NCBI RefSeq assembly: GCF_014466955.1 | Contig: NZ_AP023396.1 | Coordinates: 7,316,001-7,380,000, forward strand | DNA: 64,000 bases | Direction of reading: 5' to 3' | Source: Nocardia wallacei | GTDB lineage: Bacteria; Actinomycetota; Actinomycetes; Mycobacteriales; Mycobacteriaceae | Part shown: piece after piece, positions 1-64,000 of the stretch | Layout: each line of letters begins with the position of its first letter | Position numbering within the stretch: the stretch's first letter is position 1 | The notes under the pieces: generated by a model | Database searches by the model: none | Seen by the model: the letters and a program-made list of their open reading frames with translations, nothing else | Told to the model about the DNA's origin: nothing | Translations under genes and position numbers: made by a program

Positions 1-169
1 CCAGTCGCTCCAGCAGCGGCACATAGCCGCCCCGCCGGTTGGGCAGTACCACGGTGACGACCGCGTCCGCGAACCGCCGCACCAGCTGCGCCGCCAGCTG
101 GTATACGAGCGGATTGTCCCCGCAGACAACGAAACTCGGGGATCGTTCCCCCACCTGATCCACACTCAC
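1..169 (-). CDS. NAD-binding TrkA-N-like protein, 5' end only
   Basis: The reverse strand opens with GTG at 169 and stays open to the window edge (56 codons). The visible peptide has a hydrophobic beta strand followed by Gly-Asp-Asn-Pro-Leu and then a second strand (VVTVVLPN) after a helix, the pattern of the first beta-alpha-beta of a Rossmann fold as in TrkA-N/RCK potassium-channel regulatory domains. I infer a nucleotide-binding subunit of an ion transport system. Most of the gene lies outside, so membrane segments or a second RCK domain cannot be judged. It is transcribed away from the TetR gene beside it, about 65 bp downstream of that gene's stop on the same strand. Confidence 0.5.
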   Translation of the reverse strand, partial: MSVDQVGERSPSFVVCGDNPLVYQLAAQLVRRFADAVVTVVLPNRRGGYVPLLERL

Positions 170-235
170 AATTCGATGCTAGAGCGAATCAGCAGCATAC
201 GACCAGGGGCTCGCCGTCGCGGCGAAGGCCGGACC

Positions 236-868
236 TCACGCGCTCACGGCTCCGATGATCACCCGCCGCAGCACGCGGATCACGTCGTCGAGCGATCGGC
301 GCGGCTCCGAGCCGCTCCACGCGTCCACCACATAGTTCACCGCGCCGATGATCGCCACGACGCGCATCTCGTAATCACCCGGCGGGATTTCTCCCTGCAG
401 CGCGGCATCCTCTGCCGCACCGGCCAATAACGCGCCCCAGGCGCGGCGAAATTCCAGCCGGAATTTTTCCACGTTGGGTCCGGCACCGACCACTTCCACC
501 AAAGCGACACGGGCCTTGCGCGGGTCCCGGCCGATCGATTCGACGTAGGCGCGAACGGCCGCATCGATGATCTCCACGGCGCTGCGGTCGGTTTGCGCGG
601 CCAGTGCGTCGGCGACCGCTTCGCGTGATTGCCGGTCGATCTGTTCATACAGTTCCAGCAGGAGCGATTCCCGTCCGGTGAACTCCTCGTAGAACTGCCG
701 CGACGACAGTCCGGCGTCTTTACAGATGGCACCGACCGAACTGTTCGCATAACCGTCACGCGCGAACACGGTTAGCCCGGACTCCAGAAAACGGGCACGT
801 CGCTGCCGCTGCCGGTCTTCTACGGGCTGCCCGGCGTACATCCTGCCCGCGGTCGCTTCCTGTGACAT
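236..868 (-). CDS. TetR/AcrR family transcriptional regulator
   Basis: About 210 residues, the usual TetR length. Residues ~15-65 form the DNA-binding domain: FLESGLTVFARDGYANSSV is helix 1-2 and DAGLSSRQFYEEF the recognition helix region. The C-terminal half is a ligand/dimer domain without recognisable specificity. I prefer ATG at 868 over an in-frame TTG at 880: a TATTGT box (877-882) on this strand sits 8 nt before the ATG, fitting a leaderless or nearly leaderless transcript, and no Shine-Dalgarno is visible for either. The ligand and targets are unknown. The upstream ~390 bp has no gene, so it may control itself or the TrkA-N-like gene downstream on the same strand. Confidence 0.85.
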   Translation of the reverse strand: MSQEATAGRMYAGQPVEDRQRQRRARFLESGLTVFARDGYANSSVGAICKDAGLSSRQFYEEFTGRESLLLELYEQIDRQSREAVADALAAQTDRSAVEIIDAAVRAYVESIGRDPRKARVALVEVVGAGPNVEKFRLEFRRAWGALLAGAAEDAALQGEIPPGDYEMRVVAIIGAVNYVVDAWSGSEPRRSLDDVIRVLRRVIIGAVSA

Positions 869-1262
869 CGGGCCAGACAATACCCAAGAGTTCGATCCCT
901 CCGGCGGGGATCGAGCTGTTCGTTGACCGCAAGAATTCTCCGCGCGTTAGCTGAAAGTTGCCTACTCGGCTTCGACTCATTCCGCCGCACGCCCGGGGGC
1001 AGATATCCAATTATCCTTCGGGTAAAGAACCGGTCGATGAGGGCGCGAATCCCGCATTCCGATCGAGCCCTCGGCGACTCCGCCGCCGCAGCACGGCCCA
1101 GCCGAGAGTTACCAGCGGTTTGCCTGTCTCCCAGCACGATACACATTGGTCCGGGATTTCGGAGGTATTTTGAAGGAAGGTCGTAGAAATATTTCTGACG
1201 GTTTTTCCCCGTTGGCACCAAAGTTCGTGATCACCTCCGTAGCCATGCGATCAGTAAAGTAT
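869..1262. other. intergenic stretch without recognisable gene
   Basis: Nearly 400 bp between the divergent TetR and ArsR genes. Codon usage in all frames is poor and base composition is less G+C-rich than the neighbours. Visible structure is limited to a small hairpin (GATCCC ... GGGATC, 893-911) and the TATTGT box of the TetR gene. No frame has both a ribosome binding site and a convincing protein. I see no RNA gene in it. Confidence 0.5.
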
Positions 1263-1301
1263 CTACTTGACTATCGACGTCGTCGGCCTACACTCAAGTA
1301 G
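1263..1301 (+). promoter_or_regulatory. leaderless promoter with inverted-repeat operator of the ArsR operon
   Basis: TTGACT (1267-1272), 16 bp spacer, TACACT (1289-1294) is a close match to a vegetative promoter. The expected transcription start falls at or next to the GTG at 1302, so the mRNA should be leaderless. An exact 8-bp inverted repeat, CTACTTGA (1263-1270) and TCAAGTAG (1294-1301), overlaps the -35 element and the end of the -10 element. Occupancy by the ArsR product would block polymerase; autorepression is inference. Confidence 0.7.
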
Positions 1302-1640
1302 GTGCTTAACAAAACGGACCGACTCGACCGGATCTTCCGCGCACTCGCCGACCCCACGCGCCGGTGGCTGCTGGAGCGCCTGACCGGTGGGCCGGCCGCG
1401 GTCAGCACACTGGCCGAGCCGCTGGACATGTCGCTCGCGGCCGTCGTGCAGCACCTGCAGGTCCTGCAGGACGCGGGACTGGTCCGATCCGAGAAGGTCG
1501 GCCGGGTCCGCACCTGCCAACTGGCACCCGACGCGCTGCGCCCGGCGGAACAATGGCTGCACGCTCGGCGCACCCGTTGGGAGCGCCGACTCGACACTCT
1601 CGGCACGACGCTCGCCGATACCACCGATAACGAGGAGTAG
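1302..1640 (+). CDS. ArsR/SmtB family transcriptional repressor
   Basis: 112 residues, all winged helix. RIFRALADPTRRWLLERL is the classical ArsR first helices; residues ~35-60 (LAEPLDMSLAAVVQHLQVLQ) form the helix-turn-helix, followed by the wing KVGRVRTCQL. There are no cysteine or histidine metal sites in the alpha-3 helix, so it belongs to the metal-independent subgroup usually paired with an SRPBCC protein. That partner follows after 3 bp and a LOG-like gene overlaps the partner, giving a three-gene operon. GTG at 1302 directly follows its promoter and operator, implying a leaderless message and autoregulation. Confidence 0.92.
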   Translation: MLNKTDRLDRIFRALADPTRRWLLERLTGGPAAVSTLAEPLDMSLAAVVQHLQVLQDAGLVRSEKVGRVRTCQLAPDALRPAEQWLHARRTRWERRLDTLGTTLADTTDNEE

Positions 1641-1643
1641 ATC

Positions 1644-2093
1644 ATGACGGAGAATCCCGTAGTCCACGCCACTTTCACCATCGAACGCGAGTATCCGGCC
1701 GCGCCGGACCGGGTATTCGCGGCATGGTCGGATCCGGCGACCAAGGCGCGCTGGTTCGCCGGACCCGATTCTCGGCACGAACTCGACTTCCGAGTCGGCG
1801 GACGCGAACTCGCCGGCGGCACGCACGACGGCACCGAACTCACCTTCGAGACCACCTACCAGGAGATCGTGCCCGGTGAGCGCATCGTGTACACCTCGGC
1901 GCTGCGCGCCGACGACACCGTCACCACGATCTCGCTCACCTCGGTGGAATTCGTTGCGGCAGAGGAGGGCACGCGTCTCGTCCTGACCGAGCACGGCGCC
2001 TACCTGGACGGCCACGAGCAGCCGGATTGGCGCGAACAGGGCACCCGCGACCAACTCGACGCTCTCGGAAAGGAATTGGCGGCCGCGCCGTGA
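1644..2093 (+). CDS. SRPBCC/AHSA1 family protein
   Basis: 149 residues with the START/Bet v1-like helix-grip fold of the AHSA1 family: an opening strand (FTIEREYPAAPDRVFAAWS), the W-x-x-P/G motif region (ARWFAGPD) and a final long amphipathic helix (REQGTRDQLDALGKEL). Such proteins bind hydrophobic ligands. In actinobacteria they are commonly encoded next to an ArsR repressor, as here with a 3-bp gap, so the pair probably senses and handles the same unknown compound. The ATG follows the stop codon TAG with a purine-rich GAGGAG just upstream, overlapping the end of arsR. The product is cytosolic. Confidence 0.88.
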   Translation: MTENPVVHATFTIEREYPAAPDRVFAAWSDPATKARWFAGPDSRHELDFRVGGRELAGGTHDGTELTFETTYQEIVPGERIVYTSALRADDTVTTISLTSVEFVAAEEGTRLVLTEHGAYLDGHEQPDWREQGTRDQLDALGKELAAAP

Positions 2094-2566
2094 GCGCATA
2101 TCAGGTCGCGGTCTGCGGGCCGCGGGACTGCACCGACCTCGATGCGGCGCACGCCCGCGAGGTCGGACGACTGCTCGCCCGGGCAGGTGCGACCGTGCTC
2201 TGTGGTGGCGGCACCGGGGTAATGGCGGCCGTCGCCGAAGGAGCCTCGCGCGCAGGCGGACTCGTGATCGGCGTTCGGCCCGACACCGATCGCAGCACTG
2301 CCTGCACCGGGCTGTCGGCGGTCCTGTATACCGGCATGGGCGAGGCACGCAACGCGATCCTGGTGTCCTCCGCCGACGCCGTCATCGTCATCGGCGGCTC
2401 CTGGGGAACACTCTCGGAACTCGCCCTGGCGCAGCGCCGCGGCGGAATTCCCGTTGTCTCCCTGGGTGGTTGGCGCATCCTCGATGTCGAGGGCCGACCG
2501 ATCGACGCGGCCGTCGCCGTCACCGACCCGGCCGCGGCGGTCGAGGTAGCGCTACGGGACGTTTGA
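2090..2566 (+). CDS. LOG-like/TIGR00725 family nucleotide-binding protein
   Basis: 158 residues starting at GTG 2090, which overlaps the stop of the SRPBCC gene (GTGA). A Rossmann-like fold shows in VAVCGPRD at the start, the GGGTGVM loop at residues ~41-47 (AVAEGASRAGG after it) and GGSWGTLSEL near residue 105. These correspond to the phosphate-binding PGGxGTxxE motif of lysine-decarboxylase-like/LOG proteins, here with the first Pro-Gly replaced by Gly-Gly. Family members of this size are usually annotated TIGR00725 with unknown substrate; cytokinin-riboside monophosphate hydrolase activity belongs to longer relatives and should not be assumed. Its last codons lie in a tandem repeat that continues downstream. 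Confidence 0.82.
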   Translation: MSAYQVAVCGPRDCTDLDAAHAREVGRLLARAGATVLCGGGTGVMAAVAEGASRAGGLVIGVRPDTDRSTACTGLSAVLYTGMGEARNAILVSSADAVIVIGGSWGTLSELALAQRRGGIPVVSLGGWRILDVEGRPIDAAVAVTDPAAAVEVALRDV

Positions 2567-2695
2567 CGGGGTGGCACGCCACGGCAGACGCGGTCGAGGT
2601 AGCGCTACGGGACGTTTGACGGGGTGGCACGCCTCGGCAGACGCGGTCGAGGTACCGATACGGGGCGTCTGACGGGGTGGCACGCCTCGGCAGAC
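2537..2695 (+). repeat. three tandem copies of a 53-bp unit spanning a gene's 3' end
   Basis: Units run 2537-2589, 2590-2642 and 2643-2695. Copies 1 and 2 differ at one base; copy 3 has a few more changes. A degraded fourth start is visible to about 2738 (GGCGTCTGACAGG). Unit 1 contains the last codons and TGA stop of the LOG-like gene, so the stop-proximal sequence is repeated twice outside the gene. Slipped-strand duplication explains it; no transposon ends are visible. Confidence 0.9.
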
Positions 2696-2785
2696 GCGGG
2701 CGATCCCGCCCGGCGCGGCGTCTGACAGGACTGCGCGCTCGCCGGTCGGCGCATCGTTCCGCCAGGCTGTGTAGCTCTATCCGCG

Positions 2786-3760
2786 CTAGCTCGGGGTAGG
2801 CGAGTGGAGGAGGTTTCGCAGGGTGTGTTCGGCTTCGGCGGCGATTGCGCGGACGAGGTCTGCAGCGGGTTCGACGGTTGTGAGCAGGCCGACGCCCTGG
2901 CCTGCCCAGACCGGTGTGGCGGACAGGTCGTCGCGGTCGGCTCGTTCGCGGTACTCGCGGCGAGCCTCGGGGTTGTCGCGCAATTCGTCGTCGCGGCCGC
3001 GCCATTCGTCGAGGAAGTCGTTGCGCAACGTGCGCGCGGGGTAGCGGTCCGGCCACGAGGACCCGCGCGCGATGTCGAGGGTGCGATTGGCTTCGGTGTC
3101 CTGGCCGCGGGCGTCGAGCAGGGCCTTGCTCTCCTCGGCCGACAACAACGCTTCCAGCGTCCCCTCGAATCTGGTCCCGATCAGTGCGCCTGCCGCGCCC
3201 AAGGCCAGGGCGGCGGCCAGACCCCGGCCGTCCGCGATGCCACCCGCCGCGAGAACCGGTGTGGCATCGGCCAGGTCGACCACCACCGGAACGAACGACA
3301 TGGTGCCGATGGCATCCGCCCCGGCGTGCCCGCCCGCGTCGCCGCCCTGCGCCACGATGAGGTCCGCGCCGACGTCCAGCGCGCGGCGTGCCTCGTCGAG
3401 GTCGGTCACCTGCACGATGAGCTTCACCCCCGCGGCGTGGACCCGCTGGGCGAAGGGTGCCGGATCGCCGAATGACAGCATGACCGCGGCAGGCTCGTAG
3501 TCCAGTGCCCAGGCGACCGTGTCGGTGTCCACACCCCAGGTCAGGAATCCGATGCCCCAAGGCTTTTCGGTCCGCTCCCGGACCAGGGCAAGCTCCGGCG
3601 CCAGCTGGTCACGGTCGCCGCTGCCGCCGCCGATCATGCCGAGACCGCCGCCCTCGGAAACCGCCGCCGCCAAGGCGCCGCCGGCCACACCACCCATCGG
3701 GGCGAGCGCGATCGGATACGGAATCGACATGTATTCGGTGAAAGCCGTAGTCAATGCCAT
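2786..3760 (-). CDS. nitronate monooxygenase (NPD/2-nitropropane dioxygenase family)
   Basis: 324 residues forming an FMN-binding TIM barrel. Visible landmarks are the N-terminal PIALAPMGGVAGGALAAAVS, GGGLGMIGGG, GIGFLTWGV, the QGGDAGGHAG loop (flavin phosphate/substrate loop with the family His), and AAGGIADGRGLAAALALGA followed by GTRFEGT. The enzyme oxidises alkyl nitronates or related nitro compounds such as propionate-3-nitronate to carbonyl compounds and nitrite; it detoxifies them in the cytosol. I start at ATG 3760: the in-frame extension to 3859 runs through the rrn terminator and part of 5S rRNA and cannot be coding. The gene lies about 30 bp downstream of that terminator. Confidence 0.92.
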   Translation of the reverse strand: MALTTAFTEYMSIPYPIALAPMGGVAGGALAAAVSEGGGLGMIGGGSGDRDQLAPELALVRERTEKPWGIGFLTWGVDTDTVAWALDYEPAAVMLSFGDPAPFAQRVHAAGVKLIVQVTDLDEARRALDVGADLIVAQGGDAGGHAGADAIGTMSFVPVVVDLADATPVLAAGGIADGRGLAAALALGAAGALIGTRFEGTLEALLSAEESKALLDARGQDTEANRTLDIARGSSWPDRYPARTLRNDFLDEWRGRDDELRDNPEARREYRERADRDDLSATPVWAGQGVGLLTTVEPAADLVRAIAAEAEHTLRNLLHSPTPS

Positions 3761-3790
3761 GGCTCCAGCTTGGCATGTGCCGGAGAAACG

Positions 3791-3823
3791 ACGAAGGCCC
3801 CCAACATTGTTGGGGGCCTTCGT
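3791..3823 (-). terminator. rrn operon terminator hairpin
   Basis: A 16-bp perfect inverted repeat around a single central base (ACGAAGGCCCCCAACA and its complement). It lies directly past the 3' end of 5S rRNA and before the nitronate monooxygenase start on the same strand. It would stop rRNA transcription without a clear U-tract, as is usual in actinobacteria. Confidence 0.85.
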
Positions 3824-3833
3824 GAAGGTATGT

Positions 3834-3951
3834 TCCGGCGGTGTCCTACTCTCCCACACCCTGTCGAGTGCAGTACCATCGGCGCAGGTGAGCTTAGCTT
3901 CCGGGTTCGGAATGGGACCGGGCGTTTCCCCACCGCTATAACCGCCGTAAC
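3834..3951 (-). rRNA. rrf: 5S ribosomal RNA
   Basis: The reverse strand reads GTTACGGCGGTTATAGCG at its 5' end. It contains the universal core CCCATTCCGAACCCGGAAG and ends with GGACACCGCCGGAAC, which pairs with the 5' end to close helix I. Length about 118 nt, normal for actinobacteria. It is the last RNA of the operon, 67 nt after 23S, followed within 12 nt by the terminator hairpin. Ends are estimated from the helix I pairing to within a few bases. Confidence 0.95.
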
Positions 3952-3973
3952 TCTATGAAACTATCCACACATC

Positions 3974-4006
3974 GTGTGTTGTTTCAGATACCGCACAGTG
4001 GACGCG
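3974..4006 (-). other. 3' strand of the pre-23S processing stem
   Basis: Within the 23S-5S spacer, 3974-3984 (GTGTGTTGTTT) and 3993-4006 (GCACAGTGGACGCG) are exact complements of 7158-7168 and 7137-7150 in the 16S-23S spacer. Together they bring the two ends of 23S together in a 25-bp stem interrupted by one internal loop, the normal RNase III-type processing structure of rRNA precursors. Confidence 0.8.
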
Positions 4007-4018
4007 TAACACCTTCGT

Positions 4019-8948
<4,930 letters not shown>

Positions 8949-9327
8949 ACTCACAACCACGCTCGAAAGCGCAATCGGAAGTAATCTCGAACCAGAGTCC
9001 GAAAACCTAACTTAAAAACGCCAGCCGGAAATTAGCTGACAAAAATATCCTGCCCTCACACGGGGGTATGAGAAACAGGAACCAAAATAATTGGCACTGA
9101 CATTCATCGACACACTATTGAGTTCTCAAAGAACACACGCACACACCATCTCCCGGACTTCCGTCCGATCGATCGGTGAGGCAACTTTTCCAGCTTAGCT
9201 CAGCCAGCCACCCCGATCCAAATCGGGGTCTCGGTCGAGCCGTGTGATCTGTCAGGCGCTCATCGTCCAACCTCGTGTCCCTGACCTTTCGGCCCGGGTC
9301 GGTGTCCGTGTCGCTCTGACCTGGAAT
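8949..9327 (-). other. rrn 5' leader region
   Basis: About 380 nt between the distal rrn promoter and 16S. It carries the boxA-like element at 9121-9138 (AGTTCTCAAAGAACACAC, complement), a 7-bp hairpin CCCCGAT/ATCGGGG at 9211-9228, and a second possible promoter at 9192-9221. It is relatively A/T-rich next to 16S (8990-9110). There is no open reading frame of interest. Confidence 0.7.
9192..9221 (-). promoter_or_regulatory. possible second rrn promoter
   Basis: On the minus strand TTGGAT (9216-9221), 18-bp spacer, TAAGCT (9192-9197). The -35 element is weak, so this is a secondary candidate to the upstream promoter. A 7-bp hairpin overlaps its -35 side. Confidence 0.35.
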
Positions 9328-9357
9328 AAATTACGTGCCGACCGCTTTCGATGTCAA
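9328..9357 (-). promoter_or_regulatory. main rrn promoter
   Basis: On the minus strand a consensus TTGACA (9352-9357) is followed after 18 bp by TAATTT (9328-9333). This is one of the best sigma-70 type matches in the window and points straight into the rrn leader. The expected start is near 9320. Confidence 0.75.
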
Positions 9358-9469
9358 ATCGCCTGGTCATAGGGCCGAACAGGCGTCACCGCGTGCGGTG
9401 ACGGCGACGGTTTCAACCGCCTCGCAAACGACCCTATTCCCCGAACCGACCTATTGGTACCGAAATGCC

Positions 9470-9504
9470 GGAAGCCGGCCCACCGAAAAGGTGGACCGGC
9501 TTCC
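9470..9504 (-). terminator. groEL terminator hairpin
   Basis: A 15-bp stem, 9470-9484 with 9490-9504, and a 5-base loop. The single imperfect pair is G-U in minus-strand RNA but C-A in plus-strand RNA, so the hairpin suits groEL (ending at 9561) on the minus strand. Confidence 0.85.
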
Positions 9505-9560
9505 GAGCAAGGACAGCTCGGACTGAGAAGTCCATGCCGCCTATGCCGCTCGGCTCGGAC

Positions 9561-11353
<1,793 letters not shown>

Positions 11354-11377
11354 GTCATCGGCGGTGGCAGACGAGAA

Positions 11378-11671
11378 CTACATGGTGTCGGTGACGCGCA
11401 GCGCGAGCGCGAGGAAGGCGTCGGTGCGTCGCTCCTCCGGCGAACGGGGCTCACCGCGCTCGACGGTGACCTGCTCGGCGTCGTGCAGCAGCAACTCCGC
11501 CTCGATCCGCATGATGGCACGAATGAACGGCGGGGCCACCTCCGGCGGGAGATCCCCATTGACGATGTAGCTACCGTCCGGTCCGTCCTCGGTTTGCACA
11601 TAGGAAAGCGCGCGCAGCAGGTCAGCGCGCAGTTCCCCCGCGATCAGGTCGGAATCCACGTCATCCGCCAT
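11378..11671 (-). CDS. conserved hypothetical protein upstream of groEL
   Basis: 97 residues, acidic and helical, beginning MADDVDSDLIAGELRADLL and ending ALALRVTDTM. No signal peptide, membrane segment or known motif. ATG 11671 is preferred over an upstream in-frame start at 11818 because the longer version runs into the divergent tam-like gene's promoter and 5' coding sequence. It ends 25 bp before the CIRCE/promoter block of groEL, so groEL has its own promoter and the two are not simply co-transcribed. I do not recognise a function. Confidence 0.65.
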   Translation of the reverse strand: MADDVDSDLIAGELRADLLRALSYVQTEDGPDGSYIVNGDLPPEVAPPFIRAIMRIEAELLLHDAEQVTVERGEPRSPEERRTDAFLALALRVTDTM

Positions 11672-11695
11672 AGCGACATCGTATCTTGACAACCC

Positions 11696-11734
11696 TTGTG
11701 CAACCCGCAGCCGGGTCATACAGTACGTACGTAC
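11696..11734 (+). promoter_or_regulatory. promoter with 12-bp palindrome before the methyltransferase
   Basis: TTGTGC (11696-11701), 17-bp spacer, TACAGT (11719-11724), followed immediately by the self-complementary GTACGTACGTAC (11723-11734) over the expected transcription start. The palindrome is a plausible operator; its protein is unknown. Confidence 0.5.
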
Positions 11735-11766
11735 GGTTTGGGTAGGCGCGAGATCGGGAGCGGCCG

Positions 11767-12531
11767 ATGTGGGATCCCCAGCAGTATCTGGCCTTCGACA
11801 ACCACCGCTCGCGGCCATTTTTCGAGCTGCTCGGGCGCATCGGCGCGCAGCGTCCGCGCCGGGTCGTGGATCTGGGCTGCGGGCCCGGACATCTGACCAC
11901 CACGCTGGCCGAGCGGTGGCCCGGCGCGGTGGTCGAGGCGTCGGACTCCTCGCCGCAGATGGTCGCCGCCGCCCGCGCCCGGGGCGTCCACGCCACCCTG
12001 CTGGATGTGCGCGAGTGGGAGCCCGAGCCGGATACCGACGTGGTGGTGTGCAACGCGGTGCTGCAGTGGGTCCCCGGGCATCCCGCGCTACTCACCGAGT
12101 GGGCGGCGAAACTGCCCTCGGGCGCCTGGCTGGCAATCCAGGTGCCGGGCAATTTCGACGCGCCCTCGCATCGGTCGATCCGGGAACTGGCGGCGCGGGA
12201 CGACTGGCGGGAGCGGCTCGAGCCGACCGGGGTCCACTCGGCTCGCAACGTGCTCGATCCCACCGGGTACGCCACGGTGCTGACCGAGGCGGGCTGTGCC
12301 GTCGACGCCTGGGAGACCACCTACCTGCAGCGCCTGACCGGTGACGATCCGGTGCTGAAGTGGGTGTCGGGGACGGCCCTGCGGCCGGTTCGCGATGCCC
12401 TGGACGACGCGAGCTGGGACCGGTTCGTCGCCGAGCTGACACCGCTGCTGCGGGCCGCCTACCCGCAGCAGGCCGACGGGACCACGTGGCTCCCGTTCCG
12501 GCGGGTGTTCGCCGTCGCCCAGAAGCCCTGA
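11767..12531 (+). CDS. tam: trans-aconitate 2-methyltransferase-like SAM methyltransferase
   Basis: 254 residues, matching Tam length. It opens MWDPQQYLAFDNHRSRPF, typical of Tam. The class I methyltransferase motif I is VVDLGCGPGHLT (residues ~37-48), with the acidic end of strand 2 at VEASDSS and motif IV around DVVVCNAVLQWVPGH. Tam transfers a methyl group from S-adenosylmethionine to trans-aconitate, a toxic by-product of cis-aconitate, in the cytosol. GGGAG lies 6 bp before ATG 11767. The gene converges with the Clp-N gene (10-bp gap). Substrate assignment rests on family resemblance; related methyltransferases of the same length act on other acids. Confidence 0.85.
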   Translation: MWDPQQYLAFDNHRSRPFFELLGRIGAQRPRRVVDLGCGPGHLTTTLAERWPGAVVEASDSSPQMVAAARARGVHATLLDVREWEPEPDTDVVVCNAVLQWVPGHPALLTEWAAKLPSGAWLAIQVPGNFDAPSHRSIRELAARDDWRERLEPTGVHSARNVLDPTGYATVLTEAGCAVDAWETTYLQRLTGDDPVLKWVSGTALRPVRDALDDASWDRFVAELTPLLRAAYPQQADGTTWLPFRRVFAVAQKP

Positions 12532-12541
12532 GTCCAGCGGG

Positions 12542-13279
12542 TCAGTTCGGGGGTTGCGGGTTCGGGGAGCCGGTGACGAATTGGGCGAGCTGGGCGACGA
12601 TGTCGCTTTCCAGCTCGTCCTTGCGCAGGCCCAGACCCGAGAGGACGCCGTTGCCGTCCTCGTGTTCGAGCAGGGCGAGCAGGATGTGCTCGGTGCCGAT
12701 GTAGTTGTGGCCCAAGCGGAGTGCTTCGCGGAAGGTCAGCTCCAGGGTCTTGCGGGCGGCGGCGTTGTAGGGAATGAGGGCGGGGACGTCGTCGGCGGCC
12801 GGGGGCAGCGCGGCGGTGGCGACCCGGCGCACGGCGTCGAGGGTGACACCCTTGGAGGTGATCGCATGGGCCGCAAGGCTTTTGGGCTCACTGAGCAGGG
12901 CAAGCACGAGATGTTCGGGCTGGATCTCGGCATTGCCCGCGCTGCGGGCCTCCTCCTGCGAGACCGCCACGACCGAGCGCGCGCGTTCGGTGAAACGCGC
13001 GAAGCCGGCGTTCGGGTCCATGGCCGGGTCGGTGGTCGCCTTGGGGACGAACCGCTTCTGCGCGGCCTGCTTGCTGACGCCCATGCTGCCGCCGATGTCG
13101 GTCCAGGAGGCGCCGGCGCGGCGGGCCTGGTCGACGAAGTGGCCGATCAGGTGATCGGCCACCTCGCCCAGGTGGCCGCCGACGACGACCGCGTCGGACA
13201 GTTGCTCCAGGACGTTGCCGGGGCGCGCCTTCTTGATGCCGTCGATCAGGTCGTCGAGGCGTATGTTGATGTCTGCCAT
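12542..13279 (-). CDS. Clp N-terminal-domain protein with helix-turn-helix (ClpC-adaptor-like)
   Basis: 245 residues. The first ~80 hold a helix-turn-helix, ASWTDIGGSMGVSKQAAQKR. Residues ~95-240 hold two Clp-N repeats; LRLGHNYIGTEHILLALL is the Clp-N signature, and AEIQPEHLVLALL the degenerate first one. There is no AAA+ module, so this is not the protease chaperone itself. Clp-N repeats bind substrates or adaptors (for example phospho-arginine proteins in ClpC), so it may couple protein-quality signals to transcription; that is inference. ATG 13279 lies 7 nt after a TATAGT box, giving a leaderless message, and two GTCAAC-N5-GTTGAC palindromes cover its promoter. Confidence 0.85.
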   Translation of the reverse strand: MADINIRLDDLIDGIKKARPGNVLEQLSDAVVVGGHLGEVADHLIGHFVDQARRAGASWTDIGGSMGVSKQAAQKRFVPKATTDPAMDPNAGFARFTERARSVVAVSQEEARSAGNAEIQPEHLVLALLSEPKSLAAHAITSKGVTLDAVRRVATAALPPAADDVPALIPYNAAARKTLELTFREALRLGHNYIGTEHILLALLEHEDGNGVLSGLGLRKDELESDIVAQLAQFVTGSPNPQPPN

Positions 13280-13281
13280 GC

Positions 13282-13327
13282 GTCAACTATAGGTTGACTA
13301 CTCACATATCGTCAACGAAATGTTGAC
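13282..13327 (-). promoter_or_regulatory. leaderless promoter with two identical palindromic operators
   Basis: Minus strand promoter TTGACG (13310-13315), 18-bp spacer, TATAGT (13286-13291). Transcription should start at the ATG at 13279. Two palindromes, GTCAAC-N5-GTTGAC at 13282-13298 and 13311-13327, are spaced 29 bp centre to centre and overlay the -10 and -35 elements respectively. Confidence 0.75.
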
Positions 13328-13379
13328 GAAAAGGTCGACTCGGTGGCGAGACCCGAAACCCTTTGCGTGGCAAGGATGC

Positions 13380-14465
13380 TCAGTGGGCGGCGGAGTGGGC
13401 GGCGCCGCGCACGATGAGTTCCTTGACCCAGGCCGCGGGGCGGCCGGTGAGCACACGGTCCGTCACGGTGTCGTCGGGACGGACGAACTGGATCACGCCG
13501 TCGCGGCGGCCCAGGCTGATGCACTGGATGTAGTACCGGAACCGCAGCGGGGTGGGTTCCGCTCCGCGCAGGAGGGCGAGCACGGAGGCGGCCGCGTGCG
13601 CGCCGGTGGGCAGCGCGGTCGCGCACGCCATGCGGAGTTCGCGGCCGCCGGGGCCCGCGATCGCCGCGGCGTCACCGGCGGCGTAGACGGCCGGATCGGA
13701 GGTGCGCAGGGTCTCGTCGACGAGTAGGCGGCCGCGGCCGTCGACCGCCAGTCCGGCCTCGGCGGCGAGGGCCGGGACTTCGAAACCCGTTGTCCAGAGC
13801 ACGGTTTCGGCGTCGAATCGGGTGCCGTCGGCGAGGCGCAGGCCGTCGGGCAGCACCTCGACCACCTTGGCACCGGAGCGCACCTCGACGCCGAGCCGGT
13901 CCAGTGTGGCGCGGATGTGGCGGCGGGCGCGGTCCGACAGCCAGGCGCCCGGTTCCTCCGAACTCACCAGTGCCACCGCGAGATCCGGTCGTGATTCGGC
14001 GAGTTCCGTAGCCGTCTCGATGCCCGTCGATCCGGCTCCGACGACCGCCACCCGACCCGGCGCCGGGTCCCACCGCGCGACATCCTCGGGGGTGGCGACG
14101 GTGTGGGCGTGGTGCCGCACGCCCGCGACGCTGTCCACGTCGGCGGCGCTGCCGAGGGCATAGACGAGCACGTCGTAGTCGATGACGGCGCCGTCGGCCA
14201 GGGTGATGCGCTTCGGCCCGGGATCGAGTGCGACGGCCCGGCCCCGAACGAAGCGAACCTTCCTGCGCTCCAGCAGCTCTCGCAGGTCGCGGCGTGGAAT
14301 CGACTGCCCGGCGGCCAGCTGATGCAGCCGCACCCGCTCGACGAACTGCGGGCGCGCGTCCACCACGGTGATCTGCGCGCCGCGCGCCCGGCGGGCCAGC
14401 CTGCCCGCCGCCGACAAGCCCGCGTATCCGGCGCCCAGCACGACGATCCGATGCTCTCCGGTCAT
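13380..14465 (-). CDS. NDH-2-like NAD(P)/FAD-dependent oxidoreductase
   Basis: 361 residues. The FAD-binding GxGxxG is IVVLGAGYAGLSAAGRLA at the N terminus; a second dinucleotide fold (VAVVGAGSTGIETATEL, residues ~145-160) binds NAD(P)H, and VYAAGDAAAI is the ATG/GD FAD motif. There is no C-terminal amphipathic membrane anchor like that of respiratory NDH-2, so a soluble or peripheral flavoprotein is likely. ATG 14465 follows AAGGAG with 6-bp spacing. It lies 82 bp downstream of an ECF41-type sigma gene on the same strand; ECF41 sigma factors typically adjoin carboxymuconolactone decarboxylase, oxidoreductase or epimerase genes, so this is the likely partner and target. Confidence 0.88.
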   Translation of the reverse strand: MTGEHRIVVLGAGYAGLSAAGRLARRARGAQITVVDARPQFVERVRLHQLAAGQSIPRRDLRELLERRKVRFVRGRAVALDPGPKRITLADGAVIDYDVLVYALGSAADVDSVAGVRHHAHTVATPEDVARWDPAPGRVAVVGAGSTGIETATELAESRPDLAVALVSSEEPGAWLSDRARRHIRATLDRLGVEVRSGAKVVEVLPDGLRLADGTRFDAETVLWTTGFEVPALAAEAGLAVDGRGRLLVDETLRTSDPAVYAAGDAAAIAGPGGRELRMACATALPTGAHAAASVLALLRGAEPTPLRFRYYIQCISLGRRDGVIQFVRPDDTVTDRVLTGRPAAWVKELIVRGAAHSAAH

Positions 14466-14547
14466 GAGTGACTCCTTTTCGAGAAGGCCGACACTGTCCA
14501 GACCACGCAGGGCCATCGAGCCTGACAGGGTCGGCGAGTGGGGTGAG

Positions 14548-15432
14548 TCACAGTCGAGCGGTGCGGGCGTAGTAGGCCAGTTTGGCGGGGTTCACGACGA
14601 GGCGGACCGCGGAGATGCCGTCGGGGTTCAGGTCGGCGGAGCCGATGACGAGCACGGTGTCGGCGACGCGGGCCACCGCGGCGGGCGCGCCGTTGATTTC
14701 CTCGACGGTGAGTTCCAGGCCGGGGACGGTGCGGGTGAACAGGCCGGACAGGTAGCGGGCGACCCGCGCGGAACCGGTGATCGGGTGACGGGCCGCGGTC
14801 ACCTCGCCGCCGCCGTCGGCCAGCGCCACGATGTCGGCGGTGAACATCTGCTCGAGTGCCGTGAGGTCGCCCGCGCGGGCGGCCGCGACGAAACGTTCGA
14901 AGAGCGCGCGGGCCTGGTCGGGAGTCGCGCTGAAGCGGGTGTTCTCGGTGCGGACGCGGCGGCGTGCCCGGCTGTAGAGCTGCTGGGAGTTGGCCTCGGA
15001 CAGCTGCAGCATCTCGGCGATCTCACCGTGGGCGTAGCCGAATGCCTCGCGGAGTACGAACACCGCACGCTCCACCGGGGACAGTCGCTCCAGCAGGGTC
15101 AGCATCGCCATCGATACCAGTTCGCGCTGCTCGGCCGATTCCAGTGGACCGAGCTCGCCGCGACCGGTCGGCACCGGCTCCGGCAGCCACGGTCCGACGT
15201 AGGTCTCCCGGCGCGCACGGGCCGAATCCAGCCAGCTGCGGCACAGATTCACCACCACCGTGGTCAACCAGGCTTCGGCGGAACGAATTTCGGCCCGGTC
15301 GGTGGCATCCCAGCGCAGGTAGGTCTCCTGCACGGCGTCCTCGGCCTCGCTCGCCGCGCCGAGCATGCGGTACGCCAGGGCGAACAAGCGCGGCCGCTGC
15401 CGCTCGAATTCGGCCAGTCCCGTCTCGTCCAC
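14548..15432 (-). CDS. ECF RNA polymerase sigma factor, ECF41/SigJ type with SnoaL-like tail
   Basis: 294 residues. Sigma region 2 covers ~10-75 (FALAYRMLGAASEAEDAVQE) and region 4 ~115-165 (LSPVERAVFVLREAFGYAHG followed by EIAEMLQLSEANSQQLYSRA). A C-terminal SnoaL/NTF2-like domain (~180-290) carries the ECF41 landmarks DGGGEV and NPAKL. In ECF41 factors this tail replaces an anti-sigma factor: it binds the core and modulates activity. GTG 15432 is the start. The NDH-2-like gene follows as the predicted regulon partner. I found no clear TGTCAC-type ECF41 promoter before either gene. Confidence 0.93.
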   Translation of the reverse strand: MDETGLAEFERQRPRLFALAYRMLGAASEAEDAVQETYLRWDATDRAEIRSAEAWLTTVVVNLCRSWLDSARARRETYVGPWLPEPVPTGRGELGPLESAEQRELVSMAMLTLLERLSPVERAVFVLREAFGYAHGEIAEMLQLSEANSQQLYSRARRRVRTENTRFSATPDQARALFERFVAAARAGDLTALEQMFTADIVALADGGGEVTAARHPITGSARVARYLSGLFTRTVPGLELTVEEINGAPAAVARVADTVLVIGSADLNPDGISAVRLVVNPAKLAYYARTARL

Positions 15433-15658
15433 CGCGCACCCGCCTTCGTCGGCAATCGTCGGGCGACGATACCCGCCCGGGCGCGCCTGCCGTGGCGGCG
15501 ACCGAGTGCGGCGGCCACCCGTCCGAATCGGATGACCGCACGGATCACGGAAGGTCTCGCGCGGGAACTCCGGGACGGTCCGTCGTCGGCGCCGCAGGTA
15601 CGTTCAGCCTCGCGCCGGACGGAACCGCGGCCGGTAGCAGAGGACATCGCCGTGGCGG

Positions 15659-15892
15659 TCAGTTCGGCGTGCCGGTGGGCGGCTCGGCCGAAGTGGGATC
15701 GCGCTCCGGGCGGGGGAAGCGGATGTCGGGGAGGCGAAGTTTCGGACGCTCGCTGGTGGTCGGTGCGACGGTGGTGGTGCCCGGGGTGTTTCGGCGCAGT
15801 TCACTGGTGCCCGAGCCGCTGTCCGGGTCACAGGCGGTGAGTGTGACCGCGACGGCACCGGCGGCCAGCACCGCAATCGCCAACTTCTGCAC
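15659..15892 (-). CDS. small proline/threonine-rich lipoprotein
   Basis: 77 residues from GTG 15892, preceded by AAGGGG. The signal peptide VQKLAIAVLAAGAVAVTLTA ends in a lipobox LTAC (Cys21), so the mature protein is lipid-anchored outside the membrane. The mature part is short and disordered, rich in Ser, Thr and Pro, with ELRRNTPGTTTVAPTT and a C-terminal PRPERDPTSAEPPTG. The neighbouring lipoprotein gene upstream has the same LRRN-P-(S/T)T core after its lipobox, suggesting a duplicated start. Function unknown. Confidence 0.7.
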   Translation of the reverse strand: MQKLAIAVLAAGAVAVTLTACDPDSGSGTSELRRNTPGTTTVAPTTSERPKLRLPDIRFPRPERDPTSAEPPTGTPN

Positions 15893-15991
15893 GGGATTTC
15901 CCCTTGATCGGGCGCCACACCTGCCGCGGCGCATGCGGAAACGGTGCGCCCCGGCGCTTATCGGCCGCCTAACGATCGGTTAACGCGGGCA

Positions 15992-16423
15992 CTACTTCTC
16001 GACGACGCCGATGGCCACGGCGACCGGGGTGTCGGCCTGACTGGCGGCCAGGCACACCAGCTTGGCGGTGCCCAGGGCGACGTTGGGGCTGCCGTCGAAC
16101 TTGGAGCCCGGGTTCTCGGCGAGTATCTGCTCCAGCAGGGCCTTTTCGGCGTCGGTGTCCAGATTCTTGAATTCGCCGCAGGTCGTCTGCGAGGCGGGGC
16201 CGAGGGCGGCGTTGCCCGAACCGGTCGCGGTGGGCGGCGGTTGCGGGGACTCGGACGGGGCGGGGGACGCCGGCGGTGCGGGGCTCGCGGGAGCGGCGGA
16301 GGTGGACGGCGCGTTTCTGCGCAGCCCGGCGGCGTCGGTGCCGGAGTCGTCGTTGCCGCCGCAGGCGGTCAGGCCCAGTGCCAGCGCGCTCAGCACGACG
16401 GCAGTCGCCGAAAGTCGTTTCAT
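15992..16423 (-). CDS. lipoprotein with conserved C-terminal domain
   Basis: 143 residues from ATG 16423. The signal peptide MKRLSATAVVLSALALGLTA is followed by lipobox Cys21 (LGLTAC). Then comes GGNDDSG, a LRRNAPSTSAAP stretch and a Pro/Ser-rich linker. A ~75-residue folded part (CGEFKNLDTDAEKALLEQIL ... VCLAASQADTPVAVAIGV) has two cysteines that could form a disulfide. The longer in-frame version to 16480 lacks a credible signal sequence and is rejected. The gene is between the shorter lipoprotein and the zinc-finger gene, all on the minus strand with ~100-bp gaps. The domain resembles small mycobacterial-type lipoproteins of unknown role. Confidence 0.75.
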   Translation of the reverse strand: MKRLSATAVVLSALALGLTACGGNDDSGTDAAGLRRNAPSTSAAPASPAPPASPAPSESPQPPPTATGSGNAALGPASQTTCGEFKNLDTDAEKALLEQILAENPGSKFDGSPNVALGTAKLVCLAASQADTPVAVAIGVVEK

Positions 16424-16520
16424 AAACGTCCGAAATTCCGTTTGTCGCATGCGCCGGGGGCAGTCCGGCGCGCGTCGCACAGTACCGGGCGCGGCCGCGA
16501 TTGAAAACCCGGTGCGCGGC

Positions 16521-16874
16521 TCAGTGGATCAGCTGCTGCCAGTCGCGGGGCACCCGGTCGCGCGGGCCGGGTGCGGTCTGGTCCTCCGGATGGTGCTGCG
16601 GCGGCGCGAGTTCGGGGCCCTCGCCGTACATCTCCTCGGTGCGGAAGTTCCAGAACCACTCCTCCCCGGGTTCGTAGCTCTGCACGAAGGGGTGCCCGGT
16701 GGCGGCGAAATGCTTGCTGGCGTGCTGTTGCGGCGAGGAGTCGCAGCAACCGACGTGCCCGCACTGCGCGCAGCGCCGCAGGTGTACCCACCAGCCTTGG
16801 GCCGCTTCGCATTCCACGCAGCCCGGCCCGCTGGGCGCCACCGCCGGGTCGATGCCCTCGATCGTTTCGGCCAT
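16521..16874 (-). CDS. UBP-type zinc finger protein
   Basis: 117 residues. A Zn-UBP finger occupies ~18-80: CVEC, then CAQCGHVGCC, then QHASKHFAATGHPF and a conserved WFWNF. Cys and His ligands match the eukaryotic ubiquitin-binding finger of deubiquitinases, although bacteria of this kind lack ubiquitin. In prokaryotes the domain occurs as a stand-alone protein beside redox or signalling genes. ATG 16874 overlaps the stop of the histidine kinase (GTGATGG), so it is translationally coupled as third gene of that operon. It probably serves as a protein-protein interaction partner of the kinase or the flavoprotein; target unknown. Confidence 0.88.
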   Translation of the reverse strand: MAETIEGIDPAVAPSGPGCVECEAAQGWWVHLRRCAQCGHVGCCDSSPQQHASKHFAATGHPFVQSYEPGEEWFWNFRTEEMYGEGPELAPPQHHPEDQTAPGPRDRVPRDWQQLIH

Positions 16875-18346
16875 CACTCACCTCCGGTATCGGTTCGTAC
16901 GACTGAACTTTCGTCGGCGGCGGCCGGTCGCAGCGGCAGCCGCACGATGAAGCGGGTGTCGCCGGGGACCGACTCGACGCGGATGTCGCCGCCGTGTTTC
17001 TTCACCACGATCCGGAACGAGATGTCCAGCCCCAGACCGGTTCCCTCCCCGACCGGCTTGGTGGTGAAGAACGGTTCGAAGATCCGGTTGCGGATATCGT
17101 CCGGCACGCCGGGGCCGGTGTCGCCGATCTCCACCGCGGCGCACTCGTTCTCGCGGTAGGTGCGCACGGTGAGGGTGCCCGCACCGGCCATCGCGCCGAC
17201 CGCGTTGTCGATCAGATTGGTCCACACCTGGTTCAATTCCGCTGCGTAACACGGGACTTCGGGCAAGGTGCGGTCGTAGTCCTTGACGATCGCGATGCCG
17301 TCTCCGATCTTGCGGGCCAGCATCACCAGCGTGCTGTCGAGCAGTTCGTGGATGTCGACCACCTGGAACGGCGCCCGGTCCATCTGCGAGTACTGCTTGG
17401 CGGCGTTGACCAGCGACGAGATCCGCACGGTGGAGTCGGTGATCTCGTTCATCAGCAGCTCGGTCTCGACCGTGTAGTTGAGCCAGCGGATCGCGCCCTC
17501 GAAGACCCCGCTGTCGGCGCCCTCCAGCGTGCCGGCGACCTTCTCCAGCCAGTCGGTGTCGAAGCCCGCCTGCACGAAGGTCGGTGCGATGTCCCAGCCG
17601 TTGGCGATGCCGTGGTCGGTGAGCCAGTCGCCGAGTTCGTCCTCGCGGTCGGCGGCCTCGAGCGTGGTCAGCGTCGGGGCCTTTGCGACCTGGGTGGCCG
17701 CCTCCTCCTGCAACTGCACCAGCGCTTCCAGCGCGGACGAGTCGAACTTGCCGTGCGCCATCATCTTCAGCTTGTGCCGCATCCCGGCGACCCGGTCGCG
17801 CAGCGAGGAGGTGGCGCGCACCGCGGCGGCCGCGGGGTTGTTCAGCTCGTGGGTCAGGCCCGCCGAGAGCGAACCGAGGGCCAGCAGTCGCTCGCGCTGG
17901 CCGATGATCTCGTTGGCGTTGCGGTTGCCGAAGAACACCCCTTCGAGCAGGTGCAGCGCCATCGGGAACCACTCCTGCATCATGCGGGCGAAGGTGCCGG
18001 CGTCGAGCACGAAGAATTTCGACGGCCTGGTCACCGTGAGCGTGCCGGTGTAGTTCTGCTCGGCCTTGTCACCCATGTAGGCGGTCCAGGCTCCCGCGTA
18101 GGAGCCGCGGTGGTCGGTGCGCACCAGCTCGATCTCCTCGCCGGCGGACAGCTTGGTCAGCACGACTTCGCCGTCCATCAGCACGTAGAAGCAGGTCGCC
18201 GCGTCGCCCTCGCGGAACACCAGCCCGGGTTCGAACAGCTCCACGCGCCCGTCGCGGCACAGCCATGCCAGCTGGTCGTCGTCGAGCTTCTCGAACAGGA
18301 ACAGCGTCCGGAGCTCGTCCGGGTCGCAGATCACCTGGGTGCCCAT
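16874..18346 (-). CDS. cyclic-nucleotide-binding-domain sensor histidine kinase
   Basis: 490 residues without membrane segments. A cNMP-binding fold spans ~10-125 (FEPGLVFREGDAATCFYVLM is the Gly-rich turn). The dimerisation/phosphoacceptor box is LGSLSAGLTHELNNP with His166. The HATPase_c domain follows from ~340 to the end, with NLIDNAVGAM (N box), DTGPGVP (G1) and GEGTGLGL (G2). It should autophosphorylate in the cytosol in response to a bound ligand; whether that is cAMP is untested. ATG 18346 has AGGAGG 8 nt upstream, which lies across the end of the preceding receiver-flavoprotein gene, so the pair is coupled. The likely phosphate acceptor is that protein's receiver domain. Confidence 0.9.
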   Translation of the reverse strand: MGTQVICDPDELRTLFLFEKLDDDQLAWLCRDGRVELFEPGLVFREGDAATCFYVLMDGEVVLTKLSAGEEIELVRTDHRGSYAGAWTAYMGDKAEQNYTGTLTVTRPSKFFVLDAGTFARMMQEWFPMALHLLEGVFFGNRNANEIIGQRERLLALGSLSAGLTHELNNPAAAAVRATSSLRDRVAGMRHKLKMMAHGKFDSSALEALVQLQEEAATQVAKAPTLTTLEAADREDELGDWLTDHGIANGWDIAPTFVQAGFDTDWLEKVAGTLEGADSGVFEGAIRWLNYTVETELLMNEITDSTVRISSLVNAAKQYSQMDRAPFQVVDIHELLDSTLVMLARKIGDGIAIVKDYDRTLPEVPCYAAELNQVWTNLIDNAVGAMAGAGTLTVRTYRENECAAVEIGDTGPGVPDDIRNRIFEPFFTTKPVGEGTGLGLDISFRIVVKKHGGDIRVESVPGDTRFIVRLPLRPAAADESSVVRTDTGGE

Positions 18347-18358
18347 CCGGCACACCTC

Positions 18359-20032
18359 CTACTGTTTCGCGATGTATCGGTGGACGAGCATGACCGCCAT
18401 CGCGCCCTCGCCCACGGCGGACGCGACTCGCTTCGCCGACTCCGAACGCACATCGCCGGCCACGAAAACCCCGGGGACGCTGGTCTCGAGGTGGTGCGGC
18501 GGCCGCGGCAGTTCCCATCCGGCCGGACGATCGCCGTCGACCAGCAGGTCCGGTCCGGCCAGCACATAGCCCGCCTCGTCCCGCTCGACCAGGCCGTCGA
18601 GCCAGTCGGTCTCGGGTGCGGCGCCGATGAACAGGAACAACCGCTCGGCCTCCACCTTTTCTTCCGTGCCGGTGGCGTTGTTGCGCAGCACGATCCGCTC
18701 CAGGTGATCGTCACCGTCGGCGGCGACCACCTCCGTGCAGGTGTGCACCTTGATGTTGGGTATCTGCTGGATCTGCTGAATCAGGTAGTGCGACATCGAG
18801 TTGTCGAGCGAGTCACCCCGCACCAGGATGTGCACGGTCCGCGCGTTGCGCGACAGGAACACCGCGGCCTGGCCCGCGGAATTCGCGCCGCCGACGATGT
18901 AGATTTCGCGGTCGGCGCAATCGGCGGCCTCCGTCATCGCCGAGCCGTAGTACACGCCGCGCCCGGTGAAGTCGTCCACGCCCGGGGCCGGATGATGGCG
19001 ATAGTTGACGCCCGTGGCGATCAGCACCGAGTGCGCCGCGACCGACTCGCCGTCGTCGAACCGGACCACCCGGGCCGAACCGCACACCTCGAGGCCGACC
19101 ACCCGGCGCGCGGTGATCAGCTCGGCCCCGAACTTGACCGCCTGCCTTCGAGCCCGGTCGGCCAGCTGTGCGCCGGACAACCCGTCGGGGAAGCCCAGGT
19201 AGTTCTCGATGCGGGAACTCTGACCGGCCTGCCCGCCGGTGGCGGTGCGCTCTACCAGCACCGTCCGCAGCCCCTCGGACGCTCCGTATACCGCGGCGCC
19301 GAGACCGGCCGGGCCGCCACCGACCACGATGAGGTCGTAGAAGTCGCCGGTGGGGTCGGTATTGAGGCCCACGCTGCCGGCCAGTTCGCTGTCGCTGGGG
19401 GCGATCAGCGCCTGCCCGGCGGCGTCGATCACGACGGGGCACTGGTCCTGGGTGGCGCCCGCGGCCTCGAGCAGCCGCGCGCCCTCCGGCTCGTCGGCCA
19501 GATACCAGCGGTAGGGCAGCTGGTTGCGGGCGAGGAATTCGCGCACTTCCGAACAGCGGGCGGACCAGCGGTGACCGACCACCTTGGTCTCGTGCACCGG
19601 GCGATGGTCGTCGCCGCGCCAGGCCTCGAGCAGCGCGTCGATCACCGGGTACAGCTTCTCCTCCGGCGGATCCCACGGCTTGAGCAGATAGTGGTCGAGA
19701 TCGATGACATTGATCGCCTCGATCGCGGCATTGGTGTCGGCGTACGCGGTCAGCAGCACCCGGCGCGCGTACGGGTGCAGATCCATCGCCTGTTCCAGGA
19801 ATTCGATACCGTCCATCCCCGGCATCCGGTAATCGGCGATCAACACCGCGACGGGCTGACCCCGGAGTTTCATCTCGCGCAGTGCCTCGAGCGCCGCCGC
19901 ACCCGATTCGGCGCGCAGAATCCGATAATCCGCCCCGTAGCGGCGTCGCAAGTCGCGGACCACGGCCCGGGAGACGCCCGGATCGTCGTCGACGCTCAGG
20001 ATCGCCGGTTTGGCGACAGCTGGTGAAGTCAC
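18359..20032 (-). CDS. response-regulator receiver / glutaredoxin-like / thioredoxin-reductase-like fusion
   Basis: 557 residues in three parts. 1-125 is a receiver domain: acidic pair DDD 15-17, phospho-acceptor Asp67 in DYRMPG, Thr95 and Lys118. About 148-225 is a thioredoxin/glutaredoxin-like domain (GHRWSARCSEVREFLARN) with a single cysteine where a CxxC would be. 232-557 is a TrxR-type flavoprotein with VVGGGPAGLG for FAD and VGGANSAGQA for NADPH. The canonical CxxC before the NADPH motif is missing (VYYGSAMTEA stands there), so it cannot be an ordinary thioredoxin reductase. It heads an operon with a cNMP-binding kinase and a UBP zinc finger. The output appears to be redox enzymology rather than DNA binding. 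Confidence 0.88.
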   Translation of the reverse strand: MTSPAVAKPAILSVDDDPGVSRAVVRDLRRRYGADYRILRAESGAAALEALREMKLRGQPVAVLIADYRMPGMDGIEFLEQAMDLHPYARRVLLTAYADTNAAIEAINVIDLDHYLLKPWDPPEEKLYPVIDALLEAWRGDDHRPVHETKVVGHRWSARCSEVREFLARNQLPYRWYLADEPEGARLLEAAGATQDQCPVVIDAAGQALIAPSDSELAGSVGLNTDPTGDFYDLIVVGGGPAGLGAAVYGASEGLRTVLVERTATGGQAGQSSRIENYLGFPDGLSGAQLADRARRQAVKFGAELITARRVVGLEVCGSARVVRFDDGESVAAHSVLIATGVNYRHHPAPGVDDFTGRGVYYGSAMTEAADCADREIYIVGGANSAGQAAVFLSRNARTVHILVRGDSLDNSMSHYLIQQIQQIPNIKVHTCTEVVAADGDDHLERIVLRNNATGTEEKVEAERLFLFIGAAPETDWLDGLVERDEAGYVLAGPDLLVDGDRPAGWELPRPPHHLETSVPGVFVAGDVRSESAKRVASAVGEGAMAVMLVHRYIAKQ

Positions 20033-20099
20033 ATCGAAAGTATGGGCGTCGATGCGAGCCCGCGCGCCCCCCGGTGGGAGATCCGGCCCCCTAGTTCGC

Positions 20100-20297
20100 T
20101 CACAGCCGATGTTGCTGGACCAGGTCCAGCTCCGTCGGAGTCAGCAATCGCTCCAGTCTTTCCTCGCGCTCGGCGGCGCGACGCCTGGAACTCTTACCAC
20201 CAGTCCCCGCCCTCGCGGTGATCTCTTCCGAATCGGAAAGCGGCAGTAGCGGAACGGAATCCGCCTGACCACGGTGGAGGGGAAAGCGCAGTTTCAC
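20100..20297 (-). CDS. possible small protein
   Basis: 65 codons from GTG 20297, with GAGGTGAT positioned about 5 nt upstream, the best reason to consider it. The product is Arg/Glu-rich with a predicted charged helix (RRRAAEREERLERLLTPTELD). Codon third positions are less G/C-biased than neighbouring genes. It lies about 70 bp upstream of the receiver-flavoprotein gene on the same strand. No family recognised; it could be spurious. Confidence 0.3.
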   Translation of the reverse strand: MKLRFPLHRGQADSVPLLPLSDSEEITARAGTGGKSSRRRAAEREERLERLLTPTELDLVQQHRL

Positions 20298-20405
20298 GGC
20301 CGATCACCTCACGTTGGACGAAAACTCGGGCTCAGTCGGTTGCTTCATTGCCTTCCGCTTCATCTATCCGCCATTGTGCGTCGGTTATTACAGAAGGGGG
20401 TACCC

Positions 20406-20458
20406 ATCACATCGAAATGTGATCCGGTTGATTTTCGATCGAATGTGGTCCGGATCAC
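20406..20458 (+). promoter_or_regulatory. overlapping palindromes upstream of the SRPBCC gene
   Basis: ATCACAT-N4-ATGTGAT (20406-20423) overlaps the left arm of a longer repeat, GTGATCCGG (20419-20427) paired with CCGGATCAC (20450-20458). Both are exact. They lie 80-130 bp before the gene at 20540 and look like sites for a dimeric regulator, which is not identifiable here. Confidence 0.5.
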
Positions 20459-20539
20459 TGGAGTGCCGCGCGGTGGGTACACGAACCCGCTGGCCCAGTA
20501 GGATTCCCGGTACCGATCGTCACACTCCCGGAGGCAGCG

Positions 20540-20989
20540 TTGCCGAACACTCTCGAAGCCACCGTCGACATCTCCGCCCCGCCGGAGCGGGTCTGGGCGG
20601 TCGTCTCGGATCTGAAGCGGATGCCCGAATTCAGCCCGAACACGGTCCGGATGGTCGCGCTGGGCGCACCGCGCACCGGGGCCTGGACGGTCAATCTGAA
20701 TCGCGACGGCCGCAAGTACTACCCGACCACCTCGCGCATCGTCCGGTTCGAACCCAACCGGGCCTTCGCGTTCCGGATGAACGAGAACGGCACGGTGTGG
20801 AGCTACACACTGGAGCCGACCGAATCGGGCACTCGGCTGATCGAACGCCGCGACGTGCCCAACGGGGTCCGCAAGCCGGTGCGCGTGCTGATCGACGCGT
20901 TCCTCGGCGGCGAGGAACAGTTCGAGTCGAACCTGTTGCGCGGCATGAACGAAACGCTCGGCAAGATCAAGGCCGCGGCCGAGCGGTAA
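20540..20989 (+). CDS. SRPBCC family (polyketide cyclase/dehydrase-like) protein
   Basis: 149 residues with the typical opening EATVDISAPPERVWAVVSDL, a central antiparallel sheet (GAWTVNLNRDGRKYYPTTSR, YTLEPTESGTRLIERRDV) and a long final helix (FESNLLRGMNETLGKIKAA). The fold encloses a hydrophobic pocket; ligand unknown. The start is TTG at 20540 with GGAGG 5 nt upstream. It converges tail to tail with the fabH-like gene, 6 bp apart. Candidate palindromic operator sites lie upstream at 20406-20458. Confidence 0.85.
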   Translation: MPNTLEATVDISAPPERVWAVVSDLKRMPEFSPNTVRMVALGAPRTGAWTVNLNRDGRKYYPTTSRIVRFEPNRAFAFRMNENGTVWSYTLEPTESGTRLIERRDVPNGVRKPVRVLIDAFLGGEEQFESNLLRGMNETLGKIKAAAER

Positions 20990-20995
20990 CTCCGC

Positions 20996-22039
20996 TCAGG
21001 CGTGGCCCTCGGTGTGCCAGTTGGGCAGTTTGACGACCTGCGCGGCGTAGGACAGGCCCGCGCCGAAGGCCACCAGCAGGGCGTCGGCACCGGGCTTGGT
21101 CTCGCCGCTGCGTAGTAAAGCCTCCATGGCCAGCGGGATCGAGGCGGCGGAGGTATTGCCCGCCTCCTCGATGTCGTTGGCCAGGGCGCAGTCCTCGGGC
21201 AGTTTCAGCTCGCGGGCCATGATCTCGATGATGCGGCCGTTGGCCTGGTGCGGGACCATCGCGTCCAGGTCCGCGGGGGTGAGCCCGGCACGATCGATCG
21301 CGTCGAGGCAGACCTTCTTCAACGAGTGCGCGGCCCAGCGGAACACCGCGGTGCCCTCCATCGCGAGGTACGGGCGCACGGCGTCGAGGCCCTTCTCCTC
21401 GATCTCGCCGAAGAACTCCATCCAGTCCTTGTCCTGGCGGATGGCGTGGTGCTGAGTGCCGTCGGAACCCCAGACGGTGGGGCCGATGCCCGGCTCGTCG
21501 GACGGGCCGATGACGACCGCGCCCGCGCCGTCGGCGAACAGGAACGCGGTGCCGCGATCGGCCGGGTCGATCGCGTCGGTGAGCCGTTCGACGCCGATGA
21601 CCAGCGCGTGGTCGGCGCTGCCGCCCTTGACCAGGTCCGACGCCAGGCCCACGGCGTGGCAGAACCCGGCACAGCCGGCCGAGATGTCGAATGCCGCGGG
21701 GTTGCTCAAACCCAGTTCGGTGGCGATCTGCGGCGCCGCGGCCGGAGTGAGCAGCAGCCACGTGGACGTGGCGACGATGACGCAGCCGATCTGCTCGGGG
21801 CGCACCCCGGCCGCCGCCATGGCGTCACGCGCCGCCGCGGCGCTCATGCCGATGATGGTTTCCGAATCCGATGCGAACCGGCGGGTCTTGATGCCCGAGC
21901 GGGTGCGGATCCATTCGTCACTGGACGCGATAGGCCCGGCGACCTCGTCGTTGGTGACCACCCGGACCGGGCGGTACACGCCGAGCCCGAGCATCGCGGT
22001 GTGCTCCGCCCCCGTGACCTGGGCGAGTCGAGCAGCCAT
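20996..22039 (-). CDS. beta-ketoacyl-ACP synthase III (FabH-type)
   Basis: 347 residues with the thiolase fold. The catalytic Cys123 is in DISAGCAGF; the His of the triad is in MVPHQANGRI and the Asn in EEAGNTSAAS. GVYRPVRVVTNDE and SSDEWIRTRSGI are typical FabH N-terminal motifs. The enzyme condenses an acyl-CoA starter with malonyl-ACP to initiate fatty acid synthesis; in mycolic-acid bacteria FabH also links FAS-I products to FAS-II. It stands alone here, convergent with the SRPBCC gene and divergent from a small membrane protein, so starter specificity cannot be inferred from context. The start at 22039 gives the standard N terminus with a short lead. Confidence 0.9.
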   Translation of the reverse strand: MAARLAQVTGAEHTAMLGLGVYRPVRVVTNDEVAGPIASSDEWIRTRSGIKTRRFASDSETIIGMSAAAARDAMAAAGVRPEQIGCVIVATSTWLLLTPAAAPQIATELGLSNPAAFDISAGCAGFCHAVGLASDLVKGGSADHALVIGVERLTDAIDPADRGTAFLFADGAGAVVIGPSDEPGIGPTVWGSDGTQHHAIRQDKDWMEFFGEIEEKGLDAVRPYLAMEGTAVFRWAAHSLKKVCLDAIDRAGLTPADLDAMVPHQANGRIIEIMARELKLPEDCALANDIEEAGNTSAASIPLAMEALLRSGETKPGADALLVAFGAGLSYAAQVVKLPNWHTEGHA

Positions 22040-22290
22040 CGTGCTTCTCCTAGGTACCTGCCGGCAGGGGTGGCACGGGCCTGTGGCCCCACCCGCGCAT
22101 CGAACGTTCCTTCATCGGGCCCTCATCGGGCGGACTCGCTGGCGAGACCGCAGACATGAGGCCCCCTCATATTAGCCGGAAGATTATCGGGCGTCGTGGG
22201 TATTGTCACAATCGATCGGGTATTGCCAGTCCACGAGCCGGTTATACGACCGGCAGTGACCTGTTCCGACGAGTGATTCGAGGACACAAC

Positions 22291-22563
22291 ATGCTCGGTC
22301 TGGGAATTATCGGCTGGATCATCATCGGCGGCTTGGCCGGTTGGATCGCCAGCAAGTTCATGGGGACGGACGCCCAACAGGGCATCTTCCTGAACATCGT
22401 GGTGGGCGTCGTGGGCGGCCTGATCGGCGGCTTCCTGCTCAAGCTGCTGGGTGTCGACGTCGAGGGCGGCGGCATCATCTTCAGCTTCCTCACCTGCCTG
22501 GGTGGCGCGGCCATCCTGCTGTTCCTGGTGGGACTGGTCACCGGGCGCCGAAAAGTGGGCTGA
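22291..22563 (+). CDS. transglycosylase-associated (GlsB/YeaQ/YmgE) small membrane protein
   Basis: 90 residues, three hydrophobic segments. [20 protein letters not shown] and [20 protein letters not shown] are the Gly-rich hallmark of the family, followed by [18 protein letters not shown] and a basic tail GRRKVG. It is an inner-membrane protein; family members are stress-induced and their name does not reflect a proven enzyme activity. ATG 22291 has GAGGACA upstream; the longer in-frame extension is not hydrophobic and is dropped. It is followed 125 bp later by psd on the same strand. Confidence 0.88.
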
Positions 22564-22687
22564 CCCCGCGAACCCACACTGCCGCAGCGGCCCCGGTCGC
22601 TGCGGCAGTGTGCTGTCGCAGCACACCCCCGGACGCGACATGTCCCGTATGGTGTGTGCGACTTGTCCGCGCACGAAAGAGGAGCCA

Positions 22688-23404
22688 GTGGCCCGCCGCC
22701 CCACCCCGCCCGGCACGCCCGACCGTACCGGTCTCGGTCACGTCGCCGACCTGGTCCGCGATGCGATCCCCCCGCTGCATCCCGCCGGCCTGCCGTTCGT
22801 GGCGACGCCGCTGGCCGTCGCACTGCTGGCCCGGCGCCGGAAGTGGTTGCGGCGCGGCGGTTTCGCGGCCGCGGCGGCGACGGCGGCGTTCTTCCGGCAC
22901 CCGCACCGGGTGCCGCCGAACCGGGCGAATGTCGTGATCGCACCCGCCGACGGGCAGATCGCGCTGGTGGACACCGCGGTGCCGCCGGCCGAACTGAACC
23001 TCGGCGACGCCGAACTGCCCCGGGTGAGCATCTTCCTGTCGGTGCTGGACGTGCACGTCCAGCGCACGCCGGTATCGGGCACCGTGCGGCAGATCGCCTA
23101 CCAGCGCGGCCAGTTCCGCTCCGCCGATCTGCCCGAGGCCAGCTCCGTCAACGAGCGCAACAGCATGGTGCTGGAGACCGACTCCGGGCAGCTGGTGACG
23201 GTGGTGCAGATCGCGGGCCTGCTGGCCCGCCGGATCGTGTGTGACGCCGAGGTCGGCGACAAGCTGGCCATCGGCGACACCTACGGGCTGATCCGGTTCG
23301 GCTCCCGCGTCGACACCTACTTTCCGGCCGGGACCCAGCTGCTCGTGAACCCCGGGCAGCGCACCATCGGCGGGGAGACGGTGCTCGCCGAACTGCTGTC
23401 ATGA
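22688..23404 (+). CDS. psd: phosphatidylserine decarboxylase (short form)
   Basis: 238 residues. The self-cleavage site is the Gly-Ser of [13 protein letters not shown] (residues ~205-216); the Ser becomes the pyruvoyl group of the alpha chain. The His-containing [15 protein letters not shown] is the other conserved catalytic block. The N terminus has a hydrophobic helix for membrane association. It decarboxylates phosphatidylserine to phosphatidylethanolamine. GTG 22688 is preceded by GAGGAG; longer in-frame starts run into the previous intergenic region. Its stop overlaps pssA by ATGA, so the two consecutive steps are coupled, as in mycobacteria. Confidence 0.93.
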
Positions 23405-24279
23405 TCGAAGAGACCGTGACCGAGCACGGACGACGACGCCGGACGGTCCGGCTGCTGCCCAGCATCGTGACGATCATGGCGCTGTGCGCGGGGTTGTCGG
23501 CGGTGAAATTCGCGCTCGAGGGCTCGCTGAGTACAGCGGTGGCCATGATCGGCGCGGCGGCGGTGCTCGACATGCTCGACGGTCGGCTGGCCCGGATGCT
23601 GTCGGCGACGACCAAGATCGGCGCCGAACTCGATTCGCTCGCGGACGCGATCTCTTTCGGCGTCTCGCCCGCGCTGGTGCTGTACGTGACCTTCCTGAAC
23701 CAGGACAGCCTGGGCTGGATCATCGCGCTGATCTACGCGGTCAGCATCGTGCTCCGGCTGGCCCGGTTCAACACGCTGATGGACGACGACACCCGGCCGG
23801 ACTGGCAGCGCGAGTACTTCGTGGGCGTGCCCGCACCGGCCGCCGCGCTCATCGGAATGCTGCCGCTCGTGGCACACCAGCAGTTCGGCGACGGCTGGTG
23901 GAACGAATTCCCCCTGGTGGCGGCGTGGACGATCGTCGCGGCCCTGCTGGCGGTCAGCTCCATCCCCACCCTGGCGATGAAGTCGGTCTCGGTGGCGCCC
24001 CAGGCCGCGGCCCTGCTGCTGGTCCTGGTCGCCCTGGCCGCCGCCGCGCTGGTCACTTATCCGCGCATCCTGCTGATGGTGCTGGTGGTGCTGTACCTGG
24101 CCCACATTCCGTTCGCCTGGCGCTCCCAGCGCTGGGTCGCGGCCCGGCCCGAGATCTGGCACCACAAACCCGCGGAACGCCGCGCCCAGCGCCGCGCCGC
24201 CCGCCGCCGCCCCGCCCTGCGGGTGCCGGTATCGACGTCGCGGTTACGGCTGCGACGTCCCGGCGCCCGTGAGCGCTGA
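23401..24279 (+). CDS. pssA: CDP-diacylglycerol--serine O-phosphatidyltransferase
   Basis: 292 residues, multi-pass membrane enzyme. The CDP-alcohol phosphatidyltransferase signature is complete: [18 protein letters not shown] followed by AELDSLAD (D-G-x2-A-R-x8-G-x3-D-x3-D). It makes phosphatidylserine from CDP-diacylglycerol and serine for the psd product next to it. The C terminus is a strongly basic cytosolic tail ([18 protein letters not shown]). ATG 23401 overlaps the psd stop. The AAA ATPase gene begins 15 bp downstream, the same order as in mycobacteria. Confidence 0.95.
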
Positions 24280-24294
24280 CCGGACACCCCCATA

Positions 24295-26520
24295 ATGGGT
24301 CGGGTGCCCGAACTGTCGCTCACCGCCCGCCTGAACCGCTCGGCCGCCGATGCCCGCCGGGGGGTGGTGCGGCTGCATCCGGAAGCGCTGGCCGCATTGG
24401 GTTTGCGGGAGTGGGACGGGATCGCGCTGATCGGGTCGCGGCGCACGGCCGCGGTGGCGGGGGTCGCGCCCGCGGGGACACCGGCCGGAGTGATCCTGCT
24501 GGACGACGTGACGCTGTCCAACGCCGGGGTGCGCGAGGACGCGACGGTGGTGGTGGCACCGGCCACGGTGTTCGGGGCGCGGCAGATCTCGGTGACCGGA
24601 TCGACCCAGGCCACCCACAGCATCCCCGAGGCCACACTGCGCCAGGCGCTGCTCGGTAAGGTCGTCACGGTCGGTGACGCGGTGTCGCTGCTGCCGCGCG
24701 ATCTCGGCCCGGGAACCAGCACCGCCGCAGCGACACAGGCGCTTTCGCGCACTTTCGGGATCGCGTGGACCTCGGAACTGCTCACCGTCACCGCGACCGA
24801 TCCGGTGCGCGGGCCGGTGAGTGTGCAGCCCAACAGCGCGGTGGTGTGGGGCGCCGGTGTGCCCGCGGCCGACGCCTCGCACGATCCGGGCGCGGGATCC
24901 GACAGCCAGTCCGGTGCGCCCGGTACCCGAATGCGGGTGCGGGAGCGGCCTTCCGCGGTGGACGTGGCGGATCTGGCCGGGGTGCGACCACAGGCCGCGA
25001 AGCTCTCGGAGTGGCTCAGCCTCGCCCTCGACGAACCCGAACTGCTCAAAACTCTCGGCGCCCCACCACATCTCGGTGTGCTGATCACCGGCCCGGCGGG
25101 AGCGGGGAAGGCGACGCTGGCGCGGGCGGTGGCCACGCCGCGGCGCATCGTGGAATTGGACGGTCCGACGGTCGGGGCCACCGAGAGCGGCACCCGATTG
25201 CGAGAGGTCGGGCTGGCGGTTTCCGAGATCTGTTCCGGCGCGGGCGGAGTGCTGCTGATCACCGATATCGACGCGCTGCTACCGGCCGATCCGGAACCCG
25301 TCGCGACGCTGATCCTCGACCAGCTGCGCGCAGCGGTCGCCACCCCCGGTGTGGCTTTCCTGGCCACCACCTCGCATCCGGCCGGGGCCGACAGCCGTTT
25401 GCGCGCACCGGATCTGTGCGATCGCGAGATCGCGCTGACCCTGCCGACCGCGGCCGTGCGCAAGGATCTACTGGAACAGCTGCTGCGCAAGGTGCCCACC
25501 GAGGACCTGAAACTCGATGAGATCGCCTCGCGCACACCGGGTTTCGTGGTCTCCGACCTGGCGGCGCTGTGCCGGGAGGCGGCGCTGCGGGCGGCGTCAC
25601 GGGCCAGCCGCGACCACACCGAGCCGGTGCTGACCCAGCCCGATCTGGTCGGCGCGCTGCAGGTGATCCGCCCGCTGTCGCGTTCAGGCACCGAGGAATT
25701 GGCGATCGGCAGCCTCAGCCTCGACGATGTCGGCGACATGGTCGAGACGAAGCAGGCGCTGACCGAAGCGGTGCTGTGGCCACTGCGCCACCCGGATTCG
25801 TTCGCCCGGCTCGGTATCGACCCGCCGCGCGGCGTGCTGCTCTACGGGCCGCCGGGCTGCGGCAAGACCTTTCTGGTGCGGGCCCTGGCGGGTACCGGCC
25901 AGCTGAGCGTGCACGCCGTCAAGGGCGCGGAGCTGATGGACAAGTGGGTCGGCTCGTCCGAGCGCGCGGTGCGCGAATTGTTCCAGCGCGCACGCGATTC
26001 CGCGCCGTCGCTGATCTTCCTGGACGAGGTCGACGCGCTGGCGCCGCGCCGCGGCCAGAGCAGTGACTCCGGCGTCGGCGACCGCGTGGTGGCGGCCCTG
26101 CTCACCGAGTTGGACGGCGTGGAGCCGTTGCGCGATGTGGTCGTGGTCGGCGCGACCAACCGGCCCGAGCTGATCGATCCGGCCCTGACCCGTCCGGGCC
26201 GGCTGGAACGTCTGGTGTTCGTGCCCCCGCCGGACGCCGCCGCGCGCGCCGAGATCCTGCGCACCGCGAGCCGCTCGGTCCCGCTGGCCGCTGACGTGGA
26301 CCTCACCGCCCTGGCCGCCGACCTGAACGACTACTCGGCCGCCGACTGCGCCGCCCTGCTGCGCGAGGCCGCCCTCGCCGCGATGCGCCGCGACGTCGAC
26401 ACCGCCGACATCACCGCCGCCGACATCACCGCCGCCCGCACCGCGGTCCGCCCATCCCTGGACCCCACCCAGGTCGACGCACTCCGCCGCTACGCCGACC
26501 ACCGCAACGGAACCTCCTAA
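24295..26520 (+). CDS. double AAA+ ATPase (Cdc48/VCP-like)
   Basis: 741 residues: an N-terminal double-psi-barrel-like part (~1-190) and two AAA+ modules. D2 is intact: Walker A GPPGCGKT near 518, Walker B IFLDEVDALAPRRG, and second region of homology GATNRPELIDPALTRPGRLE with arginine finger. D1 is unusual: Walker A reads GPAGAGKAT (Ala for the Ser/Thr after Lys) and Walker B LLITDIDALL has Asp-Ile instead of Asp-Glu, so D1 probably binds but hydrolyses ATP poorly. Such proteins remodel or unfold other proteins. It trails psd-pssA, and the mycobacterial homologue has the same position. GTG at 24304 is an alternative start. Confidence 0.9.
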   Translation: MGRVPELSLTARLNRSAADARRGVVRLHPEALAALGLREWDGIALIGSRRTAAVAGVAPAGTPAGVILLDDVTLSNAGVREDATVVVAPATVFGARQISVTGSTQATHSIPEATLRQALLGKVVTVGDAVSLLPRDLGPGTSTAAATQALSRTFGIAWTSELLTVTATDPVRGPVSVQPNSAVVWGAGVPAADASHDPGAGSDSQSGAPGTRMRVRERPSAVDVADLAGVRPQAAKLSEWLSLALDEPELLKTLGAPPHLGVLITGPAGAGKATLARAVATPRRIVELDGPTVGATESGTRLREVGLAVSEICSGAGGVLLITDIDALLPADPEPVATLILDQLRAAVATPGVAFLATTSHPAGADSRLRAPDLCDREIALTLPTAAVRKDLLEQLLRKVPTEDLKLDEIASRTPGFVVSDLAALCREAALRAASRASRDHTEPVLTQPDLVGALQVIRPLSRSGTEELAIGSLSLDDVGDMVETKQALTEAVLWPLRHPDSFARLGIDPPRGVLLYGPPGCGKTFLVRALAGTGQLSVHAVKGAELMDKWVGSSERAVRELFQRARDSAPSLIFLDEVDALAPRRGQSSDSGVGDRVVAALLTELDGVEPLRDVVVVGATNRPELIDPALTRPGRLERLVFVPPPDAAARAEILRTASRSVPLAADVDLTALAADLNDYSAADCAALLREAALAAMRRDVDTADITAADITAARTAVRPSLDPTQVDALRRYADHRNGTS

Positions 26521-26648
26521 CACCAGGCAGCCATACACTCCGTGACCCTTCACCGAACCGCCTGACACCCGGCAGGTGGCGTGATGGAACGTCATGATGT
26601 CCGGCAGGTCTGCGGCTATGTGACCTTGATCGTGGGTATTTTCAGCTG

Positions 26649-27992
26649 GTGCGAACCAGGGCCGCGGTGTTCGAGACGGTGACGGCGGGTCTCGCAACCC
26701 TGGTTGCGGGGATGTCGCTGATGCTCCCGATCGACTTCACGTGGACGTCGGGCGCCTCGCCGCTGCAACTGGATCTGCTCGCGCACAGCCTGCCGCACGC
26801 CATCGCCGCCGGCGCCGTCATCGGGCTGATCGTCGCCGTGTTCGCCACGACCGTCAATCACGGCCTGGCGGCGTGGGGTTCGGCGCTGTGCGGTGCCGTG
26901 CTGCTGCTGGTGACGCATCTGGTCGGGGCGCACAGCGGTCCGGACGCCTCGCTGGCCACGGTGAACTTCGTCGACGCGATCGCGGGCGGGATCCTGCTCG
27001 GCGGGATCGCGACGGCCGTCCTGCACGGGCGGCTGCAGGTTTTCGGCTGGACGCTGGGCGCGCTGGGCAGCATCGTGGTGGGCGCGGCGCTGCCGGTGCA
27101 GCACGGCGACGGTTTCGGCGATCCGAACCGCTACGGGCGCTGGCCCGCGGTCGATTGGCCGCCGCCGTGGCTGATCGCGGTGACGGTGCTGCTGGTCGGG
27201 GTGGGCACGCTGGTCAATCGGCACAAGACCGAGGTGGAGCGGCGTTCCGTGGAGTTGCCGATGGCCCCGATCGTGGCCGGCCTGGTGTACGTGGTGGCGA
27301 CGCTGGCGGGCACCGAATGGCTGACCAGCCACCCGGGCAGCATCTTCGACATCTCGCTGAGCGTCGGCGCCACCGTCGTCGCGGGGTTCGTCGCCGCGAT
27401 CCTGCTGCCCCGCCGCGACGGCACCCTGGTGCTGCTGGCGATCGCGCTGGCGGCGGTGGGCAGCGCGATCATGCCGTCCTGGTTGCCGGGCTGGTCGGCC
27501 GCGCCGCTGATGGTGCTGCTGGCGCTGGGAATCGTGCTGGGTTTCCGGCGGCCGGGGCCGGTGCTCGCACTGCTGCTGACGACCGCGCTGGCGTCGAGCT
27601 GCATGGTCACCCTCGGCCACGACCACAACCGGGTCCGCAACGCGATCATCGCGGTGGCACTGACCCTCGTCACCGGCTACAGCTTCGGCAGCGCCGCGCC
27701 CCGCTACAACCCCACGCGGGTGCTGGGCGTGTCGATCGTGTTCGTGCCGTCGGTGGTGCTGGCGCTGCGGTACCACGCCGACCGGGGCGACCTCGACACC
27801 GCCACGGCCGACGCGGGTCGCTGGTACGTCTGCCAGGTGCCCGCCACCGATTCGCCGGTCCCGCACTGGACGGCCCTCGCGATCACGGTGGGTTGTCTGG
27901 TCGGGCTGATCGCGCTGCGGCGACTCCGCGCACCCACGGTCACCCGGGTGGCCGACGCCGCCGAGCGCCCGGACGACCGCGACCCACTGTGA
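26649..27992 (+). CDS. polytopic membrane protein of unknown function
   Basis: 447 residues, roughly ten to twelve hydrophobic segments interrupted by short polar loops; one larger loop (QHGDGFGDPNRYGRWPAVDW) sits mid-protein and another, with WYVCQVP, before the last segment. No transporter signature is recognisable. GTG 26649 follows a TATTTT box (26637-26642) by 6 nt, so a leaderless transcript is likely. The Mrp operon follows 124 bp later on the same strand but probably has its own start. A long open frame on the other strand is a composition artefact. Confidence 0.75.
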   Translation: MRTRAAVFETVTAGLATLVAGMSLMLPIDFTWTSGASPLQLDLLAHSLPHAIAAGAVIGLIVAVFATTVNHGLAAWGSALCGAVLLLVTHLVGAHSGPDASLATVNFVDAIAGGILLGGIATAVLHGRLQVFGWTLGALGSIVVGAALPVQHGDGFGDPNRYGRWPAVDWPPPWLIAVTVLLVGVGTLVNRHKTEVERRSVELPMAPIVAGLVYVVATLAGTEWLTSHPGSIFDISLSVGATVVAGFVAAILLPRRDGTLVLLAIALAAVGSAIMPSWLPGWSAAPLMVLLALGIVLGFRRPGPVLALLLTTALASSCMVTLGHDHNRVRNAIIAVALTLVTGYSFGSAAPRYNPTRVLGVSIVFVPSVVLALRYHADRGDLDTATADAGRWYVCQVPATDSPVPHWTALAITVGCLVGLIALRRLRAPTVTRVADAAERPDDRDPL

Positions 27993-28115
27993 TTGCAGAT
28001 ATATAGCCGGGGGCCTCGAACATGTTCGACGCCATAACCTCGGCAGCCGTGAATCCCATAAGGGCCGAAGTAGTATCGACTGCGCACACCCCGCCGCCGA
28101 CCGACGGAGTGAAGT

Positions 28116-30974
28116 TTGCTCGCAGTCCTGCTCGCCCATGCCGCCGCGGCCCTGTTCGCGCCGCCGTGTGTGCGGGTGCTGGGCCGACGGGCCTTCTATC
28201 TGCTGGCGCTGGTGCCGCTGGCGAGCCTGGGCTGGGTCGTCGCGAACTGGAACAGCGGGCGCGAACTGCGGATCGGCTGGGCGCCGGGCATCCACATGGA
28301 CCTGGAGCTGCGCTTCGATTCGCTCGCCGCCATCATGTCGGCGCTGGTGCTGGGCATCGGTGCGCTGATCCTCGCCTACTGCGCGAGCTATTTCGACGAT
28401 GACGACCGGCAGCGGCTGGGCATCTTCGCGGGCTATCTGATCGCCTTCGCGGGGACCATGTTCGGGCTGGTGATCAGCGACAACATGTTGGTGCTGTTCA
28501 CCTTCTGGGAAGCGACGACGGTACTGTCGTTCCTGCTCGTCGGCCATCACGCCGAGCAGATCGCCGGGCGGCGCGCGGCGCTGCAGGCCCTGCTGGTGAC
28601 GGCCGCGGGCGGGCTGACGATGCTGGTCGGCATCATCGCGATCGGGCAGCGCTACGACACCTATCTGCTCTCGGAGATGCTGGCCCGCGCGGATCCGCGG
28701 GACTGGACGACCTGCGTCGCCGTGGTGCTGATCCTGGTCGGCGCGCTGAGCAAGTCGGCGATCGTCCCGCTGCACTTCTGGCTGCCCGGCGCGATGATCG
28801 CGCCCACCCCCGTCAGCGCCTACCTGCACGCGGCGGCGATGGTGAAGGCCGGTATCTACCTGGTGGCCCGGCTGGCGCCGGTGTTCGCGGCCAGTGCGCC
28901 CTGGCATCCGATAATCCTCACGCTGGGCCTGGTGTCGATGCTGCTCGCCGGGTTGCGTTCGCTGCAGGTGACCGATCTGAAGCTGGTACTGGCCTTCGGC
29001 ACGGTCAGTCAGCTGGGGTTCCTGGTCACGCTGGTCGGGATCGGCACGCCGGACGCGGCGCTGGCCGGGGTGACGATGCTCGTCGCGCACGCACTGTTCA
29101 AGGCGTGCCTGTTCATGGTGGTCGGCATCATCGACCACAGCGCCGGAACCCGGGACCTGCGACGGCTTTCCGGGCTGGGTCGCCGCGCGCCGGTGCTGTG
29201 CGGTACCGCGATCCTGGCCGGGGCGAGCATGGCCGGAATCCCGCCGCTGCTGGGCTTCGTGGGCAAGGAGAGCGCCCTGGGCGCGATTCTCACCGCCGAC
29301 AACCTGAGCGCCCCGGCCAAGCTGGCGGTGGGCACCGGCGTGGTGGTCGGCTCCATGCTGACGGTCGGATACAGCCTGCGATTCCTCTGGGGCGCTTTCG
29401 GTTCCAAGTCGGTGGCGGTGGGAGCGCCGGAGCCGCAACCGGATTGGCATCCGCCCGGGGCGGTGTTCGTGGCCCCCGCGGCCCTGCTGGCGGTGGCGAG
29501 CCTGGCCGCGGGCCCGGCCGCGCCGTGGCTGGACCGGCTGCTGCGGCCCTACGCCGAGACGCTGCCCGGCGGCGAGCCCACCCATCTGGCGCTGTGGCAC
29601 GGCTTCGGGCACCCGCTGACCCTCACCATGATCGTGATCGCCTGCGGCCTGGTGCTTTTCGAGATCCGCGACCGCATCGGCGAAACGGCCCGTCCTCGCC
29701 TGGGCAACGCCGACCGCGTCTACGACAGGACGCTGCGCGCGATGGACCAGCTGTCGCTGCGCATGACCGGTGCGACGCAACGCGGTTCGCTGCCACTGAA
29801 CCAGGCGCTCATCCTGATCACGCTGACCGTGCTGCCCACCGCCATGCTGGCGTTCGGTGCCCGCACCCGGGTTGGCCTGCGGCTGTGGGATTCTCCGCTG
29901 CAGCTGATCATCGGGCTCATCATGGTGGCGATGGCGATCGGCGCCACCGTGATGCGCAACCGCCTCGCGAGCGTGCTGCTGGTCGGCGTCACCGGTTACG
30001 GCTGCGGCGTGATCTTCGCACTGCACGGCGCGCCCGATCTGGCGCTCACCCAGTTCCTGGTGGAAACCCTGACCCTGGTGATCTTCGTGCTGGTGCTGCG
30101 CAAGTTCCCGGCCGAGATCGAACCCGACCGCGCCACCGCCTTCAAGGCGCGCCGCGCGCTGCTGGCCGCGCTGGTGGGCGCCGCGGTCGCGGTGCTCGCG
30201 GCCTTCGCCACCGCCTCGCGCGGCACCGAACCGATCTGGCACCGAATCCCGCAGGCGGCCTACGGTTTCGGCGGCGGCAAGAACGCGGTCAACGTGCTGC
30301 TGGTCGACATCCGCGCGTGGGACACCCTCGGGGAGATCTCGGTGCTGGTGGTCGCCGCGACCGGGGTCGCGTCGCTGATGTTCCGCAGCCGCCGTTTCGG
30401 CACGCTGCCCCGGGTGGCCGACGCGCCCGGCTACACCCCCGACCCGGACCGCGCCTACTGGCTGCCCGCGTCCCCGCTCCTCGCGCCGCGGCACCGCTCG
30501 ATGGTGCTGGCGATGACGACGCGGCTGGTGTTCCCGACACTCATGGTGCTGTCCGCGTACTTCTTCTTCGCCGGGCACAACGCACCCGGCGGCGGGTTCG
30601 CCGGGGGGCTCACCGCCGGATTGGCGCTGGTCCTGCGCTATCTGGCTGGCGGCCGCTACGAGCTGGCCGAGGCCCTGCCCGTCGACGCGGGCCACGTGCT
30701 CGGCGCGGGGCTGGCGCTGTCGGCGGGCACCGCGACCGGTTCGCTGCTGCTCGGCGCGCCGCCGCTGTCGTCGGCGATCGTGGAGGTGACGCTGCCACTG
30801 CTCGGGCACGTCAAGTTCGTCACCGCCCTGCTGTTCGACCTGGGCGTGTATCTGATCGTGGTGGGCCTGGTGCTCGACGCGTTGCGCAGCCTCGGCGCGC
30901 GGCTGGACACGGAGGGGCCCGCGATCGCGACGATCTCCACGCGGACCGGGGAATCGACGAGGGAGACCCGATGA
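28116..30974 (+). CDS. mrpA: Na+/H+ antiporter Mrp subunit A (MrpA/MnhA with fused MrpB domain)
   Basis: 952 residues. The N-terminal two thirds resemble complex I NuoL: GLVISDNMLVLFTFWEATTV with the key Glu, the Lys of GALSKSAIVPLHFWLPGAMI, and AHALFKACLFMVVGIIDHS. After residue ~780 the MnhB-type domain follows (FFFAGHNAPGGGFAGGLTAG), so subunit B is fused rather than a separate gene. It forms the main proton channel part of a multisubunit Na+/H+ antiporter in the plasma membrane. TTG 28116 is the start, with GGAG 7 nt upstream. The downstream five subunits overlap by ATGA or similar junctions. Confidence 0.95.
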   Translation: MLAVLLAHAAAALFAPPCVRVLGRRAFYLLALVPLASLGWVVANWNSGRELRIGWAPGIHMDLELRFDSLAAIMSALVLGIGALILAYCASYFDDDDRQRLGIFAGYLIAFAGTMFGLVISDNMLVLFTFWEATTVLSFLLVGHHAEQIAGRRAALQALLVTAAGGLTMLVGIIAIGQRYDTYLLSEMLARADPRDWTTCVAVVLILVGALSKSAIVPLHFWLPGAMIAPTPVSAYLHAAAMVKAGIYLVARLAPVFAASAPWHPIILTLGLVSMLLAGLRSLQVTDLKLVLAFGTVSQLGFLVTLVGIGTPDAALAGVTMLVAHALFKACLFMVVGIIDHSAGTRDLRRLSGLGRRAPVLCGTAILAGASMAGIPPLLGFVGKESALGAILTADNLSAPAKLAVGTGVVVGSMLTVGYSLRFLWGAFGSKSVAVGAPEPQPDWHPPGAVFVAPAALLAVASLAAGPAAPWLDRLLRPYAETLPGGEPTHLALWHGFGHPLTLTMIVIACGLVLFEIRDRIGETARPRLGNADRVYDRTLRAMDQLSLRMTGATQRGSLPLNQALILITLTVLPTAMLAFGARTRVGLRLWDSPLQLIIGLIMVAMAIGATVMRNRLASVLLVGVTGYGCGVIFALHGAPDLALTQFLVETLTLVIFVLVLRKFPAEIEPDRATAFKARRALLAALVGAAVAVLAAFATASRGTEPIWHRIPQAAYGFGGGKNAVNVLLVDIRAWDTLGEISVLVVAATGVASLMFRSRRFGTLPRVADAPGYTPDPDRAYWLPASPLLAPRHRSMVLAMTTRLVFPTLMVLSAYFFFAGHNAPGGGFAGGLTAGLALVLRYLAGGRYELAEALPVDAGHVLGAGLALSAGTATGSLLLGAPPLSSAIVEVTLPLLGHVKFVTALLFDLGVYLIVVGLVLDALRSLGARLDTEGPAIATISTRTGESTRETR

Positions 30975-31354
30975 CCGCGAACCTCACCCTGCTCGTCCTG
31001 GTCGGCGTCCTCACCGCGTGCGGCGTCTATCTGCTGCTGGAGCGCGCGGTGTCGAAGATGCTGCTGGGGATGATCCTGTTCAGCAACGCGGTGAACCTGC
31101 TCATCCTCACCCTCGGCGGACCGGACGGCCGCCCGCCCATCCTCGGCCAGACCGATCGGATCCAACGGGATTCGGCCGACCCGCTGGCGCAGGCGATGGT
31201 GCTGACCTCCATCGTGATCACGATGGGCCTCGCGGCCTTCGTGCTCGCGCTGGCCTACCGCGCCTACGCCCTGACCACCAGCGAGCGCGTGGAGAACGAC
31301 CCGGAGGACGTGAAGGTGGCCGCGCGCCGCGAGGGCGAGGACCCCGAGCAATGA
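30971..31354 (+). CDS. mrpC: Na+/H+ antiporter Mrp subunit C
   Basis: 127 residues, three membrane helices, homologous to NuoK. Helix 1 is LTLLVLVGVLTACGVYLLLE, helix 2 MLLGMILFSNAVNLLILT, helix 3 AMVLTSIVITMGLAAFVLAL; the helix 3 segment with TSIVITMG is diagnostic. The C-terminal tail is hydrophilic. ATG 30971 overlaps the mrpA stop (ATGA), so the long upstream in-frame extension inside mrpA is ignored. It is a required structural subunit of the antiporter. Confidence 0.95.
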   Translation: MTANLTLLVLVGVLTACGVYLLLERAVSKMLLGMILFSNAVNLLILTLGGPDGRPPILGQTDRIQRDSADPLAQAMVLTSIVITMGLAAFVLALAYRAYALTTSERVENDPEDVKVAARREGEDPEQ

Positions 31355-32967
31355 CCCTCGCCCCCGGCCTGATGCCCGCCCTCACCGCCCTGCCGGTGCT
31401 GATTCCGCTGCTGACCGCCGCGGCCACGCTGATCGTCGGGCGCAAACCGCGTGTGCAGCAGATCATTTCTATCGCCGCGCTGGCGGCGGTGGTCGTCATC
31501 GCCGGGTTGCTGCTCTACCTGGCCGACCGGGACGGGATGGCGGCGCTGCAGGTCGGCCACTGGAGCGCCCCGATCGGTATCACGCTGGTGGTGGACCGTT
31601 TGTCGGCGGCCATGCTGCTGGTGTCGTCGATCGTGCTGCTGGCGGTGCTGGTGTTCGCCGTCGGGCAGGGCATCAGCGACGGCACCGAGCGCCAGCCCAC
31701 CTCGATCTTCCAGCCGACGTATCTCATTCTGAGCGCGGGAGTTTCGATCGCCTTCCTGGCCGGTGACCTGTTCAACATGTTCGTCGGTTTCGAGGTGCTG
31801 CTGGCCGCGTCGTTCGTGCTGCTCACCCTCGGCGCGAGCGCGGACCGGGTGCGGGCCGGGGTGTCGTACGTGATGGTGTCGATGGTGTCGTCGCTGATCT
31901 TCCTCACCGGCATCGCGCTGGCGTACGCGGCCACCGGCACCCTGAACCTGGCGCACATGTCGGTGCGAATGGGCGAGGTGCCCACCGGGATTCGCAGTGC
32001 GGTGTACGCCGTGCTCCTGGTGGCGTTCGGCATCAAGGCGGCGGTGTTCCCGCTGTCGAACTGGCTGCCCGACTCCTACCCCACCGCGCCGGCCCCGGTC
32101 ACCGCGGTCTTCGCGGGCTTGCTGACGAAAGTCGGCGTGTACGCGATCATCCGGATGCACACGCTGCTGTTCCCCTCCGACAGCTTCGACAACGTGCTGC
32201 TGGTGTGCGGGCTGTTCACCATGCTGATCGGCATCCTCGGCGCCATCGCGCAGAGCGACATCAAACGACTGCTGTCGTTCACCCTCGTCAGCCACATCGG
32301 CTATCTGATGTTCGGGGTCGGGCTGAACACCGCGGCCGGGCTCACCGGCACGGTGTTCTACGTGGCCCACCACATCCTGGTGCAGACGACGCTGTTCCTG
32401 GTGGTCGGCCTGATCGAGCGGCAGGCCGGGTCGGCGTCGCTGAGCCGGCTCGGCGGCCTGCTCGCCGCCAGCCCCGCGCTGGCGTTGCTGTTCGGGATTC
32501 CGGCGCTCAATCTCGGTGGCATTCCGCCACTGTCGGGCTTCATCGGCAAGACGGCGCTGCTGCAGGCGGGCGTGGCCGACGGCAGCGTGCTGGCCTGGGT
32601 GCTGGTGGCCGGATCGATCGTGACCAGCCTGCTGACGCTGTACGCGATGGCGCGGGTGTGGAGCAAGGCGTTCTGGCGGCCGCGGGTGCAAGCGCCCGAG
32701 GGCAACCTGGCCGACGCGGCGCCCTCGGGGCTGATCGAGGAATCGACCGACGTGCTGTTCGACGACCGTGTCGATCCCGGCCGCATGCCGCGCCTGATGC
32801 TGGCGCCCACCGTCGCGCTGCTCGCCGTGGGTCTGTCGCTCACCGCGTTCGCGGGCCCGGTGCTCGGCATCGCCGCGCGCTCCGCCGACGAGCTGAGCGA
32901 CCGGGGCCGGTACCTGGAAACCGTATTGGGAACGCCGGATTCGTGGCGGGCGGGAGGCGACCGGTGA
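31351..32967 (+). CDS. mrpD: Na+/H+ antiporter Mrp subunit D
   Basis: 538 residues, NuoN/NuoM-like antiporter subunit. Conserved charged residues in membrane helices: Glu in LFNMFVGFEVLLAASFVLL, Lys in VAFGIKAAVFPLSNWLPDSY, and Lys in LSGFIGKTALLQAG. AQSDIKRLLSFTLVSHIGYL is the typical discontinuous-helix region. It is expected to carry ion translocation with MrpA. ATG 31351 overlaps mrpC by ATGA. The C-terminal segment after 430 has a polar loop and a last helix. Confidence 0.95.
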   Translation: MTLAPGLMPALTALPVLIPLLTAAATLIVGRKPRVQQIISIAALAAVVVIAGLLLYLADRDGMAALQVGHWSAPIGITLVVDRLSAAMLLVSSIVLLAVLVFAVGQGISDGTERQPTSIFQPTYLILSAGVSIAFLAGDLFNMFVGFEVLLAASFVLLTLGASADRVRAGVSYVMVSMVSSLIFLTGIALAYAATGTLNLAHMSVRMGEVPTGIRSAVYAVLLVAFGIKAAVFPLSNWLPDSYPTAPAPVTAVFAGLLTKVGVYAIIRMHTLLFPSDSFDNVLLVCGLFTMLIGILGAIAQSDIKRLLSFTLVSHIGYLMFGVGLNTAAGLTGTVFYVAHHILVQTTLFLVVGLIERQAGSASLSRLGGLLAASPALALLFGIPALNLGGIPPLSGFIGKTALLQAGVADGSVLAWVLVAGSIVTSLLTLYAMARVWSKAFWRPRVQAPEGNLADAAPSGLIEESTDVLFDDRVDPGRMPRLMLAPTVALLAVGLSLTAFAGPVLGIAARSADELSDRGRYLETVLGTPDSWRAGGDR

Positions 32968-33512
32968 GCCGCGAAACCGTCGTCCGGATCGGGGTGCTGC
33001 TGTGGCTGGCGCTCGTCTACACGGCGCTGTGGGGCGATCTGAGCGTGGCCAACACGCTGGCCGGGCTGGCGATCGGTGCGGTGATCATGCTGGCGATGCC
33101 GCTGCCCCGGGTGCCGGTCTCGGGGCGGCTGCATCCGCTGTCGCTGCTCGAATTGATCGTCGTCGCTTCGTATTACGCGCTCGAATCCAGCCTGCAGATC
33201 GCCTGGTTCGCGGTCCGGCCGGCCGGTGCGCCGGTGTCGGGTGTGCTGCGGGTGCGGATGTCCATCCGCTCGGACCTGGTCTTCGTGCTGTGCACCGACG
33301 TGCTCAACATGATTCCCGGCACCATGGTGCTGGAGCTGGACCGGTCCACGCACACCGTCTGGGTGCACGTGCTGGACGTGGGCAGCGAGGCGGCGGTGGA
33401 GAAGTTCTATCGCGTCACCCGCCGGGTGGAGCGGCTGCTGATCCAGTCCTTCGAACGGCCGGGCGAATGGCACGAGTCGTCGAGCGCCGCAATCGCTTCC
33501 GAGGAGGATTGA
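32964..33512 (+). CDS. mrpE: Na+/H+ antiporter Mrp subunit E
   Basis: 182 residues. Two or three N-terminal helices (VLLWLALVYTALWGDLSVAN, ANTLAGLAIGAVIMLAMPLP) and the family signature CTDVLNMIPGTMVLELD, followed by a cytosolic ferredoxin-fold-like part WVHVLDVGSEAAVEKFYR. GTG 32964 overlaps the mrpD stop (GTGA). MrpE stabilises the complex and has no direct role in ion translocation in studied systems. Confidence 0.93.
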   Translation: MSRETVVRIGVLLWLALVYTALWGDLSVANTLAGLAIGAVIMLAMPLPRVPVSGRLHPLSLLELIVVASYYALESSLQIAWFAVRPAGAPVSGVLRVRMSIRSDLVFVLCTDVLNMIPGTMVLELDRSTHTVWVHVLDVGSEAAVEKFYRVTRRVERLLIQSFERPGEWHESSSAAIASEED

Positions 33513-33772
33513 TGACGGTCGTCGCACTGATCGCCGGAGTACTGCTGGTCGCCGCGGCCCTGCTGACCGGCTACCGGGTCCTGGCCGGGCCGGGCACCCT
33601 GGACCGCGTGGTGGCCATCGACTCGATCATCGGCATCGCCGCCGCGGGCCTGGCGGTGTGGGCGGCCTACAGCGACGACACCGCCGTGCTCCCCGGCATC
33701 GTCGCCTTGGCGCTGGTCGGATTCCTCGGCTCGGCCGCGGTCTCCCGGTTCCGGGTGCGGGACGACCGATGA
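33512..33772 (+). CDS. mrpF: Na+/H+ antiporter Mrp subunit F
   Basis: 86 residues, three membrane helices; YRVLAGPGTLDRVVAIDSI is the family signature with the conserved Asp-Arg. The start is ATG 33512 sharing one base with the mrpE stop, and GAGGAG lies about 6 nt upstream. The longer in-frame version within mrpE is not used. Confidence 0.93.
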   Translation: MTVVALIAGVLLVAAALLTGYRVLAGPGTLDRVVAIDSIIGIAAAGLAVWAAYSDDTAVLPGIVALALVGFLGSAAVSRFRVRDDR

Positions 33773-34116
33773 CGGGCTGGCTCGATACCGCGCTGCGCTG
33801 GCTGTCGTTCGGTCTGATGGTGCTCGGCGCCGCCTTCGCGCTGACCGCCGCGATCGCGCTGGTGCGTTTCCCCGACACCCTCTCGCGCATGCACGCCGCC
33901 ACCAAACCCCAGGTGGTCGGCCTGGTGCTGGTTCTGATCGGCGCCACCATCCAGCTGCGCGGCCACGGCAACGTGTGGATGCTGCTGCTGGTCGGGCTGT
34001 TCACCCTGCTGACCATTCCGGCCGTGGCCCATCTGCTGGGCCGCACCGCCTATCGCGAGCAGCGCGACCGTGACGGTCTGCTGCTGATCAACGAACTCGG
34101 TGACGACGTGGACTAA
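33769..34116 (+). CDS. mrpG: Na+/H+ antiporter Mrp subunit G
   Basis: 115 residues. FALTAAIALVRFPDTLSRMH is the MnhG/PhaG signature; three hydrophobic helices, then a cytosolic tail. ATG 33769 overlaps mrpF (ATGA). It completes a mrpACDEFG set, with B fused in A. The gene ends by overlapping 4 bp with the stop of the convergent PAP2 gene at 34113. Confidence 0.93.
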   Translation: MTGWLDTALRWLSFGLMVLGAAFALTAAIALVRFPDTLSRMHAATKPQVVGLVLVLIGATIQLRGHGNVWMLLLVGLFTLLTIPAVAHLLGRTAYREQRDRDGLLLINELGDDVD

Positions 34117-35474
34117 GCCTGTCGCGCCGCGGGTTCGGGCACGTCGGCACGTTCCGGGATGCGCGCGAACCACGTCGCGTAGAACAACCAGCAGAAGGCG
34201 GCGACGGCACCGAGCACCACGACACCGGCCGGAACCGGATACTCGGCCATCCACCCGGCCAGGTAGCGGTAGCACAGCAGCAGCGCCGCCAGCAGCGCGA
34301 GACCACCGCCGACCATCCGGACGCGAGCGCGATCCCAGCCGCGTTCGGGCGCGCGCAGGGCGGATTCGACGGTCAGGCACAGCACCGCGCCCGCGAGCAG
34401 GTCCGCGCCGTAGTGGTAGCCGAAGCCGAGGGTCGCGGTCAGGGTCGCCGCCAGCCAGAACGCACCGCCCCAGCGCAGCCAGCGCGGCGCGGGGGAACCG
34501 TCGGCGGCGCGGCGCGAATGCAGGAAGACCGACGTGGCCCAGGCGGTGTGCATGGAGGGCATGCAGTTGCGGGGCGTCACGGTGTCGAAGGCCAGCGGCA
34601 CAGGGTGGTGATCGACGGGCGGCACGATCCGGGGCCAGTAGTCGCCCACCTGCAGGCCGTGTCCGTCGGGGCCGAACGCGAACATCGGCCCGACCACGGG
34701 AAACAGCACGTACACCACCGGCCCGACCAACCCGAGCACCAGGAAGGTGCGCACCAGATAGTGATTCGGCCAGACACCGGCCGAGGCCACCCGCCGCAAC
34801 TGCCACGCCGCCACCACCATCGCCGCGACCGGCAGTTCGATGTAGACCCAGTGCAGCACCGCGTACACCACCGGGCCGAGCGCGCCGACGACCTGACCGA
34901 GCACCCAGGAGGGCTGGCCGAAGGCGTGATCGGCCAGCAGCACATACCGGTCCAGCACGTCCGGCCCGGCCAGCACGGTGACGTGCAGCCACACGTCGCC
35001 CACCTTGGTGGCGAGGATCAGCAGCGCGCCGAGCGCAGCGGCGTGCAGCGCGTTGCGCCGGACCGTGCCCTCCCAGCGCAACCAGGCGACCAGCGCCACG
35101 CCGGTCAGCGTGATCACCGCGCCGTTGCCGACGGTCAGCGATCCGCCCAGCAGCACCCGCACGAGCGCGAAGACCACATCGATCGCCACCGCGATCCCGA
35201 CCGTCCACAACCGCCGCCGCCACGACAATCCGACCAGCGCCAGCGCCAGACCCGCCCACGGCACCGACACCGACTTCGGCGTCCCCGCGTAATCCGACCA
35301 CAGGCTGTGCAGCGGGCCCTCGAAACCGTTGCGGGAGGCCACTATCTGCAACGCGATCAGGAGCACGGGCACGGCCGCGACGGCGAAAGCGATCCGGGCC
35401 CGGGTCGACGGCATCCGGATCCGGCCGCGGCGAGCGTCACCACCGAAGTCGGAACGCGGGTCGTCGAGTAACAC
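34113..35474 (-). CDS. PAP2-superfamily membrane phosphatase/transferase
   Basis: 453 residues, about ten hydrophobic segments. Lipid-phosphatase motifs: RNCMPSMHTAWA (motif 2 Ser-x-x-His with the catalytic His) and HYGADLLAG (motif 3 core G-x3-H-x3-D). It is like the inositolphosphotransferase/AUR1-type PAP2 enzymes that act on lipid or sugar phosphates at the outer membrane face. GTG 35474 is used as the start; ATG 35414 is an alternative that would begin just before the first helix. Substrate unknown. It converges with mrpG, overlapping by 4 bp at the stops. Confidence 0.82.
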   Translation of the reverse strand: MLLDDPRSDFGGDARRGRIRMPSTRARIAFAVAAVPVLLIALQIVASRNGFEGPLHSLWSDYAGTPKSVSVPWAGLALALVGLSWRRRLWTVGIAVAIDVVFALVRVLLGGSLTVGNGAVITLTGVALVAWLRWEGTVRRNALHAAALGALLILATKVGDVWLHVTVLAGPDVLDRYVLLADHAFGQPSWVLGQVVGALGPVVYAVLHWVYIELPVAAMVVAAWQLRRVASAGVWPNHYLVRTFLVLGLVGPVVYVLFPVVGPMFAFGPDGHGLQVGDYWPRIVPPVDHHPVPLAFDTVTPRNCMPSMHTAWATSVFLHSRRAADGSPAPRWLRWGGAFWLAATLTATLGFGYHYGADLLAGAVLCLTVESALRAPERGWDRARVRMVGGGLALLAALLLCYRYLAGWMAEYPVPAGVVVLGAVAAFCWLFYATWFARIPERADVPEPAARQA

Positions 35475-35542
35475 CCGACCATAGTAAACGGGCGATGAAC
35501 GCCACCCCGCCGAGTAGCTGAACGACCGACCACCGGCCGGTG

Positions 35543-36688
35543 CTAGTTGTCGAGCTCCTTGACCAGGGCGTCGACCACGGCCACCAGATCACCCTGAGCC
35601 GCGGCGGCCACCCGCCGCTGCCGCTGGTAGGAGGCGCCGCGCTGCGGAATCTCCGCGACCAGGGCCAGCTCCTTCTCGCAGCCGAGCTGTTTGGCGACCG
35701 GCTCGAGCCGGTTCAACAGCTCCGACAGGTCGTCGGTGACGAGGCGTTCGTTGCTCTCGGCATCGGTGATGATGATCGCATCCAGGCCGTAACGTGCTGC
35801 GCGCCACTTGTTCTCCTGCACATGCCAGGGCGGGATGGTCGGCAGCGTCTCCCCCGCCTCGACCCGGCGGTCCAGGTCCACCACCAGGCAGTGGATGAGC
35901 GCGACGATCGCGGAAAGCTCCAGGCGCGTGGGGATTCCGTCGCACACCCGGACCTCGATGGTCCCCCACTTCGGCGCGGGACGGATGTCCCAGTGCATGC
36001 CGCCGAGTTGCTCGATCACCCCGGTCTTCATCTGGTCGTGCACGAAACCCTCGAACTGCGACCAGTTCTCGAACTGGAACGGCAGACCGGCGGTGGGTAA
36101 CTGCTGGAACATCAGCGCCCGGTTGCTGGCGTATCCGGTATCGATGCCGGCCCACATGGGCGAGGACGCGGACAGCGCCAGCAGATGCGGATACGACAGC
36201 AGCAGCGAGTTCAGGATCGGAAAGACCTTCTCCGGGTGCGAGACTCCGACGTGCACGTGCACGCCCCAGATCAGCATCTGCCGCCCCCACCACTGGGTGC
36301 GTTCGATGAGTTCGTCGTAATGCGCTGTGCGCGTGAGCTGTTGGGTCGACCACTGGGCGAACGGGTGGGTGCCCGCGCAGAACAGGTCCACCCCGACCGC
36401 GTCGGCGGCGCTGCGCACGGCGTCCATCGTGCCGCTGAGGTCGTCGACCACCTCGCCGACGGTGTCGTGCACGCCGCTGACCAGTTCGACGGTGTTCCGC
36501 AGCAGCTCCTTGGTGACCTGCGGGGTGCCGTCGTGGGCGCGCAGGTCACCGACGGTGTCGAAGACCGCAGCGGCGGTGTTGGAGAGGTTGCGGGTGTTCT
36601 TGTCTACGAGCGCGATCTCCCACTCGACCCCCAGCGTGGGGCGGGGCGAGCTGTTCCAGTGGACTTTTCCTACGCCTGCCCCGCCCAT
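35543..36688 (-). CDS. carboxylate-amine ligase, glutamate-cysteine ligase family (YbdK type)
   Basis: 381 residues. The signature PRPTLGVEWEIALVD opens the ATP-grasp-like GCS2 fold, and GVHVHVGVSHPEKVF and MHWDIRPAPKWGTIEVRVCD are the other conserved blocks with metal and ATP ligands. YbdK-type enzymes have weak glutamate-cysteine ligase activity; in actinobacteria, which use mycothiol, the true substrate is unknown. Start ATG 36688 gives the length of the mycobacterial homologue. It lies 11 bp downstream of sodC, the same neighbour as in M. tuberculosis, and is probably co-transcribed with it. Confidence 0.88.
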   Translation of the reverse strand: MGGAGVGKVHWNSSPRPTLGVEWEIALVDKNTRNLSNTAAAVFDTVGDLRAHDGTPQVTKELLRNTVELVSGVHDTVGEVVDDLSGTMDAVRSAADAVGVDLFCAGTHPFAQWSTQQLTRTAHYDELIERTQWWGRQMLIWGVHVHVGVSHPEKVFPILNSLLLSYPHLLALSASSPMWAGIDTGYASNRALMFQQLPTAGLPFQFENWSQFEGFVHDQMKTGVIEQLGGMHWDIRPAPKWGTIEVRVCDGIPTRLELSAIVALIHCLVVDLDRRVEAGETLPTIPPWHVQENKWRAARYGLDAIIITDAESNERLVTDDLSELLNRLEPVAKQLGCEKELALVAEIPQRGASYQRQRRVAAAAQGDLVAVVDALVKELDN

Positions 36689-36699
36689 GGCAACCGCGC

Positions 36700-37416
36700 C
36701 TACCCGATGACGCCGCAGGCCACCCGGCCGCCCGCGTCACCGGTCGCCAGTGTTTCGGCGTCCGGGCCGGCGGTGCCGTTGGCCTGGGTGTATCGGCTGG
36801 GGACGTTGCCGAAGTTGTCCGCTCCGGCGTGGATCATCAGGGCCTTGCCCTTCAACTCGTCCAGTGTCACGGCGTCGGTGGTGGTGACGAGTTTGGCGGT
36901 GCCGTCCTGGCGCACCTCGAGCGAGGTCAGATCGCCGCTGGCCGGGTGCGCGTTCTGGTCGCCCACCTGCAGGTGCCCGCCCGCGGACAGGAAGTCGCCG
37001 GACGGGCCGCCGGACGGCGCGGTGGAGTTCGCCTCGCACTTGCCGACCGAGTGCACGTGCAGGCCGTGGAAGCCGGGCTTGAGGCCGTGCGCCTCGACGG
37101 TGATCTCGAGGTGGCTGCCCGACTTGACCACCGACGCGGTGCCGACCTGGGCCCCGGCGGGATCCTTGAGCTGCGCCGAGACCGACTCGCCCGGGGTGGC
37201 GCTGTGCTCGGTGCGCCCGTGCCCGCTGCCGCCGTGCTCGCCGGTGCCGGTGGCCTCGCCGCCCGGCGCCGCCGAACCCGTCCACACCGGCGGTGTGGTC
37301 CCCTTGACGTCACTCGATTCCTGGCTGTTGGTGCAGGCCGCGAGGCCGAACACCGCGACCGCCAGCACCGGGGTCACAGTCCGCCAGGACGGGCGACGAG
37401 TTGTGGAGGGGGCCAT
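36700..37416 (-). CDS. sodC: Cu/Zn superoxide dismutase, lipoprotein
   Basis: 238 residues. A lipoprotein signal peptide ends at FGLAAC (Cys28); a Gly/His-rich linker follows (HGGSGHGRTEH). The SOD domain spans ~78-238: copper ligands HVH in GLHVHSVGKC, the bridging-position His in SAGGHL, and the His of IHAGADNFG. NAHPASGDL retains a His in the zinc loop. The Cys of VGKC and of RVACGVIG form the structural disulfide. It dismutates superoxide outside the membrane. ATG 37416 follows GGAG 6 bp upstream. Repeated 10-mers lie upstream of the start, and the carboxylate-amine ligase follows. Confidence 0.95.
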   Translation of the reverse strand: MAPSTTRRPSWRTVTPVLAVAVFGLAACTNSQESSDVKGTTPPVWTGSAAPGGEATGTGEHGGSGHGRTEHSATPGESVSAQLKDPAGAQVGTASVVKSGSHLEITVEAHGLKPGFHGLHVHSVGKCEANSTAPSGGPSGDFLSAGGHLQVGDQNAHPASGDLTSLEVRQDGTAKLVTTTDAVTLDELKGKALMIHAGADNFGNVPSRYTQANGTAGPDAETLATGDAGGRVACGVIG

Positions 37417-37427
37417 CGGGGAACTCC

Positions 37428-37472
37428 TTTACGAGTACCGAGTTTACGAGTAGTGCCGCGGGTACGAATTCG
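37428..37472 (-). promoter_or_regulatory. direct repeat and palindrome upstream of sodC
   Basis: TTTACGAGTA occurs twice (37428-37437, 37443-37452), 15 bp apart, and CGAATTCG (37465-37472) lies within a larger GGTA ... TACC palindrome. On the minus strand TAAACT (37441-37446) could be the -10 of sodC, overlapping one repeat copy. Role in regulation is inference. Confidence 0.4.
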
Positions 37473-37542
37473 TTACCGGTCAAGATGATGCCAGAGCCGT
37501 TACGCCGTGGAGCCGTGGGGCCGGGTTGGTAGAGACGACCGT

Positions 37543-38109
37543 TCAGTTCCCTGTGACGATGACGATCACACCGGGCGGATTGCTCGCGATCCCGGCGAAT
37601 CGCGGCTCCGCCGAGACGCCGAGTTCGTCGGCGATCTGCTCGGCCGCGTCCCGCTCGCCCGGCGAATTACCATAGTAGACAGTCGTTTTCGGGATGACGC
37701 CGCCGGGATAGTTGCCGGTCTCCGCGATACTCCAGCCCTCGGCGGAAAGCTGACCCGCGGTGCGCGCGGCCAGGCCCGCGACCGTGCTGTTGTTCAGTAC
37801 GTGCACGGGCACCGACTTCGCCGCGGCCGGTGTCGTGGTGGGAGCGGTGGTCGTCGTCGTGGTGGACGACGTGGTGCCGGTGGTCGTTTCGGCGGCGGTC
37901 GAGGTGGTGGTGACGGCAGGCTTGGACGTCGTGGTGCTGGTGGCCTGCCCCTGGGTCGCCTGTCCCTGAGTCTCGGTGTCCGAGGCGGAGGAGTCGGAAC
38001 TCGACAGCGACATCGCGCCGAGGCCGGCGAACACGATGGCCAATGCGATCAAGACCATCGCGAGCGCTCGCAGCGGCGGTCCACCGGAGGGCGGATTGGG
38101 GTTGCTCAC
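37543..38109 (-). CDS. LytR C-terminal-domain membrane protein (VirR-like)
   Basis: 188 residues. One N-terminal membrane helix (ALAMVLIALAIVFAGLGAMS), a long Thr/Ser/Ala linker (~40-95) and a LytR_C domain (~97-185: VPVHVLNNSTVAGLAARTAG, then VYYGNSPGERDAAEQIADEL). No LCP catalytic domain. The position between sodC and a DUF3263 gene matches Rv0431/VirR of M. tuberculosis, a cell-wall-associated protein that affects membrane vesicle release and envelope permeability. The extracytoplasmic domain likely binds cell-wall or LCP partners. ATG 38109 gives the N terminus MSNPNPPSGGPP. Function by homology and synteny only. Confidence 0.83.
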   Translation of the reverse strand: MSNPNPPSGGPPLRALAMVLIALAIVFAGLGAMSLSSSDSSASDTETQGQATQGQATSTTTSKPAVTTTSTAAETTTGTTSSTTTTTTAPTTTPAAAKSVPVHVLNNSTVAGLAARTAGQLSAEGWSIAETGNYPGGVIPKTTVYYGNSPGERDAAEQIADELGVSAEPRFAGIASNPPGVIVIVTGN

Positions 38110-38148
38110 CTGGTCGACCCTAGTCCTAGGCGGGCGCGCACGCCCGCA

Positions 38149-38469
38149 TCACACCTGGAAGCCCAGCCGCCGGGCGGCGCGGGCCTTCTGCCGGCTGGCC
38201 CGCAGCCGTCGCAGCCGCTTCACCAGCATCGGATCGGCGGCCAGCGCCTCGGGCTTGTCGACGACGGCGTTGAGGACCTGGTAGTAGCGGGTGGCCGACA
38301 TATCGAACAGCTCGCGGATGGCTTCCTCCTTGGCACCCGCGTACTTCCACCACTTGCGCTCGAAATCGAGAATGTCGAGTTCGCGGCGGGAGAGTTCGCC
38401 GGCGACCGCCGCACCCGTGGAAGAGCTGTCCTCGCTTGCGGAAAGATTTCGTGCCGCTGCGCTGTCCAT
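38149..38469 (-). CDS. DUF3263 domain protein
   Basis: 106 residues from ATG 38469, which has GGGAG 4 nt upstream; an in-frame ATG at 38511 is less well placed. The conserved block is LSRRELDILDFERKWWKYAG followed by AKEEAIRELFDMSATRYYQV, which has the look of a sigma-region-4-like helix-turn-helix, then a basic tail LRRLRASRQKARAARRLG. It may bind DNA or polymerase. Its order with the VirR-like gene (39 bp downstream) is conserved in mycobacteria (Rv0430-Rv0431). It is divergent from def. Confidence 0.83.
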   Translation of the reverse strand: MDSAAARNLSASEDSSSTGAAVAGELSRRELDILDFERKWWKYAGAKEEAIRELFDMSATRYYQVLNAVVDKPEALAADPMLVKRLRRLRASRQKARAARRLGFQV

Positions 38470-38616
38470 ATCGCTCCCTCGCCGAGTTACAACTGACGAC
38501 TCGACGCTCATTCAACCATGAACGACGGCGATGCCCGCTGCGTCGCACGGCGTGTCGGCACTGCCGACGTGTCCGTCACCGCGTCCGATTCGAGGCCCCG
38601 CGTAAAGTGACCGACC

Positions 38617-39207
38617 ATGGCGATTCTTCCGATCCGCATCGTCGGCGATCCGGTTCTGCACCATCCGACCCAGCAGGTCACCAGGTCACCGGAGGAACTC
38701 GCCGAACTCATCGCGAACATGTACGAGACCTTGGACGCGGCGCACGGCGTGGGGCTGGCGGCCAATCAGGTCGGCGAGCCGCTGCGGCTGTTCGTCTACG
38801 ACTGCCCCGACATCGGCGCGGACGGCAGCATGAACCGGCGGCGCGGCGCGGTGATCAATCCGGTGCTGGAGACCTCGGAGATCCCCGAGACCATGCCCGA
38901 TCCCGACGACGACGAGGAGGGCTGCCTGTCCGTGCCGGGCGAGCAGTACCCCACCGGCCGCGCCGAGTGGGCGCGCGTCACCGGGACCGACGAGCACGGC
39001 GATCCGGTCGACATCGAGGGCAAGGGATTCTTCGCCCGCATGCTGCAGCACGAGGTGGGCCATCTCGACGGCTTCCTCTACGTGGACGTGCTGGTCGGGC
39101 GCAACGCGCGGGCGGCGAAGAAGGCGATCAAGCGAAACGGCTGGGGCGTACCGGGTTTGAGCTGGATCCCGGGCACCGTGCCGGATCCGTTCGGGCATGA
39201 CGACTGA
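38617..39207 (+). CDS. def: peptide deformylase
   Basis: 196 residues with all three motifs: [10 protein letters not shown] (44-53), EGCLSVPG with metal ligand Cys103, and QHEVGHLDG with His145, catalytic Glu146 and His149. It removes the formyl group from nascent proteins in the cytosol. Long insertion after motif I ([13 protein letters not shown]) and a C-terminal extension match mycobacterial Def. TAAAGT lies 8 nt upstream of the ATG, consistent with a leaderless or very short leader. The GNAT gene overlaps its end by 11 bp. Confidence 0.97.
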
Positions 39208-40159
39208 CCCGCCCGGCATTCCGCCCGGCCGGCGAGTGGTGGTGCGGTACCGGCTGCCGGAGGGTTATCCCGAGCGGTTCACCGATCTGATCGGCGAACT
39301 GGTGGCGCTGGATCCGCCGACCGTGCGCACCGCCGACGGCCAGACGGTGGCCATCGCCGCCGATCGCGTGGTGGCGCTGAAACCATTGGGGCCCAGGCCG
39401 ATTCGCACCCGCGAGATTCGCGCCCTGGAGGCGGCGGCCTGCGACGGCTGGCCCGGTATCGACCGCGCCCTGATCGACGGCTGGGTGCTCGCCGCCGGGC
39501 ACGGGTACACCAATCGCGCCAATTCCGCGGTGCCGGTGGGTAGTTCGGAGTCCCCGGCGCAGCTCCATCCGGAGACGCTGCGCCGCATCGGCGAGTGGTA
39601 CACCGGCCAGGGGCTGCCGCTGCAGTTGCGGCTGCCCGACCGGCTGGCTCCCGTGCCGCCCGGCTGGCGGACCTGGGGCGAGACGCGCGTACTGGCCATC
39701 GATATCGACAATTTCGTCCTGCCGCAGGGCCCGTCGATGGTGCGGGTCGACGCGAGGCCGCACGCGGGCTGGCTGGAGCTGTACCGGTTCCAGGGCGAGG
39801 ACACCGTCCCGGTGGCGCCGCCGCGGCCGGACGAGGCGGTGCTGACCGCGGTGCGCGACGGCGAGATCGGTTTCGCCGCACTGGGTCTGCCCACGGCGCT
39901 GGCGGTGGGGCGCGGCGCGGTCACCACCGCTCCGGACGGCCGCCGCTGGGTCGGGCTGACCTGCGTCGCGGTGGCCGCCCCGCACCGCCGCCACGGCTTG
40001 GGCACGCTGATCTGCGCCGAACTCGTCCGCTGGGGTCACCGGCACGGGGCAACCCACGCTTACGTGCAAGTGGCGGTGGACAATACGGGGGCACAGGCGA
40101 TGTACCGGGAGATGGGCTTCGTCGACCACCACGACTATCGCTACGCGGCCCCGGCCTGA
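39197..40159 (+). CDS. GNAT family N-acetyltransferase
   Basis: 320 residues. The first ~85 residues form a small beta-barrel-like domain ([39 protein letters not shown]). The acetyl-CoA motif is in the C terminus: [19 protein letters not shown] (R/Q-x-x-G-x-G/A) and [20 protein letters not shown]. Likely an aminoacyl or small-molecule acetyltransferase; substrate unknown. It starts inside def (11-bp overlap), and xthA follows after 32 bp. The trio def-GNAT-xthA is in the same order in mycobacteria. Confidence 0.87.
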
Positions 40160-40191
40160 ACCGGGTCGCGCACAGGCAAGGAGAACATCCG

Positions 40192-41010
40192 GTGCGGTTG
40201 GCTACCTGGAACGTGAATTCGATTCGTTCCCGGCTCGATCGGGTGGTCGGCTGGCTCGATCAGGCCGATATCGACGTGCTGGCCCTCCAGGAGACCAAGT
40301 GCCGCGACGACCAGTTCCCGGCGGAACGGTTCGAGGCGGCCGGCTACGAGGTCGCGCACGTCGGATTCAGCCAGTGGAACGGGGTGGCGATCGCCTCCCG
40401 AATCGGCCTCGACGAGGTCGAGATCGCCTTCCCCGGACAGCCCGGTTTCGACAAGGACGCCGAGACGTCGCTGCTCGCCGCTCCGGTGGTGGAGGCCCGC
40501 GCCATCGGCGCCACCTGCGGCGGCGTGCGGGTGTGGAGCCTGTACGTGCCGAACGGCCGCACGCTGACCGACCCGCACTACGCCTACAAGCTGGAATGGC
40601 TTGCCGCACTGCGCGATACCGGCGCCCGCTGGCTGGCCGAGGACCCCGCCGCGCAGATCGCGCTGGTCGGCGACTGGAACATCGCGCCCACCGACGCCGA
40701 CGTCTGGTCGCCGGAGTTCTTCCGCGGCAGAACCCATGTCTCCCAACCGGAACGGGACGCCTTCAACGCCATCGCCGCGGCCGGTTTCACCGATGTGATG
40801 CGGCCCTTCGCGCCCGGCCCCGGCGTGTACACCTACTGGGACTACACGCAGTTGCGCTTTCCCCGCAAGGAGGGCATGCGCATCGACTTCATCCTCGCCT
40901 CCCCCGCGCTGGCGGCACGCACCACGGACGCCACGGTCGACCGCGAACAGCGCAAAGGCAAGGCGCCCAGCGACCATGCCCCGGTGGTCGCCGAATTCGC
41001 CGACCGATAA
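40192..41010 (+). CDS. xthA: exodeoxyribonuclease III
   Basis: 272 residues, EEP-fold AP endonuclease. Signature blocks: RLATWNVNSIRSRLDR, LQETKCRDDQFP with metal Glu, SLYVPNGR, VGDWNIAPTDADV, and the final SDHAPVVAEF with catalytic Asp-His. It cuts at abasic sites and degrades 3' ends during base excision repair. GTG 40192 is fixed by AAGGAG 8 nt upstream; the long in-frame extension overlaps the GNAT gene and is discarded. It converges with the membrane-protein gene 6 bp downstream. Confidence 0.96.
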   Translation: MRLATWNVNSIRSRLDRVVGWLDQADIDVLALQETKCRDDQFPAERFEAAGYEVAHVGFSQWNGVAIASRIGLDEVEIAFPGQPGFDKDAETSLLAAPVVEARAIGATCGGVRVWSLYVPNGRTLTDPHYAYKLEWLAALRDTGARWLAEDPAAQIALVGDWNIAPTDADVWSPEFFRGRTHVSQPERDAFNAIAAAGFTDVMRPFAPGPGVYTYWDYTQLRFPRKEGMRIDFILASPALAARTTDATVDREQRKGKAPSDHAPVVAEFADR

Positions 41011-41016
41011 CCGGGG

Positions 41017-41655
41017 TCAGGCCGGGCGGGTCTTGATGGCGTCCTGCGAGATGAACACGTCGTAGGTGCCCGCGGCGGCCACCACCGCGTTGCCGTACAC
41101 CGAGCGCACGAACGGCTTGGTGTACCAGGTGTTCTGCTGCATCTGCCGGTAGAAATCCCGGTCGTTGCCGTTGAGGAAGATGTGGTTCTGCTTGGTCGCC
41201 TCGCCGTCGAAGCGCTCGCCGAACAGGCGGCTCACCTGATAGCCGGAGTGGAAACCGAGTGTGTTCACCCAGTGCTCGAGTTCGACGATATTGGCCTGCA
41301 ACACCCACAGGTCGCCCTCGACCCGGTGCTTCTCGTGCCGGTCGTCGTGATTGCCGTCGCCGTACAGCGTCAGTTCGATATCGAGGGTGTGCGGTTGGCC
41401 GTCGACCGGCGTCGCGACCACGTGCGCGGCCTTCACCTCACCGGTCAGCCCGAGGTAGGTCTGCAGCAGGGTGGTCACCCAGAGGATGACCACCGCCACC
41501 AGCACCAGCACCAGCGCCCCGGCGCCGCGCCCGGCCAGCGCCCGCCAGCCGACCCTGCGTGCCCTCACCACCGCGCTGATCAGGAGCACCACGGCGACGA
41601 CGAAGAGCACCACCAGCAGGGCCTGGATCCAGCCGAAGCTCACCGGAAAGACCAT
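41017..41655 (-). CDS. membrane-anchored protein of unknown function
   Basis: 212 residues. Two hydrophobic helices at the N terminus (IQALLVVLFVVAVVLLISAV, ALVLVLVAVVILWVTTLLQT), then a ~140-residue soluble part: VATPVDGQPHTLDIELTLYG, VEGDLWVLQANIVELEHWVN, GYQVSRLFGERFDG, and FVRSVYGNAVVAAAGTYDVF. The mixed sheet/helix pattern suggests an extracytoplasmic domain. The start at 41655 precedes the first helix by a few residues. I do not recognise the family. Confidence 0.75.
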   Translation of the reverse strand: MVFPVSFGWIQALLVVLFVVAVVLLISAVVRARRVGWRALAGRGAGALVLVLVAVVILWVTTLLQTYLGLTGEVKAAHVVATPVDGQPHTLDIELTLYGDGNHDDRHEKHRVEGDLWVLQANIVELEHWVNTLGFHSGYQVSRLFGERFDGEATKQNHIFLNGNDRDFYRQMQQNTWYTKPFVRSVYGNAVVAAAGTYDVFISQDAIKTRPA

Positions 41656-41725
41656 GCGGTAGTTGTACCCGCAACCCCGGGCGCGCCGTAACCGTCGAAC
41701 GTGTCACGAATCGGGAACGGTGGCT

Positions 41726-43552
41726 TCAGAACGCGGCTTCGTCCAACCGCATGATGTCGTTGTCGAGGTTCTCCACCACCGCGCGCACGCCGCTCAGCAG
41801 CGGCAGCTTGTTCTTGGCGAACCACGAAGCGACGCCGATCTTTCCGGCGTAGAAGTGGCGGTCGCGCTCCGAGGGCCCGGCGTCCAGCGCGGCCTGCGCC
41901 ACCGCCGCCTGCTCGAGCAGCCGCCAGGCGATCACCAGATCGCCAGTGGCGTACAGGAATCGCACCGAGCCGAGGCCGACCTTGTAGATCTCCGCCGGAT
42001 CCTGTTGCGACGCCATCAGATACCCGGTGAGCGCGGCGGCCATCGCCTGCACGTCCGCCAGCGCCGCACCGAGCAGCTCGCGCTCGCGCTCGAGCCGGGC
42101 GTCGCCGGAGTCGGCGAACTTCTGGATGAGCCCGGCCACGTGCGCGAGCGCCGTACCCTTGTCGCGAATGATCTTGCGGAAGAAGAAGTCCTGCGCCTGG
42201 ATCGCCGTGGTGCCCTCGTACAGCGAGTCGATCTTGACGTCGCGGATGTACTGCTCGATCGGGTAGTCCTGCAGATACCCGGACCCGCCGAGGGTCTGCA
42301 GCGATTCGGTGAGCGTCTCGTAGGCGCGCTCGGATCCACAGCCCTTGACGATCGGCAGCAGCAGATCGTTGACCCGTGCCGCCAGTTCCGGGTCCGCGCC
42401 GAAGTTCGCCTGTGCCACATCATCGTTCTGGTAGGCGGCGGTGTAGAGGTAGAGCGCGCGCAGGCCCTCGGCGTAGGCCTTCTGCGTCGCCAGGCTGCGG
42501 CGCACGTCGGGGTGGTGGGTGATGGTGACGCGCGGCGCGGTCTTGTCGGTCATCTCGGTGAGGTCCGCGCCCTGCACACGGGTCTTGGCGTACTCCAGCG
42601 CGTTCAGGTATCCGGTTGACAGCGTTCCCGCCGAGAGCACACCCACCATCATCCGCGCGTTCTCGATCACCTTGAACATCTGGGCGATGCCGTTGTGCAC
42701 CTCGCCGACCAGGTAGCCGACGGCCGGTTTCGCGCCGCCGTAGGTCAGCTCGCAGGTGGGCGAGGACTTGATGCCCATCTTGTGCTCGAGGTTGGTGACG
42801 TACACGCCGTTGCGCTCGCCGAGCGCCATCGTCTCCCGGTCGAACAGGAACTTCGGCACCGCGAACAGCGACAGGCCCTTGGTGCCGGGGCCCGCGCCTT
42901 CCGGGCGCGCCAGGGTGAGATGGATGATGTTGTCGGCGGTGTCGCCGAGGTCGCCGCCGGAGATGAAGCGCTTCACGCCCTCGATGTGCCAGGTGCCGTC
43001 GGGCTGCCGGGTCGCCTTGGTGCGGCCCATGCCGACATCGGACCCGGCGTCGGGCTCGGTGAGCACCATCGTTCCGCCCCAGCGGTTCTCCCATGCGTGC
43101 CGGGCCCAGCGCTGCTGCTCCGCGGTGCCCTCGTGGAACAGCACGGTGTGCATGAGCGGACCCATGTTGAAGAAGCTCGCCGAATTGTGCGCGGCGACAA
43201 GCATTTCCTGCGTCGCCCAGACCAGGGCCGAGGGCGCGGTGACCCCGCCCATCTCCTCGGGCATGCCCAGGGCCGACCAGCCGGCCTCGTTCACCGCGGC
43301 GACGGTCTTGCGCAGCGAGTCCGGGACGATCACCGCGTGCTCGGCGGCGTCGAACTGCAGCGGGTTGCGGTCGGCATCGACGAAGGACTCGGCGACCGGG
43401 CCCTCCGCCAGCCGCAGCACCTCGGTGAGCATCCCCCGCGCGGTCTCCGTGTCCAGATCGCCGTAGGCGCCGGCGTCCAGCAGGGCCCCGATTCCCAGCA
43501 CCTCGAACAAGTTGAACTCGATATCCCGAAGGTTCGCCTTGTAGTGCGACAC
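41726..43552 (-). CDS. acyl-CoA dehydrogenase, FadE5-like
   Basis: 608 residues, the long ACAD subtype. The FAD-site motif is [20 protein letters not shown] and the substrate loop [20 protein letters not shown]; the active-site region is [20 protein letters not shown] with Glu in YEGTTAIQ. An extra C-terminal ~120 residues distinguish this subtype. It catalyses alpha,beta-dehydrogenation of acyl-CoA esters in fatty-acid oxidation. GTG 43552 is preferred with GAGGAGG 8 nt upstream; the in-frame extension to 43606 lacks a binding site. A TetR gene is divergent with a 220-bp region carrying a CGGTT-ACGC-AACCG palindrome. Confidence 0.93.
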
Positions 43553-43627
43553 GGACCGGCCTCCTCGACTGGGTCGATTAGCAGCGTGTGCCGGCTCCGC
43601 GCACACGCCGTTGATGTTGTCCCTGGA

Positions 43628-43659
43628 GGTTGCCGTACGGCTGTCCGGTTACGCAACCG
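43628..43659 (+). promoter_or_regulatory. candidate TetR operator between fadE and tetR
   Basis: CGGTT-N4-AACCG (43646-43659) is a 14-bp palindrome; GGTTGC (43628-43633) and GCAACC (43653-43658) form a second, wider inverted repeat sharing its right side. It lies in the divergent promoter region of the FadE5-like and TetR genes, the usual place for such an operator. Confidence 0.5.
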
Positions 43660-43770
43660 TAGGCTGCTGCCGACGTCGCCACAGCCAACTGCCTATTTGC
43701 CAGAGATGTGCCGGATTGCGCTCGCAGCGATGCGGCAGTCGGCGGCATTCCCGCTGATATCTTGGTCCGC

Positions 43771-44391
43771 ATGGGTTCCGATTCGGCGGTGCGGCCGCGT
43801 GCGCAACATCTCGGGCCCGAACGGCGGCGGCCGCAGGTGCTCGACGCCGCCCTGCGGATCGCCGTCGAGGACGGCATCGCGGCCATCACCATCGCCGCCG
43901 TCGCCGAGCGCATGAGCGTCACCCGCCCGGTGGTCTACGCCTGCTACGCCGACCGGGTCGAACTCATCGACGCGCTGCTCCAGCGCGAGGAGTCGTATCT
44001 GATCAGCGGCATCATCGCGGCGCTGCCGCGGCGGCGGGTGGAGGCCGACGAAGAGGTGTTCGTGGAGGGCTTCCGGGCCCTGCTGGAGACGGTGGCCGCG
44101 CGGCCCGAGACCTGGAAGTTGTTGTACGGCAACCCCGATCCGGCCGTCGCGAGCTCGTTCGGGCGCGGCCGCCGCCTGGCCGTGGAGCGCTGCACCCGCC
44201 GCCTGCGCCCCACCCTGCACGCCTGGGGCACCGCCGAGGCCGAACGCAAACTCCCCGCCCTGGTCGAACTGTGGGTCTCGGCGGGCGAGGGGGCGGTTCG
44301 CACCCTGCTGACCGGCGACGGCGCCTGGACGCCGCAGGATCTGGGCGCGTTCGTCGGCGCCGCGGTGTACCGGGCCCTGCGCGACGCCTGA
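43771..44391 (+). CDS. TetR family transcriptional regulator
   Basis: 206 residues. The DNA-binding part is VLDAALRIAVEDGIAAITIA with recognition helix MSVTRPVVYACYADRVEL. The ligand domain is TetR-like with Trp/Tyr-rich helix WKLLYGNPDPAVASS. Start ATG 43771 lies 7 nt after a TATCTT box (43758-43763), so a leaderless message is likely; longer in-frame starts are less plausible. Being divergent from an acyl-CoA dehydrogenase suggests it senses an acyl-CoA or fatty acid. Confidence 0.87.
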   Translation: MGSDSAVRPRAQHLGPERRRPQVLDAALRIAVEDGIAAITIAAVAERMSVTRPVVYACYADRVELIDALLQREESYLISGIIAALPRRRVEADEEVFVEGFRALLETVAARPETWKLLYGNPDPAVASSFGRGRRLAVERCTRRLRPTLHAWGTAEAERKLPALVELWVSAGEGAVRTLLTGDGAWTPQDLGAFVGAAVYRALRDA

Positions 44392-44467
44392 GGGCGAACG
44401 ATCCGCACGGTCCGGCCGCGCGAATCGGCGGTGGCATGTACCCTCGGCCGAGACAACTGCACATGCC

Positions 44468-46232
<1,765 letters not shown>

Positions 46233-46311
46233 CACCTCCCCCGCAAGCTTCCGTCGGCCCTGTGGAGGCCGGGGTCCCGCCTGGCCCCGACTTCCCCCGG
46301 GCCGATGGAAA

Positions 46312-46371
46312 GCCATGCTCGGCAGGAGAATTCGAGCGCGGGCCATGCGCGGCAGGAGAATTCAAGCGCGG
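46312..46371 (+). repeat. two tandem copies of a 30-bp unit at a gene's 3' end
   Basis: 46312-46341 and 46342-46371 are identical at 28 of 30 positions (core GGCAGGAGAATTC). The second copy contains the stop codon and last codons of the VOC gene (minus strand), the first its duplicate. Region separates the convergent thiC and VOC genes. A weak compound hairpin, TCGGCCC (46254-46260) with GGGCCGA (46299-46305), lies between it and thiC and may act as terminator. Confidence 0.85.
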
Positions 46372-46760
46372 GCGGAGATGTGCTGGATGCCCCAGCTGTT
46401 GCCGTCCGGGTCGTCGAAGAACAGGAAGCCGACGTTGTCGAGGGATCCGTCGGGGCTCGGCGCTACCCTCTGGATGTCGCCGGGATCGAATCCGCGCTCG
46501 AGGAGTTCCTCCCGCGCCCTCGGCAGGTCGGGGACCACCAGTTGCAGGCCCTTCACCGAGCCGGGTTCCATCTTCGCGAAGCCGCGTTCCCCGATGACGA
46601 TCGAGCAGCCCGAGCCCGGCGGGGTGAGCTGGACGATGCGCGACCCGTCACCGATCGCGGTGTCGTGATCGACGGCGAAGCCGAGTTTGTCGCGGTAGAA
46701 CTCCTTGGCGCGGTCGATGTCCGCGACCGGGACGATGACTACCTCGAGTGTCCAGTTCAC
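46362..46760 (-). CDS. VOC superfamily (glyoxalase/bleomycin resistance-like) protein
   Basis: 132 residues, two beta-alpha-beta-beta-beta modules: LEVVIVPVADIDRAKEFYRD with LGFAVDHDT, and VKGLQLVVPDLPRAREELLE with GFLFFDDPDGNSWGIQHIS. The metal-site Glu/His positions are not fully conserved, so function (dioxygenase, isomerase or binding protein) is open. GTG 46760 follows AAGGGA 8 nt upstream. It is 80 bp downstream of the TetR gene on the same strand, a plausible regulatory pair. Confidence 0.88.
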   Translation of the reverse strand: MNWTLEVVIVPVADIDRAKEFYRDKLGFAVDHDTAIGDGSRIVQLTPPGSGCSIVIGERGFAKMEPGSVKGLQLVVPDLPRAREELLERGFDPGDIQRVAPSPDGSLDNVGFLFFDDPDGNSWGIQHISARA

Positions 46761-46840
46761 TGGTGTTCCCTTTCGTCTGCGTACTCCTGGCATCACTGTC
46801 GACGGTGTATCGGGGCCGAATTCATCGCCGCGACACCGGG

Positions 46841-47482
46841 TCAACCGCGCGGTCGCCAGCGGTCGGCGAATTCGCCGGGTTCCGGTGGGGGGCCGGGCAA
46901 TTCGCCCGTAGCGGCCAGGCCGTCGATCAGCAGCGCCAGCACGCGGCGGCGCAGTTGCGCGGTGCGTTCGGAGTCGGGCAGGGCGATCGCCGCGCACGAC
47001 TCCAGGATCAGGCCGAAATCCGAGGTGGTCACACTCGCGCGCAGGCGGCCGGACGCGCGGGCGCGGCGCAGGATCTCGTCGTTCAGGGTTCCGGCGCGCC
47101 GCACCTCGGGCAGGATCGACTCGTCCGGGGTGAAGGTGCCGGCCAGCCGGACGGTCAGCGAGTGCACGTCCGCGTCCACCACCCGGCGCAGGAAATCGAC
47201 CAGCACCGCCCAGTCGTCGCTCAGCTCCAGGGCCGCGGCCGCTTCCTCGTTGTAGCGGCGCAGCCCGTCGTAGCAGAGCGTGCGCAGGAGTACCTCCTTG
47301 CTCGGATAGCGGCGGTAGAGCGCGCTGATCCCCACACCCGCGCGCTCGGCGACCGCGGCGATCGGGGCGCTCGCATCGGCCAGGAACACCGCGCGAGCGG
47401 CGTCGAGAATGATCCCGTCGTTGCGGGCGGCCTGCGCCTTGCGTCCGGGCAGAGCTTTGCGGGAGTCGGCTGTCTTCGCCAT
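46841..47482 (-). CDS. TetR family transcriptional regulator
   Basis: 213 residues. IILDAARAVFLADASAPIAA and recognition helix VGISALYRRYPSKEVLLRTL are clear TetR N-terminal helices, preceded by a basic tail (KALPGRKAQAARND). ATG 47482 lies 7 nt after TACGCT (minus strand), implying a leaderless mRNA; the 13-codon longer in-frame version overlaps the palindromic operator and is not used. A perfect AACGGA-ATGA-TCCGTT palindrome 20 bp upstream is its likely operator, and may also act on thiD, which is divergent. Confidence 0.88.
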   Translation of the reverse strand: MAKTADSRKALPGRKAQAARNDGIILDAARAVFLADASAPIAAVAERAGVGISALYRRYPSKEVLLRTLCYDGLRRYNEEAAAALELSDDWAVLVDFLRRVVDADVHSLTVRLAGTFTPDESILPEVRRAGTLNDEILRRARASGRLRASVTTSDFGLILESCAAIALPDSERTAQLRRRVLALLIDGLAATGELPGPPPEPGEFADRWRPRG

Positions 47483-47501
47483 GGGCACAGCGTAGCACCG
47501 A

Positions 47502-47517
47502 AACGGAATGATCCGTT
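47502..47517. promoter_or_regulatory. palindromic operator in the tetR-thiD intergenic region
   Basis: AACGGA (47502-47507), ATGA, TCCGTT (47512-47517): a perfect 6-4-6 palindrome between the divergent TetR and thiD starts, placed in the -35/-10 spacer of the TetR gene (TACGCT about 15 bp further). Size and symmetry match TetR-family sites. Confidence 0.65.
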
Positions 47518-47565
47518 CTGAAAGTTGGCGAACCGCCCGAAACGGCCGGATCGTAGGGTGATGTC

Positions 47566-48411
47566 GTGAGATTGCTGCCATTGACTCCCGAGGGCCGGAC
47601 GCCCGTCCGCGCGCTCACCATCGCCGGAACCGATTCCGGCGGCGGCGCCGGTATCCAGGCCGACTCCCGCACCATGGCCCTGCTGGGCGTGCACGCGTGC
47701 GTCGCGGTGGCGGCGGTGACCGTGCAGAACTCGTTGGGTGTCAGCGCTTTTCACGAGATCCCGCCGCAGACCGTCGCCGATCAGGTGCGCGTCGTGGTCG
47801 GCGATATCGGCGTCGGCGCGGCCAAGACCGGGATGCTGGCCTCCACGGCGATCATCGAGGCGGTCGCCGGGGTCTGCCGCGAGGTGGGCATCGGCCGCGA
47901 CGGATCGATCCCGCTGGTGGTCGATCCGGTGGCGGCGTCCATGCACGGTGACCCGCTGCTGCACGCCTCGGCCCTGGACGCCCTGCGGCACACCCTGATT
48001 CCGCTCGCCACGGTGGTCACCCCCAACCTGGACGAGGTGCGGCTGCTCACCGGCATCGAGGTCACCGGCGACCGCACCGCGCGCAATGCCGCCGAGGCGC
48101 TGCACGACCTCGGACCGAAGTGGGCGGTGGTGAAGGGCGGGCATCTGCGTTCCTCCGACTTCAGCACCGACCTGCTGTTCGACGGCGACCAGTTCCACGA
48201 ACTGTCCGCCCCGCGCATCGAGACCGGCGACGACCACGGCGGCGGCGACACCCTCGCGGCGGCCACCGCGTGCGCGCTGGCCCACGGCTACGAGGTGCCC
48301 GAAGCGATCGCCTTCGCCAAGGAGTGGACCACCCGCTGCCTGAAGGCGGCCTATCCGCTCGGCGCTGGCCACGGCCCGGTGTCTCCACTGTGGCGACTGT
48401 CCGGAATGTGA
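47566..48411 (+). CDS. thiD: hydroxymethylpyrimidine/phosphomethylpyrimidine kinase
   Basis: 281 residues of ribokinase fold. ALTIAGTDSGGGAGIQADSR and MALLGVHACVAVAAVTVQNS are the N-terminal signatures, VVTPNLDEVRLL is the typical middle, and VVKGGHLRSSD follows. The anion hole/catalytic loop, usually GTGC, reads DDHGGGDTLAAA, so an Asp occupies the position of the catalytic Cys; a GGGD loop in this position appears typical of mycobacterial ThiD from memory. It phosphorylates HMP and HMP-P for thiamine synthesis downstream of ThiC. GTG 47566 gives a 14-residue lead before the conserved start. Divergent from TetR. Confidence 0.95.
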   Translation: MRLLPLTPEGRTPVRALTIAGTDSGGGAGIQADSRTMALLGVHACVAVAAVTVQNSLGVSAFHEIPPQTVADQVRVVVGDIGVGAAKTGMLASTAIIEAVAGVCREVGIGRDGSIPLVVDPVAASMHGDPLLHASALDALRHTLIPLATVVTPNLDEVRLLTGIEVTGDRTARNAAEALHDLGPKWAVVKGGHLRSSDFSTDLLFDGDQFHELSAPRIETGDDHGGGDTLAAATACALAHGYEVPEAIAFAKEWTTRCLKAAYPLGAGHGPVSPLWRLSGM

Positions 48412-48476
48412 CCCTTCCCGAAGTTCCGGATGGAGAAGTGACAGTAGTTGTCCTAATCCCCGTCGATACTTCTCTT

Positions 48477-48974
48477 ATGAGCAACAACGAACAGCCGGCC
48501 CAGCAGGAAATCACCTCCTACGACGACCCGGACGCGCCGTGGAACCAACTGCACACCGATGCGGACATCGCGAACTGGAACGCCCCCGTCATCGACGAGT
48601 TCCGCGCCAACGACGGCAAGGTCGGCGGCGCGTACGAAGGCGCGACCCTGCTGCTGCTCACTACCACCGGCGCGAAAAGCGGTAAGCCGCATACGGTTCC
48701 GCTGGGCGTGATGTATCGCGGCGACACCATGTACGTGAGCTCGTTCGTCGAGGACCGTTATCCGGCGTGGTGGCACAACATCAAGGCCGAGCCCCGGGTC
48801 ACCATCGAGCTGGGTGGCAAGACCTACAGCGGCCGCGGGCGGGTACTGGAAGGCCCCGCCTACGACGAGTTCGCGGCCTGGGTACTGGCCGAGAACCCGT
48901 TGCTCGCCGACTTCCAGTCCAAGACCGATCGGCCGATGCCGCTGGTCGTTCTGGAACTCGGCGATGTGATCTGA
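48477..48974 (+). CDS. deazaflavin (F420)-dependent nitroreductase family protein
   Basis: 165 residues, split beta-barrel of the DDN/FDOR family: LLLLTTTGAKSGKPHTVPLG is the cofactor-phosphate-binding motif, PAWWHNIKAEPRVTIELGGK the typical W-x-x-N-x-x-x-x-P block. Members use F420H2 to reduce nitro compounds, quinones or lipids. The N-terminal ~40 residues (PDAPWNQLHTDADIANWNAP) are unusual but seen in actinobacterial members. The ATG at 48477 is 6 nt after a GATACT box, suggesting a leaderless transcript; upstream in-frame codons overlap thiD and are discarded. Confidence 0.88.
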   Translation: MSNNEQPAQQEITSYDDPDAPWNQLHTDADIANWNAPVIDEFRANDGKVGGAYEGATLLLLTTTGAKSGKPHTVPLGVMYRGDTMYVSSFVEDRYPAWWHNIKAEPRVTIELGGKTYSGRGRVLEGPAYDEFAAWVLAENPLLADFQSKTDRPMPLVVLELGDVI

Positions 48975-49059
48975 GGGCGCGCGGCGCGCCCCGGCGCTCC
49001 CAGGAACCTCCCAGGGCGGGCGCAGCCGTGCCGCAGGCTGGTGGCCGATCTTCGATGTC

Positions 49060-50343
49060 ATGACCGACACAGCGACGGCCGCTCCGGCGGCGGAACCGGC
49101 CGGTGCTCTGGTGACACCGGTACTGGACGTGGTGATTCCCGTCTACAACGAAGAACGCGACCTCGGGGTGTGCGTGCGGCGGCTGCACGCCTTCCTGGGG
49201 GCCGGATTCCCGTTCTCGGCGCGAATCACCATCGCCGACAACGCATCCACCGACAGCACGCTGCAGGTCGCGCACCTGCTGGCGGACGAACTCGAGGAGG
49301 TGCGGGTGGTCCATCTGGACCGCAGGGGCCGGGGCCGCGCGCTGCGCGCGGTGTGGGAGGCCTCCGACGCGCAGGTCGTCGCCTACATGGATGTGGACCT
49401 GTCGACGGATCTCAACGCCCTGCTCCCGCTGGTGGCGCCCCTGGTGTCCGGGCATTCGGATCTGGCCATCGGCACCCGGCTGGCGAAGTCGTCGCGGGTG
49501 GTGCGCGGGCCCAAGCGCGAGTTCATCTCCCGCTGCTACAACCTGATCCTGCGGGCGTCGCTGCAGGCTCGATTCTCCGACGCCCAGTGCGGATTCAAGG
49601 CCATGCGCACCGATGTCGCGCGCCGGGTGCTGCCGCTGGTGCAGGACGGCGAATGGTTCTTCGACACCGAGCTGCTGGTGATCGCCGAGCGGGCCGGGCT
49701 GCGCATCCACGAGGTGCCGGTCGACTGGATCGACGACCCGGACAGCCGCGTCGACATCGTCGACACCGCCCGCAAGGATCTGCTGGGCGTGTGGCGGGTG
49801 GGCCGGGGCCTGGCCACCGGCGCCCTGCCGATCAACGAGCTGCGGGCGGCGATCGGCCGCGAGCCGCTGGTGGACGGCGTCCCGCTGGGGATGGTGGGCC
49901 AGCTGGTGCGATTCGCCATCATCGGGGTGGCCTCCACGCTGGCCTACATGCTGCTGTATGTGATCCTGCAGCCGTTCGCGGGCCCGCAGGCGGCGAATTT
50001 CCTGGCGCTGCTGCTCACGGCGATCGCCAACACCGCCGCGAACCGAGCCTTCACCTTCGGCGTGCGCGGTTCGAATTCGGTTGTGTCACATCACATTCAG
50101 GGCCTGCTGATCTTCGCCTTCGCCTGGCTGCTGACCGGCGGCTCCCTGTTCGCGCTGCACCGCTGGGCGCCCGACGCGCCGGTGCATCTGGAACTGGTCG
50201 TCCTCGTGGTGGCCAATGCCGTGGCCACGCTGTCGCGTTTCGTCGCACTGCGCTGGGTCTTCCGCAACGCGGTGACCGGAAGCGGCACCACACCTACAGC
50301 GGAACTACTTGCGCCGCAGGTGAATTCGAACACGAACCGATGA
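49060..50343 (+). CDS. glycosyltransferase family 2 (dolichol-phosphate mannosyltransferase-like) with GtrA domain
   Basis: 427 residues. GT2 domain at ~20-250: DVVIPVYNEERDLGVCVRRL, IADNASTDSTLQVAHLLADE, YMDVDLSTDLNALLP (DxD) and FSDAQCGFKAMRTDVARRVL. After ~285 a GtrA-like membrane domain has four helices (RFAIIGVASTLAYMLLYVIL, FLALLLTAIANTAANRAFTF). The fusion makes polyprenyl-phosphate sugars in the membrane, either for cell-wall arabinogalactan/lipoarabinomannan or protein mannosylation. ATG 49060 has no obvious strong RBS but conserved GT2 length fits. No partner glycosyltransferases adjoin. Confidence 0.9.
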   Translation: MTDTATAAPAAEPAGALVTPVLDVVIPVYNEERDLGVCVRRLHAFLGAGFPFSARITIADNASTDSTLQVAHLLADELEEVRVVHLDRRGRGRALRAVWEASDAQVVAYMDVDLSTDLNALLPLVAPLVSGHSDLAIGTRLAKSSRVVRGPKREFISRCYNLILRASLQARFSDAQCGFKAMRTDVARRVLPLVQDGEWFFDTELLVIAERAGLRIHEVPVDWIDDPDSRVDIVDTARKDLLGVWRVGRGLATGALPINELRAAIGREPLVDGVPLGMVGQLVRFAIIGVASTLAYMLLYVILQPFAGPQAANFLALLLTAIANTAANRAFTFGVRGSNSVVSHHIQGLLIFAFAWLLTGGSLFALHRWAPDAPVHLELVVLVVANAVATLSRFVALRWVFRNAVTGSGTTPTAELLAPQVNSNTNR

Positions 50344-50383
50344 CGGCTGTGCCCGCCGCGACGGCGGGCACGGTCACCGGCGG

Positions 50384-50521
50384 CTACCTCCGCTTGCCGT
50401 TCTCGGTCGCGGCGTCGATACCCGACCGATCGGCCGCCTTGATCTTCTTCTCCGCTCGTTTCTCCTTGAGGGACTTCCCGGACTTCTTGGACATGGTCTG
50501 GCGCGGAGATTTGTCGGACAT
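50384..50521 (-). CDS. 45-residue Lys-rich conserved actinobacterial small protein
   Basis: Reads MSDKSPRQTMSKKSGKSLKE and continues with a basic Lys/Arg helix before an acidic-basic tail ending GKRR. The SKKSGKSxKxKR core recurs in short actinobacterial hypothetical proteins known to me from mycobacteria, function unknown. ATG 50521 has AAAGGA 5-6 nt upstream. It lies between the glycosyltransferase gene and tRNA-Glu on the minus strand, 127 bp downstream of the tRNA. High charge suggests nucleic-acid or ribosome association, which is inference. Confidence 0.8.
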   Translation of the reverse strand: MSDKSPRQTMSKKSGKSLKEKRAEKKIKAADRSGIDAATENGKRR

Positions 50522-50647
50522 GAGGGTCCTTTGTTCGGCAAGACCTGAGCGATCCTGTTACCTCGACCGTACGGCACGCGGACGAGTTCCAAGGGCACAC
50601 CGAATTTTTCGACAATGGACCGTGCGATACACGCACGGCCCATGATG

Positions 50648-50720
50648 TAGCCCCGACGGGATTCGAACCCGCGCTACCGCCTTGAGAGGGCGGCGTCCTA
50701 GGCCGCTAGACGACGGGGCC
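50648..50720 (-). tRNA. tRNA-Glu (CTC anticodon)
   Basis: 73-nt cloverleaf on the minus strand: acceptor GGCCCCG pairs with CGGGGCT (G1-U72 wobble), discriminator A, anticodon loop CTCTCAA with anticodon CTC (reads GAG), T-loop GTTCGAATC. Encoded CCA is absent, as expected in actinobacteria. No other tRNA gene adjoins. Confidence 0.97.
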
Positions 50721-50824
50721 AGGACTCGATCGCCACGGTGGGCGATCGGTGCCTCCACTCGGGGAGGCCCGGCAAGCTTAACGGCCGCGCGCCCACCGAC
50801 CAAATCGCCGGCCGGCCCGAGCGC

Positions 50825-51454
50825 TCACCGGGGCGTGGTGAGCGCCGTGTGCAGGGTGGCCGACCACTGCTGGACGATCTCCTTGCGCCGGGCCGAGTCG
50901 TCGGTGAGCACATCGGCCAGACCGAGCCCGCGCGCCAGATCCAGTGTGGCCTGCACCAGGTGATGGGCCACGGGGTCGGAGTCGTCGACGCCCAGCGCCT
51001 CGACCGCCATGCGATGGGAAACCCGGCCGAACCGCGCCTCCAGCGGCACGATCCGCTCGCGCAGCGCGGGATCGGCGGCGGCATGCGTCCAGACCTGCAG
51101 GGCGGCCTTGAACAGCGGACTGGTGTAGGACTCCACCAGACCGCTCACCACCGCCTCCGTGCGCCCGGCGCCCTCGGCGATCTCGGCCACGGCCAGGGCC
51201 TCGGCCTTGGCCTGCGCCATGCGGGTGTCGAACATGTACTCGAGGGCGGCGGTGATCAGCTCCTCCCGGGTCGGGAAGTGGTGCTGCGCCGCGCCGCGCG
51301 ACACCCCCGCCCGCTCGGCCACCACGGCCACGGTGGCCGCCGCCCAGCCCGTCTCGGCCAGGCAGTCGATGGTCGCCTCGAGCAGCCGCTGCCGGGTGGC
51401 GCGGCTGCGGTCCTGCTTGGGTTCGTGCGGCTTCGATTCGTGGTGCGCAGTCAT
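50825..51454 (-). CDS. TetR family transcriptional regulator of the catabolic operon
   Basis: 209 residues. RLLEATIDCLAETGWAAATV with recognition helix GVSRGAAQHHFPTREELITA is a standard N-terminal domain. The C-terminal domain LFKAALQVWTHAAADPALRE is compatible with acyl-CoA-like ligands. It is the last gene of the minus-strand operon of enoyl-CoA hydratase, acyl-CoA dehydrogenases, carboxylase and AtuA-like gene: start 51454 lies only 7 bp after the hydratase stop. A distal regulator of this sort probably represses the operon; no operator was identified with confidence. Confidence 0.9.
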   Translation of the reverse strand: MTAHHESKPHEPKQDRSRATRQRLLEATIDCLAETGWAAATVAVVAERAGVSRGAAQHHFPTREELITAALEYMFDTRMAQAKAEALAVAEIAEGAGRTEAVVSGLVESYTSPLFKAALQVWTHAAADPALRERIVPLEARFGRVSHRMAVEALGVDDSDPVAHHLVQATLDLARGLGLADVLTDDSARRKEIVQQWSATLHTALTTPR

Positions 51455-51461
51455 GATCCGC

Positions 51462-52244
51462 TCATTCTGCCCAGGTGGGCGGGCGGCGCTGGAAGAAGGC
51501 CGTCATGCCCTCCACCACCTCGGGCGTACCGAAGCAGCTCGCGGACCGTTTCGCCAGTTCCTCGGCGCTGCGGTCGAATTCGGCCAGCAGCGCGGCGTTG
51601 ACCAGTCGCTTGCTCTCGGCCAGGCCCTGTGGCGAGCCCTGGCGGAGTTCGCTTCGCAGGCGAGCCACCGCGGCGGCCGGATCGTCGGCGGCGAGGGTGA
51701 TCAACCCGGTCCGTTCCGCCTCGGCCGCGTCGAACCTCTCCCCGGTCTGGAAGTAGCGCGCGGCCGCGCGCGGGCTCATCCGCGGCAGCAGGGTGAGCGA
51801 GATCATGAAGGGCGCCAGGCCGATGCGCGCCTCGGTGAGCGCGAAGCTGCTGTCCGGCCCGGCCACCGCGATATCACAGGCCGCCAGCAGGCCCATGCCG
51901 CCCGCGCGCACATTGCCGTTCACCTGTGCCAGTACGGGTTTGGGCAATACCAGGATCGTGCGCAGCACATCGATCATCCACCGGGTGCGGATGTCCGCGG
52001 CGGCCGCGGGATCGGCGTCGAGGGCCTCCTTCAGATCCGCACCGGCGCAGAAGGTGTTGCCGGTGTGGGTGAGCACGACACCGCGCACCTGCTCGTCGTC
52101 CCCGGCCCGCCGCAGCGCGGCCAGCAGTTCCCGCACCAGCCGCGAGGACAGCGCGTTGCGATTGTGCGGCGAATCGAGGGTGACGACGGCGAACCCGCCG
52201 GCCACCTCGTAGCGCACGAACGGCGTCTCGGCGGTGTCGCTCAT
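51462..52244 (-). CDS. enoyl-CoA hydratase/isomerase family protein
   Basis: 260 residues, crotonase fold. Oxyanion-hole strands: FAVVTLDSPHNRNALSSRLV and NTFCAGADLKEAL, then VLAQVNGNVRAGGMGLLAAC with the second NH; Glu of SFALTEARIGLAPFM is the active-site glutamate position. It likely hydrates an enoyl-CoA or methylglutaconyl-type intermediate in the operon's pathway. M. tuberculosis EchA7 has the same neighbours. It is 43 bp after the preceding dehydrogenase and directly before the TetR gene. Confidence 0.9.
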   Translation of the reverse strand: MSDTAETPFVRYEVAGGFAVVTLDSPHNRNALSSRLVRELLAALRRAGDDEQVRGVVLTHTGNTFCAGADLKEALDADPAAAADIRTRWMIDVLRTILVLPKPVLAQVNGNVRAGGMGLLAACDIAVAGPDSSFALTEARIGLAPFMISLTLLPRMSPRAAARYFQTGERFDAAEAERTGLITLAADDPAAAVARLRSELRQGSPQGLAESKRLVNAALLAEFDRSAEELAKRSASCFGTPEVVEGMTAFFQRRPPTWAE

Positions 52245-52287
52245 CGTCTTCCCCTTCCACGATCGTCCGGTTGCGCGCTGCCGTACA

Positions 52288-53448
52288 TCAGTAGGACTTC
52301 GGCAGTCCGAGGGAATGCTGGGCGACGAAGTTCAGCACCATTTCCCGGCTCACCGGCGCCACCCGGCCGATCCGGGCGGCGGCCAGCATGCCCGCCAGGC
52401 CGACCTCGCGGGTCAGGCCCGAACCGCCGTGCGTCTGGATCGACTGGTCGAGGGCCTTGATGCTGGCCTCGGCCGCAGAGTACTTCGCCATGTTCGCGGC
52501 CTCCGCGGCGCCGAAGTCGTCGCCCGAGTCGTAGAGCACGGCCGCCTTCTGCATCATCAGCTTCGCCAGCTCGAGTTCGATCTTCACCTGGGCCAGCGGA
52601 TGCGAAATGCCTTGGTGCGCACCGATCGGCGTCTTCCACACCTGCCGTTCGCGGGCGTATTCCACGGCGCGGTCGATGGCGTAGCGGCCCATGCCGACAG
52701 CCATCGCGGCGCCCATGATGCGCTCCGGGTTCAGACCCGCGAACAGCTGCGCCAGCGCCGCGTCCTCCTGGCCGACCAGCGCCTCGGCCGGCAGTCGCAC
52801 ATCGTCGAGGAACAGCGTGAACTGGCTGTCGGGTTCGATGATGTCCATCGCCTGCCGGGTCTTCTCGAAACCCGGGGCGTCGGTGGGCACGATGAACAGC
52901 GCCGGCTTCAGCTTGCCGGTCTTGGCGTCCTCGGTGCGCGACACGATCAGCACCGCCTCGGCCTGGTCCACGCCGGAGATGAAGATCTTGCGGCCGTTGA
53001 GGATCCAGTCGCCGCCGTCGCGGCGGGCGGTGGTGGTGATGTGGTGGGAGTTGGAGCCCGCGTCGGGTTCGGTGATGCCGAACACCATCTTCGCCGACCC
53101 GTCGGCCAGCCGCGGCAGCCAGTGCCGCTTCTGTTCGTCGGTGCCGTACTTGGTAACGATGGTGCCGCAGATGGCCGGGGAGACCACCATCAGCAGCAGC
53201 CCGGCGCCCTGTGCGGCGAGTTCCTCCATCACCAGCGCCAGTTCGTAGATGCCGGCGCCACCACCGCCGTACTCCTCCGGAAGGTTCACCCCGAGGAAGC
53301 CGAGACGCCCTGCCTCGTCCCACAATTCGCTCAGCGGCTGGTTGGCGCGGGCCTTGTCCGAGACGTAGTCGCGGAAGTTGTATTTGGCGGCGAGCTGCGC
53401 CACCGCGGCCCGCAGCTGCTTCTGCTCGTCGGTTTCGATGAAACTCAT
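52288..53448 (-). CDS. acyl-CoA dehydrogenase (FadE12-like)
   Basis: 386 residues. FAD and substrate motifs: KMVFGITEPDAGSNSHHITT, and LNGRKIFISGVDQAEAVLIV. The second half carries PERIMGAAMAVGMGRYAIDR and QTHGGSGLTREVGLAGMLAA. The expected YEGT stretch is replaced by RIGRVAPVSREMV, so catalytic Glu placement may differ. Start ATG 53448 is 3 bp after the stop of the carboxylase alpha gene, so they are coupled. The enzyme dehydrogenates an acyl-CoA in the operon's degradation route. Confidence 0.9.
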   Translation of the reverse strand: MSFIETDEQKQLRAAVAQLAAKYNFRDYVSDKARANQPLSELWDEAGRLGFLGVNLPEEYGGGGAGIYELALVMEELAAQGAGLLLMVVSPAICGTIVTKYGTDEQKRHWLPRLADGSAKMVFGITEPDAGSNSHHITTTARRDGGDWILNGRKIFISGVDQAEAVLIVSRTEDAKTGKLKPALFIVPTDAPGFEKTRQAMDIIEPDSQFTLFLDDVRLPAEALVGQEDAALAQLFAGLNPERIMGAAMAVGMGRYAIDRAVEYARERQVWKTPIGAHQGISHPLAQVKIELELAKLMMQKAAVLYDSGDDFGAAEAANMAKYSAAEASIKALDQSIQTHGGSGLTREVGLAGMLAAARIGRVAPVSREMVLNFVAQHSLGLPKSY

Positions 53449-53451
53449 GCC

Positions 53452-55464
53452 CTACTCCTGGGATTCGGTGGTCTCTTCGGGTTGCACGACGGCCAGCACC
53501 GTGCCGACGTCGACCTGTCGGCCCGCGGTCACATTCAGTTCGGCCAGCACGCCGGTGGCGGGGGCGGTGATGGTGTGCTCCATCTTCATCGCCTCCAGCC
53601 ACAGGATCGGCTGACCCGCCTCCACCCGGCTGCCGACCTCGGCGGCGACCCGGATCACCGCGCCCGGCATCGGGGCCAGCAACGAGCCCTCGGCGACGTG
53701 CTCGGAGGGATCCTCGAAGCGCGGCAGCCGCCGCACGGTCACCGGCCCCAGCGGCGAATCCACCGCGACCAGAACGGGTCCCGCGCCGGTCGACGGGTAC
53801 CGGGCCACGTCGAAGCGGCGGCGTACCGGGCCGCGCGGGCCGGGCACCGCCAGTGTCACGACATCCGCTGTCGCGTCGAGCAATTCGATGCCGTCGTGGC
53901 CCTCGACCGTCACACCGGTGCGGGCGAACCGATAGCGCACTTCGTGTGTGCCGGTGGTGCGGCTCTCGTAGGACTTGGACTGCGGCTGCGCGGGCAGGTT
54001 GCGCCAGCCGCTGGGCAGGCCGCCGCCCACGCGGGCGCTCGATCGGTTGGCCGCCGCGTCGGCGAGCGCGGCCGCGACGATGGACAACTCCTCGTCCGCC
54101 GCCGAAACCAGCGGCGCGGCGAGGTTTTCCAGGCCGTGGGTGGCGAAGAAGGCGGTGTCGGTGTCACCGGCGCGGAACGCCGGATGCTCGAGCACCCGCA
54201 CCAGCAGATCGCGGTTGGTGACCAGGCCGTGGATCCGCGCCCGCCGCAGCGCCGCCGCCAGCAGGTGCGCCGCCTCGTCGCGGGTCTCGGCGTAGGAGAT
54301 CACCTTGGCCAGCATCGGGTCGTAATGCACACCGACCACGGACCCGTCCACCACGCCGGAGTCCAGCCGCACCCCGGGTTCACTCAGGACGGTGAACTCG
54401 GCCACGCTACCGAGGTCGAGCCGGTGCACGGTGCCGCTCTGCGGCTGCCATTCCTGCGCCGGGTCCTCGGCGTACAGGCGCACCTCGATGGAGTGGCCGT
54501 GCATCGGCGGCGGATTCGCGGGCAGCCGATACCCCTGCGCGACCTGCAGTTGCAGCCGGACCAGATCCAGGCCCGTCGTGTTCTCGGTGACCGGATGTTC
54601 CACCTGCAGACGGGTGTTCATCTCCAGGAAGAAGAACTCACCCTGCTCGTCGGCCAGGAACTCGACGGTGCCCGCGCCCTCGTAACCGATGGCCGCGGCG
54701 GCCAGCCGCGCGGCGTGAAACAGCCTGTCGCGCATGCCGTCCACCCGCTCGACCAGCGGCGACGGCGCCTCTTCCACCACCTTCTGATGCCGGCGCTGAA
54801 TGGAGCACTCGCGCTCGCCGACGGCCCACACGGTGCCGTGGGCGTCGGCCATCACCTGCACCTCGATGTGCCGGCCGGTCTCGAGGTAGCGCTCGCAGAA
54901 CACGGTGGGGTCGCCGAAGGCCGATTCCGCCTCGCGCCGTGCGGCTTCCAGCTGGCCGGGCAGCTCCGCCAGCGTCCGCACCACCCGCATGCCGCGACCG
55001 CCGCCCCCGGCGGACGCCTTGATCAGCACCGGCAGCAGCGCGTCGGTGACCTCGGCGGGGTCCAGCTCGGCCAGGACCGGCACACCCGCGGCGTCCATCA
55101 TCTTCTTGGACTCCACCTTCGAGCCCATCTGCTCGATCGCGGCGACCGGCGGACCGATCCAGGTGAGCCCGGCCGCGATCACGGCGCGCGCGAAATCGGC
55201 GTTCTCGGACAGGAATCCGTAGCCCGGGTGGATCGCGTCGGCGCCCGCAGCCAGCGCCGCCTCGACGATCAGGTCGCCGCGCAGATATGTCTCGCCGGGA
55301 GTGCTGCCGGGCAGGCGAACCGCCGCGTCGGCCGCCCCGACGTGCGGCGCGTGCGCGTCGGCGTCCGAATACACCGCGACGGTGCCGAGACCCATCCGGC
55401 GGCAGGTGGCGAACACCCGCCGCGCGATCTCACCGCGGTTGGCGACCAGGACTGTGCTGAGCAT
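53452..55464 (-). CDS. acyl-CoA carboxylase alpha subunit (biotin carboxylase + BCCP; AccA2-like)
   Basis: 670 residues. Biotin carboxylase: VLVANRGEIARRVFATCRRM, ATP-grasp KASAGGGGRGMRVVRT, and EMNTRLQVEHPVTENTTGLD. The C terminus is the biotinyl domain with IGYE...EAMKMEHTITAPATGV, the lysine of AMKM being biotinylated. A middle BT-like linker (~500-590) connects it to the beta subunit. It carboxylates biotin with ATP and bicarbonate for the beta subunit encoded next. Start ATG 55464; longer in-frame extension covers accD. The gap to the carboxyltransferase is 8 bp. Substrate unknown; branched or terpenoid acyl-CoA is likely from context. Confidence 0.94.
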   Translation of the reverse strand: MLSTVLVANRGEIARRVFATCRRMGLGTVAVYSDADAHAPHVGAADAAVRLPGSTPGETYLRGDLIVEAALAAGADAIHPGYGFLSENADFARAVIAAGLTWIGPPVAAIEQMGSKVESKKMMDAAGVPVLAELDPAEVTDALLPVLIKASAGGGGRGMRVVRTLAELPGQLEAARREAESAFGDPTVFCERYLETGRHIEVQVMADAHGTVWAVGERECSIQRRHQKVVEEAPSPLVERVDGMRDRLFHAARLAAAAIGYEGAGTVEFLADEQGEFFFLEMNTRLQVEHPVTENTTGLDLVRLQLQVAQGYRLPANPPPMHGHSIEVRLYAEDPAQEWQPQSGTVHRLDLGSVAEFTVLSEPGVRLDSGVVDGSVVGVHYDPMLAKVISYAETRDEAAHLLAAALRRARIHGLVTNRDLLVRVLEHPAFRAGDTDTAFFATHGLENLAAPLVSAADEELSIVAAALADAAANRSSARVGGGLPSGWRNLPAQPQSKSYESRTTGTHEVRYRFARTGVTVEGHDGIELLDATADVVTLAVPGPRGPVRRRFDVARYPSTGAGPVLVAVDSPLGPVTVRRLPRFEDPSEHVAEGSLLAPMPGAVIRVAAEVGSRVEAGQPILWLEAMKMEHTITAPATGVLAELNVTAGRQVDVGTVLAVVQPEETTESQE

Positions 55465-55472
55465 GCCGGCCC

Positions 55473-57071
55473 TCACATTCGGAAGACGCCGAAGCCCTCG
55501 GCGCCCTTGATCGGGGCATTGTGGATGGCGGACAACGCCATTCCCAATACCGTGCGGGTGTCGCGGGGATCGATGACGCCGTCGTCGTAGAGGCGGCCGG
55601 ACATGAACATCGGCAGCGATTCCGCCTCGATCTGCGCCTCGATCATCGCGCGCATCCCGGCGTCGGCCTGCTCGTCGAACGGCTGCCCCTTGGCCTCGGC
55701 GGAGGCGCGGCTGACGATGGAGATCACGCCCGCGAGCTGCGCGCCACCCATCACCGCGGATTTCGCACTGGGCCAGGCGAATACGAAGCGAGGGTCGTAG
55801 GCGCGCCCGCACATGCCGTAGTGCCCCGCGCCGTAGGAGGCGCCCATCAGCACGGAGATGTGCGGCACCTTGGAGTTGGAGACGGCGTTGATCATCATCG
55901 CGCCGTGCTTGATGATGCCCTTCTGCTCGTACTCCTTGCCGACCATGTACCCGGTCGTGTTGTGCAGGAACAACAGTGGAGTGTTCGACTGGTTGGCCAG
56001 CTGGATGAACTGCGTGGCCTTCTGCGACTCCTCCGAGAACAGCACGCCGCGCGCGTTGGCGAGAATGCCGACCGGATAGCCGTGCAGCTCCGCCCATCCC
56101 GTGACCAGGCTGGAACCGTAGAGCGGTTTGAACTCGTCGAAATCCGAGCCGTCGACCACCCGGGCGATCACCTCGCGGGGGTCGAAGGGGACCTTGAGAT
56201 CGGCGGGCACGATGCCGAGCAGTTCCTCCTGGTCGTACAGCGGCTCGATGACCTCCGCCCGCGGCGCCGGACCCTGCTTGCGCCAGTTCAGCCGCCGCAC
56301 GATGGACCGGCCGAGCCGGATGGCGTCCTGCTCGTCCACGGCCAGATAGTCGGCCAGACCGGAGACCCGCGCGTGCATCTCGGCGCCGCCCAGTGACTCG
56401 TCGTCGGACTCCTCGCCGGTCGCCATCTTGACCAGCGGCGGGCCGCCGAGGAAGACCTTGGATCGTTCCTTGATCATCACCGTGTAGTCCGACATGCCCG
56501 GGATGTAGGCGCCACCGGCGGTCGAATTGCCGAAAACCAATGCGATGGTGGGTATTCCGGCCGCGGAGGCCTGGGTCAGATCGCGGAACATGCGCCCGCC
56601 GGGGACGAAGACCTCCTTCTGCGTGGGCAGGTCCGCGCCGCCGGACTCGACCAGGCCGATCACCGGCAGCCGGTTCTGCATGACGATGTCGTTCATGCGC
56701 AGGTTCTTGCGCAGCGTCCACGGGTTCGAGGTGCCGCCGCGCACCGTGGGATCCGGCGCGACGATCATGCACTCGACCCCCTCCACGATGCCGATGCCCG
56801 CGATCACGCTCGCGCCGACGTGGAAGTCGCTGCCCCACGCGGCAAGTGGGCACAGCTCGAGGAACGGCGAGTCCTCGTCCACGAGTAGTTCGATGCGCTC
56901 GCGGGCGGTCAGCTTGCCGCGCTTGCGGTGCCGCGCCAGCTTGTCCGGCCCGCCGCCCGCGATGGCCTTCGCGAACTCGCCCTCGATCTCGGTGAGCTTG
57001 TCCCGCATCGCCTCGGCCGCGGCCTGATAGTCCGCCGACCCGGCATCGACGGTGGAACGCAGAATCGTCAT
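55473..57071 (-). CDS. acyl-CoA carboxylase beta subunit (carboxyltransferase; AccD2-like)
   Basis: 532 residues. The two crotonase-like halves show KLTARERIELLVDEDSPFLE, GGTSNPWTLRKNLRMNDIVM, FGNSTAGGAYIPGMSDYTVM, and TPLLFLHNTTGYMVGKEYEQ followed by GAMMINAVSNSKVPHISVLM and GASYGAGHYGMCGRAYDPRF. The GAGHYGMCGRAYDPRF block resembles methylcrotonyl/geranyl-CoA carboxylase beta subunits more than acetyl/propionyl enzymes. It transfers carboxyl from biotin to the acyl-CoA. ATG 57071 overlaps the dehydrogenase stop by ATGA. It completes the carboxylase with the next gene. Confidence 0.94.
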   Translation of the reverse strand: MTILRSTVDAGSADYQAAAEAMRDKLTEIEGEFAKAIAGGGPDKLARHRKRGKLTARERIELLVDEDSPFLELCPLAAWGSDFHVGASVIAGIGIVEGVECMIVAPDPTVRGGTSNPWTLRKNLRMNDIVMQNRLPVIGLVESGGADLPTQKEVFVPGGRMFRDLTQASAAGIPTIALVFGNSTAGGAYIPGMSDYTVMIKERSKVFLGGPPLVKMATGEESDDESLGGAEMHARVSGLADYLAVDEQDAIRLGRSIVRRLNWRKQGPAPRAEVIEPLYDQEELLGIVPADLKVPFDPREVIARVVDGSDFDEFKPLYGSSLVTGWAELHGYPVGILANARGVLFSEESQKATQFIQLANQSNTPLLFLHNTTGYMVGKEYEQKGIIKHGAMMINAVSNSKVPHISVLMGASYGAGHYGMCGRAYDPRFVFAWPSAKSAVMGGAQLAGVISIVSRASAEAKGQPFDEQADAGMRAMIEAQIEAESLPMFMSGRLYDDGVIDPRDTRTVLGMALSAIHNAPIKGAEGFGVFRM

Positions 57072-58216
57072 GACTGGAACCCCAATCGTTTCGCCGCCAG
57101 CGCGGTCAGGATCTCGGTGGTGCCGCCGCCGATGCCGAGGATGCGGATGTCCCGGTACTGCCGCTCCACCTCGGACTCGCGCATGTAGCCGAGGCCGCCG
57201 AACAGCTGCACCGACTGGTTGGCCACCCATTCCGCGGCCTCCACGGCGGTGTTCTTGGCGAAGCACACCTCGGCGATCAGATCGGTCTCGCCCTCCGCCG
57301 CGCGCTCGGCCACCCGGCGGGTGTACACCCGCGCGACGTCGATGCGCCGCGCCATCTCGGCCAGCGTGTTCTGCACGGCCTGGCGGGCGATCAGCGGGCG
57401 GCCGAAGGTCTCGCGGTCGCGGCACCACCGCAGCGTCAGATCGAGGCAGCGTTGCGCCTGCGCGTACGCCTGCACGGCCAGCCCCACCCGCTCGCTCACG
57501 AAAGCCGCTGCGATCTGGGCGAATCCGCTGTTCTCCGGGCCGACCAGATTCTCCACCGGCACCCGCGCGTCGACATACGACAGCTCCGCGGTGTCCGAGG
57601 CCAGCCAGCCCATCTTCGCCAGCTTGCGGCTCACCGTGAAGCCCGGCGTGCCCTTCTCGACCACCAGCAGCGACACCCCCGCCGCGCCGGGACCGCCGGT
57701 GCGGACCGCGGTCACCACGAAGTCGGCGCGGGTGCCGGAGGTGATGTAGGTCTTGGCGCCGTTGACGACGAAGTGGTCGCCGTCGCGCACGGCGCTGGTC
57801 GTCAGATGCCCCACATCCGATCCGCCGCCCGGCTCCGTGATGGCCAGCGAGCCGATCTTCTCGCCCGCCAGCGTCGGCCGCGCCCAGCGCTCGATGTGCT
57901 CGGCATTGCCCGAGGCGATGATGTGCGGCACCGAGATACCGCAGGTGAACAGCGAGGCGAACAAGCCGCCGGACGCGCCCGCCTGGTGCATCTCCTCGCA
58001 CACGATGGCCGCGTCGATGCCGTCGCCGCCCGCGCCGCCGACCGCCTCGGGGAACTGGATACCCAGCAGGCCCAGCGCACCGGCCCGCTTGTGCAGCTCG
58101 CGCGGGATCTCGCCGGCCCGCTCCCACTCGTCGAGCTGCGGCAGGACCTCGCGTTCCACGAAACCTCGGACGGTGGAACGCAATTCGCGGCGTTCCGGGG
58201 TCTCCCACACGTTCAT
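57068..58216 (-). CDS. acyl-CoA dehydrogenase (FadE13-like)
   Basis: 382 residues. FAD site KIGSLAITEPGGGSDVGHLT, then VNGAKTYITSGTRADFVVTA and VQLFGGLGYMRESEVERQYR. The usual YEGT motif reads GIGGGTTEIL, with Gly where most dehydrogenases have the catalytic Glu; isovaleryl-CoA dehydrogenases show the same substitution and use a Glu elsewhere, so a branched short-chain substrate is plausible. ATG 58216 overlaps the AtuA-like gene's stop; ATGA links to the carboxyltransferase. It likely makes the alpha,beta-unsaturated substrate of the carboxylase. Confidence 0.92.
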   Translation of the reverse strand: MNVWETPERRELRSTVRGFVEREVLPQLDEWERAGEIPRELHKRAGALGLLGIQFPEAVGGAGGDGIDAAIVCEEMHQAGASGGLFASLFTCGISVPHIIASGNAEHIERWARPTLAGEKIGSLAITEPGGGSDVGHLTTSAVRDGDHFVVNGAKTYITSGTRADFVVTAVRTGGPGAAGVSLLVVEKGTPGFTVSRKLAKMGWLASDTAELSYVDARVPVENLVGPENSGFAQIAAAFVSERVGLAVQAYAQAQRCLDLTLRWCRDRETFGRPLIARQAVQNTLAEMARRIDVARVYTRRVAERAAEGETDLIAEVCFAKNTAVEAAEWVANQSVQLFGGLGYMRESEVERQYRDIRILGIGGGTTEILTALAAKRLGFQS

Positions 58217-59916
58217 GACAGCAGCTCCACGGGGATATCGATGTGCCGGGACCGCAGCCATTCGCCGAGTCCCTTGGCCTGTGGGTCGAAGCGGGCCTGG
58301 TAGGCCACGCCCGCGCCGAGGATGCCCTCGACGACGAAGTTCAGCGCCCGCAGATTGGGCAGCACGTGCCGGGTGACCGGCAGATCCGCGGTCTCCGGCA
58401 GCAGCGTCCGCAGCGCGTCCACGGTCAGTGTGTGGGCCAGCCAGCGCCACTGCGCGTCGGTGCGTACCCACACGCCGATATTGGCGTTGCCGCCCTTGTC
58501 GCCGCTGCGGGCCAGCGCCACCGCGCCCAGCGGGACGCGCCGGGTCGCCCCGCCCGGCAACGGCTCCGGCAGCGCGGGTTCGGGCACCTCGGCCAATTCG
58601 AGAGTCGTCGCGGGCGGGGCTATCTCGATCCGCTCGCCGTCCGGCAGCACCGCGATGTGCGGCACCTCGGCCGCGTCGACGTAGCCCGGCGTGAAAACCC
58701 CGTAGGGGCCACCGTTGCCGGGCGGCGAGGTCATCGTGCACCCCGGGTAGCTGGCCAACGCCAATTCCACTGCCACGCTGGAGAACTTGCGGCCGACCAC
58801 GTCCGGGTTCGGGTCGCGGACCACGCAGCGCAGCAGTGCGCTGGCCTGCTCCTCGGTATCGGCGTCGGGGCGATCCGTGCGCGACAGCGTCCACTCCAGC
58901 TCGGCCGGGCGCACCGGCAGCCACTTCTCCAGCTGTCGTTGCGCCAGTGCGGCTTTCGCCTCGATGTCCAGGCCGGTGAGCACGAAGGTCATCTCGTTGC
59001 GAAAGCCGCCCAGGGTGTTCAGCGACACCTTCAGGCGCGGCGGCGGCGCCTCCCCTCGCACACCTTCGATCAGCACCCGGTCCGGGCCGGCCGGGCTGAG
59101 CGCGAGGGTGTCCAGCCGCGTCGTCACGTCCGGGCCCGCGTAGCGCGCACCCTGGATCTCGTACATCAACTGCGCCTCGACGGTGTCGACAGTGACCGCG
59201 CCGCCGGTGTTCTCATGTTTGGTGATGACGCTGCTGCCGTCGCGGCGCACCTCCGCGATCGGGAAACCGGGGCGGTCCAGATCGGCGATCTCGGTGAAGA
59301 ACGCGAAATTGCCGCCCGTCGCCTGGGTGCCGCACTCGATCACATGCCCCGCCACCACCGCACCCGCCAGCGCGTCGAAATCGTCCCGGGCCCAACCGAA
59401 GTGGGCCGCCGCCGGGCCGACCACCAGGGCCGCGTCGGTGACCCGGCCGGTCACCACCACATCCGCCCCGGCCCGCAGGCACTCCGCGATCCCCCAGGCA
59501 CCCAGATAGGCGTTGGCGGCCAGCGGCGCGCCCAGGCCCAGCTCCGCCGCCCGCGCCAGCAGATCGTCGCCCTCGACATGCGCCACCCGCGCCGCCACAC
59601 CCAGCTTCTCCGCCACCTCGCCCAGCCGCTGCGCCAGGCCCGCCGGGTTCAGGCCACCGGCATTGGCGACGAGGCGCACGCCGCGCTCCAGCGCCAGGGC
59701 GAGGCAGTCCTCCGCTTGGCGCACAAAGGTTTTGGCGTAGCCGAGGTTCGCATCCTGCATCCGGTCGCGACCCAGGATCAGCATGGTCAGCTCGGCGAGA
59801 TAGTCCCCGGTGAGGACGTCGAGGTGCCCGCCCTCGAGCATTTCCCGCATCGCGCTCAGCCGGTCGCCGTAGAACCCGGAACAGTTCCCGATCCGGATGA
59901 CGTCCGGACTGCTCAT
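58213..59916 (-). CDS. acyclic-terpene-utilisation AtuA-like (DUF1446) protein
   Basis: 567 residues. The N-terminal block IRIGNCSGFYGDRLSAMREM, YAKTFVRQAEDCLALALERG and VRLVANAGGLNPAGLAQRLG matches the DUF1446/AtuA family; the C-terminal AtuA-associated domain has GAVALARSGDKGGNANIGVW. Biochemical role unknown; the family is in citronellol/geraniol degradation operons of Pseudomonas and beside accA2-accD2 in mycobacteria (Rv0976c). ATG 59916 has GGAGG 4 nt upstream; the longer in-frame reading runs through a large hairpin and lacks conserved sequence. First gene of the operon. Confidence 0.93.
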   Translation of the reverse strand: MSSPDVIRIGNCSGFYGDRLSAMREMLEGGHLDVLTGDYLAELTMLILGRDRMQDANLGYAKTFVRQAEDCLALALERGVRLVANAGGLNPAGLAQRLGEVAEKLGVAARVAHVEGDDLLARAAELGLGAPLAANAYLGAWGIAECLRAGADVVVTGRVTDAALVVGPAAAHFGWARDDFDALAGAVVAGHVIECGTQATGGNFAFFTEIADLDRPGFPIAEVRRDGSSVITKHENTGGAVTVDTVEAQLMYEIQGARYAGPDVTTRLDTLALSPAGPDRVLIEGVRGEAPPPRLKVSLNTLGGFRNEMTFVLTGLDIEAKAALAQRQLEKWLPVRPAELEWTLSRTDRPDADTEEQASALLRCVVRDPNPDVVGRKFSSVAVELALASYPGCTMTSPPGNGGPYGVFTPGYVDAAEVPHIAVLPDGERIEIAPPATTLELAEVPEPALPEPLPGGATRRVPLGAVALARSGDKGGNANIGVWVRTDAQWRWLAHTLTVDALRTLLPETADLPVTRHVLPNLRALNFVVEGILGAGVAYQARFDPQAKGLGEWLRSRHIDIPVELLS

Positions 59917-59955
59917 CGCGCCTCCGTAATTTTGGCGGCGCCTTCGGCGCCGCGG

Positions 59956-60050
59956 GTTTGTGGCCCCTGTGTGGCTCGCGTTTCGAGGTCCGCCGCTCGC
60001 GACTTCGTCGCATGCGCGGCAGACCTCGAAACGCGAGCCGGGCCACAAAC
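59956..60050. repeat. ~95-nt near-perfect inverted repeat with nested stem
   Basis: The arms 59956-59966 plus 59973-59990 pair fully with 60040-60050 plus 60022-60039 (29 bp), the left arm having one 6-nt bulge (CTGTGT). The 31-nt interior folds again, GCCGC/GCGGC outside GCGAC-TTC-GTCGC. A separate GGCGCC-TTC-GGCGCC hairpin (59937-59951) precedes it. It lies between the divergent AtuA-like operon and a small membrane protein, an unusual place for a terminator. Confidence 0.9.
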
Positions 60051-60194
60051 CGGGGGTGGTTGCGTTATTGAGAGGGTTGCATCGCGGTGGGAAAAAATCA
60101 AGCTTGCGTGCTTGTTAATTTGGGCGTTGGTACGTCGGCGCAGGTGGGGGTTGTCGTGAGGGTGGCGGTGGGTGATGGCTTCGCGCACGGCAAG

Positions 60195-60362
60195 ATGGCT
60201 TGGGTGTCCAACTCCGTGATCGTGGTTCTGCTGTTCGCCCTCGCGGGCTTTCTGCTGGGCGGGGCCTACAGCAGTTGGAAGAACACCCGGTGGCTGGCGA
60301 TCGCGCTCGGCGTGTGCGGGGTGCTGGCGGCGGCGGGGGCCGTCGCCTGGATGATGAGCTGA
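60195..60362 (+). CDS. small two-helix membrane protein
   Basis: 55 residues. SVIVVLLFALAGFLLGGAYS and LAIALGVCGVLAAAGAVAWM are two membrane helices joined by SWKNTRW. Start ATG 60195 or GTG 60204 (three codons later) both plausible; the upstream in-frame stretch is polar and poorly conserved in type. It recalls short actinobacterial membrane proteins of unknown role. Divergent from the AtuA-like operon; the class III cyclase converges from the other side. Confidence 0.65.
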   Translation: MAWVSNSVIVVLLFALAGFLLGGAYSSWKNTRWLAIALGVCGVLAAAGAVAWMMS

Positions 60363-60497
60363 GCTCCGGCGGCTCGGTGCCGGATGCGCACGGATCCGCA
60401 TGCCTGCAGACCGAGGTTCGTGCCGTGCGACGGTGGTTCAGCGCGCGCTTTTCGACCGATAGCTCTCGGCGGGATCGGGGCGCGGCGCGACGGTGGA

Positions 60498-61514
60498 TCA
60501 GTCCTCGTAGAGGCGGTAGATGCGCAGGTCTTCGGGGACGCCGCTGAGGGGCGCGGCGAAGAAGCTGCGGCGGTAGGGCTTGGGGGCGTAGCCGAGGGCG
60601 GGCAGGGTTTCGGGCTCGAGCGCCTGGAGGGTGGCCGCCGACAGCATGGTGTTTCCGTTACCGCCCGCCTCCATGACGCGGGCCGCTATCGTCACGTCCA
60701 CACCGAGCCAGTCGCCGCCGATCTCGCGCGGGCTGCCGGTGTGCAGGCCGATGCGCATCTGGGGGCGGTAGCCCGACACCTCCACGCGGGCCAGGTTCTC
60801 CTTCGCGGCGACCGCCGCCTGCACGGCCCGGTCCGGCGAGCCGAACACCGCCATCACACCGTCACCCATCCGCTTGACCACCCGGCCGCCCCGATCCACG
60901 ATCGGCGGCTCGATGGCCTTGGCCACGCGGCGCAGCAGCTCCAATGTGGCCTCGTCGCCGGCCGACAGCGACCAGCGGGAGAACGCCACCAGGTCGGTGA
61001 ACATCACCGTCACCTGCTCGCTGCCCTTGCCGCGGCCGACCCGCTCCAGCATCGCCTGCCAGACCTGCAGGGCGCCCAGGCCGATCTCCTTGGCGGCGCT
61101 GGGGCTGTCGCCGACAAGTTTGTCCGCGACGCGGGCCACCGCACGCGGACCGCCCGGACCCGAAACCGACAGGGGGTCACCGAAAGCCGGGTCGCCGGGC
61201 AGGTTCTCGCGGGCACGCCGAATCGCTCCGATGACATCCCGCCGCTGATTGGCCGCGGCCACCAGCGAGGAGAACTGGCCGGTGCGCAACCGGCCGCTCG
61301 GGCGCGAGCGGGAGTCGCGAGAACTCCTGGAAGCCTCGGCGTCGTCGGCATCCGTTGGCGTGAGCGGGATCACGACATCCGGCAGCGGTTCGGCACGCCT
61401 GCCGCCCGCCCTCTCGCCGCCGCGCGACCCGCCCCTGTCCGATCGACGTCGCGAACCGTCGGCACCGGCCGCGCGAGACCCGTTCTCGCCGCTGCCGGAG
61501 GGTGTTTCGGTCAC
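60498..61514 (-). CDS. class III adenylate/guanylate cyclase domain protein
   Basis: 338 residues. An N-terminal disordered Ser/Arg-rich region (1-80), a predicted regulatory helix bundle (~80-160) and the cyclase catalytic domain (~165-325). Metal Asp in FTDLVAFSRWS, substrate Lys and Asp in VKRMGDGVMAVF, transition-state Arg in DVTIAARVMEAGG (Thr replaces the usual Asn nearby). No membrane helix; cytosolic or peripheral. It may supply cyclic nucleotide for the cNMP-binding kinase in this window, which is speculative. GTG 61514 follows TAGGCT by 6 nt, a leaderless pattern. Strong hairpins lie just upstream. Confidence 0.88.
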   Translation of the reverse strand: MTETPSGSGENGSRAAGADGSRRRSDRGGSRGGERAGGRRAEPLPDVVIPLTPTDADDAEASRSSRDSRSRPSGRLRTGQFSSLVAAANQRRDVIGAIRRARENLPGDPAFGDPLSVSGPGGPRAVARVADKLVGDSPSAAKEIGLGALQVWQAMLERVGRGKGSEQVTVMFTDLVAFSRWSLSAGDEATLELLRRVAKAIEPPIVDRGGRVVKRMGDGVMAVFGSPDRAVQAAVAAKENLARVEVSGYRPQMRIGLHTGSPREIGGDWLGVDVTIAARVMEAGGNGNTMLSAATLQALEPETLPALGYAPKPYRRSFFAAPLSGVPEDLRIYRLYED

Positions 61515-61542
61515 GTCCCGAGCCTAGCTCAGACACCGAAAG

Positions 61543-61615
61543 ACACCGGCCCGATGCGAGTGTTCGCATCGGGCCGGTGTGGTGTCACGCGGGCCGGGCA
61601 GTGGCCCGGCGTGAC
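61543..61615 (-). terminator. double hairpin terminator after the ABC operon
   Basis: A 17-bp perfect stem with GTGT loop (61543-61580) and a second 12-bp stem with one bulge (61584-61615). They lie 79 bp past the permease stop, on its transcript, and only 29 bp before the cyclase start on the same strand. They look like a strong bipartite terminator insulating the cyclase. Confidence 0.8.
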
Positions 61616-61693
61616 TCGGGCGTAGCGGTCCCCCGACAGGACCGCCCTCCCGTCCCCGGGTGGCGAGGGATTGCTCCCGGGGGCTGGGCAGGT

Positions 61694-62452
61694 CTAGGCG
61701 TCGCGGCGATCCACCACGTACAGCGCGGCGGCGAGCACGACGGCGACGAAGACGGTGAAGTAGATCAGGCCGCCCCACGGGCCCCAGTGCCAGTTGCCGG
61801 TCCCCGTCGAGCCGAGAAAGCGCTGCATATTGGCGAAGGGCAGGAACGGCTGCACATTGCGGCCGAAGCTCCCGAACGCCCCGGCCAGGGGCTCCACCAG
61901 CATCGGCCACAGCACGATCAGCGCGATCGCGGCGGCGGACTGGCGCACCAGCACCCCGATCGCCACGGCCAGGATCGCACCCAGGAAGGCGTAGACCGGT
62001 ACGCCGATCAGACCGCGCCAATCCTCCGCCGACGACAGCGTCAGGTGCGCACCGGCGTCCGAACCACTGATGACCTTGGCGATCCCGAACGCCAGCAGCG
62101 CCAGCACCGCGGTGAGCACCGCACCGAACACGGCGACCAGACCGGCCTTGGTGGCGATCACCCGCATGCGGTTCGGGGTGGCCTGGAAGGTGGTCCGGAT
62201 GATGCCGAACCGGTATTCACTGGTCACGGTCAGGGCCGACATGATCATCAGGATCATCACGCCCAGCCCGGTGAGGCCCGAAACCGCCTCCGACACAGTG
62301 AGTTCGAGGCTGCCCTCCTTGTTGTAGGAGGCCTTGGCCACCAGGCCGAACACGGCGGCCAGACCCAGCCCGATCACCACGACCGAGGCCGAGCACCACC
62401 ACGGCGACCGGGTGGAGGTCAGTTTGATGCGTTCCGCTGCCAACACGCCCAT
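61694..62452 (-). CDS. ABC transporter permease (ABC-2 type)
   Basis: 252 residues, six membrane helices: VVVIGLGLAAVFGLVAKASY, AVSGLTGLGVMILMIMSALT, GLVAVFGAVLTAVLALLAFG, GVPVYAFLGAILAVAIGVLV, AIALIVLWPMLVEPLAGAFG, WGGLIYFTVFVAVVLAAALY. The YRFGIIRTTFQATPNRMRVI loop is the ABC-2 coupling signature. It pairs with the ATPase gene just upstream, the start sharing one base with its stop. The substrate is unknown; permeases of this kind export antibiotics or lipids. Confidence 0.9.
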   Translation of the reverse strand: MGVLAAERIKLTSTRSPWWCSASVVVIGLGLAAVFGLVAKASYNKEGSLELTVSEAVSGLTGLGVMILMIMSALTVTSEYRFGIIRTTFQATPNRMRVIATKAGLVAVFGAVLTAVLALLAFGIAKVISGSDAGAHLTLSSAEDWRGLIGVPVYAFLGAILAVAIGVLVRQSAAAIALIVLWPMLVEPLAGAFGSFGRNVQPFLPFANMQRFLGSTGTGNWHWGPWGGLIYFTVFVAVVLAAALYVVDRRDA

Positions 62453-63387
62453 CAGAGCGCACCTCCCATCACCTGTTCGATGCCTTCACCGTGGTACTGC
62501 ACCGCGCCGCCGGTCAGCCGCATGAACGCGTCCTCGAGCGAGGCCCGCTGCGGTGCCAGCTCGTAGAGCGTGATGCCGTTCGCGCCGGCCAGCTTGCCGA
62601 CCGCGTCGCTGGTCTCCCCGACCACCAGCAGCGCCGCGGACTCGTCGTCCTCGCGCACCGTCAGGCCGTTGGAGGTGAGCAGGCTGCGCAGCTGGTCCAA
62701 CTGCGGACTACGCACGCGCACAGTGGCTTCCGAGGCGTGCTCGATGAAATCCTTGGTGCTGGTGTCGGCGATCAGCTTGCCGCGGCCGATCACGACGAGA
62801 TGGTCGGCCGTCTGCGCCATCTCCGAGAGCAGGTGGCTCGAGACCAATACCGTGCGGCCCTCGGCGGCCAGCCGCTGCATGAACCGGCGGATCCACAGGA
62901 TGCCCTCCGGGTCCAGGCCGTTGACCGGCTCGTCGAACAGCAGCACCGGCGGATCGCCGAGCAGTGCGCCCGCCAGCCCCAGCCGCTGCGACATGCCCAG
63001 GGAGAAGCCGCCGGCGTTCTTGTTGGCCACCTCGGTGAGGCCGACCAACCGCAGCACCTCCTCGACCCGGGACTCGGGAATGCCGCTCGAGGCCGCCATC
63101 CAGCGCAGATGCGACCGCGCCGAGCGATTGGGGTGCACCCACTTGGCGTCCAGCAGGGCGCCGACGGTGCGCAGCGGATCGTCGAGTTCACGGTACGGCT
63201 TGCCCTGCACCAGCGCGGTGCCCGCGGTGGGCCGGTCCAGGCCCAGGATCATTCGCATCGTCGTCGACTTGCCGGCGCCGTTGGGTCCGAGAAACCCGGT
63301 GACCTGCCCGGGTTTCACCGAGAACGACAGATCGTCGACAGCGACGGTGTTGCCGAACCGTTTGGTCAGGCCGGTCACTTCGATCAT
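62452..63387 (-). CDS. ABC transporter ATP-binding protein
   Basis: 311 residues. Walker A GPNGAGKST, signature FSLGMSQRLGLAGALLG (variant of LSGGQ), Walker B VLLFDEPVNGLDPEG, and H-loop SSHLLSEMAQTADH. The C-terminal ~90 residues after 220 are the extension common in ABC-2 exporter ATPases. It drives the permease encoded immediately downstream. ATG 63387 begins the conserved MIEVTGLTKRFGNTVAVDD; an upstream in-frame ATG at 63423 adds residues without similarity. Confidence 0.95.
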   Translation of the reverse strand: MIEVTGLTKRFGNTVAVDDLSFSVKPGQVTGFLGPNGAGKSTTMRMILGLDRPTAGTALVQGKPYRELDDPLRTVGALLDAKWVHPNRSARSHLRWMAASSGIPESRVEEVLRLVGLTEVANKNAGGFSLGMSQRLGLAGALLGDPPVLLFDEPVNGLDPEGILWIRRFMQRLAAEGRTVLVSSHLLSEMAQTADHLVVIGRGKLIADTSTKDFIEHASEATVRVRSPQLDQLRSLLTSNGLTVREDDESAALLVVGETSDAVGKLAGANGITLYELAPQRASLEDAFMRLTGGAVQYHGEGIEQVMGGAL

Positions 63388-63577
63388 GTCCACAGTCTTG
63401 CCGAGAATCCGCCCGCTAACCATCGCTCACAGGTCGCGAGTCGGGTAGTCCTTCCGGATGACCGCGTCCCCTACCTTCGCCCGAGGAATCCCCGACCCGC
63501 GTCAGCGATTCCCGGCTCCCTGCCACCGAGTCCGGTCTCCCGCCGTGCGATTCGGCCGCGGTTCCGGGACGAGCCTT

Positions 63578-64000
<423 letters not shown>

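Follow-up and report, generated by a model that had tools for sequence, protein, structure and literature searches.

A recurrent actinobacterial gene trio of a receiver-flavoprotein fusion, a soluble histidine kinase and a UBP-type zinc finger

The locus

The window is a 64,000-nucleotide stretch of Nocardia wallacei DNA (contig NZ_AP023396.1, positions 7,316,001 to 7,380,000). ORF and Pfam analysis of the window bears out a set of three genes, all on the minus strand, encoding a fusion protein, a histidine kinase and a UBP-type zinc finger protein (Table 1). An earlier note, made from the sequence alone, had described the three as overlapping. The kinase and UBP genes do overlap, by 1 or 4 bases according to the choice of UBP start (the ATG at 16874 is likelier), whereas the fusion and kinase genes are separated, by 3 or 12 bases according to the choice of kinase start (the ATG at 18346, preceded by AGGAGG, is likelier).

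Table 1. Features of the trio, with window coordinates
Feature	Coordinates	Strand	Evidence
Fusion gene, 557 aa: receiver, glutaredoxin-like and thioredoxin-reductase-like parts	18359..20032	-	ORF, Pfam, model
Histidine kinase gene, 493 aa	16874..18355	-	ORF, Pfam
UBP-type zinc finger gene, 118 aa	16521..16877	-	ORF, Pfam, PDB match
Possible -10 element TACTTT	20037..20042	-	Four bases 5′ of GTG start; inferred
Receiver domain, residues 10-137	19622..20005	-	Pfam Response_reg 11-123, model
Asp67, phospho-acceptor position	19832..19834	-	Alignment
Glutaredoxin-like domain lacking the Cys pair, residues 147-223	19364..19594	-	Model secondary structure, aligned relatives
Thioredoxin-reductase-like FAD/NAD(P)H part, residues 230-557	18362..19345	-	Pfam Pyr_redox_2, PDB matches
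G363-S-A-M366 at the TrxR CxxC site	18935..18946	-	Alignments
Cys372, sole invariant Cys of the close family	18917..18919	-	81/81 close rows; 52/60 wider set
cNMP-fold sensor domain with Cys10, Cys33 and Cys55	17972..18328	-	Pfam, model, alignment
His169, predicted phosphorylated H-box His	17849..17851	-	58/58 rows
Helical insertion in dimerisation/phosphotransfer hairpin, about residues 186-281	17513..17800	-	Model; inferred
HATPase_c domain, residues 373-476	16928..17239	-	Pfam
Cys45-Asp46 where USP16 has Gly-Arg (ubiquitin-tail pocket)	16740..16745	-	Alignments

The placement of TACTTT suggests that the fusion gene may be transcribed without a leader. The words CATACG or CATACT were found upstream in some relatives. 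A consensus promoter scan found no promoter, matches upstream to nine known regulator or sigma motifs all stayed within the range of shuffles, and a terminator scan gave two hits, both plus-strand, versus 1.6 expected.

Of the 80 closest relatives, 71 keep the gene order fusion-kinase-UBP, which excludes the earlier note's own refuting case of a trio not conserved elsewhere. The trio is a recurrent actinobacterial module, and the recurrence of its order exceeds chance, though counted in close relatives. In four relatives at 49-55% identity the UBP gene lies ~1.5 kb downstream of the fusion, with the family kinase in between. Among the top 22 groups of flanking genes, the largest, antisense frames aside, is present at 21 of the 80 loci; because the flanking-gene caller also accepted frames on the opposite strand, it undercounts the trio genes themselves.

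The fusion protein

Response_reg and Pyr_redox_2 occur in one protein, and a receiver with a flavoprotein output is supported, much as first proposed. The receiver has the acidic pair, phospho-acceptor Asp, Thr/Ser and Lys of its class (D15, D16, D67, T95 and K118). Position 67 is Asp in 57 of 60 aligned rows, the other three being gaps, which upholds its assignment as the phospho-acceptor; the remaining four residues are conserved in 57-58 rows. Of the 111 fusions that retain Asp67, 108 have a family kinase within 1 kb, as against none of the eight that have lost it; this supports signalling from kinase to Asp67. Fusions with a degenerate receiver occur in nature.

The middle domain has no Pfam match, and its Cys pair is gone; in the predicted structure its strands and helices follow one another as in thioredoxin. 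Where the window protein has S157-A-R-C160, the Grx-TrxR relatives in the alignment show CPDC or a similar sequence (one has a Pfam Glutaredoxin match). Both cysteines of the CPxC site are present in none of 60 rows; Cys160 is found in 8 of 81.

Pyr_redox_2 and the fold match place the FAD and NAD(P)H Rossmann domains of low-Mr thioredoxin reductases in the C-terminal part, and the FAD and dinucleotide motifs are near-invariant in the alignments. The CxxC pair is absent from all 60 wider rows, in agreement with the earlier note, and from all 81 close rows. A hidden redox pair, which that note would have taken as restoring an ordinary reductase, is not a family feature, although Cys160 and Cys198 might form one in the window protein and four close Nocardia rows (5/81). 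R405, which we take to belong to the usual 2′-phosphate Arg motif, is the only residue of that motif that is invariant (60/60). Dependence on NADPH, proposed earlier, is therefore uncertain.

Thioredoxin reductase (TIGR01292) gives the best family score, 225 bits, below its equivalog cut-off of 343.45. Scores for YpdA/Bdr (TIGR04018; 58.8 bits, cut-off 339.9) and AhpF (157.3 bits, cut-off 502.9) also fall below threshold, and the thiol pairs of AhpF are absent too. The fusion model fits the flavin-reducing state of Lactococcus lactis TrxR (5mh4; TM 0.93, rmsd 2.0) better than that enzyme's flavin-oxidising state (5mjk; TM 0.62, rmsd 8.3); five or more further TrxR entries, with no state given in their titles, also fit within ~3 Å, and the flavin-reducing arrangement is a feature of the predicted structure only.

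The kinase

The kinase combines Pfam cNMP_binding and HATPase_c domains, and its H-, N- and G-box residues (H169, N384, D412, G414) are present in 58 of 58 rows. It has no strongly hydrophobic 19-residue stretch and so is predicted to be soluble; its proximity to Asp67-bearing fusions makes it their likely partner. A structure search with the kinase returned matches taken up by the kinase core, not the sensor domain.

The cNMP domain is narrowly above the Pfam cut-off (31.8 versus 27.5 bits). In cNMP-binding domains the cyclic phosphate is bound by an Arg-containing motif. A pattern search for this motif found it in neither the window kinase nor its clade, but in 5 of 57 kinases, all distant. 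With the motif absent and conserved cysteines present, the cyclic-nucleotide signal proposed earlier is not supported. Cys10 and Cys33 go together (both in 79 of 80, neither in one); neither is present in the outgroup trios L147 and L152, so a cysteine sensor would not be general.

The UBP zinc finger

The small protein matches the zf-UBP profile (49.4 bits, cut-off 22.7), and the residues that we take to be its zinc ligands (C20, C23, C36, C39, C44, H52, H56, H62) are kept in 192-193 of 193 rows. Its best PDB match, 2ida (92.5 bits over residues 8-92), shares the Cys-Cys-Asp motif; the entry is named 'Hypothetical protein' and states no function. The extra Cys is invariant, with Asp, Glu or Asn directly after it in 136 of 136 matches. 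The Arg that would grip a ubiquitin tail is replaced by Asp46 in the USP16 register (192/193 rows) and by His41 in the USP5 register (190/193). Because neither register offers this Arg, a ubiquitin-type ligand is unlikely.

UBP and the fusion family tend to be found together in genomes of the phylum sample (40 of 49 versus 16 of 197; raw counts that ignore shared ancestry and genome size). These counts leave out the 36 weakest fusion rows (weaker than ~7e-90), which comprise broken pieces, Grx-TrxR and TrxR matches; counting in two genomes that probably carry the fusion in pieces (G141, G218) gives 41 of 51 versus 15 of 195. In the family sample, 17 of the 47 fusion orthologues lack a UBP gene within 5 kb, and of the 74 family genomes that have no fusion orthologue, 20 nevertheless carry a long-type UBP. 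UBP domains are widespread elsewhere, stand-alone or on Na+/H+ exchangers, and no UBP ligand pattern was found in 11.6-11.7 kb at the Deinococcus (L123), Caballeronia (L121) and Nostoc (L120) loci. UBP is thus a common, not an obligatory, companion of the kinase-fusion pair.

Relatives and known systems

The nearest outgroup of the fusion consists of glutaredoxin-reductase fusions with both Cys pairs. In a tree that leaves out locus L122, a branch with 100/100 support splits the CxxC-less forms (34 rows) from the CxxC forms (14 rows). Both redox pairs are missing in forms with a signalling domain and kept in forms without one. The window fusion has the FAD and NAD(P)H domains in common with low-Mr TrxR and Grx-TrxR proteins, and the glutaredoxin-reductase layout in common with the Grx-TrxR loci L194-L203; it differs in having lost both CxxC pairs, gained a signalling domain and altered the dinucleotide phosphate motif.

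A sister form without a receiver is found in DnaJ-CbpM-ClpB-Trx operons; a UBP gene adjoins 9 of 10 such forms in the family sample, whereas in the phylum sample it does so in 2 of 11. The cNMP-domain 'thioredoxin-disulfide reductase' of Rhodococcus and Nocardia, often within such an operon, has the same glutaredoxin-like, CxxC-less body and an adjoining UBP gene, with a cNMP domain in place of the receiver; no family kinase was found beside it at L174-L182.

REC-thioredoxin reductase proteins, of the same domain order as the fusion, have been named before, both by a database and in a census. Some Nocardia homologues bear the NCBI name 'fused response regulator/thioredoxin-disulfide reductase', most others 'FAD-dependent oxidoreductase'. 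The first name implies a disulfide reductase, at odds with the missing CxxC, and is probably wrong for this family. TrxR-like FNRs, as described in PMC10294844, likewise lack CxxC; the best PDB chain named as a ferredoxin-NADP reductase matches the fusion at 4e-17, TrxR far more strongly at 3e-46, and YpdA/Bdr is also a much weaker match than TrxR. We found no functional study of or experiment on the trio in the open literature, our search lying mostly outside subscription journals; the portion consulted of a review of Deinococcus thiol reductases (PMC8945050) holds nothing relevant to it.

Interpretation

The best explanation, which we hold with belief and doubt evenly balanced, is that the trio is a two-component system with a flavoprotein output, gated by the kinase and with UBP as partner. 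Through its cNMP-fold domain and the conserved cysteines there, the soluble kinase would respond to some condition inside the cell, with thiol redox state or a metal the likeliest. From sequence and gene linkage, His169 would hand phosphate on to Asp67 in the fusion; this may shift the seating of the receiver on the glutaredoxin-like/TrxR-like body and so gate electron flow from NAD(P)H to FAD. Since both thiol pairs of the Grx-TrxR fusions are lost, the flavin electrons would go to something other than a dithiol relay, and the UBP protein is a likely adaptor or acceptor. The sister form's place in ClpB/DnaJ/thioredoxin operons suggests, by analogy, that the kinase-gated system probably has a role in stress or protein quality. 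A fixed relay from Cys372 of the fusion to Cys45 of UBP was rejected: the distant fusions L148, L149, L152 and L153 stand beside a UBP and lack Cys372. The earlier interpretation is, overall, partly supported.

The fusion might instead be a pseudo-enzyme, its bound FAD and NAD(P)H gauging redox state and feeding back on the kinase or partner with no useful reduction. Redox pairs missing exactly where signalling domains are present, cofactor motifs near-invariant with no electron-accepting pair left, and natural versions with degenerate receivers all favour this; the near-invariant Cys372 and the flavin-reducing model arrangement, both weak points, suggest that chemistry is retained, and we think the pseudo-enzyme somewhat unlikely. 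It is very improbable that the fusion is, as its database name says, an ordinary reductase of thioredoxin or glutaredoxin whose thiol pair has moved elsewhere: thioredoxin reductase is the top-scoring family and Cys160 and Cys198 could pair, but the score misses the curated cut-off, both usual pairs are missing from all 60 rows, and the candidate replacement is confined to five of 81.

For UBP, a reading compatible with the kinase-gated system makes the finger a frequent neighbour with an unrelated role, possible though on the unlikely side. UBPs in genomes without the fusion, UBP domains on exchangers, orthologues with no UBP nearby and the three loci without the ligand pattern speak for it, set against the overlap of the UBP start with the kinase stop, the place behind the kinase that UBP retains in distant trios, and its adjacency to the sister forms, strong in the family sample yet slight in the phylum sample. 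Actinobacteria possess Pup, and the UBP fold and zinc ligands are retained, so the finger could read the C-terminal tail of such a ubiquitin-like protein and provide a link to proteasomal turnover. We consider this extremely improbable given the missing Arg and the Asp, Glu or Asn after the extra Cys; in HDAC6, according to PMC10424181, R1155 touches the ligand carboxylate.

A bolder reading, which we regard as quite improbable, is that the UBP fingers of bacteria do not read ubiquitin but serve as thiol-redox partners. Their invariant extra Cys, next to an acidic residue at the site of Gly-Arg in USP16, would swap electrons with CxxC-less TrxR-like flavoproteins, controlled in one branch by a cysteine-sensing kinase and in the other by a ClpB/DnaJ operon; if true, protein quality control would have a new redox relay that runs from flavin to zinc finger.

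To our knowledge, response regulators whose output is a redox enzyme rather than DNA binding are few. The trio is a conserved system that would link phosphorylation to flavin chemistry, and bacterial UBP fingers, in the absence of ubiquitin, gain a candidate partner.

Gene layout and homologues

The three minus-strand genes have the positions and domains that the earlier note gave them, apart from small corrections (see table), and the overlap that it ascribed to all three holds for the kinase and UBP zinc-finger genes (1 or 4 shared bases) and not for the fusion and kinase genes. A -10-like element lies so close ahead of the fusion start that the transcript may be leaderless. The source genome has a single copy of the fusion; the runner-up match, at 34% identity, has CATC and is a thioredoxin reductase. 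Homologues in N. mexicana and N. transvalensis are 94% and 93% identical to the window fusion, and one from N. wallacei is 96% identical over residues 146-557.

Features of the trio, its flanks and UBP genes elsewhere
Feature	Location	Strand	Remarks
Receiver-glutaredoxin-TrxR fusion	window 18359-20032	minus	557 aa
Histidine kinase	window 16874-18355	minus	493 aa
UBP zinc finger	window 16521-16877	minus	118 aa
-10-like TACTTT	four bases before fusion GTG start	minus	similar words ahead of start in some relatives
65-aa frame	window 20100-20297	minus	just upstream of fusion; no Pfam match
Lipoprotein-like frame	window 15992-16480	minus	downstream of UBP; no Pfam match
Na+/H+ exchanger with C-terminal UBP finger	L167:4217-6166 (own genome)		domains by Pfam; Cys-Cys-Asp present
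Na+/H+ exchanger with C-terminal UBP finger	L173:4052-5914		domains by Pfam; Cys-Cys-Asp present
Orphan long-type UBP	L160:3984-6829		adjoins AhpF-like and AhpC-like frames (labels by sequence resemblance)

Linkage of kinase and receiver

Pairing of receiver and kinase was followed through 119 loci at which the fusion match begins within the first 60 residues; the kinase queries were five members of the family, and hits were accepted up to E 1e-8. The phospho-acceptor position Asp67 is kept at 111 of these, most of them belonging to the close set described below, and a family kinase lies within 1 kb at 108 of the 111. At the other three the kinase is 3.9 kb (L108) or 2.6 kb (L120) away, or the contig ends (L144); L144 is also the only one of the phylum-sample loci L125-L153 missing a kinase within 1 kb. 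None of the eight fusions that lost Asp67 has a family kinase in the 1.3-4.8 kb searched on each side. The strongest support for the predicted action of the kinase through Asp67 is this gene linkage across 119 loci.

Conservation of the trio

The close set comprises the best 80 of at least 535 relatives of the fusion (encoded among 591 stretches from a scan of genome contigs), loci that are near relatives and hence not independent. The kinase is next downstream of the fusion at 79 of these best 80, and the order fusion-kinase-UBP on one strand recurs at 71, bearing out by gene neighbourhood the conservation of the trio; a stricter recount gives 70, because two alignments in L093 overlap by 73 bases. 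Eight of the other nine have no UBP match, and L051 has a divergent UBP on the opposite strand. One close-set locus, L099, ends at a contig edge. Frames similar to the 65-aa frame, with an ERLERLLTPxELDLV-like end, were seen at 13 of the 80 loci (Nocardia, Antrihabitans, Rhodococcus/Rhodococcoides), and a frame group at the lipoprotein-like position behind UBP at seven, in Nocardia only.

Two broader samples were counted. The first was an even draw of 246 genomes across the phylum, with the 36 weakest rows of the fusion search excluded. Where the match starts in the receiver, a UBP lies within 6 kb at 11 of the 34 places with at least 49% identity. At nine of these it sits behind the kinase, about 1.5 kb downstream; G097 has one on each side and G177 has one just upstream. 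At 40-48% identity 1 of 28 such places has a UBP, and among receiver-less places 2 of 11 do. Counted by genome, UBP occurs in 40 of the 49 that encode a member of the fusion family and in 16 of the 197 that do not, figures uncorrected for ancestry and genome size. Across the second sample, 121 genomes from the organism's own family, UBP lies within 5 kb of 30 of 47 orthologues at 60% identity or above (two on the opposite strand, one adjoining a truncated fusion), of 9 of 10 receiver-less forms and of 0 of 16 forms at 40-43% identity, and the long-type UBP is found in 41 of 47 genomes with an orthologue versus 20 of 74 without. UBP is therefore a strong but not obligatory companion of the fusion.

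Flavoprotein part

The reported absence of CxxC is confirmed: its first position is G or A in 60/60 rows of the wide alignment and G in 81/81 close-set rows. Structure prediction gives the middle domain strands and helices in thioredoxin-like order; its second Cys position is Ser in 73 and Cys in 8 of the 81 close-set rows, and Pro199 is invariant in the 60 wide rows. The close set has a single invariant Cys, Cys372 (81/81), which is found in 52 of the 60 wider rows.

Ten shorter phylum-sample proteins (L194-L203, 401-448 aa) share a glutaredoxin plus reductase layout, with CxxC in the reductase part of all ten, in the glutaredoxin part of nine, and hence both pairs in nine; the one checked has a Pfam Glutaredoxin match. 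They are likely self-contained NADPH-glutaredoxin systems. A tree built from the reductase part of 48 rows places 34 CxxC-less forms on one side of a branch supported at 100/100 and 14 CxxC forms on the other; since the tree is midpoint-rooted, the direction of change is only inferred. Of the 34, 16 carry a receiver and 8 a cNMP domain, and eight of the remaining 10 have a degenerate receiver. Degenerate-receiver fusions at L193 and L207-L213 have no family kinase nearby, and L193 has a UBP just upstream.

The fusion model (mean pLDDT 86.8, pTM 0.68) fits the Lactococcus lactis TrxR in its flavin-reducing state (5mh4; TM 0.93, rmsd 2.0) better than the same enzyme in its flavin-oxidising state (5mjk; TM 0.62, rmsd 8.3), a predicted domain arrangement being weak evidence; several further TrxR entries, whose titles do not give the state, also come within about 3 A.

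Signals and ligands

The earlier note proposed a cyclic-nucleotide or redox signal for the kinase. A simple cyclic-phosphate cassette motif occurs in only 5 of 57 kinases of a wider set, all distant, so cyclic nucleotide sensing is not predicted for the window; it may be ancestral, or hold in distant trios. Two of those five have Cys33 without Cys10. Cysteines mark the sensor domain of the close-set kinases (Cys10 79/80, Cys33 79/80, Cys55 75/80); Cys10, scored within a short stretch of alignment columns, and Cys33 are jointly present in 79 and jointly absent in one, and in the 57-kinase set both are present in 39, one in 3 and neither in 15. The sensor cysteines may serve a disulfide, zinc, an iron-sulfur cluster or haem. 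In the kinase model, about 80-95 extra residues form a helical insert within the phosphotransfer hairpin.

The finger had been called ubiquitin-binding in type, and its zinc-ligand positions are indeed kept across 193 aligned UBP rows; the Arg of the tail-binding position is absent from these rows. PMC10424181 has HDAC6 R1155 touching the ligand carboxylate and treats USP16 R84, which we infer to be the aligned Arg, as its counterpart. USP16 aligns Gly-Arg to Cys-Asp, which follows Cys44 in 192/193 rows (one gap); USP5 places Arg on His41 instead, His in 190/193. With no Arg in either register, the finger is unlikely to read tails as its eukaryotic counterparts do. A ligand-pattern scan of 153 loci gave 136 matches, all with the extra Cys after the Cys44 position, followed by Asp (131), Glu (3) or Asn (2). 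The solved UBP relative 2ida shares Cys-Cys-Asp with the window protein.

Known parts and possible role

The trio consists of known parts, and the REC-TrxR layout is on record: some Nocardia homologues carry the NCBI name 'fused response regulator/thioredoxin-disulfide reductase', and an archaeal two-component census (PMC5847659) refers to a combination of REC and thioredoxin reductase that is Mycobacterium-like. Our literature search found no functional study of the trio and, as far as it goes, there appears to be no earlier description of the absent redox pairs, of how the fusion relates to Grx-TrxR fusions, of the cysteine sensor, of the natural control offered by fusions that lost both Asp67 and a nearby kinase, or of the UBP pocket change.

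A receiver-less sister form with a cNMP domain stands in the order DnaJ-CbpM-ClpB-thioredoxin-UBP-cNMP/TrxR at seven of nine Nocardiaceae loci (L174-L182) and on a Rhodococcus plasmid (L119, whose thioredoxin matches a Trx2 zinc-ribbon model just below cut-off). The remaining two of the nine have UBP and flavoprotein only, L186 has chaperones, thioredoxin and flavoprotein without UBP, and the other loci compared alongside have no chaperones. By analogy, mainly with these chaperone operons, the trio may have a role in protein quality or thiol stress.
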